DNA of 64,000 bases from Toxonevra muliebris (lineage: Eukaryota; Arthropoda; Insecta; Diptera; Pallopteridae), in contig OY829326.1 in assembly GCA_963691655.1 (NCBI GenBank), forward strand, positions 143,486,998 through 143,550,997. The letters are read 5' to 3'. The position numbers and the translations under genes are program-made. Shown here piece by piece: positions 1 through 64,000 of the stretch (its first letter is position 1; each line of letters begins with the position of its first letter). The notes under the pieces are model-generated. The model had not been told where the DNA came from, did not search any database, and saw only the letters and a list, made by a program, of their open reading frames with translations.

Positions 1-888
1 TTGTGCCTGTGCGAACAGCCACAAACAACTATAATTAAACGTCTTATCCCTGCGGCTTTGTTATTGTTGTTTCATACAATTATCGCTGATAGTTATATAT
101 AACAAGAGTGGCATATAAAACGCAGCTATGTTTATTTTTATTTTTTTTTTTTTGACTTATCATTAAATAAACTGTATTCGCAAATTCTATTCTGGCATTT
201 TAGGTACAATATTTCGAATAATGTTAACCAAATGCAATATTTTTGATATCGATAGAAAGGATCAAAATATTTTGATGTATAAATATCGATATTATTGCAT
301 GTCTGTACATCATTCCTAATTTTTAAGTACTAGCAGTGTGTGAAATATTTCGGAAATTTGTACATGGGAAAACCCACCCTTAAATAAATGTACTTTGGTA
401 TATTAAGTGTAGAAACAAATCTCTCAAAGTGTTTTTTCGAAGTATTAATGAATTGTAATAAATGTAAGTAGGTACTATTTAGACAAGGTCAAATAAAACA
501 TTTTTGATATTACCAACTACATTTGCAGTTCTTCGTAGAACTTCCTACTATAGCCAGCGATAATTAAATCCGGCTAGCTAGAGAAAATCATGCTGTTAAT
601 GAGTAGACGCCAATTGTGCGCATGTGTAACAGTGGTTGCCAATATACAAGCTGCGGGCCTCATCAACCATCCCTAATGATTTTATTCGGCCCTAGACAAA
701 TCTGATATAGGTTTGCTAAATATTTGTTCTAAGCACTATTTGGCTAAAGTATACAGAATTTAGTTTATGTTGAAACAGTAGTTTCTTTAATACCACTTTT
801 TGAAATATTCACTGCACCACGCCTACTTGACTGAAACGTACAAACGAATAAAGCTACATCGACTCCGCACTTTGATTATTTAAATACA
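1..888. other. Intergenic, no recognised feature
   Basis: AT-rich sequence without a supportable reading frame. Short ATCGATAT-type palindromes occur around 248-295, but nothing recognisable as a gene or a complete element. Confidence 0.5.
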
Positions 889-1754
889 TAGGGGAGTGTC
901 GTCAGGGTTGGAGCAGGTTTCGACTTTTGGTCATAACTTCCGTTGAATGCCAAATTTATATCAATATTGCATATCGTTGGAAAGATCTCACAAATTGCAA
1001 TGTTTTTACTGTAATAAATATAATTGGACTAATAGTTCAGGAGTTATGGACATTTACAAAAAACAAAAATTGTCAGGATCGGGACTCTGCTGTCAGGGTC
1101 GGAGTACTGTAGAAAAATAATGAATAAAAGAAAAAGGAAAAATTACACTTGAAAATCAGGAAAAGAGACCTGAAATCAAAATAAAAATACTTCTGTGTGA
1201 ATTTTAAGGAAAATTTGATTTTTTTTTTTGTATACACACGATACGATACAATCAAATGGCACGAAAAACACGAACGAGTGGAAAAAAATTGTTTCCGGAG
1301 TCAAAATGCATTATTCCAATAAAATTTACGGGGTTCCCAACCTGACTACAAGCACTGCACCGACCCTGGCAACACACGTCATTTAGAGTCACGTCATTTA
1401 CAGCATATTCGCATGATGCACACACCACGAAATGCTACATATTTACACTTTTTAAACCTTATCGAACAATTTAAGTTAACTTACTTTAGATGTTCGCATG
1501 TTATTTTTAAAATAATGCAAAATAATGCAAGAAACATTGTAAAAAAGTTTTTTTATTCTTCTTTTAACACTCGATCACATAGCACTTATGTATATACACT
1601 TCACGCTCTGAATTTGAAATGACATGAAAATTTTGCTTTCGTCATGACAAACAATACTGTATATATATTGACTTAACGCACGCCAGTGAGATATAACGGA
1701 GAAAAGTCACAGTCCCAACCCTGACTGCGCCCCGACCAAGACGACACTTCCCTA
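889..1754. mobile_element. TIR element (MITE), family GGGAGTGTCGTC, copy 1
   Basis: The element body is 891-1752, flanked by TA on both sides (889-890 and 1753-1754). The ends are inverted repeats sharing GGGAGTGTCGTC (left) and GACGACACTTCCC (right). Motifs such as CAGGGTYGGAG recur near both ends. A second copy in inverted orientation lies at 43206-43994 and shares the subterminal segment around AAAGATCTCACAAATTGCAA. There is no transposase reading frame, so it is non-autonomous. TA flanks suggest mobilisation by a Tc1/mariner-type enzyme, which is inference. Confidence 0.75.
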
Positions 1755-2640
1755 ATTATTATAATTACAAACAACCCTATCTCGATCAAAATCGATACAC
1801 CATGTACACAGAGTGTGTAGGGTATACAAAATTAAGTATTTCATTTTACTTACTAAGTACAATTTTTTAAATTATTTTTAAAAATTTGAAAATTTTATTA
1901 AATTTAAATTCAAACTTCAATTTTTTGGTGTCCATGGTCACATATTTTTTGCAAGTTTTAGCATATTTTTTAAAATTTATTTTAGTTACTTTTCTTAAAT
2001 TCTAATGCAATTAAGAGCATACATAATTCTTATTTACTTAGTTTCCTTATTTTACTAGAACTCGAGAAAAATAATCACAATAAATTAAAAAAAAATTAAA
2101 TAATATGCAAAAACATGAGTACACATATGTGTGATTTTTCGGGAAAGAGGTTAATAAACTCGGTACGGTATGTGTCGTATCATTGTTTTCCTAAATTTTA
2201 TGTGCCTCATAAAAAATATCTGACCCGCAGACTGAAAATGTTGGCAAAATGTAATGATCGCAAAAACAGAACCTATTTTTATTACGTATTGTAAATGAGT
2301 TTCTCGAAAATCTGAGAAACTTGAATTCTAGTGAAAAGGTAGAAAATAGCAGCAAATGTCTGTCGGTTTGTTTGCAGCGTATTAAACGCTACTATATGGA
2401 AGCATCTGTCACCAATTAACACGCTGCGTTCAAATTGTTTCGGCTATTAAACATGTGCATACAATTATATTGGCGTCTACCTTTTACCAGTAGAATTTAC
2501 TATGCGGTCTATTGTAGTTTTCTGTTGCGAATATCTTTTATAAAGTGTGTTTCATATATATAACGCCACTTGAAATTTCCAAATAGTGGACAACCAATGC
2601 TCTTGTTAATAAAGTGTGTTCAGGCAAAATATTGCTAGAG
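1755..2640. other. Intergenic, no recognised feature
   Basis: AT-rich, with no supportable coding frame, repeat pair or RNA gene. Confidence 0.45.
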
Positions 2641-2689
2641 CAGTTTTTTAGGCTGTGGAAAAAAAAAGTTCCCGGAATTTATTCAGAAA

Positions 2690-3375
2690 ATTAGAAATAT
2701 AAGTTTATTCATCTAAATCTTTATTGTCCCCTTCAAAGTAATCCCCATCGACTGCAACACACTTATGCCAGCGCTTGGTCCAATCCTTGAAACATTTTTT
2801 ATATTCGTTTTTCGGTATGTCCATCAGTGCTTCTTGCGATTTTTCCATTACTTCCCCTCGGCAGCTGAAACTCGTTCCCCATTATGGTTTTTTAACTCGA
2901 TTGAACAGAAAGAAGTCACAGGGAGCCAAATCAGGTGAACTCGGTGGCTGTTGGATGGTATTTGTTGCATTTTTCGTCAAAAATTACCAATGATGATGGC
3001 ACTGTGCGACGGTGCGTTATCATGGTGCAAATTTCACGAGTTTTCTGTCCACAATTCTGGTCTCTTTCGGCGACCTACTTCACACAAACGTCTCATAACG
3101 CCCAAATAATACTCTCTGATGGTCAATTTGCGGTTATTGACTAAAATTTCTTTTACTTTATCAATGTTTTCGTCGGTTTTCGATGTCGATGGTCTACCAC
3201 TGTGTTCATCATCTTCGATTGACTCACGACCACTTTTGAACCGCTCGTGCTATTGGTAAACGATCGTTTTCTTTACAGAATCGTTGCCGAAACCTTTTTC
3301 CAACATTTCCAAAGTTCACGCACCATTAAAACCGTTTTTTACGCAAAATTTAATACAACACAGTTTAATAAAATT
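2690..3375 (-). pseudogene. Internally deleted mariner transposase (DD34D type)
   Basis: Read on the minus strand, the fragment keeps the N-terminal region (CIKF, a stretch ending in FKSGRESIEDDEHSGRPSTS, then KVKEILVNNRKLTIRE). It then jumps directly to the catalytic part (YYLGVMRRLCEVGRRKRPEL, HHDNAPSHSA, SPDLAPCDFFLFNRVKKP) and the typical mariner C-terminus ending VDGDYFEGDNKDLDE at about 2715. The central segment, including the rest of the helix-turn-helix domain and the first catalytic Asp, is missing. There are also stops and a frameshift near 2980. The second-to-third Asp spacing fits DD34D if that frameshift is allowed for. Terminal inverted repeats were not identified with certainty. 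Confidence 0.8.
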
Positions 3376-3399
3376 GTAAAAAATCGTTAACACTCACAG

Positions 3400-3883
3400 A
3401 GATAGATGTACTCTTGGCTACTTAACTTTTGCAAATGTCAAGCTATGACGCTAAGATTTAGAGGGAATATCAACAACAGATGTACCAACTTATCAAGACA
3501 ACTGAAATCGGAACGATGGTAAAACACTGTTTCATTATTACAACGTCACTTTACCAAATTTAATACTGGCGAGGAGATTCTTAAATAATCAAAATATTTT
3601 TTTTTACTGGAATTAAAAGTCAAATGTCGAAAATGGTCCGATTTAGTTGATACTTAGAGAAATGATAGGGCGATGTATATGATTTTTTACTAAAGGTATA
3701 CATTTTTTATCTTATAAATTGTAGAAACTCGGAAATATTTTAACCGAATTTGATGAAGTTTTTAGTTATTGCATTGGTATTTAAGCATACTAATCGCTTT
3801 AAGTAAGACAATTTGGTATTTGGCAAATTTAGTAGGTATTGATTTTGGACATGTAGCTGACTTTACTGCATTCAAATCATTCC
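3400..3883. other. Intergenic, no recognised feature
   Basis: Between the mariner fossil and the next MITE. No coding or repeat signal is seen. Confidence 0.4.
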
Positions 3884-4787
3884 TACACTCAAAAAAAAAG
3901 TACATGAAAGACATTACGAAATGTGATTTTAACATTACTGAATTGAACATGAAAAATGTATAAATGATGAGAAAAAAATGTAATTGTGACATTAAAAATG
4001 TAAAAGTAAATTTTTTTGGTGTAATATTGATATTTAAAATGTCGAAAGGATACGGCAAAATGTAACATAAAGCAAAATTAATGTCAAATTAATATGACAA
4101 TACTGTGTAATTGATATGGCAGTAATGTTGAATTGACAAAATATAAATTTAGCGAAAAATTTACAATTTAAAATAAAACACAATAAATAAAATATGTTTT
4201 TTTTTTATTTTATATAATTTCATTTCAGTAATAATAATTAGAAATATAATATTTAAACAAAGCAAAACAAAATGGCCGAGAAAAAATTAATACCAATTAA
4301 TAAAATAAGTTCACTATTTTAACTATCAATATTTTATTCACTTTTACTACTTTTCAAACAATTTTTTTTTATTTTATTGTGCACAAAAAAAATTAATGCA
4401 AAATTACTTCACAATTTTACTTTTTCAGTTTTATTTTATTGTTGTGCGCAAAACTATTTCACAATTAAAAAGTATTGCCAGTCTTAATTTTTTCAATGCT
4501 ATACTAGCTTGTTTACATTTTAAATGTTAAATTTACACAGAATAATATCAATTTTACATGAAAAAAGTATTAAGTAATGAGAACATTTTTCATGTAATTT
4601 TAACATTATAATTTTACATGACAATGTAAAACGGATTATTATCAATATGATAGTTTTAATGTAAATTCAACACAAAAAATATCAGTCTGATATTTTTTGC
4701 AGTAAAACTAACATTTTTGTTTTTACATTGAAAATAACATTAAAAAAATATCAGTAAGTAAGTACATTGCACTTTTTTTTGAGTGTA
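3884..4787. mobile_element. MITE with TACACTCAAAAAAA termini
   Basis: The left end reads TACACTCAAAAAAAAAGTAC and the right end is its imperfect inverse, finishing TTTTTTTTGAGTGTA. The interior has many degenerate copies, in both orientations, of a short motif like TTTTACATT/AATGTAAAA. This subrepeat architecture is shared with the elements at 20208-21149 and 61222-62046, which have similar ends but different internal motifs. No transposase frame is present. Confidence 0.7.
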
Positions 4788-5660
4788 ATGAATTTGTTTT
4801 GTTCGGCTGCCGAGTTGTACCTATTTAACAGAGTTTACTTCGAGATTACATGGAGCAGGGCTGAGAGATGTTGGATTGGAAAAAAAACTCTAAGCTCTCA
4901 TTCAACGTACAATTTTTTTTCGTAATTTGAAAAAAAAATTCGCAAATTCTAAAAACATGGCATTTTTCTGCGAATTTTAGGTCCCCTGGGTAAGTCCGGA
5001 TGAGTAATGAATATAAAAAATTAATGCTCGAAATATTTCGAATATCATCCCCATTTGTAGATTTCTGGATCCGCCACTGTATAAATGTATATAAACAATG
5101 AAAAAAATTCCAGTTCCAATAGAGGTTATTTAACACCCGAGCCCCCCTTACGGATGGCCTCGTCTCTTTAAATATACATATATTTACTTTTTTTGGGCCG
5201 ATTCAATAGTTATCGTAGAAAAAAAATCACTAAAAAGACATGAAAAACTCAGTATCCTCGAGTTATTAAGAAAATTTTTTCCAACCTTCTAATGAAGCCT
5301 TAAAAATCCCGATATTTATTAACCAAAAATTTAAATTTTTAGCAAATGTTAATTTATAAACAATAATAAAAGCTAGTTTCAACAAAATTTTTCTTTGCAG
5401 ATTGTTATATTTTCATAGGTCTAGTCAGACCTATTCCCCTTCAAAAATAATGCTAACAATCGCAATGGCATATTTCTTTTAGCAATAAAATGTGTTCTCT
5501 GTCGGCGACTGTGGTTTTCTCAGAAGATCAATGCATGCGGATCTCTACGCAAAAAAATGTATACCGAAATGCACACAAACCAAAGTATAATAATTAAGGG
5601 ATGGTTGTCCCATGTGAATGTTTTACTGCAACATAAATGTTGTATCACTGTGTTATCAGT
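4788..5660. other. Intergenic, stray hAT-like end
   Basis: GGATCCGCCACTG near 5068-5080 matches the terminal motif of the hAT-like element at 33555-34094, but no partner end is visible, so it is a solo end. Otherwise there is no supportable feature. Confidence 0.35.
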
Positions 5661-5670
5661 ACAGATTTAC

Positions 5671-5710
5671 TATAAATAAATGATACGTCTGCCTCAAAAC
5701 ATTCAGTAGT
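5671..5710 (+). promoter_or_regulatory. TATA box and arthropod initiator of the 394-codon gene
   Basis: TATAAATAAA begins at 5671. TCAGT, the arthropod initiator core, lies at 5703-5707, placing the likely start A about 34 bases downstream of the TATA T. The start codon follows at 5780, giving a 5' leader of about 75 bases without an obvious intron. Confidence 0.55.
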
Positions 5711-5779
5711 CATCTGAAGATCCTTTCGTGCAGATCGCAGTATTAAAAACCAAACGTTTATCCAGAAAAATCTTTAAAA

Positions 5780-6964
5780 ATGGCGTCAAACTATCACACT
5801 AGAACATACACTTACGTAATTAAAGATGGAATACGTACATTTCATCATTTCTACGAAGTAGAAAATAAAAAATACGATTGTTCAACATGTTGCACTACAG
5901 TGACCGATACCGAAGCATATAGCAAACACTGGCCAGAGAATCCATCACATAATCTTATTATCAGCGAGGAACAAAAAAATCAATTAAAACTAATCGATGA
6001 TAATAAGATTGAAAGATTTTTACTTTGCAACAAAAATATTCAGTGCAATGAAAAAGAATTTTTACTTGTTGCTTGCATAAATGCCATACCTGAACTGTTG
6101 CGTTTAATGTTCTACGAAACCAATAAGTTGAAAATTAAAATATCATTTTATGTGAGAAAGGAAGAAGATGATTTAATATTTAAGAGCAGTGAATTGACAG
6201 TGCATAATCATTACGATGTATACGAAAGTGTTGATTTAATTTTTTGTACGCTACAAGAAAAAATTAGTACGTATTTTGTGAAAGGATCAAGAAATTACTA
6301 TCAAGTAAAACGCATTGGAATCGATATTAAAAGAATTAAATCGAATTGGAACAGCAGCATTGATAACAACAACATTGCAGTCATCACGGCGGCACCATTA
6401 AAATATCGTATCAAAAATGCACTAATGGATGAAGATTTTGCGGAATATGAGGAAGACATAATTGAAGAACCACAAAAACAAGCTCATCTGCTAACCTGCG
6501 TCACAGCAGCATATATGAAACTACAAACAAATCCAAATGCTTTACGTGAATCTACGGAAAAATTCAATTTGTATTGTTTTCAAGAATGCCGAAATTCATT
6601 CGAATTGCTAGCTGTACCTTATCATTATAGTGATTACTCAAAAAATGCCCAAAACTTTATCATCATCAATGATGTTACTGGAGAATTTCAGCAAATGTTG
6701 CGAATTACTAATATACGTAGTTTTCTACGTTCTCATAAGAGGGAAGGTCCGATACAATGCAGTGAATGCAACGCGAATCTTATGAGAAAAACCAGGTACA
6801 CATTACATATAGCATTGAGATGTGGACGTAATTTTGAAGTTGTTCATTTGCCAAAAAATTCAATGGAATTATACGAAAATTGTTTGCCTATGCAATGTGA
6901 CGCTTATAAATGGCCTTTATATGGTATTTTTGGAAAAAAAAAACTTTTAAACTGTACTCAGTAA
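5780..6964 (+). CDS. Zinc-finger protein resembling the N-terminal region of Polinton-type DNA polymerase B
   Basis: Single-exon frame of 394 codons with a good start context (AAAAATGG). Residues 34-57 form C-X2-C-X12-H-X6-H and residues 327-348 form C-X2-C-X12-H-X4-C, both zinc-binding patterns. The layout of the second half recalls the region before the exonuclease domain of protein-primed family B polymerases from Polinton/Maverick and adintovirus-like elements: a segment with GIDIKRIK, then a beta-rich segment with NFIIINDVTGEFQQMLRI, then the C2HC finger and VVHLPKN. No exonuclease DFE or polymerase motif follows. The frame ends at GKKKLLNCTQ and a poly(A) signal comes a few bases later. 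This is therefore either an N-terminal-only derivative (domesticated or truncated) or an unrelated zinc-finger family. The gene call is firmer than the family assignment, which rests on pattern memory only. No helicase, integrase or capsid neighbours are visible. Confidence 0.55.
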   Translation: MASNYHTRTYTYVIKDGIRTFHHFYEVENKKYDCSTCCTTVTDTEAYSKHWPENPSHNLIISEEQKNQLKLIDDNKIERFLLCNKNIQCNEKEFLLVACINAIPELLRLMFYETNKLKIKISFYVRKEEDDLIFKSSELTVHNHYDVYESVDLIFCTLQEKISTYFVKGSRNYYQVKRIGIDIKRIKSNWNSSIDNNNIAVITAAPLKYRIKNALMDEDFAEYEEDIIEEPQKQAHLLTCVTAAYMKLQTNPNALRESTEKFNLYCFQECRNSFELLAVPYHYSDYSKNAQNFIIINDVTGEFQQMLRITNIRSFLRSHKREGPIQCSECNANLMRKTRYTLHIALRCGRNFEVVHLPKNSMELYENCLPMQCDAYKWPLYGIFGKKKLLNCTQ

Positions 6965-6972
6965 ATGTAAGC

Positions 6973-6982
6973 AATAAAATAA
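6973..6982 (+). terminator. Poly(A) signal of the 394-codon gene
   Basis: AATAAAATAAA begins 8 bases after the stop codon, so the 3' UTR is extremely short. Confidence 0.6.
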
Positions 6983-7277
6983 ATATAGCAATTTGAAAGA
7001 TAATAAATAGTGGAAATTTTGTTTTTAATATTTTTGTTAAGCTTACATAACATAAAAGTAGTTGTATGAGTTCAGGATGAGTAGCCTTTCAGTGGTATAT
7101 TTTAAATAGACTCTTTTTACCCACCCAAGAAACGTTTTATACTAATTTGAAGTCACTAATCACGAATCTGAAGACATGATTTTTGTAGATCCTCGAGTTT
7201 TAAGAAAACCATTTCTTAAAATTTATGATAAGGAAACAAAATCGTCTTAAAATATGTAATATTAGTTTAAAAATCTA

Positions 7278-7474
7278 AATTGTGTATTAACGAACACAAG
7301 GCTGAAGTGAAACTTTTTGTGAACTAAACGAAACACAAGCAAATAACAAGCAAATGAAATTTTTCAATCGCTAAATTTTTTACTTATTGGCTTGTGTTTT
7401 TAATTTCATTTGCTTGTGTTTCGTTTAGTTCACAAGAAATTTCACTTCTGCCTTGCGTTCTTTAATACACAACT
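7278..7474. repeat. Long hairpin (67-bp arms, 63-bp loop)
   Basis: The arms are 7278-7344 and 7408-7474, with about five mismatches over roughly 65 pairs. The paired core includes GAACTAAACGAAACACAAGC and its complement. The loop repeats parts of the arm (ACAAGCAAATGAAATT), allowing alternative pairing. It could be a small foldback element or a hairpin-RNA source. No target-site duplication was identified. Confidence 0.65.
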
Positions 7475-7486
7475 AATTTTTTTTTC

Positions 7487-7868
7487 GGGATTAATTCTAG
7501 AACAAAAATTGAAACTCTGTACCGGTAATGTCGATGACAATTGTAGGCGAGCTGTAGGCGAAAAAATAAAAATTCTCTATATGAACCAAATCGCGGGCTG
7601 GAGCGTTACGTACGTAGGTTTTCGTTTTTTTTTTGCTTATCATTAACTCTATCTCGATTTCTAATAATTTCGGAGGTATGGTGTAAAAATGGACTGGATG
7701 GTTAAGCATTTTGGAGAAAACCTGTTCTTGTAACAAATCATTTCACAATTTCTATGATCTATTTCCAATGGAAAGGATCGTGGAAAATATTAACCATTGG
7801 AAACATTTATTCAGTTTTCGGTTTTAGATTGGTTTGTAATCGGTCGAGAGTTAATAGAATTTTAAGAA
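7487..7868. other. Intergenic, no recognised feature
   Basis: No coding frame or repeat supported. Short frames here have no recognisable motif. Confidence 0.4.
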
Positions 7869-8126
7869 TACAGTCAACGCTCGAAATTGTGAACTAACAA
7901 AAACCATGGGTGTTCACCTTTAAGCGATTGTTCACGTTTGCGGTTATTGGAAAAAATAACCGAAGGACTTTCAAAATTACTAAGATCATAAAAATTGATA
8001 TACAATTTTTAAGAAATTCGGTTCACGTTTTAAAGCTTTCAGACTTTGTTCACGTTTTAGCATAGTCAATGGAAGAACAAAATTGTTCAAATTAGTGGAT
8101 GTTCACGCTATCGAACGTTGACTGTA
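7869..8126. mobile_element. Pogo/Tigger-like MITE
   Basis: The ends are inverted: CAGTCAACGCTCGAAA (from 7871) and TATCGAACGTTGACTG (to 8124), each flanked by TA. Motifs like GTTCACGTTT recur inside. The CAGTCRAC...CTCG terminus with TA duplication is typical of pogo-type Tc1/mariner derivatives. No coding capacity. Confidence 0.65.
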
Positions 8127-8339
8127 TATCTATTCATAAAATAAAGAAAACCAAATGTAATAGTACTATTAAAACTTCAAAAGATATGTAAATAGAAGCT
8201 GGGGGAAAATATAAAAAATATCCTCCCAAGGTGATATTGAGCTACATTACTCTTAATGTACTGGCAATTGTGATAACAAAAAACAAAGCCAGTGAATACA
8301 AAAGCTTTTACCTTTAAAATATTTAATGCGTTGTTAGTT

Positions 8340-9330
8340 ACTAACCAGGGTGCTTTTGCTAAGAATATCAGTGTTTTGGGATTGAAGGCGTTGTAGTATT
8401 TCTAAGTTTCAATTACTAGTGGTACCCCACAATTGAACTCCGTATGTCCAAACTAGTTTCAATATCGTTTTATAAAGTAAGAATTTGTTCTCAAGACTCA
8501 GCTCTGATTTCGGACCCAATAATCAGTACTTGCGTTTGGTTTTTATGTTAAAGTGTAGCCTTTAAATTCTCTTTCGAATTTAATCTTTTATCAAGGTGTA
8601 GTCCTAAATATTCAACACAGTTACGTTTGGAGATAGTAATTCCATTCAGATATAACGGAGGACATTCCCCTCCTCTTAATTAAAACGTGATATTTTCTGA
8701 CTTGTCTGTATTTAGCTTTATTTTGACGTTGAATGACGTCGAGCTGTTTCTGAACTAGATTTGCAGCTTCTGTAGGAGATTTATTTGACGCTAAAATGGC
8801 AGTATCGTCTAGACAATTAGCAATAGTAACACCATCAGTTTCAGGCAAGTCGCAGGTAAAAATTGAATAAAGAGCAGGACCCAGAACACTGCCTTTTGGT
8901 ACTCCGGCTTTTATTTGACATATGGCTGAAGTTTCATCATTTATTTTAACATAGAATGATCTTTCATGTAGATAGGACTTTAAGACCAAATGAAATGGAG
9001 CTGTAAGTAAATTTTTTAATTTGTATAATAGCCCTAGATGCAAAACTATGTCGAAGGCTTGCTGAATGTCCAAAAATATGGCAGAGCAATATTTTTTGCG
9101 TTCCAGAAAGTCAGTGACAATATTCACTATACGATGATATTGCTCAGGAGTGCCGTGCTTATGACAATTATTAGCAATCTACTCAAGAGTATTCTTTCGA
9201 ATACTTTCAAGGATATTGTAGGCAAACTTATAGACCTATGAGGACACTGAGTTTTCAGGTGTATTTGGTTTTGTATCATTATTATTTCAGCACATTTCCA
9301 TTGAGAAGGAAGTAGGTTAATGAGCAAGAT
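8340..9330 (-). pseudogene. Jockey-clade non-LTR retrotransposon reverse transcriptase, broken
   Basis: The minus strand carries, in order, an RT finger region (LPSQWKCAEIIMIQN, RSISLPTISLKVFERILL) in a frame reaching 9327. A second frame, 9127 to 8621, contains FLERKKYCSAIFLDIQQAFD (motif A), AGVPKGSVLGPALYSIFTCD and ANCLDDTAILASNKSPTEAA (the YADD-type catalytic box degraded to CLDD). Remnants of the region after RT (TYGVQLWGT-like, near 8430) continue to about 8340. The 5' part (ORF1 and endonuclease) is absent, as usual for 5'-truncated LINE copies. Frameshifts and a lost catalytic residue make it inactive. Confidence 0.85.
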
Positions 9331-10396
9331 TATTCCTTATTCTTATAATTGAAAGTAAATCGTAATATTAGTTACAATAACTAGATATTTTCACCTTTTT
9401 GCCTGTTCAATTTATTAAATTTTTAAGCGTTTGAAAATTTTGTTTTGGGGGGAGGGAATTTCCCCCCTTCCCTCCCCCCCCCCTTGTATTCGCGCCTGTG
9501 AAACATGACCACTCAGGGTCTCCTTTAACACACAGGCAATCTTGGCGTCTATCTAGGACGGCGGCGAATTGTGGGGTTCCATTTTGGAGAGCGGCATTTG
9601 AAACGATTTTTTTTTAAAGTAAAAATCAAGCACGATAGTTAATTGTGGAAAAAAAAGATAACAAAGTTATAAAGACGGGATAAGTGGTACGGAGTGCACC
9701 AGGATACCACTCAGTGAAATTTCATTCAGTTTTCGAGAGACATTTTTACAGAAATTTCTCATTCTCAGATTTCACTTCATCTAAACACTGTTTAACACTC
9801 TCAATTCTGGGAGCTATATCATGTACATAATCATTCTAGTAACAGCCAAGTTTGCCTAGAACTGAACCCCGTTTCTGACTTGAAACCCAGCTTAATATCC
9901 CACCTAACACACATTTTATGATTTAAAAGAACTTGCTTGGCCAAAATCAAACTGAACATATTCCATGAAACTTTCATAGACAACATAACCGAGAGTTTCA
10001 AACTGGACATTAGCAAAAATTCTCTAATTTCTGAATCACACGTGCTACGAGACAAACTGAGAAGGATGTGGTACTAAAACAGAACTATGCCTTGTAGCGG
10101 GGCATCACAAAATTCAATAGCATTTTTCGATTTGGCGTTTATTTATATCAACTCGCTTTCTGTGATGTCTGTGTGTCAATCTGTTCGGGTGGAATTTTAC
10201 AATCGATTTTAATCGAATCTATGAGATAGGAAACTTTAAACATGGTTCAAAACTGGATGACAATACAATATGAAATATTTTAAATATATATATAAATATA
10301 ACATAAAATATTAGCGTTTATTTATTTATATATAAAAAACATAATTATAGTACAGCATACTTTCAGGCTTATATGAAAGTTTGACAGTCACTACAT
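9331..10396. other. Unresolved repeat debris
   Basis: A C-rich stretch at about 9450-9500 ends in TTGTATTCGCGCCTGTG. This resembles the termini of the hAT copies at 16388 and 22075 (C-run followed by a short G/C-rich end) and may be a decayed relative. On the minus strand around 9760-10060 a coding-like stretch includes HDIAPRIESVKQCLDEVKSE, but it is broken and not assignable. Confidence 0.35.
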
Positions 10397-11500
10397 CACT
10401 CTATCAGCGATGCCAACTTACGATGAATTACCCGATTTGCGGGGAAGTTTACTTAGTGCGGGGAATCGGGGAATGAGCTGTGCTTTGCAGGGAATTTGAA
10501 ACCGTTCAGCTTTTAATATTAAAATACCTCAAACAGTCTGTAGAATATTTTTTGCCAAATTTTATATGTCTAAATACAATTCTGGCACATTCGCAACCAA
10601 CACCATAAAAACATTGCTTTATGCAACACAGTTTATGTTTAATAATCAGACAGTCCAACGCGATCGCGCTGTATTCGGTTTCTCTTTCAGGCGTTTAGAA
10701 AGGCTCAGCTGTGCCTTTGTTCAGCACCTTCTAATTAATAACTGTTAGTCCTTGGTCACTGTATTCTATAAACTTGTAAATTATGGTCAGCTATTATAAA
10801 GAAGAAGAAGTATATTTTATATGTTAAAAACCAATAGTCAGAACTTTAAACCAGTTTTTCTCAAAACAAGGTTTTTGCCTTTGGCGTGCACTATAACTGA
10901 AATTTAAATATGTTCTTCTACATTACAATTGCCCCAGGATGTAAGTTTGGTTAATTCTTTCCAATTTTTGAGAAAACTAATTTATGCCATTTTGTGAATT
11001 GTTGGTCAAACAAAGTAATCTTAGTATGTCCTGAGAGTACGGTTATAATTTTTCTAATGGTATTTTTTTTTTTAGATGTTCCAGTGAGCTGCAATCACGC
11101 ACGCCATTGCGTTTGACGATTTTCAAAACGTCTTCCATTAAGCTGCAAAAAAGCTCTTTATATAATTTTTTTTTAATTATTACACAATTTTTCTCGTACT
11201 TGAAGCCTTTAAATAGATGTCAGAAAAATTTTTTTTTATCAATTTATCAATGCAAGAAAAATTTATAAAAAAATTTTAACCAAGAAAGTGCATGGCACCT
11301 TAAAATAACTCTGACCGAGAGTAACTCTAAGCCTATGTAAAGGGTATTTTTCGTTTGTATAAAATGTTTATATGAAAAGTGCGTATCGTACTGTTATAAT
11401 ATGAAATTATACCGGTGCGGGGAATTTGGTCGAAAATCGGGGAATTTCGCGAGAGTAATCGGGGAGAAAGAAAAAATGAGTTGTCATTCCTGCACTCTAT
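10397..11500. mobile_element. Non-autonomous hAT element with 8-bp target duplication
   Basis: The body is 10405-11492. The left terminus CAGCGATGCCAACT and the inverse right terminus (CAGGAATGACAACT on the minus strand) form an imperfect TIR. Both ends are flanked by the exact 8-bp duplication CACTCTAT (10397-10404, 11493-11500). Subterminal GCGGGGAAT/ATCGGGGAAT motifs occur at both ends. Eight-base duplications and CAG...TIRs are hAT hallmarks. No transposase frame is recognisable inside 1.09 kb. Confidence 0.85.
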
Positions 11501-13308
11501 TTAAAATATTTATAGTTTGACAACCAATTTCATAGTAGGTGTATGAATATAACGTGTGGCTTCAACTAACAGATGTCATGTATGGTTTGTGTCGAGGATG
11601 TAAAGCATTGCATTCATCATTGTAAAAATTATTGCCTTATCGGGAGTAGAATAAATGTGTGTGTACATACACGCATGACTAGAAAGCAGAAAATAATAAT
11701 TTAAATAAAAAAATTTTAATATACTACGTTTTTAAAACGGAATAAAAAGTATAAAAAAATTTCACCTAGTACCATAGAGATTTATAGCCTCATACAGATT
11801 CCTAACTCCAAACAGATTGTGCTGAAAATTTGTAATTGTGAATTTTAGTAAGTATGAAAATACTTGCATGATTTAAAACAAAAAACCTATACTTATACTA
11901 TACACAGTGCTGCCATATATATGCTTATATAAATTATTTTATATATAGGTATGGTCAAATATTTATAGTTATTTTTTATGAGCGGAAAAAATATTAATTG
12001 GCAGGGAATTGGTTATAAATATTTTGTGGCAAATAAAATGCTGATGCATTTCAAATAAATAATAATTCTTTACTTTTTCATTTATCAGCACTGCCCACTT
12101 TTTGGTGGGCTAACTGTGTTTTAAAGGGCGCCAAAACAATGACTCCATTTTGACATTCGGCATTATTAACAAATTTTATACAAAGAAATTCACAAACCCT
12201 CATTTTTGTATTGCTGAAAAAATAGTCTGCTAGAGGCTTAAGCTCTGTTTGAGCTCCTAGTAGCCACACTAAGTCACTATAGTCCCATTTCCTGCCCCCT
12301 TACATACAGTTCAGTTTTTTTCTTCAACACATATGGCAACCCTGTATACGACACGGTAATATATTCTAATTGGAATTACTCAATATACTTGTTTCTTATA
12401 GTTATTATTTTTCCATCCCTTTCTTCGTAATGAGTTACTTGATTTATATGACCAAATTCTATGAGAAATGAAGTATCGTTTCAAGGTTAAAAATATATGT
12501 ATAATAATGTTATCTATAAGTATGGCACATACATGCATATTCAATTTTCTCAATTCAATTTGCATTCGCGATAGCAACAACGAAACCTCATTTTGCTGTT
12601 ATTGATGTAAAGTTGTTACCACAATAGAATTACTAAATTATAGATAGCAGATCAGATACCAAAAATGACGAGCAACATACTACAATATTCAATTAATTCT
12701 GATTTGTAATGTTAGTATCAGCTCATTTGTCAACAAAGCCTAATACAAGGAACGTTTAGTTTCTCAATTGTTTCCATATAAGTACGCTGTAAAAATAGTG
12801 TAATTGTTACTAATACGGGCACATACATATGTGAATAAAATTGTATTAAAAAAACACTACAACTTTGCCAATTGAGATTTTCAACATATTTCTATGAAAA
12901 TAACTAATACAAAAATAAAATAACTGGGACCAGATAGTAAACATTAGAATTACCATTCGTTTGTTGCATAAAATGTACGACAGCAATCAACCAAGATTCA
13001 ATCCAATCACTATCACCAGTGAGGAAATAATCGATTTTTATCATTTATACTAAGGGTCTTCATTAATTCATTATTTACCAGCTGGTGAGTTCACTTACCT
13101 GCACTTTGCTTAAGCTTCTTCATATACTTCATATATGTATGTTAGCTATGGCCTGTCTGACTGACTACAATTGAGGGAAATTTTGATTTCCTTTGGAAAA
13201 AAAATTTGATAGAAAAATTTGATACATGTGATCATATACCTATGAGACACGTTTTCGATATAGTAATTTCTGATCGCAACAAAAAACAAAAACAAAAGAA
13301 AATAGTAA
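11501..13308. other. Intergenic, no recognised feature
   Basis: About 1.8 kb of AT-rich DNA. Short frames show no family signature. No repeat partner was found elsewhere in the window. Confidence 0.4.
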
Positions 13309-13436
13309 TTAACTCTGTAATGCCTACCGGTGTCATATGGCACCTTGTCGCTGAGTCAGGTTCAAAAACAATTTTTTTTCTCAAATTACTTTCTTTATTT
13401 ATCTACTTTGATTCCCGCTCGTCCTTAATGGGTTAA
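13309..13436. mobile_element. TTAA-flanked MITE (piggyBac-type), 120 bp
   Basis: The body is 13313-13432 between two TTAA sites. It contains GGTGTCATATGGCACCTTGT, and the right end reads CCTTAATGGG. Related sequence lies in both arms of the palindromic element (about 16222-16339 and 18045-18149), where GGGCATTACTGGGTTAA gives the other terminus. TTAA duplication is characteristic of piggyBac-type transposition. Confidence 0.6.
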
Positions 13437-13508
13437 ATTATATTTGTCAATACATGCTTGCAATGAACGGCATATTTCCATAATCACTATAACAAAAATG
13501 GAACCATA

Positions 13509-14801
13509 TACAGGGTGTCAATTGCAAAGTGACGCAAGTTTAATACTCTGCAGCAAGCTTTGCCATTTACCGTTACTTTAATTTAAAAAAGCAAATTCAT
13601 TCATCATTGGCTTTGCTTTTAATTTCATTTGAATTTTTGTTATTACATTTTGAAATATCCATAAAAATGGACAAGGAAAATATTCGTCGTGAAATTATGA
13701 AATTTCATTTGGCAAATTATAGTAGCCGTTAAATTGCAAAGGCTTTAAATTTGTCAAGTCGTACGGTAAACCGAGCTATTATTCGATATAATGAAACTGG
13801 GGGTTTTGGAGATAGAGACCGGGGAAAATTTTCAACAGTTGCCACTACTGGTTTAACAGAAAAAATTCGTAAACGAATCAAGCGAAATCCAAGGCGCTCA
13901 ATGAGAAAAATCGCTAAGGAAGTGGGAGTAAACCGTGAAACAGTGCGAATCATTGCAAAATCAAAGCTTAATCTTAAGCCGTAAAAGCTCCGAAAAGCTC
14001 AAGATCTGACACAAAAACAGAAAGATTTGCGACTGCAAAGATGCAAGGCGTTGCTACGCTCCTCCGTGTTAAAAAATGTTGAAAATATCTTGTTTACAGA
14101 TGAAAAAATTTTCACGGTTGAACAACATTTCAATGCGCAAAATGACCGAATGTGGCTAACATCATCATCGCAACAAAATAGGACTGTTGGCCGAGTTCAA
14201 AAGCCAGCTTCCGTTATGGTATGGGCTGGAGTTTCCGCTAATGCCAGAACCCCTCTAATATTCGTTGAAGAGGGTGTTAAAATTTACCAGGTTGTTTATC
14301 GGAGCATTTTAAATGAACATGTTCTTCCCTAGGCCCAAGATACATTTGGAAATAAAAACTGGACTTTCCAGCAAGATTCTGCACCTTCCCACATGGCAAA
14401 ATTAACGCAAACATGGATAAAAGCCAATTTTTCTGGATTCATAACATCTCGAGAATGGCCACCATACTCCCCAGACTTGAATCCAATGGACTACTCTATT
14501 TGGAGTATTTTAGAGAGTAAGGCTTGTGCATCTCAACACCACAGTCTGGAGTCGCTGACAAATTCATTAGAGAAAGCCTGGACTGAAATTGATCAGGAAG
14601 TCCTGTGGCGAACAGTCCTACGATTTCCGGATCGATTGAAGGCATATGTGCAGACTAAAGGAGGTTATATTGAATGAGGTGGGGTTCAAATGAATGCTTA
14701 TATATTCAGCAATGTTAACACTTAATTGTACTTAATGGAAGTACGTCCTTTTGAAAATAACTGCTGAAATGTGTGCGTCACTTTACGATTGTCACCCTGT
14801 A
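13509..14801 (+). mobile_element. maT-type (DD37D) mariner-like element, copy A
   Basis: The body is 13511-14799 with TA on both sides. The TIRs are about 28 bp: CAGGGTGTCAATTGCAAAGT on the left, and the minus strand of the right end reads CAGGGTGACAATCGTAAAGT. It contains one broken transposase gene. Copy B lies inverted at 29514-30798 and is nearly the same length (1285 versus 1289 bp). Confidence 0.9.
13667..14677 (+). pseudogene. maT-like transposase with three in-frame stops (copy A)
   Basis: The reading frame is open in register from the ATG at 13667 to the TGA at 14675 (336 residues) except for stops at 13730, 13982 and 14330. No frameshift is needed. Each stop looks like a single point change, because copy B has a sense codon at the same position (Gln, Tyr and Trp). 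Paired helix-turn-helix motifs (SSRTVNRAIIRYNETGGFGD; MRKIAKEVGVNRETVRIIAK) precede the IS630/mariner catalytic domain with LFTDEKIF, FQQDSAPSH and SPDLNPMDYSIW. The second and third Asp are separated by 37 residues, defining DD37D (maT). The catalytic triad is retained, so loss of function comes from the stops. Confidence 0.9.
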
Positions 14802-15930
14802 AACTATTAAAAAGCCGATTTGCGCGCTGGTTTGTACGTTGGTCGCATGGTGTCTTCATGAAAAGTGCCTGGAAAAAATTTCAAAGTTTACACACTTTAT
14901 GAGATTACACATTTTAATGCATACCCTTACTGTATTTATGTAGTTATGTATGCAATTGATTAGTGCTGCAAATTTCTTGCAGATGATGAGTTATAATAAT
15001 TGCTTCACAAACTGCTAATTTTTATAATGCTCACAGAATTCGACATAGTTTTCATTTATGGCTGTTTAAAGTCATGTTTGCAAAAAAGAATTAAATATAA
15101 TTTAAAAAGTGATGATAAATTTTAAACTATAGCAAAACATTAAATTTTGAACTATTGAATTAACTAAAAAACAAATAATATCTACTTGCATACATATACA
15201 AAGATATATTTTCCCATATAAACTTAGATTTCTTATTTTTAGAAACATATACAAAATCCCACAGACAAAAAAAAAAGGTATCAAAACTAAATTTTTAAGC
15301 CTTTTTTCCCTTGCCAACATTTAAAACCGCAAAATTTTAAAAGCAAAACAAAAAATGTGGAAAAAAATAAGAAACCAATTAAATTGTTAAGATTAAAATC
15401 TTAATAGATACATAATAACAACAACAACAAAAACAACAAAAGCAATAATAAAACAGCAAAATCCACAACAACAACAACCACAATAGCTCCAATATTTAGC
15501 ACAAAACCACACTACTTCATTCTTAGCGTATATTTAGACGCCTACACAAATTCATGCAACATACACAAATATACGCAAACAGACATATTCTCGAAAGCAA
15601 AACTGCAAATCTCGCAAGTACATACGATGAGTATCTCGTAAAATAACAATGAAATATAACAACGGCTGCTGGAAATTGTGGAAAATGGCAGCTTCCGTTT
15701 TAAATGTAGAAATTATGTTAATTTATAAGTGCTCCTTGTTTCTTTTTTTTTTTTTGGGTAATTCTTGTTGTATTTAGGTATTGTATTTGTGTAAAGTTTG
15801 GCATTTTTGCTTTTAATGATTTTAAAATGTTTCAATAATGAATTTGACACTCTTAGATACGCTTTAATGTGAAGATTTGTGATGAAAATTTCTGTTGATT
15901 GCACTGTTCTACAAATGGAAACTTTTGAAA
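14802..15930. other. Intergenic, ACA-rich microsatellite
   Basis: A degenerate (AAC)n/(ACA)n tract lies at about 15415-15480. No coding region is supported. Confidence 0.5.
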
Positions 15931-18464
15931 ACGAGCAGAGACGGGACAAATGCACTAAGGGTAATGGGGGGTAGCTGAGTCCGAATCCGTACTCCGTTTT
16001 GCGCTACGTCACAGTTTTTTGTTATTGATATCAAACTTTTTTAAATTAAAAAAAAACAGAAAATTAAAAATACAGTTCACAAATTTTTTTATCAAAACAT
16101 CCATTTTTACAAAAAAAAATGTCGATTTTTAAAAATTAAAAAAAATATATTTTTTTTTTTTTTAATTAATTAATTTTTTAGTAATTTTTTTCATCCTCGT
16201 TATCATCGTTCACTTTTATCCATATGCCATATGGCACCTTGTCGCTGAGCCGTTCCTGAGCCAGGTTCAAAAAAAGTTTTTTTTTCAAGTTACTTTCTTG
16301 ATCTATCTACTTTGGTTCCCGCTCGTCCTTAATGGGTTAAAGCAATAATGGCCAAACGTATACCCTGTGTATACGAATACGTATACACAGGGCCGTAGAC
16401 AGGAATTTTTTACGGGGGGGAGGGGGGGGGGCGGGGTTTTCATTCGAAGAAAATATATTCATAAATAATTTTTATCAAACTGATTTTTAAATACAATAAA
16501 TTAAATCGGTGATACATTTAATGGACCCTATAAAAATAAAATTTTAGGAAACATTTTCCGATTTTTTTTAATCTTAACCTCAAAAAAATGGCCAAAACTG
16601 ACAAAAAATTCTCAGAATAATCAAATAAAATTTTTTCAAATAAATATTATTCAATGTGGATTCTAATGAATTTTTTTATAGTGAGGGACATAATTTCATT
16701 AACTCATTGACTTCCCACTACTGATGATGTACCCAACCTCAACAAAATTACCAAAAATAGTAGAGGCTCATTTTGTTCAAATGATCATCATTGGGAATTT
16801 GAGCCATTATCAATGATAAGGAACCCGGATGAGGTTGGCTTATATTCCCTAAATTCATGAAGTCACAGCATTGAAAGAGATCTTACTAGTCGTGGTGCTT
16901 TGAGCAATAATGCTTTAAAAAATTAATTTTAAGATGGGTTTTGCTAATAAGATGAAGTTTTTGCGAAAGAATTTTTCACGTAGAACACGAATCTGAGGTC
17001 AAAAACTTCCCATCACGTCACGTTTTAGGAAAAAAATGGGGTTCAAGCAAGTCTTACTTTACAAGGATCCGATAATTTTTTGTATTTTTATTAATTTTTA
17101 AAGTTTTCAAACTGACCCAGGACGAAACCTTAAATCAAAAACAGTTACTGACCCAGAAAAACTATGAATGCAGGAGTGCTCAGTATCACTTTCTCTTTTT
17201 GAATACATAGTCAAACCTCATGTCGAAGAAAACAAATCGGATTCGATCGCATAGTGTAACTAAGATTTCAAATTTATTTTTTATATTTGACTTTTTAGAA
17301 AAAAAAAACCGATGGAAGTAAAAAATATCGTTAAATACAGAGATTTTATTTTGACTTTTTTTCCATCCATTGGCAATTAATCTCAAAAATTAGAATAAAG
17401 TTTCCGGGGGGAGGGGGGTTCAGAACCCCCAAAATCCCTCCCCCCCTAAATACGGCCTTGCGTATACACATACGCCAAATCAATTCTCAGGCTACGATAT
17501 GTACATATGTAAGAATGCGATTGACGTACTTCAATAAAATGTTCAGTACGTAGTTAGAGAAAGAAAGCAATAACAACAGCATAAGTTATACCGTTTTTAG
17601 AATGTTTAAAGTCCACTGCATTTGCAAAAGTACGTCTCCACAGCCATGCCTTCGTGAAATGAAAAATGCCGTTAGAACGTTTAAAGGCAGAACAGTATAA
17701 AAGTTTGACTTTAATTTAATGTGTTCTTGAACAATTAAATCCTAAAAATTAATTTAGATTTTGTTGTTAAAATTCGGAGCAAGCTTGAAGTAGGCTGTCA
17801 CCGGTTTATTTTTGTACATACTATTTGTTTTACTATTAGTGCTCTGCGATGTGTGCAAAAATGGAATGCAGAAATTATGAATAAAATCTAAAATTGCAAA
17901 ATAAATTTTTCTCTGGTCAAAAACTATGTTCATAGGTACTTACGTTTTTTATTTTATATTTTATATTTATCTACAATGTGTTCAAAAATGAATAGGTATA
18001 CTCAAAGAAATTTTTAGGATCTTATTGTTCAAAAACACAAAGAAGATAGATCAAGAAAGTAACTTGAGAAAAAAATAGTTTTTGAACCTGGCTCAGGAAC
18101 GGCTCAGTGACAAGGTGTCATATGGCACTTCTGGGCATTACTGGGTTAAGCTAACAACGAGATAAAAGTGTACGATGATATCGAGGATGAAAAAAATTAC
18201 GAAAAAATTAATTAATTAAAAAAAAAAAATTTTTTTAAATGTTTGAAGTTAAAAAATAAAAAAAATCGAAAAATTTTTTTTTGTAAAAATGTATGTTTTG
18301 ATGAAAAAAAATATGAACTGCATTTTTAATTTTTTTTGTTTTGTTCAATTTTAAAAAGTTTGATGTCAATAACAAAAAATTGTGACGTAGCAGAGCAAAA
18401 CGGACCACGGACTCAGCGACCCCCCATTACCCTAATTACACTTGCCCCGTCTCTGCTCATTTTT
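15928..18464. mobile_element. Foldback-like element with about 400-bp inverted arms, interrupted by a hAT insertion
   Basis: The left arm, about 15933-16344, begins GAGCAGAGACGGG. The right arm, about 18040-18458, is its imperfect inverse ending CCCCGTCTCTGCTC. Matching segments include GTAATGGGGGG/CCCCCCATTACCC, the ATGTTTTGAT-type stretch, CATCCTCG.TATCATCG and the CATATGGCACCTTGTC block. The left arm lacks about 30 bases present in the right arm (the GCTTAACCCAGTAATGCCCA segment). The central part is split by the hAT at 16388-17460. Without it the element would be about 1.45 kb. Exact target-site duplications are not clear. Confidence 0.7.
16380..17468. mobile_element. Non-autonomous hAT, copy 1, nested, 8-bp duplication CGTATACA
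   Basis: The body is 16388-17460 (1073 bp), starting CAGGGCCGTAGACAGGAATT and ending AAATACGGCCTTG. It is flanked by exact CGTATACA copies at 16380-16387 and 17461-17468. G-runs and C-runs lie next to the termini. The minus-strand frame 17386-17186 is conserved with the second copy only because the DNA is conserved. It inserted after the surrounding palindromic element. Confidence 0.9.
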
Positions 18465-19260
18465 GGCTGTTGATCAGTGTTGTAGGCACTCCTAAATTAT
18501 ACATGTACCCAAATATTACTGCATCTGCAAACGAAGGTAACAAAATATTGTGTGAAGCACTTATATTTCATTAATGTAGGATTTATACCTACCTCACTTA
18601 AGGTTTTCTTACTAATTACATGATGTTCTTTTTTTTTGCTGGTTTTTCAGCGATTTATTCAAGTAGATAAATATTGGCTGGTATATTAATTAGCAGTTCC
18701 TTTTCATATGAATTTTCAGCTTCAAATTAATATTTGTAACTATTAAATATTTAAAAATCTTGTAAACTTCAAAAAAATAATAATAAACTAAATACTTTTT
18801 AATGATTGTATGATCAAATACTTTTCATAACCGAACAAAAAATGATTTTTTTTTTCTTTTTGAGGTTTTCTTCTAAAATACACATTGATTGTATACATTT
18901 GAACGCTATACAGCCACGATTTTATATACGGTTCGAGTAGCTTTTAACCTATATCGTCCCAAGGATTTTATTTTTTTTTTTTAATTTTCGGATAGAACTT
19001 TGTATTTTAGGATAATTTGGGGTAAAAAGCATGAATCGGAAATCAAAAATTTTGTTTGACTTTTAGTTTCAGCTATAAATGGAGTTCGATTTATCGAACG
19101 CCGGGCACTATTTGGCATTTTTTTTTTTATTTCTCTAACAAGGAAATCGATGAAAAAAAAACATATTTTCTTTATGGAATTTTTCTTTTTCTTTTATTTT
19201 TAAGTCAAAATAGCGAAGGTTAGTTAGATAAAAGAGTATCAATATATGAAAATAGGCAAA
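18465..19260. other. Intergenic, no recognised feature
   Basis: AT-rich; may include the decayed right portion of the adjacent piggyBac fossil, but no terminus was recognised. Confidence 0.35.
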
Positions 19261-19264
19261 TATA

Positions 19265-19910
19265 TTTATTTATGAACTTTCATTATATTTTTCAAAGCAA
19301 TGTGTATGTAATGGTATGTACCTTTTGCACAAAAACGGAGCTGGATTATGACATTGTTTGCATCTCTTTTTCTTATTCTCCTTTATTTTTATTATGATTT
19401 GTTGACCGCTGAATCGAGAAAGATTTCGAGTGCGTGGTGGCTGCATCGTCATCTGTAGTTGAATCGTCTTCTTCTGGAGTCATAATGAGAGAATATGCAA
19501 TATCGATGCGAGAGTCTTTTTGACGCCGAATATTTTGCTTATTGAAACGATAAATAAAGCATTCAAGTTCCCAAACATTGAAAATCCATGAGTTTGAAAC
19601 AGCTCCATAATGACCAATACCATTTTTTTGATCTTATGGAAATGCAGTAGTTTTGGGCAGCATTGTCGTGAAGAACAACTCCGTCCATTTTTTGAAGTTG
19701 CTTGTATGACCCATCCATCCATCATTCCATCTCTTGGCGGGAACCATAGGATCAATTTGATCGAAATTGGTAACTTCGTTGTTGTCCTGTCAACTGCAAA
19801 ACATAATTTTATTTTTTACATCAAAGTTGAAGTCGCGATCTCCTCTTTTTAAATTAACTATTACATATGGTTTGTTTGGAGGATAACTAATATGGCGTTT
19901 TTTATAGTAG
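19265..19910 (-). pseudogene. piggyBac-like transposase, C-terminal fossil
   Basis: The minus strand, with frameshifts, shows in order: KKRHISYPPNKPYVIVNLKR, a QDNNEVTNF segment like the W.DN..V piggyBac motif, and VLHDNAAQNYCISIRSKKWY. The last of these is the region of the last catalytic Asp, followed by the tryptophan-rich KKWYW. At the end is a C-terminal Cys-rich finger, RCKQCHNPAPFLCKRYIPLH then HCFEKYN. At least two frame changes and several stops break it. The N-terminal half and the TIRs are not recognised. Confidence 0.65.
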
Positions 19911-20207
19911 ACATCTGACAATAAAGTTCAGTACGTCACTATTATAACAGATGATAGCGACGTCAACTCAGACATCTTCTTTAATTTTTTATATGAAGAT
20001 ACTCAGAACTGTTAAAGTCCACTTTTTGCTTTTTGTTCCCCATGCACTGATATTTCTGGGTCTTTGAAGCAAAACTGTGTTTTGTTATTGTCCTGTTGTA
20101 ATATGTCTATCACCTTGTAAAATTAGCATTGTAAAAAAAATTGCTTTAAAATTTTATATGTATTAGCAAAACAAAAGCGTTTGATAAATCGAACAGGTAC
20201 ACCCAGA
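19911..20207. other. Intergenic, no recognised feature
   Basis: May contain a further decayed upstream part of the piggyBac fossil, but no motif is clear. Confidence 0.3.
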
Positions 20208-21149
20208 GAAATACTTACCTCGTTTGAAGAAAAACGGCTATCAAATTGAGGAAAAATGGGAATGATTTGGCGCCATAGAAACGGTTTCCTCATTTAGATA
20301 TACAAAATTTCTTTGAATTGAGGAAATATTTTTTCTTTATTTTAGAGAAAAATTTCTATGAAAGAAGGAAGTTTTCTATAAATTAAAGACATATGTCTCC
20401 AATTTGTAGAAATCGAGTTTTTCAAATGAATAATATTTTATTTCAATATGAGAAATTGTGCATAATTTAGATAAAATTTTTCTCAGTTTAAGGAATAATT
20501 TTCCATAAATTTAAGTCAATTTACTACCTTTTTAGAAAAAAAAAAATCTTTAATTTATGGAACATTTTCTACAATTATGTTTTAATTAAAAGGTATAGAA
20601 ATCATATTTTTTTACTTGTATTCATTTATTATTTTATTTTTAATAAGTATTAAGGTATACATTCATACGTATTTTTACATACACTACAGGCGTCGTCACC
20701 TTGAAATGATCATCAAAAAATTATAAATTGAAGTTTATTGAAATTTATATCTTTTCAATATATATTTTTTTTTTTTGCACAAAAATATATCAACAGCCAC
20801 AAACACAACCGCTTCGCTTGAAATAGCGACGCCAACTAAAAAATTCAAAAGAAAAACAAAGAGTACGCGATTGTCTGCTAAGGCCAAAAGAGTAAAGCTA
20901 GTTTTTGTGTATACTAAAATTTTGTATGGAGAACATTTCTGGTATATTCGTCTCTTTCTTACATTTTCTATGCAACTAAATTTGTAAAAATGAAGACATA
21001 ACTTACTTTAAATTGAACACCACGGTTGCATGAAAGGAGCACATTTTTCTTCATTTTGAGGAAAATTTACTTAAACGAGAGAAATTTTCGTAGATTCAAA
21101 TTGAGGAAACTTTTTCTTTGTTTTAGAGATGGGTATTTTTCTGGGTGTA
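20208..21149. mobile_element. MITE with TACACCCAGAGAAATAC termini
   Basis: The left end is TACACCCAGAGAAATAC and the right end GTATTTTTCTGGGTGTA. TA is the probable target duplication. The interior is filled near both ends with degenerate, alternately oriented copies of TGAGGAAA/TTTCCTCA. No coding frame is supported; the 70-codon frame at 20775 has no family signature. Confidence 0.75.
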
Positions 21150-21555
21150 GGTTTACTCTTATTTAACAGACTTTGTGTGCATAATTAAAAAAAAAAAATA
21201 TTGTCGTTGGCAATTTGGCATTATAGCAACAAAATTGCATCATTAAATTTTTAAAAATTGATTACATTTTAATATATATATACATATATAAGTATATAAG
21301 CAAGCCAAACTTTTTTACTTTTCAAGAAAGACTTGAAGCGTATTGGAAAGATGAGTGAATTGTTAAAGAAGACGAGATTTTCCATTACTGGCGCTTCATT
21401 TTTTTTCGCTGTCAAGGAGGTCAAAAAATTTAAAATTTTTTTTTGATAAAATTGCTCTAGAATATGTGTGCAAATAGATTCTTTGAAATTTACGGTCGAT
21501 TGAAAGTTACAGATGTAGAACTTCGTAGGCCCGGGTACAGCAGTCATATATATTT
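21150..21555. other. Intergenic, no recognised feature
   Basis: A minus-strand frame of 99 codons overlaps here without motifs. No support for coding. Confidence 0.35.
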
Positions 21556-21808
21556 CGTCGTCGTTCAAGCAGAAGTCTCTAAGTCCATTTCTTTTTTTCG
21601 ATTAGATCCGTATTAATTAGCTTCTATCATTCGAATGGCATAATAAATTTTTTTTGATGATGCAGTTGTAACGTATACTAGTGTGTGTACCAATCTGTTA
21701 ACTTTTCAAGTTTTGCCAGTGATCGTAGGGCGCCATGCACTGAATAAACTAACTACATCTCAGAAATTAAAAAAATGGGCTTAGTGAATTCTGTCAGAAC
21801 GACGACGA
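21556..21808. mobile_element. MITE with CGTCGTCGTTC termini, copy 1
   Basis: The left end is CGTCGTCGTTCAAGCAGAAG followed by TCTCTAAGTCC. The right end is its inverse, CTTAGTGAATTC then CAGAACGACGACGA. The internal segment TAATACGGATC/GATCCGTATTA with ATTAGCTTCTAT is shared with the inverted copy at 33215-33462. Confidence 0.7.
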
Positions 21809-22066
21809 TTTGAATCGATTTGAAACTAAGTAGTTTTTGCAAAAAACTAATTTAATTTAAAAATACAAACTTTTAATGACTTAACTAAAAGAAGATATGA
21901 TAAAACTATCTCAAAAATTTAATTTTTAATATTTTTACTTAATTCTGGTTCGACTATAGGCACAGGTCTATCGATTAATATGTTGATTCAATCTTTGATT
22001 TTAGGATTTTTTTTGACACAGGTGTTCTTGAACGACAGTCGCTCTACAGATATATAGTCGATGTCA

Positions 22067-23136
22067 AGGCCGTATTTAGGGGGGAGGTTTTGGGGGTTCT
22101 GACCCCCTCCCCCCCCCCCGAAATGTGGAAACTTTATTCTAATTTTGGAGATTGATTGCCAATGGATGGAAAAAAAGTCAAAATAAAATCTATTTAACGA
22201 TATTTTTTACTTCCATCGGTTTTTTTTCTAAAAAGTCAAATATAAAAAATAAATTTGAAATCTTAGTTACACTAAGCGATCAAATCCGATTTGTTTTCTT
22301 CGACATGAGGTTTGACAACGGATTCAAAAAGAGAAGGTGATACTGAGCACTCCTGCATTCATAGTTTTTCTAGGTCAGTATCTGTTTTTGATTTAAAGTT
22401 TCCTGAATCAGTTTGAAAAGTTAAAAAATTAATAAATATAGACAAATTATCGGGTCCTTGTAAAATTAGACTTGCTTGAACCTCATTTTTTTCCTAAAAC
22501 GTGACGTGATGGGAAGTTTTTGACCTCAGATTCGTGTTCAACGTAAAAAATTCTTTCGCAAAAACTCCATCTTATTAGACAAATCCATGCAGTTTTAGGA
22601 GACAATTTTAAAATGTAATTAGTTTTTAACCCATTATTGCTCAGAGCATCATGACTAGAAAGATCTCTTTTAATGCAGTGACTTCACGAATTTAGGGAAT
22701 ATAAGCCAACCTCATCCGGGTTCCTTATTATTGATGACTCAAATTACCAATGGTGATCATTTGAAAAAATGAGCCTCTACTATTTTTGGTAATTTTTTTG
22801 AGGTTGGGTACATCATCAGTAGTGGGAAGTCAATGAGTTAATGAAATGTCCCTCACGATAAAAAAAATGCATTAGAATGCACATTAAATAACATTTATTT
22901 AAAAAAATTTAATTAATCTGTGAATTTTTTGTCAGTTTTGGCCATTTTTTTGAGGTTAAGATTAAAAAATATCGGAAAATTTTTCCTAAAATTTTAATTT
23001 TATAGAGTCCATCAAAAGTATCACCGATTCAATTTATTGTATTTAAAAATCGGTTTGATAAAAATTATTTATGAATATTTTCTTCGAATGAAAACCCCCC
23101 CCGAAAAAAATTTCTGGCTACGGCCCTGGTCGATGT
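22067..23136. mobile_element. Non-autonomous hAT, copy 2, 8-bp duplication GTCGATGT
   Basis: The body is 22075-23128 (1054 bp), inverted relative to the copy at 16388-17460, starting CAAGGCCGTATTTAGG and ending GGCTACGGCCCTG. Exact GTCGATGT duplications flank it (22067-22074, 23129-23136). Near full-length similarity to copy 1 includes the ATTGCCAATGGATGG and CCTCATCCGGGTTCCTTAT regions. Confidence 0.9.
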
Positions 23137-25385
23137 AACTGTATATTTTAACGTAAACAAATTTTTAAATGATTCTTGAAATAAATAATATGTGCCAGCT
23201 TTTCCGACAGTGAACAGTTTAGTGCTAGTGGTCAGCTTTTTATTTGGGAAATCTATTATTTATATTTTTCTGTATATGTGTGCAAATACATAGGTAGCAA
23301 AAATTTCTGATTTTTATTTATATTTTATATTTTAAAAAACCTTCGGTCTTCGGCTTCGGCCGAAGGTTAGATGAATGGCCAAAGTTCGGCTTCGGCTTCT
23401 GCTACGGCCAAAAAATCACCTTCGGTCGGACACTAGTCTGCAGGCACTCACAGTAGAAGTGGAACTTTGTTGTTTATTCAAAAATTATTAGAAAACATTT
23501 ATAACACATTCTGTTGAAGTGTTTGTGGTCACATGAGATAAAACCGCTAGAAGTCGACTCTCTGCTGGATTATATGTAGTCGATCCTCAAATGACCTCGT
23601 TCGCTAAACACTATCAACAGCTCTAAACACTATCAAATTCTGTACAATTTTCCCAAAAAGCTCGATTTTTGATGTTTAAAAATTCCCAAAATATAACTAC
23701 TATTTTAATTAGCAAACAAAAAATATCTCTCCACGCAAAAAAAAATTGTTTCATCTGATCGCTCTTGAAATTTACAACTAATTTAACAAGAGCAGTACGA
23801 TATGCTAAAAGGTCATACTACCTAATGTCTAAAGCTAAACTAAAGGAATCTGAAATGAAATAATTGGATCGTAGTGTTACCCACCAAAAGACGGACTGGC
23901 CTGCTATAGAGTTAATATGTTCCCTACATTTATGGGCACATCTAATATACACACTTACTTGAATATCCAAATCTTTAAATCATCTAAATTCAATCGTTAT
24001 GAGGGAGAAAAAAAATAATCATTCATGATACTCATGAATACGTAAATAGTTTCAACAAAACTGTCACCATAAATCAATCAATTGCCCATAGTTTTGTTTG
24101 TATTTCTTTTCTTTAAAGTATAATAAAGCACAAAAACATAAGTGGGATATAAATACTTGAGAATATCTTTATGTGTAAACTTCTTCGTAAGTTAAAAAAA
24201 TTCTTATGTGTATAGTTCTACAATGTATAAGTAACTTGGTAATAAATAATAAACTGAAAGCTAAACAAAACCTACACATGGATATGTTGAGTGCTGTTGA
24301 AAGAGATTATTGAAAGGTGGTACAAATTCAAAAAGGAAATAACTTCGCACATACGCACACACACATACACATTTAATATATAAATACTAAAACTCAACAT
24401 ATAGATAACTTTACATAGAATGTAGCAAGCAGCAAAAGATGAAAAATACTATAAAGTGTTGGCATATATTCGTATTAGTGTCACCGGAAAGGAAGGAGAG
24501 AATGACATTTGAATTTCCGGAAAAATATATTTATATCATGTAAAAAAGTAGGTAAATATTTCATAAATAGTTTTATGGTTGAAAATTATATTGATTTTGA
24601 TTACAAATTTACGGTTATGGTTCAGTTTATTTTTTTGTCAAAATGTATGTTTTTTATATTACACATTTGGAAGGAAAGAATGAGTCGAAAATGGAAAACT
24701 TCTTTTCAAATTAGAGAAAAACTTGGTTTGGAAAAGTACTCAGAGTCATTCATCTAAATTTTAATGTAAAACATGCAATATTAAAACACCTTATTACAGT
24801 AATTGCGAGAGATTTCTAGCTCACAGTTGTCAACCAAAATTATAGAATTAAATCCTTATATCGACTTGACCCCAGAGGAATTTGGTTTATGTGCGGTCAG
24901 CCCATGTAGTTGGAATACAAGTGAGGGTCATAGCTACTCGTTATCGCTTCTTGATAACACTAGTCAAAACAAATTTGCGTTGGGTAGCTTAAACATAATC
25001 TTTATATATATAATCGTAGAGTTTTGTGTGTATGGCATCGTGTAACTTCTGAACAACTGAACCGATTGAAATCATATTTCCAGAATATATTTTCTTAGGC
25101 GGGAGAATGAATCATAGCTATTCATAATGGCTTTTATAAAAGTGGGCGTGGCACCTCCCATACAATCCTAATAGTTTTTTGAGTATATCTCAAGAACCAT
25201 TTACAGCACAGTACAGAAATTTGACACAATAACGAGAATTGACAATGCCATGCTATAACAAAAATTTAGGTGGGATTGACAAAGGGGGTGTGGCACCTTC
25301 CATATAACCAGAATTTCCATTATGAGTCACTTGTGGTACGGTACTAAAATTTAGATTCTTTCAGTTTGTTGAATTAGTGGGACCA
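23137..25385. other. Intergenic; CTTCGG-rich patch and other debris
   Basis: A G/C-rich block at 23338-23440 is built of CTTCGG/CCGAAG repeats in both orientations, ending ACCTTCGGTCGGACACTAG. It looks like the subterminal part of an unidentified element. Around 25137-25310, GTGGGCGTGGCACCTCCCAT and GGGGGTGTGGCACCTTCCAT are two partial copies of a motif, with a related form at 63891. No gene is supported. Confidence 0.45.
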
Positions 25386-25389
25386 TGCT

Positions 25390-26040
25390 CCTTTTTTATT
25401 TTCTACTACTATTCTACTATTAATTCTGCTACTATTTATACCACTATTTTCTATTAATTTTAGCCTTCTTTTTTTCTACAATTTTTTCTTATTTTCTACT
25501 ACTTTTTCAACCAATATTTTCTACTACTATTTTACTACTTTTTGTTACTACTTTTTTAATACATTTTTTCTACAATTTTTTTTATTTTGTACCGCTACTT
25601 TCTAATTTTTCTAGTACTATTTTCTATTAGTTTTAGCCTTCTTTATTTCTCCTACTTTTTCAACCAATGTTTTCTACTACTATTTTACTACTTTTTTCTA
25701 CTACTTTTTAAATACATTTTTTCTAGAATTTTTTTTCATTTTGTACCACTACTTTCTACTATTTTTTTACTACTATTTTTACTACTTTTTTACCATTTTT
25801 TCTACTACTATTTGTTATTATTATTTCTACCACTCTTTCTACTTAATTATTACTATTTTGTACTACAACGTTTAACTATTTTTCTACTACTTTTTTTCCT
25901 ACTTTTTTATTACTTTTTTACAACAATTTTTAATATTATTTTCTATTCTTTTCTCTACTATCTTTTCTACTACTATTTTCTTCAACTTTTTTACTGCTAT
26001 TTTCTGCTACTTTTTCAATTCTTTTTTCTGCTATTATTTC
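25390..26040 (+). repeat. T-rich low-complexity tandem array (CTACTATTTT type)
   Basis: Long run of degenerate units such as TTTTTCTACTACTATTTTAC with almost no G on the plus strand. The open frame across it (25587-26111), rich in Phe, Leu and Tyr, is a by-product of the repeat. Confidence 0.85.
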
Positions 26041-27121
26041 TAGCTATGTCAAAATCCGATAGGTGGCACTCTAACAACTTCTATAATAAATTCTATTTTT
26101 ATAATAATTAGCAAATGGGTCCATATTTTTATATAGTTTTTGGAATTAAATATAATTTCTAGAACGGTCTTTGATATTCTTCTGCAAATTAAATACTTTT
26201 AAAAATCGCAATTTTGATGTCTCATTTTTTAACCAAGAATTTTTACCAAATGCAATGTACGTCCTTTAAGTTTGAATTGTCATTACCAATGTTCAATTTT
26301 AAGCACTAAGAAACTTCATTCTTCTTCATTGAAATAAACTTCAATTTTCCCGCTTCTTCGTCAACGTCTGACGGGTCAGGTAGTTTCTATATAATTTTAG
26401 AGTACTGATCTTAAAATAATTAAAATATGTTATAAGAGCTTTTATATACTTGATACCTTCACATTTCAATACCTAAAAAATACTCACAAAGTAGGCAAAG
26501 TTATTTTTGAGAGAGCATAAAAAGAATGCTCACTGAAATTGTCAATTTAAACTAGTGGTACTCTAGAAGTAAAGTTGTAACGGATGTACTTATACCGAAA
26601 CCGAAAGAAAATTATAAAAATATCTTTTTCTGAAAGCAGAACCGAAAACGAATAATTTTAATATGCATGAAAATAATGCAGTGTAACATTCATTTGAAGG
26701 TCATTTGGAGGTGAAGAATTCTAATTTAATATAAACTACTAAACTAACGTAGTAAAATCCTTTTGAAAGGTGAATGATCCTAGTCTCATTGAGTATTTCT
26801 CATTTCATTCTTCAGGATAATTGTAGCTAAGGCATAGCTAAATAACTTTTATCAAGAAATCAATGTAAAAAAAAAAAAAAATAAAAAAATAAGTTTAAGT
26901 TATCTTATTAAAGATAATGTCCAATGAAATTATATTTTCACTACTTTTTCGCAAGCTCTTGCCAATAACATGTGAATAATGAATTTTGACCGCGAAGCTG
27001 TCAATGTTTATCTACACATTGTTCTAGATCTTTTCAATTATGGTTTTAAATGGTAATTTAGAAAGTTACCACCACCATGGAAAATATTTGTAGAGAACTC
27101 ATTTCATACATGTGTGATATG
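26041..27121. other. Intergenic, no recognised feature
   Basis: AT-rich, with a poly-A run near 26867-26890. No coding or repeat signal. Confidence 0.4.
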
Positions 27122-27515
27122 TAGGGTAGCCAGATTTTTTAACCTCGAAATCAGTACATTAGACTTTGGAAAGCAGTGAAAATCAGTACAGTTTTTATGC
27201 TTTTATTACCTAGTATTTTCAATGTAATATAGTGTTATAATTAAATTCAATTTATAACCAATTCCTTTCACCCATTTGTGAACAATCAGAAAAAGAAATA
27301 AACAGGGTGAGACTGTCTGCAAAAACGATTTCAAGACCATTAAAGTTAAGCACAAAAATTCTTAAGATATTAATTTGAAAAAATCGTTACAAGAATCAGT
27401 ACAAAATATAAAAATTAGTACATTTTCATACTGATTTCGAGATTTAAAAAAATCAGTATTTAAAAAAAAAAATCAGACCATGTACTGATCAAATCAGTAC
27501 GTCTAGTTACTCTAG
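27122..27515. mobile_element. MITE with TAGGGTAGCCAGA termini, copy 1
   Basis: The left end is TAGGGTAGCCAGATTTTTTA, with a degenerate inverse at the right (GTCTAGTTACTCTA). ATCAGTACA/TGTACTGAT motifs repeat in both orientations at both ends. A second copy in the same orientation lies at 48358-48930, with shared blocks such as ATTCTTAAGATATTAATTTG. Confidence 0.75.
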
Positions 27516-27614
27516 TAATATGACAGAGGATGGAAATACCTCTGTAATTAGAGAAATGTAAATGTTAAAAATCATTCTCTAGCATAACTCTCTAAGTATT
27601 ATATATACTGGGTC

Positions 27615-28160
27615 TTCTTTTTGGAAAGCTTGGTAACGGTATTTGGCCTTGTTTTTATATACTTCATTTTTAGTATGATTTTTTAGCTGCTTTTGCATGT
27701 TTTAGTCTGAGTTTATGTCTGGATTATGTTCAGAGTTTTGGTATAATTTTTGCCTAAATTTAGTTTTCATTTAAGTTGAATTTTTAGATTGTGTTTTGAT
27801 CTTATTCTATTTCTCAATTTCGGTATGATTTTCGGTTTAAGTTTTTGACCGAATTTTGGTCTGGTTTTTTGGCTGTTTTTGCTCCGACTTGAATCCCGTT
27901 TCGATTCGAATTTGGTGAAGGTGTTAGCCTGATTTTCGGTTTAAATTGAGCCCAATTTTTTTTTCGAACTTCTGTCTTGTTTTCGTCTAGCTTTGGTGAA
28001 GGTTGGGTCTGAATTATAGTCTGATTTTTGGTCCGACTTTTGGTCTGAATTTAATTTAAAATTTGCTCTGAGGTTGGCCTGATGGTTAGTTTGATTTTTG
28101 GTTTGAGTTATGGTCTAAATTATGATCAGAACTTTGAACTGGTTTCTGGTCTAGATTCGC
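27615..28160 (+). repeat. Degenerate tandem repeat, unit like TTTTTGGTCTGA
   Basis: Imperfect reiteration of about 11-15-base units (TTTTGGTCTG, ATTTTCGGTTTAA, TTTTTGGTCCGA and similar) over roughly 550 bases. Strong strand asymmetry (T and G rich) and no open frame. Confidence 0.65.
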
Positions 28161-29511
28161 CACTGCCGGCACTGCGTTGGAATATTATATCCCGTCAGAA
28201 TTTCTAAAGAGCACAGGAACTGGTGGCAATAAATTAGGAATTTCCAAAGAACATTTACCATTAAAATTGCGGTAAGAAGGAATCACGCAGGCCTCGTTGC
28301 GGTGACTACGAATATCGAGAAGCTTCAGTTGAGTTCGTCCCCACAAATGTAAATTAAACTCCATTTTGGGTCGAATCTACCAGAGCCAGAACTTCAGAAC
28401 TTGACCTTAATTTGTGGTTTTGTAACTGAAAATTAAAAATCCCCTACCTCCTTGCATATTAAAATCTATTTACAAACGAGCTATAGAGTTAATCTCATCT
28501 GCATGATGAACTTGCTACAAACTTATGTAATATAAATATATTACGGGTTAGCCATTGTTCTCGCCTATGATTGATTTACTACTAGCTTTATATGACGTCT
28601 TTTTCTATGTATGTATGCGCTAGTGGGTTTAGAGATTTTCGAAAAGGGGATTTTAATCTTTTCGTCTCTTTAAAATGTATGAGATATTTATCGTTAAGAA
28701 GGATTTTTATTTTTAACCTTACCCCCTCTGTGGATTCTCTAGTACTTGTATATAACTTCCAACATCACTAATGAACATAACAAACACCCGTAGATTGACA
28801 TTTATAGCTTTCGTTTGGCATGAACTAGGTACATAAGGAAGTAAGTAAATATGTATAAACAACCTGGATTCTCATATATGTGCATAAATATGTATCTAGT
28901 TAATTTATGCCCGTAGTCAGAAAGCAACAAAATATTGAATCGGAAGAAAATAAATGAAGAAAAAAATAGAAAACTGTCAATTCATGAAAAGTCAAAATGA
29001 AAACAGGTTGTCCGTGGTATATTGAATTGATTTTTTGACCTTTTTCCTTAAATTTTTCTTTTATTAAATTTACTCTGATGATTTTGCAACTATCATAAAT
29101 GTTTCCTAGCAAATACTTAAATAGGATCAGAAAAGCTAAAGGTATATAAATAATATTTTTAGCATTTTTATTGTTCTTGGCAGTTTTTTTTCGCATTTTC
29201 TGACTGAAAATTGTGTTAAATTTAGTTTAACACTTTGATTGAGTGTTGAATAACTCAATGATGAAATTAAGTTAAAGAAATAAAGTATTCGATGTGATAT
29301 TAAATGGTGTGGATTTGGAGAGCTAACAGGTGTGGAATTTCCCATTCGGGTACATATGTAGGTCTAGTGGTACTCTATATATTTATCGTTAAAACTTTTT
29401 TCCAATAGATTGATCAGATACTGGCATGAAACTAGTAATGCATTTTTCAAGACGTTTGTGCTTTATGTACTTACACTTCGGATTCGGAAAAACTTCAGTA
29501 CATAAGTAATA
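28161..29511. other. Intergenic, no recognised feature
   Basis: The sequence starts with ATTCGCCACTGCCGGCACTG, possibly a transposon end. No coding region is supported. Frames at 28900-29345 on the minus strand have no signature. Confidence 0.4.
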
Positions 29512-30800
29512 TACAGGGTGACAATCGTAAAGTGACGCACACATTTCAGCAGTTATTTTCAAAAGGACGTACTTCCAGTAAGTACAATTAAGTGTTAACA
29601 TTGCGGAATATATAAGCATTCATTTGAACCCCACCTCATTCAATATAACCTCCTTTAGCCTGCACACATGCCTTCAATCGATCCGGAAATCGTAGGACTG
29701 TTCGCCGCAGGACTTCCTGATCAATTTCAGTCCAGGCTTTCTCTAATGAATTTGTCAGCGACTCCAGACTGTGGTGTTGAGATGCACAAGCCTTACTCTC
29801 TAAAATACTCCAAATAGAGTAATCCATTGGATTCAAGTCTGGGGAGTATGGTGGCCATTCTTGAGATGTTATGAATCCAGAAAAATTGTCTTTTATCCAT
29901 GTTTGCGTTAATTTTGCCATGTGGAAAGGTGCAGAATCTTGCTGGAAAGTCCAGTTTTTATTCAAATGTATCTTGGGCCCAGGGAAGAACATGTTCATTT
30001 AAAATGCTCCGATAAACAACCTGGTCAATTTTAACACCTTCTTCAACGAATATTAGAGGGGTTCTGGCATTAGCGGAAACTCCAGCCCATACCATAACGG
30101 AAGCTGGCTTTTGAACTCGGCCAACAGTCCTATTTTGTTGCGATGATGATGTTAGCCACATTCGGTCATTTTGCGCATTGAAATGTTGTTCAACCGTGAA
30201 AATTTTTTCATCTGTAAACAAGATATTTTCAACATTTTTTAACACGGAGGAGCGTAGCAACGCCTTGCATCTTTGCAGTCGCCAAACCTTTCTTTTTGTG
30301 TCAGATCTTGAGCTTTTCGGAGCTTGTACGGCTTAAGATTAAGCTTTGATTTTGCAATGATTCGCACTGTTTCACGGTTTACTCCCACTTCCTTAGCGAT
30401 TTTTCTCATTGAGCGCCTTGGATTTCGCTTGATTCGTTTACGAATTTTTTCTGTTAAACCATTAGTGGCAACTGTTGAAAATTTTCCCCGGTCTCTATCT
30501 CCAAAACCCCCAGTTTCATTATATCGAATAATAGCTCGGTCTACCGTACGACTTGACAAATTTAAAGCCTTTGCAATTTGACGGCTACTATAATTTGCCA
30601 AATGAAATTTCATAATTTCACGACGAATATTTTCCTTGTCCATTTTTATGGAAATTTCAAAATGTAATAACAAAAATTCAAATGAAATTAAAAGCAAAGC
30701 CAATGATGAATGAATTTGCTTTTTAAATTAAAGTAACGGTAAATGGCAAAGCTTGCTGCAGAGTATTAAACTTGCGTCACTTTACAATTGTCACCCTGTA
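29512..30800 (-). mobile_element. maT-type (DD37D) mariner-like element, copy B
   Basis: The body is 29514-30798 with TA duplications. The TIRs are CAGGGTGACAATCGTAAAGT on the left and the inverse of CAGGGTGACAATTGTAAAGT on the right. It is inverted relative to copy A at 13511-14799. Confidence 0.9.
29636..30643 (-). pseudogene. maT-like transposase with two frameshifts (copy B)
   Basis: The ATG at 30643 starts MDKENIRREIMKFHLANYSS. The frame runs through both helix-turn-helix motifs, then shifts near 30290 (net loss of one base versus copy A). It resumes with LFTDEKIF through VLPWAQDTFE and shifts again near 29968 (two bases missing versus copy A). It finishes NWTFQQDSAPFH to CVQAKGGYIE. 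The three positions that are stops in copy A are sense here. The length is 1008 bases against 1011 in copy A, matching the two deletions. The DD37D triad residues are all present. Confidence 0.9.
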
Positions 30801-31823
30801 TATTTATTCCCATGCTTTCACAACGTAACTGGAACCGGAAACTGTCGGGTTACCAGCTTCGTTCAATTTATTTTTAGCTTAAGACTATAGAGCAATCTTT
30901 TCAAAGTGAAATGTAATTTTTAAAGAATAGTTCATTCAGATTTCGCTTTAAAATAAATTGAAATAGATATGAAAACGAGACGTAGTTTTAACAGAGAGAT
31001 CACCTAGAAGGAAGTGTATCTCTTACCTGTGTTTCTTAGTTTTTGACCACTCTATTTTGTTGCGAAAGTAACAACTTTGCGATCACATGATTACATAATA
31101 TTTTTGGTAAAAAAAAAAGTATGAATGTATGGTAATGGTATTCACAAAATCAACATATGCTTCAAAATCTTATATAGTAATTTAACAAGCCCACAAATTT
31201 TGATTGTCATCTGCATATACTCATATGTGTACTTGTATCTAAATACATACATATGTGTACTATACATCTATAAGTATATAAGTACACACATACATAAATC
31301 AGAAAATGTCATCACACAATAACATGCAAATGTCAAAATAGTAATACATCTACAGATTTATATTCTTGGTAGACCCGTATGTGCTCATTAGAGTGGTCCT
31401 TAATTTTAAAGTTAGGAATATTTTTCCATACGTCCACTAATTTTGTTCCTTTATGTTAATAATGTAAGCAGTAAAAGTTTCAGACAAAAATATTTATATT
31501 TAAATGTGCCGGCTTCAAAAAATGTGATATGTATGTAAGTAATTGTTTACAGCAAGTGACCGTTTTTTTTAACAATTATGGATATGAAGAAGATAATGTT
31601 TTTCGATCGTTTTCTGGGTATTTTTTTAGTACTCACTAACAACCTGCTTTAAATAAAGAGAATAGAAATGCAGTACGTACGTGGAAGGAAGATATAAGAT
31701 ATTTACATTCAATAATACTGCTGTAGATCTGTTTCCTTTTGTAATTCGGTGGTGTCATTACGTTCGACATTTTGATTTAAAAATAAGAAAAACAACTTTA
31801 AAAAACACATTCAATGCCTTTGA
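30801..31823. other. Intergenic, no recognised feature
   Basis: Contains an imperfect palindrome of ATACATATGTGTAC-type repeats at about 31205-31290. No gene is supported. Confidence 0.4.
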
Positions 31824-32735
31824 CCGATTACTAGTGATGTGTAAATTTATTTCTCTAATCGAAATCCATTTGTAGTCGACTTTCGCAAAAAAATTCCATT
31901 TCTTATAATGGATTTTAAATTAAAGCTCAAGCCAAGCTCGACTGAAAGTCAACTTTTACTTTTATTAAAAACCAACTAAATTTAGTTTTTCATATTTAAT
32001 TTAATTTTTTTTACAAATTTTTCCAGCTGGTGGTTTTGTAGTACAAGCATGTGAAGCTTTTAAAATAATAGTACTGTCATCTATTAGCATCAAACTGGTC
32101 TGAAAAATATTTTTAGTTGTTGTTGGTATCATCTATTCAAAATAGCTCAGCTCTGTATAAAAATTGAAAAAAAAACAAAAAAAAAGCAAATTTCCCGATT
32201 TCCAGGTATCTAATTCATTTTGAATTGGCAATTTTAGGCTACTACGCTAGGTGGTAATGCTATAATACTGTTAGCCTCAATTTTTTTATTCTGATTTCTC
32301 GTAGTCTAACGCTAATTTAATATTTTTGAATAAATTCTGACTCACTTCGTTAAATTTGACTGAAATAAACCGTTACAAAAATATTAGTTTTGCCCCTTTA
32401 TTTAGCCAAAAATAACCTAACAAAAAATTTACCGTACAAAATCATATTTTTTGACTTTATTCAAAATGAACCAGCTTACGATAGCTTACAGCTTGATCCA
32501 AAATATTTTATTTTTTTTTTGTACGGGACTGATGGCTTCCTAACATATGTAATTCATAACAAAGTTTTTCATCTTCTTTTAATTCCTTTTCTTTTATTCC
32601 ATGTAAACCAATATTGAGAAGAGTCGATTAATCGACTTTAATGGATTTCAGTCGTAGATTAATCGGCTTTTAAATTATGATCTGTTCAGAAGTTCAAAAT
32701 CATTTTCTTCCCAATTGCACATCGCTACCGATTAG
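31824..32735. mobile_element. hAT MITE of the TAGGGATGTGCAA family, copy 1
   Basis: The body is 31832-32727. The left end is TAGTGATGTGTAAATTT and the inverse of the right end is TAGCGATGTGCAATTGGGAA. Near-perfect 8-bp duplications flank it: CCGATTAC (31824-31831) and CCGATTAG (32728-32735). GTCGATTAATCGAC palindromes occur inside. Related to the element at 35209-36412. No transposase. Confidence 0.8.
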
Positions 32736-33214
32736 GCACCACGCGGAAGCTACAATGGCATGGTAATTCAAATATTTAGCATTTGAAGCACCACATATCT
32801 CATTTTTAGCGTAATATCAACGTTCCTACACTATTTGCTACTACTATTATGTCGGCACAACAGTTCACGGAGGAATGGAAGGGAGTTACAGTTTTATACC
32901 GAATCTGAACGGCGAAGTGAAAAGCTTAAACATAGGCAATTTTTACTCTTGAAGGTTTGCCATTCCCAGCCAAAAGTACGTGCCGTGTAGATAAATTTAT
33001 ATTTTCGATTTTTGAGCGTGCCGTGATTTCTAGTCTATTTAGGTCTTAAACAAGATGTGATAATATTCAATTTTCAACTTTGATAATACGAGAGTTTTTT
33101 TCAGATATAAACTTTGAGTCCAAGGAGGTACGTTTAAATTTAAATATTTTTGCCTTAAACTTTCACAGTTTACATTTTTGACATAAAGGAACAAAATTAG
33201 GGGGCGTAGAGTAA
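32736..33214. other. Intergenic, no recognised feature
   Basis: No supported coding frame or repeat. Confidence 0.35.
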
Positions 33215-33462
33215 AAACGAAGAGTTCACTAGGTCCATTTTATTAATTTCTGAGATGAATTTACTTTATGCAGTGCGAAGTACTCTACGAGCACTAGCAA
33301 AACTTTTAACGTTAACAGATTGATAAACACATAAGTATACGTTTTAACTAGATTATCAAAAATCGAGGTTATCGTGTCATTTTAATTATAGAAGCTAATT
33401 AATACGGATCCAACTAAAAAAATTATTTTGGACTTAGTGATTTCTGCTTGAACGACGACGAT
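33215..33462. mobile_element. MITE with CGTCGTCGTTC termini, copy 2
   Basis: Inverted relative to the copy at 21556-21808. The right end is GGACTTAGTGATTTCTGCTT followed by GAACGACGACG. The left end (AACGAAGAGTTCACTAGGTCC) is eroded. It shares TAGAAGCTAATTAATACGGA with copy 1. Confidence 0.65.
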
Positions 33463-33546
33463 ATAAAAAATATTTCCCATGTGCCCAAGAATCACTCTAG
33501 TGCTCATATGTTTCACATGTACATACATCTATTTCAATAATTATGT

Positions 33547-34102
33547 ATGTACATTAGTGGCGGATGTACAAGGGGAGTTTCGGGAACCAAGGGAGCTTTC
33601 GGGTTCAGGCCAATCGTACTTCGATGGTATTGAAAAAATATATCCTATTTCGATTAAAGATGAAATTGATTTGAACTTCCCTACACAATAAACTTACAGA
33701 AATGTTGCAAACATTAAAATTTTTATCGCCTGAGAATTAATTTCTGGTTTATTTTGATTATCTTATCAGTGAAAATTTTTACAAATCCTGACAATCTGGC
33801 GACCCTATTTGCAATATTGGTTCTCAAATTCGAAAACACATAATTTAAACTTTGAAAGCAGACGTTGAATTACAAAAACCGTCACAAATTTCGACAATGA
33901 AGCAGAAAAATATGAAAATTTAAAATTTTGTATGCTGGATTTTGAGTAGGAGCTATAAAACCTGATGGTTAATATAAAGGTTGAGACTTTTAATGATTTA
34001 TTACAGCACTTAATTATATCCAAAATTGTTAAACATTTAAAAAATAATATTAATTCAAAATCCCTCCATGGCAAAATTCAAGATCCGCCACTGATTGTAC
34101 AT
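33547..34102. mobile_element. hAT-like MITE with AGTGGCGGAT termini
   Basis: The left end is TAGTGGCGGATGTACAAGG near 33555. The right end is AAGATCCGCCACTGA to 34094. Likely 8-bp duplications are ATGTACAT (33547-33554) and TTGTACAT (34095-34102), one mismatch. The interior carries no recognisable gene. Confidence 0.6.
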
Positions 34103-34509
34103 CACCTACAATTCGCAATAAATTTTATATTACTGTCCATCTTTAGATGAAATTTTGTTGTGAAATACTAATAATAATATGTTTGTTTGCTCATTCAAAT
34201 AAATCACTACAATTAGTCAAGCATTTAACAAGTTAGGGATAATAATTAGAAAATCCACATAATACATACGCATAGTTTCATATGAAACGTAAATTAATAA
34301 TGATTTGAAATGAAAATTTTGCTGTTTATATTTATATGCATATTTTGTTTCAAAAACGGAAATGGATTTATCTGATACCAGCTGTAGAAACATTTTATGG
34401 TTTAAATACATTTAGTAGTTGTCAAGAATGTAGAATTACATATTACTTACAGTGGGAATTTTTTCAAAATTTTTAATTATTTTCTTGGTGCTAATCTACT
34501 AATATATAA

Positions 34510-34750
34510 CATTGGATGCAGTCCAACCTTCAATACTGCTAGCAGGAGGGAAGTGCTTGACATTACTCTTGTGACTGAATATTTATCACAATAGTGTTAA
34601 AAACTGGAGGGTTCTCAAAGAAAATTATTTTTCCGATCATCAGTACATTGAGTTTTATCTGGATATAGGGAAACCAGATAGCACTCCATTTAGTAATAGA
34701 AAGAGGACTAACTGGGATAATGAATGCGCATGTCCCTCTAGTAATTTGGT
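34510..34750 (+). pseudogene. Non-LTR retrotransposon endonuclease fragment
   Basis: Plus-strand translation with one or two breaks gives CSPTFNTASRREVLDITLVT, then VKNWRVLKENYFSDHQYIEF and PFSNRKRTNWDN. This is the C-terminal part of the APE-type endonuclease domain, including the conserved SDH motif, as in R1/LOA/Jockey-type LINEs. The surrounding sequence has no RT domain in register, so it is an isolated relic. Confidence 0.65.
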
Positions 34751-35208
34751 ATAGGCAAAGAAGAGAGATGAGAAATGCTCAGCCTATAGGTACAAAAACA
34801 AATGCGCACCAAGTGCATAAGTCGTGGGCACCTCTGATCTAAAGCATTCATCGCCGATTCTTTTAAGACAGCTCGCTTTCTGGCAGCTGGCTGATTTTAT
34901 GGGAGATTATTTACTGGTGGCGTCTCCTCTTGAAAATTTCAGAAATAGAGCGTAGGGAGCATGGAAAGTCACGCTCATAGGCTTTCATAACTTAATTTTT
35001 GTAAATTGACCAAAATCATTAACGGCATCGTATTCAACAGGTTTTAAACTATAAAATTATGCTATGAAAAAATGCATTTATCAAGCCCCTACATAAAAAT
35101 CCCTCCTTAAATACTTAAGCCTGAACGGAAGCGTGATGTATGCAGCGGAATTAAAAAATGCAGCAGAGCAAACTCCGAAGCGCGTAAAAGAAAAATGTAG
35201 CATAATGT
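34751..35208. other. Intergenic, no recognised feature
   Basis: GTGGGCACCTCTG at about 34827-34839 and TCAGAGGTGCGCA near 37081 look like related transposon ends, but neither has a clear partner. No gene. Confidence 0.3.
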
Positions 35209-36412
35209 AGTAGGGATGTGCAACTGGAAAGAAAAATGGATTTTCGACTTTTAAATTGATCAGAAATTCAAAGTCGATTAATCGATTTTTTAAGTTCATG
35301 AAAATCGATTAAACGACTTTTTTCGAAAATGAAATAAGAGAATTTTGATATGATTTATTTATGTATGTGTATTTATTTACAATATATGAGCCGTTGCGTG
35401 CAAGTCAAATTCAGATTTTTAGAAACACATTGGTTTTGTAGAAGTGCTGTTCAAAATAGGGTTCATGTAAAATTTATTTTCCAGATTTATAGGCAGCTTT
35501 ATAGAACACATGTTCAACCTATTGTTTTTATTCAATGGAATATAAAATAAATAATTTAAAGTAAATGGTTTGCTTCAAATGGCATACAGTTTATATGACC
35601 TTAGTGCAACCAGCCAATCCCTTTTCTCCCCCACCCCTTCCATTGTTCCGTTCACCGTCTTTTTACTTATAACAGCGGTATTATTTGACATTTACATATT
35701 ATTCGTGTTCTTATGTGAATTTTGTGCGAGTGAATGGGATAGCCCATGACAGAAACATTTAGAGGTAGATGCATTTTTTCAAACAGTACCCCTTTGGAGT
35801 TTTTGACAAGTAAGAGGAACATTTTCAGTTGCATTTTTTAAAATGGGTACAAAAAAGAGAGTTAATTGTGGATTACTAATACTATTTTTATTATTAAGTA
35901 CTAAATTATAAATTTTATTTACAATAAAAAATATAAATAATGTTATATAATTTGTTTTCTTTATTAGCAAATACTTTGAACATGTTAAGAGTTCATAAAT
36001 AATATAAAAACAGAAACTAATTCTCACTATGTATGTATATGCAATACTATGCAAATTATTTTCCTATAAATTCTCACTTAAAAATTTAACTATGAAAATA
36101 CAACGCTGTTGTAAAAAGAAGAATAGTATCAAAACCAATGATTTCCCAAAAGTCAAAGTTCCTCTTACTTGTAAAAATGCCTGTGGATGTGTGAAGTATA
36201 ATAATACACAGTAGGCTAAAGAGGGAGACTATTTTAAAATAAAATATCAAAAATTACTAGTACATAATGCATGTACTACAAATCCACATAAAATTTAAAA
36301 TCAATATGAGAACTGAATTGGAAGTTTTAAAAAAATTTTACACTAAAAGTCGATCAAAAAAGTTGAAATTTTGTGCTAAAAGTCGATCAAAAATCGATTT
36401 GCACATCCCTAT
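35209..36412. mobile_element. hAT MITE of the TAGGGATGTGCAA family, copy 2
   Basis: The left end is TAGGGATGTGCAACTGG and the right end is the inverse, AAAATCGATTTGCACATCCC then TA. Flanking 8-mers TAATGTAG and TAGTGTAA match at six positions, compatible with an aged duplication. GTCGATTAATCGATTTT motifs are repeated at both ends. Short frames inside have no transposase signature. Confidence 0.7.
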
Positions 36413-37192
36413 AGTGTAAATCTCTGAAGCTCATGTTTTTTGTAATAAGACACACACAAAATCATATTTTTCTTTAAATTTTTGCAACCAGAGTACTCTA
36501 ATTTGCAAACCGATTATTTATTTTACAAGTTGTATGAGCATTTTTCCAATTTTTATTTTGACAATTAGTTATTATGCTTGAAACGCGACAAAATTGTTCA
36601 AAGTTCTTATTTTGCGCTTCAAATTCGGCTTCAGCGGTAGCGACAACTTCATATTGGAAACAAACTCATATAAAATACATTTTACTTTTTACAGGTGGAA
36701 GTACTTCAGTGTGAAGTACATTAGCTTCACGTTTTGTTCTCCACTTAACTCCTTCACAAACTTCTGACGAAAAAACTTGGATGAATGTCCCCCATTCTCT
36801 CTTTTTTTTGGATTCAGAATGCTTACTTTGTTTTCATTAAAATTTCCCTTATATCCGAAGTTCGTTTAGAATAGGAAGAAAAGAGAGAAAATATCCGGTG
36901 AGTTTTTATTCAGCATATGCAAAAAGAGAAAATTGAAAAATCCACCAATAATGGAACTTTGAAACAAAAATTATCCAAAAAGTTTCAAGTTTTTCTTAAT
37001 TCCATTTATATCGAAATAATGATTTTCGGGACTAAACCGCTTTGACTCTCCCTACCACATTTACACCATATCTAAGGGGGTCAGAGGTGCGCATATCGAA
37101 ATTTACAACGTGTCGGTTAATTATATTCGTTACGTTACACTTATTACTGATTACTTAAGAGTAATTCGATTCGCATTTTACGCAATTTACTT
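36413..37192. other. Intergenic upstream of the fibrinogen-related gene
   Basis: No coding frame. Contains one stray TCAGAGGTGCGCA transposon-end-like motif near 37081. Confidence 0.35.
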
Positions 37193-37456
37193 TTAACCCT
37201 TCAGTCTACGGCAATACTCGCCCAACCAATTTTATACTACGCTGACATAATCGCTACTTCATGACGTGTCAGAGCGATCTAGTGTAGTCTTTTCAAATAG
37301 AGGAATATTTTTAGTTTTTCCTTTTTTAAATCACGGATAATTAATTTATTGCCTAAGCCAGACATTCTTATATGGATATATGCCACCATTTCTTTACAAT
37401 ACGTCCTCAAAATAAAAAAAATTCTATCGAAACCTTTCCGTTTAAAGAAGGGTTAA
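37193..37456. mobile_element. TTAA-flanked MITE next to the fibrinogen-gene promoter
   Basis: The body is 37197-37452 (256 bp) between exact TTAA sites. The ends are inverted: CCCTTCAGTCTACGG on the left and TTTAAAGAAGGG on the right. The TTAA target and CCCTT terminus are piggyBac-like. The right end lies only 14 bases before the TATA box at 37471. Confidence 0.7.
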
Positions 37457-37470
37457 TTGGAAAATTTGCA

Positions 37471-37477
37471 TATAAAT
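37471..37477 (+). promoter_or_regulatory. TATA box of the fibrinogen-related gene
   Basis: TATAAAT at 37471, 62 bases upstream of the start codon at 37533. No clean TCAGT initiator is seen about 30 bases downstream, so the exact transcription start is unclear. Confidence 0.5.
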
Positions 37478-37532
37478 ACGAGATAATTTCAAATAAGGTT
37501 TAAAGGCTTTTAAACTTAGCATTTGAGTTATA

Positions 37533-40500
37533 ATGGAGTATACAAAATTTCTTTTGGCTATACAAATATGCTGCCATCTTATCAGCGCAATCAACACAAA
37601 AATAATAGGAACTAACACGGTAAATTTTCAGCGCAATATTTTTTTAATTTTTTTAGTAACAGAAATTTTCTACATAGACATATGTAGGGTATGTATAATA
37701 TTCCAAACAATTTTACCAAAGAATCTAAGTGGAAACAATACAAAAAAACAACAACAATTAAAAAAACAACAGGGAAAACTCAGTACAAATACATGAATTG
37801 GAGGACGGCACTTATGAAAAACTGAAGCGGTGCAAAAAACAATTGGATAAATTAATTCATAAAGATTATAAAAATAAATTGGAAGCTTGCGAATCACGAG
37901 CAAATTCTGCTGAAACAGCCAATAAAATGTTAGTAGTAAATTACAATATTTCTTTACAGATTAAAAAAACCAAAAAAAAAAAAAAATTGTAACTTTCAGA
38001 TTAGAGGAATTAATGCGTAAGATGGACGAAAAATATAAAGCTGAGATCAAAACGTGTGTAGGAAATTATAGGATTTCTTTCGAGGTTCACCAAACTAATA
38101 TAAAATAATAACAACAAATTTCAGATTAGAAGAAAAACTGCATGAGAGCGAAAATAGCCATACAGCTTGCGAAATACGATTAACTTCTGCCGAAGAAGCC
38201 AGCAAAAAGTATGTAGCAAATTAAAGCATTTCTTTACAGATCCACCAAAGAAACTAATCAACCCCAAAAAAAAAAAAAACTTTCAGATTCGAAAAAACAT
38301 TACTGGAGAAAGACGAAAAACTTGAAGCTTCCGAATTACGAACTAATCTTGCAGAAACTACCAACAAACAGTATGTTGTAAATTATAAGATTTCTTTCGA
38401 GATTCACCAAACTAATCTAAAATAATAACAACCAATTTTAGATTAGAAGAAAAATTACGTGAGAGCGAAAATAGCCATACAGCTTGCGAAATACGATTAA
38501 CTTCTGCCGAAAAAGCCAGCAAAAAGTATGTATCAAATTAAAGCACTTCTTTACAAATCCACCAAAGAAACTAATCAACACAAAAAAAAACTTTTAGATT
38601 AGAAAAAACAATAGTGGAGAAAGGCGAAGAACTTAAAGCTTGCGAATTACGGTCTAATCTTGCAGAAACTGCCAACAAACAGTATGTTGTAAATTATAAG
38701 ATTTCTTTCGAGATTCACCAAACTAATCTAAAATAATAACAATAAATTTTAGATTAGAAGAATCATTACACGAGAGCGAGAATAAATACACAGCTTGCGA
38801 AGTACGATTTACTTCTGCTGAAGAAGCCAGCAAAAAGTATGTAGCAAATTAAGGCATTTCTTTACAGATCCGCCAAAGAAACTAATTAACACAAAAAAAA
38901 AACTTTCAGATTAGAAAAAACATTACTGGAGAAAGACGAAAAACTTGAAGCTTCCGAATTACGATCTAATCTTGCAGAAACTGCCAACAAAAAGTATGTT
39001 GCAAATTATAGGATTTTTTCGAGATTCACCAAATAAATCGAAAATAATAACAACAAATTTCAGATTAGAAGAATCATTACACGAGAGCGAGAATAAATAC
39101 TCAGCTTGCGAAGTACGATTTACTTCTGCCGAAGAAGCCAGCAAAAAGTATGTAGCAAATTAAGGCATTTCTTTACAGATCCACCAAAGAAACTAATTAA
39201 CACAAAAAAAAAACTTTTAGATTAGAAAAAACCATACTGGAGAAAGGTGAAGAACTTAAAACTTGCGAATTACGATCTAATCTTGCAGAAACTGCCAACA
39301 AACAGTATGTTGTAAATTATAGGATTTCTTTCGAAATTCACAAAATTAATCTAAAATAATAACAACAAATTTTAGATTAGAAAAATCGTTACACGAGAGC
39401 GAGAATAAATACACAACTTGTGAAGTACAATTTACTTCTGCCGAAAAAGCCAGCAAAGAGTATGTAGCAAATTAAAATATTTCTTTACAGATCCACCAAA
39501 CAAAAAAAAAACTTTCAGATTAGAAAAAACTTTACTGGAGAAGGAAGAAAAGCTTGGAGCTTGCGAATTACGATCCAATCTTGCAGAAACTGGCAGCAAA
39601 CAGTATGTTTTAAATTATAGGATTTCTTTCGAGATTGACTAAATTAAACTAAAATAATAACAACCAATTTTAGATTAGAAGAATCATTACACGAGAGCGA
39701 GAATAAATACACAGCTTGCGAAGTACGATTTACTTCTGCCGAAGAAGCTAGCAAAAAGTATGTAGCAAATTAAAGCATTTCTTTACAGATTTATCACAGA
39801 AACTAATCAACACAAAAAAAAAAACTTTCAGGTTAGAAACAACATTAGTGGAGAAAGGCGAAGAACTTAAAGCTTGCGATTTACGGTCTAATCTTGCAGA
39901 AACTGCCAACAAACAGTATGTTGTAAATTATAGGATTTCTTTTGAGATTCACCAAATTAATCTAAAATAATTACAACAAATTTCAGATTAGAAGAATCGT
40001 TACACAAGAACGAGAATAAATACACAGCTTGCGAAGTACGATTTACTTCTGCCGAAGAAGCCAGCAAAAAGTATGTAGCAAATTAAAGCATTTCTTTACA
40101 GATTTATCACAGAAACTAATCAACACAAAAAAAAAAACTTTCAGGTTAGAAACAACATTAGTGGAGAAAGGCGAAGAACTTAAAGCTTGTGATTTACGGT
40201 CTAACCATGCAGAAACTGCTAACAAAAAGTATGTTGTAAATTAAAAGATTTTTTTTTCAGATTCACCATAGAAACTAATAAAGAAAAAAAAAAAATGTCA
40301 ACTTTCAGATTAGAAGAATCATTACAGGAAAGCACTGAAAAATTAAAAGTTTGCTTATCACCACCACCACCACCAACAACACCACCACCAACAACAAAAC
40401 CACCACCACCAACAACAAAACCACCACCACCAACAACACCACCACCCCCACCGAGTACTTCTCGTCCAGTCCCCGAAAAGTGTGTAGTAAATTATAGCAT

Positions 40501-41239
40501 TTCTTTTCAAATTCACCAAACTAATTTAAAATAAAAAAAAAACACTTTCAGGAGAGTTCCCTCATCTTGCGCTGAAGTATTTGCGAAAGATTACAGTGCC
40601 GTAAATGGAATTTATAAGATACAATTACATGGACATAATTACGAACCATTTAACGTATACTGTGAGCGAAAGGATAATTATCCTGCTTGGACCATTATAA
40701 TGCGCCGTCAAAACAGCCAATATGCAGACAACATGAATATCTACCAAACTTGGAATAATTACAAAAAAGGTTTTGGTGGGTTAGACGATAATTTCTTTAT
40801 TGGTTTAGATAAGATACACGCAATGACGAGGGAACGACCTCATGAGTTATTAATAACAATAATGGAGTACAACGGGAGATCTCGTACACTCGCTTATGAC
40901 CGTTTTGAAATTGGTAATGAGAATGAACGTTATTACATAAAAGTCTTAGGTAGACACAAGGGCGGTATTCCCGGCCTTCACTTAAGAAGTGGTTCGGAGT
41001 TCAGCACATTCGACCGTGATAACACTAGAAAGCATTGCACCTCAAAAACTAAGGGAGGATGGTGGTACATCTCCAACGTCTGTGATAGCAGGTTAGTATT
41101 TCATCCTTACCCGTTACAATCACCGGCACAAAAAGGTTTATAATAATAATTATTTTTCAGGACTTTAACTGGTACAGACACAAGAAACCGAAAATTTTGG
41201 AACAAATACGCTGAGATAGCAATAAGGCCAAAAATTTAG
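37533..41239 (+). CDS. Secreted fibrinogen-related protein with cassette-exon coiled coil
   Basis: Best exon model: 37533-37619, 37678-37688 (tentative 11-base exon), 37773-37928, 38000-38053, fourteen 84-base exons between 38125 and 40228, 40309-40479, 40552-41091 and 41161-41239. Total 2274 bases, 757 residues plus stop. Exon 1 encodes a signal peptide (MEYTKFLLAIQICCHLISAI). The next exons begin a Lys/Glu-rich coiled coil, which continues for 14 cassettes. A Pro/Thr-rich linker and a fibrinogen C-terminal domain follow, ending KYAEIAIRPKI. The expected product is an extracellular oligomeric lectin-like protein, as in fly fibrinogen-related proteins implicated in pattern recognition. Ligand and role are not deducible. 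Introns are 58-84 bases with GT...AG ends. All junctions after the 11-base exon are phase 2. All cassettes are open, suggesting a functional gene. The least certain part is how exon 1 is spliced to 37773. Confidence 0.88.
37773..38053 (+). CDS. Start of the coiled coil (two exons before the cassette array)
   Basis: Exon 37773-37928 encodes ENSVQIHELEDGTYEKLKRC and continues to LEACESRANSAETANK, whose last part matches a B-type cassette. Exon 38000-38053 (54 bases, 18 codons) encodes LEELMRKMDEKYKAEIKT, a shortened cassette ending at a GTGTGTAG donor. Eighteen residues is not a multiple of seven, so this exon shifts the heptad register by four (a stutter) before the regular array begins. Confidence 0.8.
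38125..40228 (+). repeat. Tandem array of 14 cassette exons, seven A/B pairs, period about 311 bp
   Basis: A-type exons start at 38125, 38442, 38753, 39064, 39376, 39674 and 39987. B-type exons start at 38287, 38598, 38910, 39221, 39519, 39832 and 40145. Each is exactly 84 bases, begins with one base completing a codon and ends with two bases of the next (phase 2-2). A consensus: LEESLHESENKYTACEVRFT then SAEEASK. B consensus: LEKTLLEKGEELKACELRSN then LAETANK. Hydrophobic or small residues fall at positions 1, 5, 12, 15, 19 and 22, a regular heptad. Cys is at position 15 in all A and five of seven B cassettes. The separating introns (59-80 bases) are also repeated, so whole exon-intron units duplicated. 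A and B introns share CACCAAA-type blocks, so A and B themselves come from one ancestor. Confidence 0.92.
40309..40479 (+). CDS. Pro/Thr-rich linker exon of the fibrinogen-related gene
   Basis: 171 bases, phase 2-2. It starts as an A-type cassette (LEESLQESTEKLKVC, with the Cys at position 15). It then turns into a CCA/ACA-rich tract encoding runs of four to five prolines alternating with Thr-Thr and Thr-Thr-Lys, ending STSRPVPEK. It would form a stiff, possibly O-glycosylated hinge between coiled coil and head. It is a simple-sequence tract, so its length may vary between alleles. Confidence 0.85.
40552..41239 (+). CDS. Fibrinogen C-terminal (FReD) domain, two exons
   Basis: Exon 40552-41091 (540 bases) starts RVPSSCAEVFAKDYSAVNGI, then FNVYC, WTIIMRR, YKKGFGGLDDNFFIGLDKIH, AYDRFEIGNENERYYIKVLG, EFSTFDRDN (calcium-loop position), KHC and GGWWYISNVC. 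The last exon, 41161-41239, adds TLTGTDTRNRKFWNKYAEIA and the stop. The two conserved Cys pairs are present. The length of about 205 residues is typical. The segment after GGWWY departs from the usual CH.SNLNG pattern (ISNVCDSRTLTG), which may alter the binding pocket. The splice between them (CAG|GTTAGT to TTTCAG|G) is phase 2. Confidence 0.93.
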
Positions 41240-41316
41240 GGCTAGGGCTGTCAGGCAGTCATGATTCATTTCAACTTTGAGAAATTTGTCCAGATAACAT
41301 TTTTACTGTTAACTTT

Positions 41317-41322
41317 AATAAA
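41317..41322 (+). terminator. Poly(A) signal of the fibrinogen-related gene
   Basis: AATAAA 78 bases after the stop codon. Confidence 0.6.
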
Positions 41323-42884
41323 ATACATTAAACAAAGTGAAAATAAAAGAAAAAATATATCAAACTAAGATGGCAAGCCATGTTATTTTTGAATTTCTAT
41401 TATTTGTGAACTTTTAAAGTTTGCTTTGGATGGTTTTCAAGGATTTTTTCAAAAACGATCCAGCTCCCAACAGTTTATCGCTAGACGCGAAATGTTTTGG
41501 GGATATTCATAAAATAAACTAAGGTTCGTAGCAGCAATAAAATTTTTATGGAGCGTGAGCCACCTTAGTGTACATGCATATATATGTATTTTTAATAAAA
41601 TGTTAATTTTTTTTATGTTTATTTATCAATCGTTGTTTTCTTAAGCCAAACAAGTAGAAACAAATCTTTAACATCAAATATCTTGAAAATTATAAGTAGT
41701 TTTAAATTTAGTTTTACATCACTATAAAATTACGTGGAATGTTGTTGAAATATCTCAATAAAAATAACCGACCCAACTAAAAAGGGTTTGTTGGGTCGTT
41801 CTTCGAAGTTTGGCCCTCTTTGTATGTTACACTGTGATATTTTGACTATCTAGCAGCGACATCAAAATATTGACCGTTAGCCTCTCAAAAGAAATCAATG
41901 TTACTTTTAATGCTTATAAAGTGGCCAATTTCCATAAAAAATTTAAGGTGTGCTGGGGCATATTTTTATTATGCAGAGCGAATTCCAAACATATCATAAA
42001 TTGGCACTTTTTTTCAATGGGTTCCAAAATGGCTTTGAAAATATAGGTTTGCCATCCATTTTCTTTGCAGGTTGTTCAATTTTTTTATCTCTTTGACGCC
42101 ATTTGTTATGATTGTTTGGTGTTTTCATAGTCATGGAAATGAGCATAAAGTATTTTAGTTAATTTGTTGAAGAACTTTACAGTCTAAAGTGAAATATACG
42201 AGTCTAAATTGATTAGAATTGCAAATTTTAGCTGAGTTAGGAAAAATAGTGAAAAACACCAATATTTTTTGTCAATGCCCAGGTGAAGTTGCAACTGGCA
42301 GCCCTAGTTCGAAAACTACATACATTCTAATGAAAATATTGATGACTTGATGCACACACATTTTCAGGAAAAATGATTGGAAACTAGGTTTCTTTGTGCC
42401 TTTAAGTCAACGTCTCCCCTTAAGTAGCTTAAGTTCCCCAAATTCTAAATAACAATTGTCAACAAATGTTTTCTCACAATTTATTTCGTTCTTTGCAATA
42501 ATATTTCAACTCTAGTTCTACCCACAAATAGTAATTACATATAAATGACTTTAGTTTCTTTTGCTGCAATAAAATTCATATTGGTTTTTTTAAACTTATT
42601 CACTTTTGCCAGAGGGCAATAATAATCAATAATTTTTTAAATGCTTATTTTGAAAAATGTTTTCATGTCAGTTGTTACATAAAAAATAAAAATTTTAATA
42701 ATGAATTCAGCGAATTATGGGAATTGTGGATAAGTAACCCTCACATAAAGTTTCTGTTAATTGCCTTTACAGATTTATGAAGGATGTCAGAGTTTTGAGG
42801 GCAAAAATTCACTATATAACCAATGATTTCCGTGTAAATTCTGCACTAAATAATATACTCCAGTCATCTCCAATCTTTGAAATC
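41323..42884. other. Intergenic, no recognised feature
   Basis: About 1.5 kb without a supported gene or element. Confidence 0.4.
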
Positions 42885-43205
42885 TTAACCCTAAAAAGGT
42901 TTTTGATGCATATTTGCATCGTCTGAAAAAAGTCTCATGGGTAAAGTTGTAAGTTTTCCGTTTTTTTTTTTCGAAAAAACCGTTTTTTATAAATCCAATT
43001 CAAGGAATGGGGAAATTACAACAATCGTATAGTTATAGTTATTTTTAACTCGAAAGCATATTTTGCAAATATTTTGAACCACAAACTGAAAATACGATTT
43101 TTTATTTTCGAATTTTTATATAATAAATAAATTTCCGTGATAAAAAATTTGTGTCAAACGGGTATGGGATGACACGACATAATTGTTTCTAAAAATTATT
43201 ACATA
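42885..43205. other. Solo TTAA-type MITE end
   Basis: TTAACCCTAAAAAGG followed by GATGCATATTTGCATC resembles a piggyBac-like MITE left terminus (compare 53596). No matching right end before the next element. Confidence 0.35.
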
Positions 43206-43996
43206 AGGGAGTGTCGTCATGGTCGGGGTAGTGTCAGGGTCGGGATGTTGTTGTTTTCTCCGTTATATCTTACTGGCGTCTATTAAGTTAATATACACTA
43301 CTGTTTGTCATGACGAAAGCACACTTTTTATGTCATTTCGAGTTTAGAGCGTGAAGTGTATATAAGTGCTACGTGACCGAGTGTTAAAAACAACTTTTTT
43401 ACAGTGCCAGCATCTAAATTAAATTAACTTAAATTGTTCGATAAGGTTTAACAAGTGGAAATTTTTAGCATTTCATGCCGATATGCTATAAATGATGCGA
43501 CTCTAAATGACGTGTGTTGTCAAGGTCGGAGCAGTGCTTGTTGTCAGGTTCGGAACACCTAAAATGTTGTTGTAATAATGCGTTTTGACTCCATGCGTCC
43601 GTGTTTTTCGTGTCTTTTTATCGCATCGCTTCGTGTGTGTATAAAAAATCAAATTTTTTTTAAATTCACACAGAGGTATTTTTATTGTGATTTCAGGTCT
43701 CTTTCCCTGGTATTCAAGTATAATTTTCCTTTTACTTTGGTTTTCATGTTATTTTCAATCATACCCGTGCATTTTTTAATGATTTTCTACAGTTCTCCAA
43801 CCCTGAAAGTAGTGTTCTGACCCTGATTGCAATTTACGTTTTTTGTAAATGTCCATAACTCCTTAACTACTAATCCAATTATATTTTAATATTCAGCAAA
43901 AACATTGCAATTTGTGAGATCTTTCCAAGGATATGCAACATTAATGAAAATTCGGCAAAAGTCAAAACTTGCTTCAACTCTGACGACACTCCCCTA
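43204..43996. mobile_element. TIR element (MITE), family GGGAGTGTCGTC, copy 2
   Basis: The body is 43206-43994 with TA flanks, inverted relative to 891-1752. The left end is AGGGAGTGTCGTCATGGTCG and the right end CTGACGACACTCCCC. Shared blocks include GTCATGACGAAAGCA and TCCGTTATATCT. Confidence 0.8.
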
Positions 43997-44315
43997 TATA
44001 TTTTAATTTATTCTCCATATAATCCCCATGTAAATCGAAATTATGGCACCTTAAACTAATTTATTTGAAAGCTCGTAGAACAATACCTCTAAGTATATAT
44101 AATTTTCATCCAAATTATTATTTTTTTCTTCAAAGTCGAAAAAGACACCCTCCCTTTTTTTTTGTCATTGGCGGGAGGATAAAGTATATTTACATATATA
44201 TTTTTGAAATACGGATTCAATACTGCTGCAAGCTTCACGTCTTTTTCACAAAAAATTTTGAAAATTCGTCTATTTACAGTTTAGGTAACAACATTAGAAA
44301 GCCCTGGAAACACAT

Positions 44316-44584
44316 TTAACCCTTTCACGATCGTAAGAACTGTGGCGGCATTTTAAAATTTTTTTTCTTTAATTTTTAAGTTACATTTGATGAAATCAGA
44401 AGAATTAATTTCAAAACTGTGAAGTTAAAAAAAAAATAGCTCATTAAAACAAATGAATTTATTTTGGGGCATAGGTGTCGGCTAAGTTCGTCAAGAGAGG
44501 CATTAATTCATAACAATGTATTTGTTTCGGTTTTATTTCAACTAAATACAGAAATTTAAGTTCAAAAGTATTTGAAAGGGTTAA
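44316..44584. mobile_element. TTAA-flanked MITE (CCCTTTCA termini)
   Basis: The body is 44320-44580 between exact TTAA sites. The ends are CCCTTTCACGATCG and TATTTGAAAGGG. Piggybac-type target; no coding. Confidence 0.75.
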
Positions 44585-45393
44585 CCGCTCTGTGTTTCTA
44601 ACGTTATCCAAATTTTTGTAAAATTACTTTCAGTTCCCACTCATATATTCTTTGTTCGAGACAGCAACGAAGTGAATCGAAACAATAACATATATTCATT
44701 TAATATGTAATAATGACCTGGATAAAAATAATATTATTACCCTTAACATATATTACGTAACTTAAAGATCACAGCACTGATTAGGACGACGCACAGTGCT
44801 TTGTCGGTGGACACAAATAGCAATATTGGTATTATTTTAAAGCTAAAATTCCAACTAAGAAGAAAACATAACAATTATTGCTCAAAGGTGGTTTATTCTC
44901 TCGATGCAGCATCTCAAAGTGGCTAGTTTTCACATTGCAATATTCAAATCTGATATTAATTTTTGGTAGTGCTTCAAAAGAAAATTTGTAAAAAATACAT
45001 TTTTGACTAAATTAAGTAAGGTTAACTTATTTTCATTTTAAAATGCTTGGATAATATTGTTGTATTAGTATCTTTCCCTAAATTTTAGAAAATAACATTT
45101 TGGGAGTAGACAAAGTTAAAATATTTTTATATGAAAAAATTCTTAAATTCGGTATTTTCTGTAGACACGGAAAAATTACTTCCTGAAAGTTTCTAAAATT
45201 TGTTTTTAGTATTTGTCAAAATGAATCTTATATTGTTTGGAAATAATAATAACTTCTCCAATTTTCTCCGATTCTTGAAAAAAATGCATTTTAAAAAATC
45301 TTCTTAAACGTAATTTTTCATGTTTTAGTACTAACACACGTCGGTTGGCATATCGTTTCTTTCTTTTGTAAAATTTATAATTATCATATTTAT
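44585..45393. other. Intergenic, no recognised feature
   Basis: No supported gene or repeat. Confidence 0.4.
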
Positions 45394-45585
45394 TTAACCG
45401 TTTTCTGTTCTATCCCACACCCACTGGATGAAATCAAATGAAATACAAATTTTAACAATATGAAGTTAATAAAAAGTTATGAGTTCTCATAAAGTTTCAG
45501 CTTTCTAGCGTGTTTATAAACAATAAAAACTTGGTTTAAAAACGAAAAAGGTACCCGGGTACCTTGTCACCTAGAGAACGGTTAA
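45394..45585. mobile_element. TTAA-flanked MITE (CCGTTTTC termini)
   Basis: The body is 45398-45581 between TTAA sites. The ends are CCGTTTTCTG and CTAGAGAACGG. A GGTACCCGGGTACC palindrome sits near the right end. Confidence 0.65.
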
Positions 45586-48357
45586 ATTATGCTAAGTATT
45601 TATCTTATTATTGCTATTTCTTTCGATTGAAATCGAGTGGCACATACTAGAAAAACTGGACGAGAAGATACTATTATAGATTTTATATGGCATCTACCTT
45701 TGTTGTCGGATCCTATGCTTTTATCTAAAAGACACACACACAAATAAGAAAAAGAATTTGATTGGCCAACATGTTAGTTATTACCTTGGCCAATCAGATA
45801 ATGCAGAAGTGGAAGTTAAGGGGACATTTCAGTTTAAAATTGGAAAAAATTGACTTTTTGAGAACTTGTTTTTAAGAAACTATGATATATAATTACAAAA
45901 TTGCTTAGAGATGTTATAAATATCTTATTGGGGAACAAAAAAAAAAACACTTTTAATCCAAGATGGCGGTGGTAGAGGGCATCTCCAAAAAAGTTAATTT
46001 TTGGTAGTAGATAAATAAAGATAAAGTAGATAAAAGCATAAACTAAATAAGATTTTGTTTGCTAGATATTTCTCTTTAAGTGGAACCACAAAAAGGTGAA
46101 ATTTTCCTCTTCCCCTTTTTTAGGGTATTTTTTCTCAATTTTTAAAATTCTTCCGCCATATTGGATTCGCCGTTTTGAATTTTAAAAATCGTGTATTGGA
46201 TTCGTAATCAACTACCCTGAAAACCACTGAGTAACGATTTTGAAGCCAATAAATTTCTCTCTTTATCCAAAACTTGTTGTTGAACATTAGGTCTCATGTT
46301 TAGTACACCAAGGCACAATTATACGTATATCATTCGTTTTACTTTGAATTTTTCTCTAATACTTCACAAAAGTATTCTTGAAACTAAAGAACAAGAAAAT
46401 CAAAACCAATATAAATTGATGTTTTTCAAATTGTAAACTAGAATCTCTAAGGATATGTTTAAGTTCTTACAAAGAAAAAAAGAAAAATCAGAAAGCAGTG
46501 ATAAATAAAAAATCAATTTTAAATAAAATAACCGTAATATTTTTTTATTATATTAAATGTTTAAGTATTGTAAGGTTTCCTAAAAACTTTAAATAGGTAC
46601 CTTACCATTTTGGAATATGTAGCATTTAATAAGGTTGGACACTAAGGTTGACTAATAATTTGATCATTATAACTCGGTGTTCTTTTAAAATATTTTTTTT
46701 TAATTTTTTGTTTTTGTTTTAAGCTAAGAGATTTACTAAAAAAAAAACAAATTTTGTTCAGTTTTTTTTTTTTAAATTCACCAAACAAATCAAATGCACT
46801 TTAAAACTATGTAAAGTCATCCAAAAATTTAGATTTTTTTAAAAATTGTAGGATTTACGAAAATGCCGATTAAATCTTTAGAATTAGCGTTTTTTTTTTA
46901 GAATTATCCATCAAGACACCAAATTTCATTAATTTCTGACCAAAAACCAAAAACAATTAGACAAAAATAGGAATTTTCAGAATTTAATGAAATTTGGTTT
47001 CAAATGCTGCACAATTTTCTTTTTGCAAAAAATCAATATGTACTTAATATAACTGTAATGAATATTCACCACTACTGATATAACACTTACAACGTAGTCG
47101 TGGTCAACATTTAACCCTTTCGACCCGAATTTTTCCTTGTGCACAGTGGTCGGACTTGTATGGAGTCAGCGGCCAAAAATACTTCCAGTTGAGATAAAAA
47201 CGTGAAAATTTGGTTACGGCTTTAAAACTATCTAAAAATTATTATATTTTAAAATGGGAGTGGTTGAACACCTACACACCCTACCCCTACCACCTCTTAT
47301 TACCCCGTATAAGCAAAAAATTTAAAAAAAAATTGTACTCAATTTTTTTTTTTAAATATAACTAGAAAGAAAATAAGAAAATTAACAATTCAAATAGCGA
47401 CTATTTATAAAAAATTATAAAACTGGTAAATGTTATTCCAGCAAATGAAAACAGATTTTAATATGGTAATTTTCGCTATATCGGTATAAAAGAATTCGTA
47501 CTTAAAAGTAAATGAATAATCAAATTCTAATTAGTTGAAACAGAACAAAAACATCGCATAAAAATTTATAGTTGCACAATAATATATTAAAGCATAATTG
47601 AGTACAATAAAAAGTTAGGCTAAACAAACAAGAAACTAAGAAAATAATACATACATAAACAAAGTCACAGAGGTGAACAAATAAAGTAAACAATTGAAGA
47701 TGTCAAAGAAATTTGATGGTTCAATAGTGGCCTCCTGCCTTTACAGTAGTATAAGGAAATATTCACTCAAAAAAAAAAGAGAAACGAATTATATGTTGCT
47801 TACAACTTTATAGTGTACCTTGCGTACCCACTCTTGTTGAAGGTATCATTATAAATACTCCCATTCATAGGCAGATCCAGGGTGGGAGTTTTAAGACATA
47901 AACCGCTGTTTTTCGACATATGAATAGCGATTCCCAGAACTAGAACTAGAATACAGTCTTTGAAAAATGAACACCTTGAACCTTCAAAGTAATAATAAGG
48001 CTACAATATTTGCAGTCATTTGTCGACTAAAAGGGAAGTTTTAGAATTCAGGTCTCCCCCTCTCCCTGTGCTCTCATCTACAGCCATAGCATGTAATGCA
48101 AATATGTAAGCAATGCTCTACTTTGCGTACCTATTTGAAAAATATTTACTTAAGTAATTGCTGTGGTATTTTACAAACTTTTACCACAACTGTGGTTTGC
48201 GATGGTGTAATTAGCATTACAAAAACAACAAAACAATAGCAAAACAACAACAGCAAAAGATATGCAAAAACAGGCAAAAGGTGAAGACGGTCTGAGAGAA
48301 GTTGTAAAAAAGTTGGGCAACATAAAACCAAACAAAATAAACAATGTGCACTGAAAG
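45586..48357. other. Intergenic, no recognised gene
   Basis: About 2.8 kb of AT-rich sequence. TTAACCCTTTCGACCCG at about 47112 looks like a MITE left end without partner. No coding region is supported. Confidence 0.4.
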
Positions 48358-48930
48358 TAGGGTAGCCAGATATTTTAACCGCGAAATCAGTACATTAGAC
48401 GTTGGAAATCAGTGAAAATCAGTACAGTTTTTAATGCTTCTTTTACCTAGTAGTTTAAATGTGATATAATGATATAAACGCCCTGGAATTTTTCTCCGAT
48501 TTTGTGTGTTCCTTTTACATTTTTTTCTTCGTCAGTAGACAATGTTGATCACGTATCAATTTTCATATTTAGAGAATTTTGAGAGCAGAGGACAATAATC
48601 AAATTCATTTAAAAACTCACGTTAACTGAAGAAGACTTTTTTCAAGCAAATATTGCTTTTCTCCCCTAGATAGCAGCAAAGCGTATGTATTTTATTTTGT
48701 GATCAATTAGAAGAAGAAACAAAGAAGATGAGAATATCTACAAAAACGATTTTAAGGCCATTAAGTTTAATCACAAAAATTCTTAAGATATTAATTTGAA
48801 AAAATCAGTACAAAATACAAAAATCAGTACATTTTCGTACTGATTTCGAGATTAAAGAAAATCAGTATTTAAAAAAAAAATCAGGACATGTACTGATCAA
48901 ATAATTACCCTAATTGAAGGGGCTACCCTA
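48358..48930. mobile_element. MITE with TAGGGTAGCCAGA termini, copy 2
   Basis: Same orientation as 27122-27515. The left end is TAGGGTAGCCAGATATTTTA. The right end carries the inverse GGCTACCCTA, preceded by a near-duplicate TTACCCTAATTG. Dense ATCAGTACA/TGTACTGAT repeats inside. Confidence 0.75.
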
Positions 48931-50985
48931 ATTGAAAGGGAAAAGTAAGAGAAAGCGATATACTTTTACATATACTAAGTAATTCAGAATTTTGTTGAAA
49001 AACTGAATTAACGTTCTTAAAGAATTTTCAAACACACAAAAAAACACTAATTTTTGAATACATTTGTTGTAATAGAATAAAAATATAGTGCAAATGTATT
49101 GGGATTTCAATGAATAATAATAACCACATAGCTGAATTTTTATGCCTAAACATGTTTAGTTTGTCATTTGAAATGAAATGTGTGAAGCCCGAATGGTTAT
49201 TCGTCATAAGCTTCATAAGAGTCAACCGATCTTTAACCCTCTAGTAGGCCAATTTTTTTTCAGCATCAAGAAGTATAAGGATAGGCTAGTTTTAATGCAT
49301 AAAACTCAGTGAATGAAGGAAGCCGGAAATTGAATTGGAGTCATTTTTTTTTTTTTTTTTTTTTTGCTCGAGGTGAGAAAATTGGTGGTCCATTAAAAAG
49401 CTTATAGTCCTGATAAATGGAAAAGAAAAAATTATTATGTATTCAAATTGCATAAATGTAAAATATAATCAATTCCCTACTTCCTAGTACTTTTTCAACT
49501 CCAACAAATAACTGCAAATATTTTTTATTAATAATTAAAATTATCGCCAATAATTTTAATATCATCCAAAATGATTTTTTTTTCGTAAAATACTCGAAAT
49601 CTGACTTTCAACTCGCGATAAAATTCAAAAACTACATGAAGAGATATTATCAAATTTTGGAATAAAACATTTGCTTCTGGAAACGAAATTTTTCATAAAT
49701 AAAAAAATGATCAATATAAGCGAAGAATATATTTGTAATCAAAGCTGTAATTCTGGGTTACGATTGTTAGTAGAGTTAGTAGCTTATATAGGATATTGAA
49801 GGACTAAGAACTATCAGTAAGATCACTGATGAGAAATCGTGGCGGATTCCTAAACGGCCGTCTGAATTGCCCGTCTCTATATAAATACACTGTTATTGTA
49901 ATGACTACATAGTTTATTTAGACTGTTATACATTACTTGAAATAAGCGACTTATTTCTGATAAACCCAGAAAATCTATCACGCTCAGTGTAGGCCTAACG
50001 GACTCATTTCATTCGCCTTGCATTCGATATGTGGTTCAACAATAAGTTATTGCACCTGGCTCCGCCAGATCAAAAATCAAAATTTATCATAAAAACTTTG
50101 AAGTTAAAACTTATACTTTTAGAATCTCTGAAAGTCCTCCACCGATTTTTTTTTTTCAAAAATTTTTAAATTTAAAATTCAAGAGAAAATCTTGAGTACA
50201 AGAACTTTCCATTAAATTTCACTACATGCTCACCGTGGGAAAAATTTATTTAGAAAATATTTATTGAACAATGCTCGATAGTGAATGAACCAATATTTTC
50301 AAGTTGGCCATCTGAACAGTAACCAATGCAAGGCGTTGCCCCCTCTTAAAATACGAGATTTTTGACACAATTTTTTTTTTTTTTCAATTTTTGCTCCGGA
50401 TCCCACTTTAGAACCCATTTTAAGTCATAATAAAGCCAGACCGCTTCTTGTGACAATTTGCTAGACTTTTGTCTCTGGTACCGCGTTTGATTCCCAACTA
50501 GGGTAAGGTTTCTTATCTAACTTTCTTCTTTTCTTTCATAATCGACTCCGTTTTTTGCAGTAATAAAAGAAATAAAACTCAAAAATCTCTTGTACACAAA
50601 ATTTTAATATTCCCAAATTTTTCTAACCTTTGCTGCGAAGCCTTCTTTGAAAAATTTTACGCAAACGAAAATCGTTGCATCAATTAAGACGCTCATAGCC
50701 GTATGAATAGAACTAACTGTAACTGTAACTAACGGTGATTTTACGAAAAGAAATTTACACCTTCGACTACCCGTTATGGTATGCCACCAAAAGCTGAAAG
50801 CGTCCTATTTTTATTGGTGTAGATGATTATCTTAGAGATAAAGTGAATAGATGAAAATAGTATCTGTGATGTCAAATGTAAAAAATACCAAAAAAGATCA
50901 ATCGGATCCAAAAAAGGGATTTGGAATTGACAATGCGCCCTTACCAAGCTATCGCAGATTACAATGGTCGCAAGATCAAGGGAAA
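48931..50985. other. Intergenic, no recognised gene
   Basis: Contains a 20-base poly-T run near 49347-49366 and a TTAACCCTCTAGTAGGCC solo end near 49234. No coding region is supported. Confidence 0.4.
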
Positions 50986-50989
50986 ACCT

Positions 50990-51165
50990 ACAGAGCTAAA
51001 CTAATTTACATTTAAATATGTATAAGTCTTTATCAGTCCTTTCTAAGCTAGTTGAAAAATTCCTTGTCAAGTTAATCGTCCCAGCTCTCCAGAACTCAGT
51101 TCAGTTATATTCTAAAATCCACTATCCATCGGTGTTGAAATTGAAACAGTGCAGTTCGTTGAGTT
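50990..51165 (+). pseudogene. Possible RT fragment of a non-LTR element
   Basis: The plus strand reads YKSLSVLSKLVEKFLVKLIV then PALQNS. This resembles the RPISLLS..SK..EK.. stretch of Jockey-type reverse transcriptases. No RT catalytic motif follows, so this is a small relic at best. Confidence 0.4.
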
Positions 51166-53595
51166 CCGATTATAATTACAACTGAAAGTAGATTTGAGAA
51201 TATGGCAACGATTTAAGGTTCAATGCCTTCCGCTATGCTTCCGTTCATTAGTAAAGGCTAAGCACGCTACTGGCTAGAAGAAGTGTGCCTTTTGCAACAG
51301 TGAATGACGCCCTTCATCCGAACAGAATATAGCAAACAAACTGATGAAAAAACTGAAAAAGTAGTCCCAGAAGGTTTATGAGTTACATAAAATGTAAGAG
51401 ACACTTGACCTCTTTCAAAAGACTGAAATATTTTTTCCTGAGATACATTTCATTTTTTATTGGATGCTTTTAAATACGCATATGCTTTTAGTATTCTCTT
51501 GAACCAATTTCAAACGAAGTGGTCGACTATTTTTTCCTCTTTCAAAATGGTATCAAAACAAAAGCTTTAGTTGGAGTTTCCTTTTTCAATCTTCCATTAA
51601 AAACAGTGATGTTTTTTTTTTACAGTTTTTACACGCGTTAGCAAAATAATTAAAAAAGTTAATTTGGTTATAAAGTGTGTGTGAGTGTGTGTGTGTGTGT
51701 GTATAGTGAGTGTAGATATTAGACGAGTATCCACATAAAAGAATTTCCATGCAAATTTGACAAGGGCTACCATGGTAACTGTCAAATGTCAAATGCACAC
51801 TTGACATTTGTTTTCCTTTAGCTTTGTTCATTTTTTAACTTTTCTATGACTAACTTTATGCATAAGTATTTAGCTGAATTAACACACTTAAATCTTTAAG
51901 TCAATCAGAGCTGTCAGAAAAATGTTCTCCCCAAGAAATTTACAATGGTATAATAAGCTTAAATATTTTGTTGTTGTTGTTTTTTCCGCTTTTCATTTTC
52001 ATCACTATGACACAATGTTTGGTATTGTGTATTAAGCTTTGAAAGTGATAAATCTTATCTTAAGGTTGACAACCTTTGGCATGGGTGAGAGAGAAAACGT
52101 AGAGTTTGGTTTGGTTTGACTATAAGGCAAAGGTCATTTTTGTAATGTAGATTGTGTTGCTGTTACTGTTGTTGTGGTGCTTTTTTTATTTATTTTTTTT
52201 TTTTTTTGTTCAACTATACCCATTGTATGTATATGCAATTGTCAAATTTTGAAAACAATACATATAAGTACCAGTATTTTTCACGGATTAATTAACAGCG
52301 CTATTTATGAGAGATGACCAATTTCTGGCACCATCATAAATACAATGGTATTATTAATTAGTAATACTATATCTCATAGTATAATTAAAAACCATGTATA
52401 ATGACGATGATTATGTGACGAATTCAGTAGAGTTTTATCATAGCCAATTTTGTATAAAACTCAATCTTCCATATCCTCGAAATACCATTTTCCTAATGTA
52501 GCATATCTGGCTGGTTTAGACCAAATTTGGTTTAGTTAAATTGTTCAGAGTAAAGAGTATTAAATTTGAGAAAAATTTGCATTATAGAACTTACCTGCGC
52601 ATTTATTCCAAGAAAAAAAATCTACAATTAATTATTTATATTTATATTGGTTTTATATAGAAAATTAAATTTTCTAAGTTTTTTATTTCCTTTTATTTTA
52701 AAATGAAAATTACAATTACCAACATTTTTCAGTATCGAAAGGGAAAATGAAACAATTTAAAATTAAAAAAAAAAGTCATTATATCTATGCTTTTTCATTA
52801 CTTTCTATAACTCAAAAGAAGAATAATAGAATAAAAAATGTAAACTATAATATATCAAAATTTAAATGACAGTTTTCGTAGCTGTAGGGATAGCTTCATT
52901 TTATTTTTCACGATTTTTTTTGTTTTTAAAGAGTATTTCATATACGCACACTTTATGGAAGACAACTTAATCATTTGAGACTACATACAATGGCAAAAAC
53001 AAAAGAACAAAATTAAGATTATCCAAAAATAAATATAAAAAATAAACTCTTGGGTTTTTGTGTATAATGAATAATAAATGATTCACCTTGAATTTTAAAG
53101 ATTGTAATGTTAAAACTTTGTGGAGCATGTAGCAGCAACCAGTAGCTGCCACAGTGGAGATTAGAATTAAGGGATGTAAACTTTCCTCCTTGTGTATGTA
53201 GTACGTATGCTTTACAATGTTTTTAAATCGATTAAAAGTGAAGACTTTTTGTTGGGATTTAAAGTGTTGTCAGTGCAAGTACTTCAGAGAAAGAAACTGT
53301 AATAGGAATTAATGAAAATGATTTTAAAGTAAGAGATAAGTATTTGGAATTATAATGCAATTACTTTTATAAAATAATTATTTTAATATCTAATAGCTAG
53401 CAAATGGAACAAGCAAATTCAAATTCCTTATAAATTTATTTTATTTTTTTTTTTAATTTCGGATTTAATTTGATTCTTTCTGTATTCAATTTAACTATTT
53501 CAAAATTCTATTCAACTCTTTTTGCATTCAATTTGTAATTTTTTGCATTCTATTTGTAAATTTTTGAAATTAATTTGCCTCTTTCATAATTAAAT
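51166..53595. other. Intergenic; (GT)n microsatellite
   Basis: A (GT)n tract with one interruption lies at about 51676-51702. No coding region or mobile element is supported. Confidence 0.45.
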
Positions 53596-53780
53596 TTAAC
53601 CCTAGGATGCATACCATGAGGATCCGTTTTTGTAATATCTACAAATCTAGACAATGTATCTACTTTGCTATCACCACAAATTTATCAATATGATATGATT
53701 TTTACAGTTTTGAAATATGTTTAACAACTCATAGTATGTAGTTATAAGTGTGGCTTTTTTTTCGCATGCATCCTAGAATT
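53596..53780. mobile_element. Eroded TTAA MITE with CCTAGGATGCAT termini
   Basis: TTAACCCTAGGATGCATACC starts at 53596. The inverse GCATGCATCCTAGAATTG ends near 53780. The right TTAA has been lost. Confidence 0.55.
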
Positions 53781-54148
53781 GAAAAATTTATGAATTCAAA
53801 TAATTTTTGTTTGTTTTGTTGCAATTTTAAATCTCCAACCTTCTAGGTTAGGTAAGGTTGGAGTGGCAGCCTTCTGCTTGAAAGCACACTTAAGCACATT
53901 TAGGCTCATTGTGATACTACAGTACGGCGCGACTCCCCCATTTACGGATTGGAGAACCATGATATTATACCATTTTCCTACCCCTATTAAAAATAACATA
54001 TACATACATATATTTCATTTATGGCACTTACCACCATCGGATAATCAGATATGACCACAGCTTCAGAACAAACAATTTTCTCTCTTTGAGCGCGCATCAC
54101 TCACTAACAGCAGAGATAAACAAAAACTACCCATTCCACAGAATATCG
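53781..54148. other. 3' flank of the K2P gene
   Basis: No coding motif. It would contain the 3' UTR of the minus-strand channel gene. The poly(A) site is not certain. Confidence 0.4.
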
Positions 54149-55008
54149 TCAAGGTGGTGCACCATAAAAGCTATGCTCCTTAATTGTTGTCTCCTTTGTT
54201 GCGGCGATTTTCTTAAATTTAACCACTACACGCATACGTAACAAAATCTCCTCATGCAGCATATTGACACACATCGATGTAAGTGTGAGCCCACTCAGAA
54301 TGTACGCTGCACAGAACCATACTACAAATGTCGATGTCGTTGAAGACGATCTCGGATTCGTGCCAGGAAGTAGGTCACAAAATCCAATCGTCGTAAGGCT
54401 CATAAAACAAAAGTAAATACCATCGAATAGCGTCCATTGCTCAAGTAACGATATGACAACTGAGCCAACACCAACATATAAGAAAAGCAGCAGTAAACAA
54501 AACCCAACTGGCACCACCAGGGACCAACGTAAGGTGGAGGCATGCGTGTGTGTATGCTGCAGCTCACTCATTGATGATGACATATTTAGAGTGTCAAATG
54601 ATGTGCTGCCGCCAAGCATGTGCGTTGTTGATGCAGCTTCCGCATTAATATCCGCTGCTGTCGATGACGTCGGCAGTGCTGCCGGTGGGCGTACATAACA
54701 ATATGGTAAATGTTGTTGCTGCTGCTGCTGTTGTTGCTGTTGCTGATGACGACGATGCAACTGTTTCAATTTCAGATTACACTTCTTATTGCTGTCCGAT
54801 GCTTGCTGATGTTGCTTGCTAAAGCCACCACCACAGTATGATTGCCGTCTGCAACAACAGAGTGCACGCGTACACAGTGCCGTGGCTAACTTGGCCAATA
54901 TGCTGCCTATGCTAGAGAGATAAATGAGAGTGAGCGGAATGCCCAGTGTTGCATAGGCAATGGTCACCATACGGCCGAGTATTGTGCGCGGAGTAATTGT
55001 GCCATATC
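54149..55008 (-). CDS. K2P terminal exon: filter 1 end, TM2, TM3, pore 2, TM4
   Basis: Starts YGTITPRTILGRMV. TM2 is TIAYATLGIPLTLIYLSSIG. The cytoplasmic loop has a CCCRR cluster, an 11-residue Gln run coded by CAG/CAA mixes (around 54716-54750), and Ser/Thr/Ala-rich sequence. TM3 is VPVGFCLLLLFLYVGVGSVV, pore 2 is FDGIYFCFMSLTTIGFCDLL and TM4 is AAYILSGLTLTSMCVNMLHE. A basic segment (RMRVVVKFKK) and a 12-residue tail follow before TGA. Confidence 0.92.
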
Positions 55009-58000
55009 CTGTGCCGAAAAACGATAGTAAAATTGTTCTCAAAATAATCAAACATACAAAAAAAGAATTTGGGTCAAGAAAATGTGGAACATCCAAAAAA
55101 TTAAAGTAGAGAAACACTCACCAACAGTTGTAATCACCGTTAGCGAATAAAGAAATGCTGTTGCGAAATTCCATTCAAAATGTTGTTGCCGACGTATGTG
55201 GCGTGAATGTTTTAGTTGCCAGAAATGTGGACGTCCTTGCTGTTGATGCTGTTGTTGATATTGATTTGAATGTTTTTGTTGCTGTTGAAACTGTTCATTG
55301 AAATGTTTCGTATTTTGGCTCATCACATTTAAGCTCTGCAGTAATGTATTCCGCCTTCTTGCAACAGCAGCTGTTGTTTTTTGTTGTGCATCATTTGTCG
55401 TTGATAGCGTTAAATCCATGATAAGACGTTTAACTAATTGATCCTGAAATCTGGAAATTTCTAAAGAAGCCAATCTAAAGAGAAAGCGAAAAAGTATTTA
55501 AGAAAATAATTAAATTTAATTAATTGGATTGATTACTTAGTTTCTGGTTATATAGTATGCAACAAATTGGGTCCGCTTACAATTATATGACAAGCAGAAA
55601 TAGTGAATGATTTACTGTCCTAGGGCAGAAGTGCGAATATATATATATTTATATATATATATATCCGCATTTCCACACGGAGGCTTTACAGTCCATTGTA
55701 ATTGCCCGCAGGTAATTGCCAGGAGGAAGCATAACTCTAACCACGATTTTTGTCAACAGTCTAGGTAGTGTCCCTATTGAACCACTTGGTTCTGGGATAT
55801 TTCCAATGACATTACCGCTGTTAGACTATTGAAGAAGCGCAACTCCAAACATTGGAGTCTGTTCAAGCCCATTCTTTTCTTTAACTTGTTAAGGAATCGT
55901 TTAAAAAGTTCACAACCCGAAAGAACAAGAAAAAACGAACAGCGTGAAACAGAAAATTGTTGATACCGCTATAATAATATTTTAACCATTAAATTTTCAA
56001 GCACTCATAAGAGAAAAGAAAAGTATGGACTTTAAGTCGATATCTTGAAAAGTTTTGGAGATATGAATTTTATTTTTGATATGTTATCAAAACTCTGAAA
56101 TACTTCATCTTATCTAAAAGGGTAAGCGATCATACCTGGAACTATATTGAAGTGAAGAGTGTAGTAAAAAGAGAGGAAATTACAGCTACAGCATTCTATA
56201 TCAATCTCATAAACGGGTAGAAAATTGCGTAGAAAAGAGACAGCCTAGTCGTAAAAGAAAAAGAAGGAACAACGATCAACAATAACGATCCTACAACAAC
56301 GGAGTAGTCTACGACATCAGCGTCCCTAAACTTTTAATTCATCGATTTGCTTTTGGTCTGTCAAATACTCAGACACACAGTTCAAATTCGATGATGTGAC
56401 CGTCGAACCAGTAAAAAAGACTAAAAATCAATACCAACTAAAACAAGTATATGAAGTTAAAGGCAAACAACATCGACTATTCTCTGTATGTTCAGCCGAA
56501 GCCAAGTCCGTAGACTGATTCACTTACTTGGAAAGTATAATCTCAGGAAAGTGCAAATCAGGTTGTTAGAGCAATAATTGGAAAAGCAAACGGTCTATTT
56601 TTACAACTGCTGAACACAAGGTGCTCATTTTTAATAAGCGGCTGGGACGACTTGAAAGTCAGGCACTGCGACCTAAAAGATTTTTTGTACCAAAGCCCCA
56701 AAATTAAGGAAAAAAATTATCTGCTATTCTAGTGAATGCTAGAACATCTCATGTGGAAGAGGTTTTGATTTCGTTTGTTGATAGAAACGGTTTGCTAAAA
56801 ATACCCCTTCTTTGCCAAGCTAAGGCTGGACATTCACACAGAATGCGAGATGTCTCATTTGACCACAACGTGGCCAGATAGAAAGCCTACTAGCAATCTG
56901 AGATCCGCTTTCTTTAAGTTCAGGTATTTGGTGAGAGCTAGAGAGAGGAACAAGTTTCTTTGCCTAACTAAAGCCTGGAATGGAATACGCCCACGTCTCT
57001 ATAATCGATTTGGAACGAGTCCAGCCGATTTCACCGAATGTGTGTAGAGCTGCTGAGCCCTGCTTAGGAAGTTTATCAGCAGCTGCATTATAATGTCTAT
57101 AATGTTACAGTGACCTGACACGGTGCAAATTGGAGAATTGGGAATTTTACTTAGAATGCTCAAATGACCGATGGTATCTCTTAGTAAACTACAATTGGCG
57201 CTGCCTTCCTTTTGAAGATGTACAGTGGTGCAAACGTAGGAGTGGGACAGGTTGGTTTAGCAAAATGGGGCCCTATACGCCATAACTTGTTAAATGGGAC
57301 GGAGGATTATGTGGCGATATTGGAAAGCTAAGATAGGTTTAAAATTAGTGGCCCAAATATTGATTTGTATCAGGAAAGAAGAAGCACATTTGGCTGGCAT
57401 TGCTAACCATTTTAAGAATTTCCCGAAATTTCTGAGTCATTCTTTAGTGTTGGTCCAATGCATAATAAGAAAGCGGGCATAAAATTGGTTCATTATGATT
57501 TCACTATACGTGGCACCTTTCACAATTTTACTCTCTTGTGTTCATCTTTAAGCACTCTGTACTCTCGATGAACTTTCTTAAGCCTGTTGGCAAAATCTGT
57601 GCTAGTTCTACGAAAAGCCTGTCATTTAAGCATAATATAACTGTTCTTGTTGTACTTGGAATTCTTAAAAAATCAAGTAAATACGTAAAAAAGCAACAGA
57701 TTCGGCAGAACTTAAAATTGCGGCAAATTTCTAAAATAATAGATAATAGATAGAATTAGATAGGGAACGGGGCATGAAAAATTTTGGGGCACGTAAATTT
57801 GTCGCCATATTTTTGACTTTAGCAGAGTTTGATCACTTGAAATACATAAATATGACTTGCAGCTGATTTATTTTATTTTAATTTTTTGTCATCCCGAAGT
57901 TTTCATAAACATTCAAAATTTTTCATTTTACTGTATCCCACCATTTTTGAGAATATGAAAACCACACGTTTTTGAAAAAAAAGCTTAAAATTTTCATCTC

Positions 58001-60942
58001 CAACAAACGGTGTCAGTCATAAGTTAGTTCGTAACACGTAGTGAAATTTAAGCAAGTTTTAGACTAAAAACACGTTTCACTATTTTCAACCTTACTGGTG
58101 AGGGTTTTAGTACAAAAACCGTTTGTACTAACCGTTTGTACTAACAAATGAATCTGAATTACCAGAAGAAGCCTGGATTCTTTGAAAAATTAATAGTTGT
58201 AATGCCCTCACAAGTATCAGGCAACAATATATGTAGTAGTTAGTCGAAGGTTTATAAATGAAGCCACCCCCTTGGATCTGCTAGTGGTACTATATTCGAG
58301 AACCCAATAGAGCAGTGGTTCTCAAGTGGTGGGGCACGGATTTGAAGGGAGGCGCGGAGATATTTCAATAAACAAATTTTTTAATACTCTGTAATGCACC
58401 ATAATCATAATATTTTGTATTTAACAAAATAATTTCTTTTTTCTTTCATGTTATATGTTAAAACCTATAATATGCACCTTTTAGTTTCACATTTTTCATT
58501 TCTGACTTAAGGTACGCACACACATTTACCATTTTATCGGTGCGAATCCGCAACGTAAGAAATTACAACAGTGCAACCCTTTATTTCATATGAGCGTACA
58601 CACACATCTGCAATTTTGACGCATCGTTTTTTCGAACATTCACAAGTTCCCCTATTTTGTCATCCCGAAAACGCAAACTGCTGAGTTTCATACCGACAAG
58701 TAACAAAATAAAGAAGAAGAGGAAGTGAAATGAACAAAAAGAGACAGAAATGTTTGACATTATTTTGTATATTAATACTTTTATTCTAATATTTATATAT
58801 TTAATTTAATAGTTAATTGAACTGATAAATATCTCAACTAAAAATCTCTTGTATGTGGCAGAAAGAAATGAAATTCAAGTCAATTAATACTTTGTTGAGA
58901 TTAGGACTGCAAATAAGAGACTGATCATTCATGATTTAAAAAAATGACTTCAAAAATTAAGGATAAGTCATTGACTTCAATATGACTTGTGACTTCAAAG
59001 TCTTAATTCCGCATTCACAAAAAGACTGGATTATGGCAATCATTTTTTTTAGAAGTCAGTTGACTTCTAACTTAAAAAGACTGCAATCTTTTACAGCTCT
59101 GTTGTCTGAGCTGTTTCCGGGCCATGGTAACGACTGTATCCCCAAAACTTTTATATATTCCGCTACCTATGAAAAGAAAAATAATTAATAACACAAAATT
59201 TTGTAAACATAATTTCTTAAAAGATGTCCATTCAACAGGGGTAATTGCCGATTTGAATGATGACATGGTGCAGAATCGTCTTGAAATATTACGTTGGATT
59301 TGTGCTCGAAAAATATATCTATAGAAGGTATTGCGCCTCTATTTATTATGCCTATGTGGACTGTAGAGTTCACAGACCCTCCAGAAGAATAATTTCTCAA
59401 ACATAGTAATTGCACCCCAGACCATATTGTGCGGTCTGTGCTTTACAGTACTTTGGGTGCATTCATCACTGTATCTTTCGTTTGGTCTGCGACGCACCAT
59501 GTCTCCTGAATCTGGACCAACAAGATTTATTATACTTTCGTCAGAGAATATGACTTGAGCCCAATCATGGGACGACCAATTTCTCTTTTCCCTATATCAA
59601 TTTAAACGATTTAAACGCATCTTTGCTGTTAACAGTGGCTTTTTTGCAGCTCTTCGCGCATCCAGATCTTTTCTTTCATTTTATTTCTCAACTTTTTTTA
59701 CTTATGCATCTCTCTCAACTCTGAAGAGATTTCTGGTGAAGTTTTTTTTTAGGTTTTTTAAACTTATGCCTCTGCCCTCATGTCCATTTTTTTTCTTGGA
59801 CATCTACTGCCAGATAGGCATGTCAGACTCCCGGTTTCCAAAAATTTCGTCCAGAATCTTCTTACTGAAGATTTGTGACAGCCCACTTTTTTCCTTATTG
59901 AAACATTTTTTAAGTTTTGCCTTATATCCAATAATTTCAATTTTTTGCTATTGTGTTAATACCATAACTTATTTTTTAATATTCACTTAACCTTCATATA
60001 TTTTAAGACCGAACTGTACTCATCGATATAAAACTCATATGTAAACCAGAAATTAAGTTACGCAGTCAGAAAATCAACAAACAAACTCGAAAAATAAGAG
60101 TAAACAGTAGTAAACGAAAATCAATGAAAAAATTTTAGGTCGACTTTTTTTTGAGCGCGAGGGTATATATTTTGATTGCTTGCTTCTACAGTGTTTTCTA
60201 TATAATTTATCTCACATCTTATCTCGCCCTTCTGGCAACTCCTTACACCATCTAACACTACGGATAACTTTAACAAATACATAAATACATAATTAAAATT
60301 AATTAATACATACCAATTTATATGTAATACCTACTTACTTTGTCCAATTCTCTTTGTAAAGTATATTCAATGAAACAGTAATATCCCAAATATTTTCAAC
60401 AGTACGTTCAAGCTCTTCATCAGCCATGTTGCCAACAATATTGTCACCATCATCATCATCAACACTTGCATCGTCATTATCAACGATATTCATAGTATGC
60501 AATTCATAATCAACATTTATATTATGTGTTGAAATGATATCTGCATTACCATTATCATTACCATTATCGTTGACATGCTGCACATTGTCAATGCGTGTTT
60601 CCGTTTCCGGTGCTGCAATCACACCAACTGAAGCTGAAATTGAAGCAGTAGCAGCAACTGAGACATTTGGTATATGAGTTTTAGTTTTGATGTTGTTATT
60701 GCTATTACTGTTGATTGTGACATTGTCTTTATGTTTATGCATTGCAATTGATTGTGGTATGGATGCTGCTGCTCCTCCTTCCCTTGCTGTTGACTTTACA
60801 AACTTGTGTGCTGTTTGAGATGGCTTCAATTGTTGTTGTTGTTGTTGCTTTGCTGTTATTTGCGACTTTTGTGCAAAATGCCATTGAGCTGAATCGCCTT
60901 CAGTGTTACCGGAATTTTCAATTGAGAGAAATACAAATGAGC
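54149..60942 (-). CDS. Two-pore-domain (K2P) potassium channel, 3' three exons
   Basis: Plasma-membrane leak K+ channel, encoded on the minus strand by exons 60942-60339, 55474-55122 and 55008-54149. Junction phases agree: ENWTK is completed across the 4.9-kb intron, and TTVG|GYG-type sequence is restored across the 113-bp intron. The visible part covers the end of TM1 (GSFVFLSIE), a loop of more than 300 residues, pore loop 1 (FATAFLYSLTVITTVGYG), TM2, a poly-Q cytoplasmic loop, TM3, pore loop 2 (MSLTTIGFCDLLPG), TM4 and a short C-tail ending GAPP. The first exon, with the N-terminus and most of TM1, is not recognised and may be past position 64000. Position 4 of the GFG filter in pore 2 is Cys. 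The family assignment is secure; which fly paralogue it is cannot be told. Confidence 0.9.
55009..55121 (-). other. Intron splitting the first K2P selectivity filter
   Basis: 113 bases on the minus strand, GTGAGTG...GGCACAG. It interrupts the TVG|YG filter codons in phase 1, a position often used in K2P genes. Confidence 0.85.
55122..55474 (-). CDS. K2P middle exon: long extracellular cap and pore helix 1
   Basis: Begins LASLEISRFQDQLVKRL, continuing the ENWTK of the upstream exon. It carries Gln/His-rich sequence, including several CAA/CAG stretches, then HFEWNFATAFLYSLTVITTV. 353 bases; acceptor TTTCTCTTTAG at 55475-55485 on the minus strand. Confidence 0.88.
56840..57180 (-). pseudogene. 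Possible RNase H fragment of a non-LTR element
   Basis: The minus strand contains SGHCNI near HYNAAADKLPKQGSAALHTF, resembling the PGHxxI...N..AD.LA..GS end of LINE RNase H domains. Frames are broken, and assignment is tentative. Confidence 0.3.
59150..59760 (-). pseudogene. Tc1-type transposase fossil
   Basis: The minus strand reads, with breaks, AAKKPLLTAKMRLNR-like sequence, WAQVIFSDESIINLVGPDSG, VRRRPNERYSDECTQSTVKH, NMVWGAI, and EHKSNVIFQDDSAPCHHSNR. These match the Tc1 catalytic core, with the first two Asp present. The third acidic residue region is lost. There are several stops and frame changes. Confidence 0.8.
60339..60942 (-). CDS. K2P upstream exon: end of TM1 and acidic extracellular loop
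   Basis: The acceptor TTGCATAG precedes GSFVFLSIENSGNTEGDSAQ. About 200 residues of low-complexity extracellular sequence follow: poly-Q (QQQQQQ), Asn-rich, and a strongly acidic DNDDASVDDDDGDN stretch. It ends with the family-typical IWDITVSLNILYKENWTK. 604 bases, phases 1 and 2. The conserved ends argue for a real exon despite the atypical middle. Confidence 0.82.
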
Positions 60943-61221
60943 CTATGCAAGAGAAACGAGGAAATGATAATATGTATATGTATAATACATAGTTATATGT
61001 GATAGTAACTAATATGGTATATAGATGTAAATATCTGCTTATTGTTGAGTACGTACTCTTATGTAAAGGTGTGTGTGTGTGTGAAAACCAATTAGTCACG
61101 TTGGAAACATTTTTGAATAATTATTACAAGAAGTAACTCTTCGTCGTATTTTGTCTTGATGACTAATTGTATAGGAGTTGTCGAATAAAGAACGTAGGTT
61201 TAGGGTGACCGTTATTTGTGC
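60943..61221. other. K2P intron sequence (upstream part)
   Basis: Contains a (GT)n tract near 61068-61082. The upstream exon was not found. Confidence 0.4.
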
Positions 61222-62046
61222 TACACGCAAAGAAAAAATTCGTTTCTCAGAAACGAAATTTTCACTAAACGAACTTCGTTCATGGAATGTTTTCCTGATG
61301 AACGAACATTTATTTTTCATAAACGACTGTATTCGGTTGCCATGAACAAACATTTATTTATCATAAACGGTTCAATTCTTTTACGATGAACTAAAAACGT
61401 TTGCAATGAAATGAAATATTTCCCTCAAATATATAACAAAGAGAGCAAAAACAATTTTCATATGTACATTGGCATTTTATATATTTGCTTTTCTAATTAC
61501 ATCGCGGACTCCAAAATTGACAGAAGATACATCCTGTTAAAAGAAGAATTTTTCATTACCACACACTTTTTTATATATAATTAACACCACGCATATTTTT
61601 CACTCACTTGACTCTATGAAGACAAAAAGAAATGTGATGAAATAATTTCAATGCACAATTAAAATTCTTCAATAATGCGTTGACAAATGATACTTTCCCG
61701 TTATGTTGTGTTGATTTGTTATTGTGTGACTGAGTTTTGAGTTTGAATGTAAGCGTCGCTGCTGCTTCTTTTTGCGACGAGAGCGAGATGAGAGGAAAAC
61801 GAAAATAAAAAGAAAAGTGGTTTGTGGACTTTCGTTTAGCAGAAACGTTTTTTTCATTTGCCAGAAAAGAAAATTGCCTTAATTTTATCGTGAACGAATT
61901 TTCGTTCATCATAAAATTGTTAATCTTTTGCTGAAAACGGTTTTGGTTTCTGCAAACACGGCAACGTTCCTCAGAAACGTTTTTGTTCAGCGTAAAAGTA
62001 ATATATTCTCCACAAACGGGCGATAAACGTTTTTTTTTGATGTGTA
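61222..62046. mobile_element. MITE with TACACGCAAAGAAAAAA termini
   Basis: The left end is TACACGCAAAGAAAAAATTC. The right end is the inverse, AACGTTTTTTTTTGATGTGTA. Numerous degenerate GAACGAA/AAACG and CGTTT units fill both halves in opposite orientations. The architecture matches the elements at 3884 and 20208. The minus-strand frame 62155-61604 overlaps it and is not considered coding. Confidence 0.7.
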
Positions 62047-62757
62047 AACATTTTAGCTCACGGTATGGGCAAAATTTCAAATGTGTAAAATGTAAGAATA
62101 ACTGTATCGTAAGATGTAAGATAACTGTAACGTCCAGTTCCCCTCTCGCTCGCACTACTGCGCGTCATGACTGTGCTACTCTAAAAAACAAAGAGAAGAG
62201 AGGGAGAAAAAAAAATACGAGCGGAGTTTGTTTGTTTATGTTTCGATCAATTTACTCACACATATATGTGCATACGAACACAAAATGTGTGTGTACATTT
62301 ATTCGTGGCAGAATTATTTGTTGGTGTTAAACGTATGGAGATCGACTATACCATACAAGCAGAGAAGTCGCCGTAGCAAACAGATTGGATTAAAATTAAA
62401 TATTTTTTAAAATATAAAAACAATACAAAATTATAAGTAATAAGGAATCTAGGTTTCAATAAATGTATAAACAAAATGCAGTGATAATGATACCAAACCA
62501 CGGCATTATAAAAATTTTGCTTTGTACATTAACATTAGAAAGGCAACACTTTTTATCTATGTAAATAGCAAAAATGTTAAACAGAAAAAATCAAACTTAT
62601 TTATTATAAAATCACTTATTTACTTCAATAAAAATACATTCTTTTTTATTTTTATTAAATGCAGTTAAGACAACTTTCATTGCGGTGCTTTTAAAAAATA
62701 GTGGGGTGACTAGTCATCCCTGTTGCCTTTCTAAAGTTAAATACGGAAAGCACTTAT
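62047..62757. other. No recognised feature
   Basis: AT-rich with short CACA/TGTG tracts near 62260-62300. No exon with a channel motif was found. Confidence 0.35.
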
Positions 62758-62833
62758 CGTCGCCTGAGGATTGATTTGACGTATGTGTGTACAAATTCAT
62801 ATACCTATAAGCCAAATCAATTCTCAGGCAACG
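62758..62833. repeat. Short inverted repeat (CCTGAGRATTGATTTGG)
   Basis: CGTCGCCTGAGGATTGATTTG at the left and CCAAATCAATTCTCAGGC with AACG at the right form a 76-bp hairpin. Related sequence occurs at 17472-17496 and 33727-33749, so this is probably a tiny TIR element. Confidence 0.55.
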
Positions 62834-64000
62834 TTATGTAAAATTTTCACATCTAATAAAATTTCAAATCGACAGGAAGAAAAACTTAAAGCGCGAAAAA
62901 AAGGATGCAATTGCAGCTGCGTATATGCGAACATATCGTGCCCAATGCATTGAGTAAAAGAAAAATAATGCAACTACGATTTGGAGCAATTGCAAAATAT
63001 TGCTATCACAACAACAAATATATGCGATATGGAATAAAAATTTGCATTTACAATGGTGCAAGACCATTTGCAATTTATAGTGAATTGGGCTATTATATAT
63101 AAAAGATAATGATATCTAATAAATTTTTAAAGATTTTTTTTAATTTGAATTATTTACCTAGCATATAGATAATACGTTAAATCCCTATATATGGCTATAC
63201 ATATGTGAGCTCATGCATATGGCATTCAGTTGGCTTAACTGTTTACACATCAAATATCTTGCGTGGCTTGCACACATCCATTGTTTTTCTTTGCGTGTAA
63301 GATTTTTTTCTGGTCCTATTTTGTAAACAAACAATGTATTGGGCAATTCACAAGCTGTCTCATTCGGTGTGGTATCCTCTCATTTGTATAAATTCTCTAA
63401 TTTTTCATATAAAATTTTACGATATTATGATTATACGGCAGTATATGACAGCTTGTAAATCGGCTATATGTAAAATTTTAGTTCGATCAATTATAGGGAT
63501 ATCATACCTCAAAGGCCCTAAAAATGGAAAAACCATGAAATCGAGAACAGACATTACATTTAAATAACATTCGAGGCGACTGAGGATTTTTCAAGATGCA
63601 TTTATCGTAAACTAGGTATTTTCAGCGACAATCCGGTAAAACTTTCAATATACATTGCACTCTGGGGCCAAATCCATATTTAGCTGGCCAAAATTCTAAA
63701 ATTCGGCTCATTTGATCACGGGGTCATTAGCAATTACTGCGTGGAAAATTATAACGATTGAACTATTACAACGCTTATTTCTCATACAAATGGAACCGCG
63801 AAAATAGTATAGCTTGGTATATATTATAGATATGATCATGAAATTTTATATACTAATAATCATCACTATTATTGCCCTAGATCGGGTTATTACCACGCCC
63901 ACCTCCCATATATGTGAAATTTTTAAAGCTCTTTAACTTGGAACTAATTGCAGATAAAGTGATGAAATTGCATATGCTGGTAAATAATAGCATATTAATA
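62834..64000. other. No recognised feature up to the window edge
   Basis: No coding exon identified. ACCACGCCCACCTCCCATA at about 63891 is related to motifs near 25145. The 5' part of the K2P gene is expected beyond this edge. Confidence 0.35.

What the first reader, a model, noticed from the sequence alone, without database searches (positions are those of the whole stretch)
38125..40228. Fourteen phase-2 mini-exons form a modular, frame-neutral coiled-coil array in a fibrinogen-related gene
Seven tandem A/B pairs of exactly 84-base exons, each with its own short intron, all in the same phase and all open. Any number can be added, lost or skipped without a frameshift. Exon-intron units are highly similar, so the array is likely recent and unstable, and transcripts may contain different cassette numbers. 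I know of no described fly fibrinogen-related gene with this layout, but I could not search.
Basis: partly seen in the sequence, partly recalled or inferred. Interest (0 to 1): 0.92.

Follow-up and report, generated by a model that had tools for sequence, protein, structure and literature searches.

The report
Lectin gene with repeat-exon stalk
A fly gene for a probable secreted lectin builds its stalk from 14 similar mini-exons that can be gained or lost without breaking the protein; a sister gene nearby has 12, while the binding heads of this gene cluster change unusually fast, so stalk length and head appear to evolve as separate parts.

Summary
Fourteen 84-nt exons (38125-40228), seven A/B pairs, all phase 2 and open, sit in a predicted 20-exon, 774-aa fibrinogen-related (FREP) gene. 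Each module is 28 residues (four heptads), so a gain or loss keeps frame and heptad register. New here: a second such gene, inverted and about 40 kb away, has 12 modules; of the four other FREP genes found in this cluster three have no module and one has a single 84-nt exon of this type. Stalk exons are under purifying selection (pN/pS 0.35) with no indel in 12 matched exon pairs. The longest identical stretch shared by the two arrays (217 nt) is out of register, a sign of unequal exchange or conversion. The heads do the opposite: across six genes omega is 1.35 and M2a beats M1a by 25.8 (0 of 60 null simulations reach it). Best reading: a secreted lectin with a helical stalk whose length changes at the DNA level, bearing a diversifying head. 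Transcript-level cassette variation is untested; the coiled coil is supported for A modules, not for B. New variant of a known kind.

The parts
37471..37478 (+). TATAAATA box, probable core promoter
   Evidence: read in the sequence; the same TATAAATACGAGA.AATTTC context is visible in all five cluster paralogs
37533..37692 (+). exon 1: start codon and signal-peptide-like N terminus (MEYTKFLLAIQICCHLISA...); 3' end inferred
   Evidence: donor GTATAA is phase-compatible in window, L013, L012, L009 and L010; weak donor score with a hand-made matrix (-3.3); signal peptide judged by eye, no predictor run
37784..37928 (+). exon 2, helical stalk start
   Evidence: same 145-nt exon in the 12-module paralog
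38000..38053 (+). exon 3, 54 nt (18 aa), short stalk exon
   Evidence: also in L013 and L012
38125..38208 (+). module A1
38287..38370 (+). module B1
38442..38525 (+). module A2
38598..38681 (+). module B2
38753..38836 (+). module A3
38910..38993 (+). module B3
39064..39147 (+). module A4
39221..39304 (+). module B4
39376..39459 (+). module A5
39519..39602 (+). module B5
39674..39757 (+). module A6
39832..39915 (+). module B6: 5' part like B7, 3' part identical to paralog B2
39987..40070 (+). module A7, 100% identical to paralog A3
40145..40228 (+). module B7, 100% identical to paralog B6
39881..40097 (+). 217-nt stretch (B6 to the intron after A7) identical, out of register, to B2 to the intron after A3 of the paralog
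   Evidence: longest exact match between the two arrays
40309..40479 (+). exon 18: half module followed by a Pro/Thr-rich hinge (27 nt shorter in the paralog)
40552..41091 (+). exon 19: fibrinogen C-terminal (FBG) domain, main part
   Evidence: Pfam PF00147, PDB relatives tenascin, angiopoietin, ficolin, tachylectin-5A
41161..41239 (+). exon 20: short end of the FBG domain and stop codon

Best explanation
A secreted fibrinogen-related lectin-like protein with three parts: a signal peptide, a long helical stalk made of 28-residue modules (one per 84-nt phase-2 exon), and a FBG head on a Pro/Thr hinge. The stalk grew by duplication of an exon-plus-intron unit of the kind that lies just upstream of the head exon, then by AB-pair steps, and keeps changing length at the DNA level through unequal exchange or conversion with an inverted sister array. 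Because every unit is phase 2-2 and 28 residues (four heptads), such changes keep frame and register and alter only length (about 4 nm per module if fully helical; the rise of 0.1485 nm per residue is recalled). Shown: anatomy, the paralog with 12 modules, purifying selection on the stalk, diversifying selection on the heads, the out-of-register tract. Inferred: expression, splicing, secretion, oligomerisation, disulfides through the Cys at position 15, binding of variable (perhaps microbial) ligands.
For: 14 exons of 84 nt, phase 2, open, with constant splice sites; predicted 774-aa and 708-aa proteins, each with only the final stop. Paralog with 12 modules. In 12 matched unit pairs: 0 gaps in exons, 7 in introns; stalk pN/pS 0.35. 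18 of 19 introns hold an in-frame stop if retained. Cys at position 15 in 22 of 26 modules, Ser in 4. Heads: M0 omega 1.35, M2a over M1a 25.8, 39% of sites at omega 3.2; LRT 9.3 to 30.2 in the seven drop-out runs; 0 of 60 null simulations reach 25.8. 5' flank and stalk 96-98% identical between the two genes, head exon 77-79%. 217-nt out-of-register identity.
Against: No RNA or protein evidence. The exon 1-2 junction needs a weak donor. Coiled-coil periodicity fails for B modules (830 of 5000) and period 4.0 has more power than 3.5 over all modules; stalk finds no PDB sequence at E 0.01. A-to-B pN/pS is 1.17. Single pairwise dN/dS tests are mostly not significant (1 of 4 at p 0.02, uncorrected), and conversion can bias site models. 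No ligand site was tested.
Confidence: 0.66

Rival explanations
1. The modules are cassette exons: alternative splicing yields stalks of many lengths from one gene, as proposed for schistosome micro-exon genes and SmPoMuc.
For: All modules are symmetric; random subsets keep the frame in 1000 of 1000 trials. Splice sites are near-identical, so skipping or mis-pairing is mechanically possible. SmPoMuc transcripts vary in repeat number (passages).
Against: Introns of 59-80 nt suggest intron definition and constitutive splicing (recalled rule). No transcript data. Length differences already exist between the two genes at DNA level.
Confidence: 0.2
2. The gene or its array is decaying or unexpressed, and the repeats are only a tandem repeat with open frames inherited from a seed exon.
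For: Weak exon 1 donor. Three cluster genes seem to have lost use of a small exon next to the head: its donor G is changed in L009-L011 (read).
Against: No stop or frameshift in 26 modules; 0 exon gaps against 7 intron gaps in matched pairs; stalk pN/pS 0.35; splice donors GTATGT in 26 of 26. Six heads open.
Confidence: 0.07
3. Copy number is an assembly artefact of a tandem repeat.
For: Introns after A6 and A7 are identical and B6/A7 repeat other units closely; reads could not be examined.
Against: Most units differ by several bases, and a separate inverted locus has the same ordered series A1,B1,A2.... At most one pair could plausibly be in doubt.
Confidence: 0.04
4. The stalk is not a coiled coil but a single charged helix or another helical spacer; the head variation reflects reproductive or other conflict and not immunity.
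For: B modules fail the heptad test. Nothing here ties the gene to immunity.
Against: A modules pass (43 of 5000); Pfam PUMA_CC coiled-coil model matches over its cut-off (56.6 against 30.1 bits) though Tropomyosin stays below its own (34.2 against 38.6). Eight FREPs are induced by bacterial infection in house fly, none in D. melanogaster (passages).
Confidence: 0.25

Closest known systems
Insect fibrinogen-related proteins (FREPs)
   Same: C-terminal FBG domain (PF00147), clustered gene family; nearest proteins found are fly FREPs at 36-40% identity
   Different: No FREP in the searched proteins matched at full length or by its head among proteins of similar length; the stalk made of 14 equal mini-exons was not found described; FBG model matched only to position 186 of 221
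Schistosoma mansoni polymorphic mucins (SmPoMuc)
   Same: Tandem exon-plus-intron units, frame-neutral exon, different unit numbers among clustered paralogs, one gene with none (passages)
   Different: 27-bp exon in ~1-kb units coding a 9-aa mucin repeat; here 84-nt exons in ~155-nt units coding helical modules, with a FBG head; no homology claimed; transcript variation shown there, untested here
Schistosome micro-exon genes and VAL-6
   Same: Small symmetrical exons; VAL-6 joins such a stretch to a folded domain (passages)
   Different: The passages read do not describe tandem copies of one equal-length exon
Ficolins and tachylectin-5A
   Same: FBG head related in sequence (PDB 1jc9, ficolins)
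   Different: Ficolins cluster their heads through a collagen-like helix (passage); no collagen-like repeat in the predicted protein
Titin PEVK exons (recalled)
   Same: about 28-residue modules encoded by single frame-neutral exons
   Different: recalled only; one search found no paper in the library; unrelated protein

Membership tests
Fibrinogen-related protein (FREP) | C-terminal FBG domain | tested here: met
   PF00147 E 8.7e-34, 117.7 bits against cut-off 22; 68 PDB sequences at E 0.001
Fibrinogen-related protein (FREP) | secreted protein with signal peptide | not tested
   hydrophobic N terminus seen in the translation, no predictor available
Fibrinogen-related protein (FREP) | FBG calcium and ligand site | not tested
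   only eyeballed; a D-x-D motif before the Cys is present in the six aligned heads; site residues recalled, not compared with a structure
Coiled-coil protein | heptad pattern of hydrophobic residues | tested here: inconclusive
   A 43, B 830, all 130 of 5000 shuffles; Fourier test 195 of 1000
Ficolin | collagen-like stalk | tested here: not met
   no Gly-X-Y run in the predicted protein; Pfam finds no collagen domain
SmPoMuc-type tandem-exon gene (works like, not a member) | tandem frame-neutral exon units, number differing among paralogs | tested here: met
   14 and 12 units
SmPoMuc-type tandem-exon gene (works like, not a member) | transcripts with different unit numbers | not testable with these tools
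   no RNA data held
SmPoMuc-type tandem-exon gene (works like, not a member) | mucin repeat protein | tested here: not met
   helical Glu/Lys-rich modules and a FBG head

The most novel reading that the evidence does not exclude
The cluster is a two-part recognition system: a head under diversifying selection on a stalk whose length is tuned by a recombining exon array, so that individuals differ in stalk length (array copy number) and, by conversion between the two inverted arrays, stalks are homogenised and resized while heads stay distinct. Stalk length would then be a selectable trait of a lectin, set by exon copy number.
Probability: 0.3. Interest if true: 0.8.

Novelty: new variant of a known kind. 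Interest (0 to 1): 0.62.

Why it matters
Tandem frame-neutral exons are known, but here the unit also equals four heptads, so selection can act on stalk length alone. With two arrays of 14 and 12 units, an unequal-exchange footprint, a conserved stalk and fast-changing heads in one cluster, the roles of reach and of binding in a lectin can be separated and tested.

Tried and rejected
Exon 1 ending at 37619 (GTAAAT donor) was tried first and gives a frameshift into exon 2; replaced by 37692 after comparing five genes. The in-frame-stop table used that wrong phase; one search replaces it.

A four-exon super-unit (A B A B') was considered: lag 4 equals lag 2 in the window (91.3% each) and nearly so in the paralog (91.6 and 91.5), so it is not needed beyond the AB pair.

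Whether arrays are common among FREPs of this genome: self-comparison of 8 other FREP loci with about 1.5 kb flanks showed no repeated units except low-complexity DNA in L003; 5 kb upstream of three FREP genes (one the same gene as L003) showed no array, with the window and L013 as positive controls. This covers 10 of the other FREP genes only, and shallowly. The whole-genome searches with the unit DNA and an AB protein found the two arrays and the L012 gene (DNA: 11 matches) or the two arrays (protein: 27 matches); these searches score best candidates only.

Species identification by assembly size failed. Titin PEVK literature: 0 papers.

Full report
What is there. The window lies at C1:143486998-143550997 of a 491-Mb, 96-contig genome. 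A gene on the + strand runs from an ATG at 37533 to a stop at 41239. Between a 54-nt exon (38000-38053) and a hinge exon (40309-40479) lie 14 exons of exactly 84 nt with introns of 59-80 nt. The donors after them are GTATGT in 14 of 14 in the window and 26 of 26 with the paralog; the acceptors ending the introns after them are TTCAG (15) or TTTAG (11) of 26. Every module adds 28 residues. The predicted protein has 774 residues with no internal stop. 18 of 19 introns contain an in-frame stop if retained; intron 1 does not.

The start of the gene. The obvious donor at 37620 gives phase 0 while exon 2 needs phase 1. Comparing five genes of the cluster, a GTATAA donor (37693 in the window) fits in all five. 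L011 was not tested because the script anchored to another ATG. The donor scores poorly with a matrix that I wrote from the recalled consensus. This junction is the weakest part of the model.

Paralogs. A genome search with PF00147 gave 110 matched stretches (exons and pieces, not genes), of which six head exons lie at C1:143.296-143.528 Mb. I fetched the five others. One, on the opposite strand, has 12 modules in the same A/B order and encodes a predicted 708-aa protein; by its coordinates its ATG lies about 40.1 kb from that of the window gene, head to head. In the other four, the distance from ATG to the head exon is 335, 331, 345 and 664 nt (L009, L010, L011, L012), against 3022 nt in the window and 2675 nt in the 12-module gene, so they have no room for an array (coordinates). 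L012 has a 54-nt and an 84-nt exon of this type. The intron before the head exon is of the array intron type: it is one of the 16 copies of repeat family D4. I infer that an exon-plus-intron unit next to the head exon was the seed.

How the array changes. Exon+intron units are 91% alike at even lags of 2 and 4 and 76% at odd lags of 1 and 3 in the window, so the AB pair (about 311 nt) is the unit of growth. Between the two arrays I listed exact matches of 90 nt or more: five. Four (175, 164, 116, 100 nt) join corresponding units, counting the last B of each array as corresponding. The longest, 217 nt, joins window B6-intron-A7 to paralog B2-intron-A3, out of register. Exon A7 is 100% identical to paralog A3, exon A6 to A6 and exon B7 to B6, and the intron after B6 is identical to the one after paralog B2. 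So the window's extra pair is partly a copy of units from elsewhere in a sister array. Direction of transfer was not determined.

Selection. In 12 matched exon pairs there are 31 differences in 1008 nt and no gap; in the matched introns 96.5% of 854 nt and 7 gaps. Stalk: 13.0 synonymous changes per 203.0 sites, 17.0 nonsynonymous per 769.0, ratio 0.35. Within the window gene pN/pS is 0.42 among A, 0.60 among B, but 1.17 between A and B, so the two types once diverged without such constraint. The heads differ: window against L013 dN/dS 1.26, range 0.63 to 1.76 over 15 pairs; of four Fisher tests only L013-L009 reaches p 0.02, uncorrected. A maximum-likelihood site model that I coded gives M0 omega 1.35 (omega=1 is only 1.7 log units worse), M2a against M1a 25.8, with 39% of sites at omega 3.2. 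Leaving out each gene in turn the statistic is 14.1 to 30.2; leaving out both arrayed genes 9.3 (p 0.01); 60 null simulations peak at 5.4. Nineteen sites have posterior above 0.9, ten of them at head residue 134 or later. Gene conversion can inflate such tests.

Stalk and head have different histories. Between the two arrayed genes: 5' flank to -1000 96-98%, array exons 96.9%, array introns 96.5%, exon 18 95%, intron 18 94%, then head exon 77% (79% with another aligner), intron 19 87%, last exon 67% ungapped or 89% of 65 gapped positions, 3' flank 85% over 386 or 93% over 188 nt. The window's 5' flank is only 87-90% identical to the other four genes. So 5' region and stalk are younger between these two genes than the heads, as conversion of the 5' part would give, and the head exon differs more than its own intron and 3' flank.

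Is the stalk a coiled coil? 28 = 4 x 7. With position 1 as d, mean hydropathy is 1.0 at a and 1.3 at d, and -1.2 or lower elsewhere. Position 15 (d) is Cys in 22 of 26 modules and Ser in 4. Tests: a/d contrast, best of seven registers, reached by 43 of 5000 column shuffles for A, 830 for B, 130 for all; power at period 3.5 reached by 195 of 1000, and period 4.0 has more power than 3.5 over all modules. Pfam PUMA_CC matches over its cut-off, Tropomyosin below its cut-off. I read this as helical, probably coiled coil, with B modules unsure.

What is known. Nearest proteins: 8 hits, three Zeugodacus, three Bactrocera, two Drosophila, 36-40% identity (query L010). The stalked protein itself: none of 7988 scored candidates and none of 216 candidates for its head among proteins of similar length reached E 0.001. 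Paper searches for FREPs, coiled coils and tandem exons (listings of up to 20 papers each) showed no title or abstract describing such a fly gene; the library lacks most subscription journals. Passages of PMC1242226 (mosquito and Drosophila FREPs; 53 in A. gambiae; the word coiled does not occur) and of PMC12074976 were seen. The closest layout is SmPoMuc in Schistosoma: a 27-bp exon in tandem units of about 1 kb, genes with 1 to about 20 copies and one with none (passages of PMC2576457). Micro-exon genes use small symmetrical exons, and VAL-6 joins such a stretch to a folded domain (passages of PMC4350168). In house fly eight FREPs are induced by infection, and the authors saw none in D. melanogaster (passages of PMC5400391).

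Verdict. The favoured mechanism is DNA-level length change of a constitutively spliced helical stalk under a diversifying lectin head. Whether transcripts also vary is open.

Noticed in passing
window 40552-41239 and L009-L013: The six FBG heads of this cluster show positive selection (M2a over M1a 25.8) and a short C-terminal exon: Pfam matches only to profile position 186 of 221 in the window head.
   Followed up: yes
window 40359-40452: Pro/Thr hinge encoded by a CCA-rich tandem repeat, 27 nt shorter in the paralog: a second frame-neutral length polymorphism.
   Followed up: partly
L009, L010, L011 just upstream of the FBG exon: A small exon remnant (ATCAGAAAAATC...) whose splice donor G is changed to T relative to the window gene; probably skipped (read).
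   Followed up: partly
window 29636-30727 (-) and 13985-14677 (+): Two related transposase-like copies: ORF pieces in the two places share long identical protein stretches; the 30239-30727 ORF has helix-turn-helix Pfam matches.
   Followed up: partly
window 8621-9178 (-): Reverse transcriptase fragment (RVT_1, E 4.8e-12).
   Followed up: partly
window 54149-55117 (-): ORF with two Ion_trans_2 stretches (E 1.6e-20), probably an exon of a two-pore potassium channel with a poly-Gln run.
   Followed up: partly
window 25399-26042: Long degenerate TTTCTACTACT repeat with nested periods of 12, 73 and 153 that keeps a 183-aa frame open by composition.
   Followed up: no
G000, mostly C1 and C2: 110 FBG-domain stretches in the genome, several in dense clusters such as C1:8.76-8.79 Mb and C2:33.3-33.6 Mb: a large FREP family.
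   Followed up: partly
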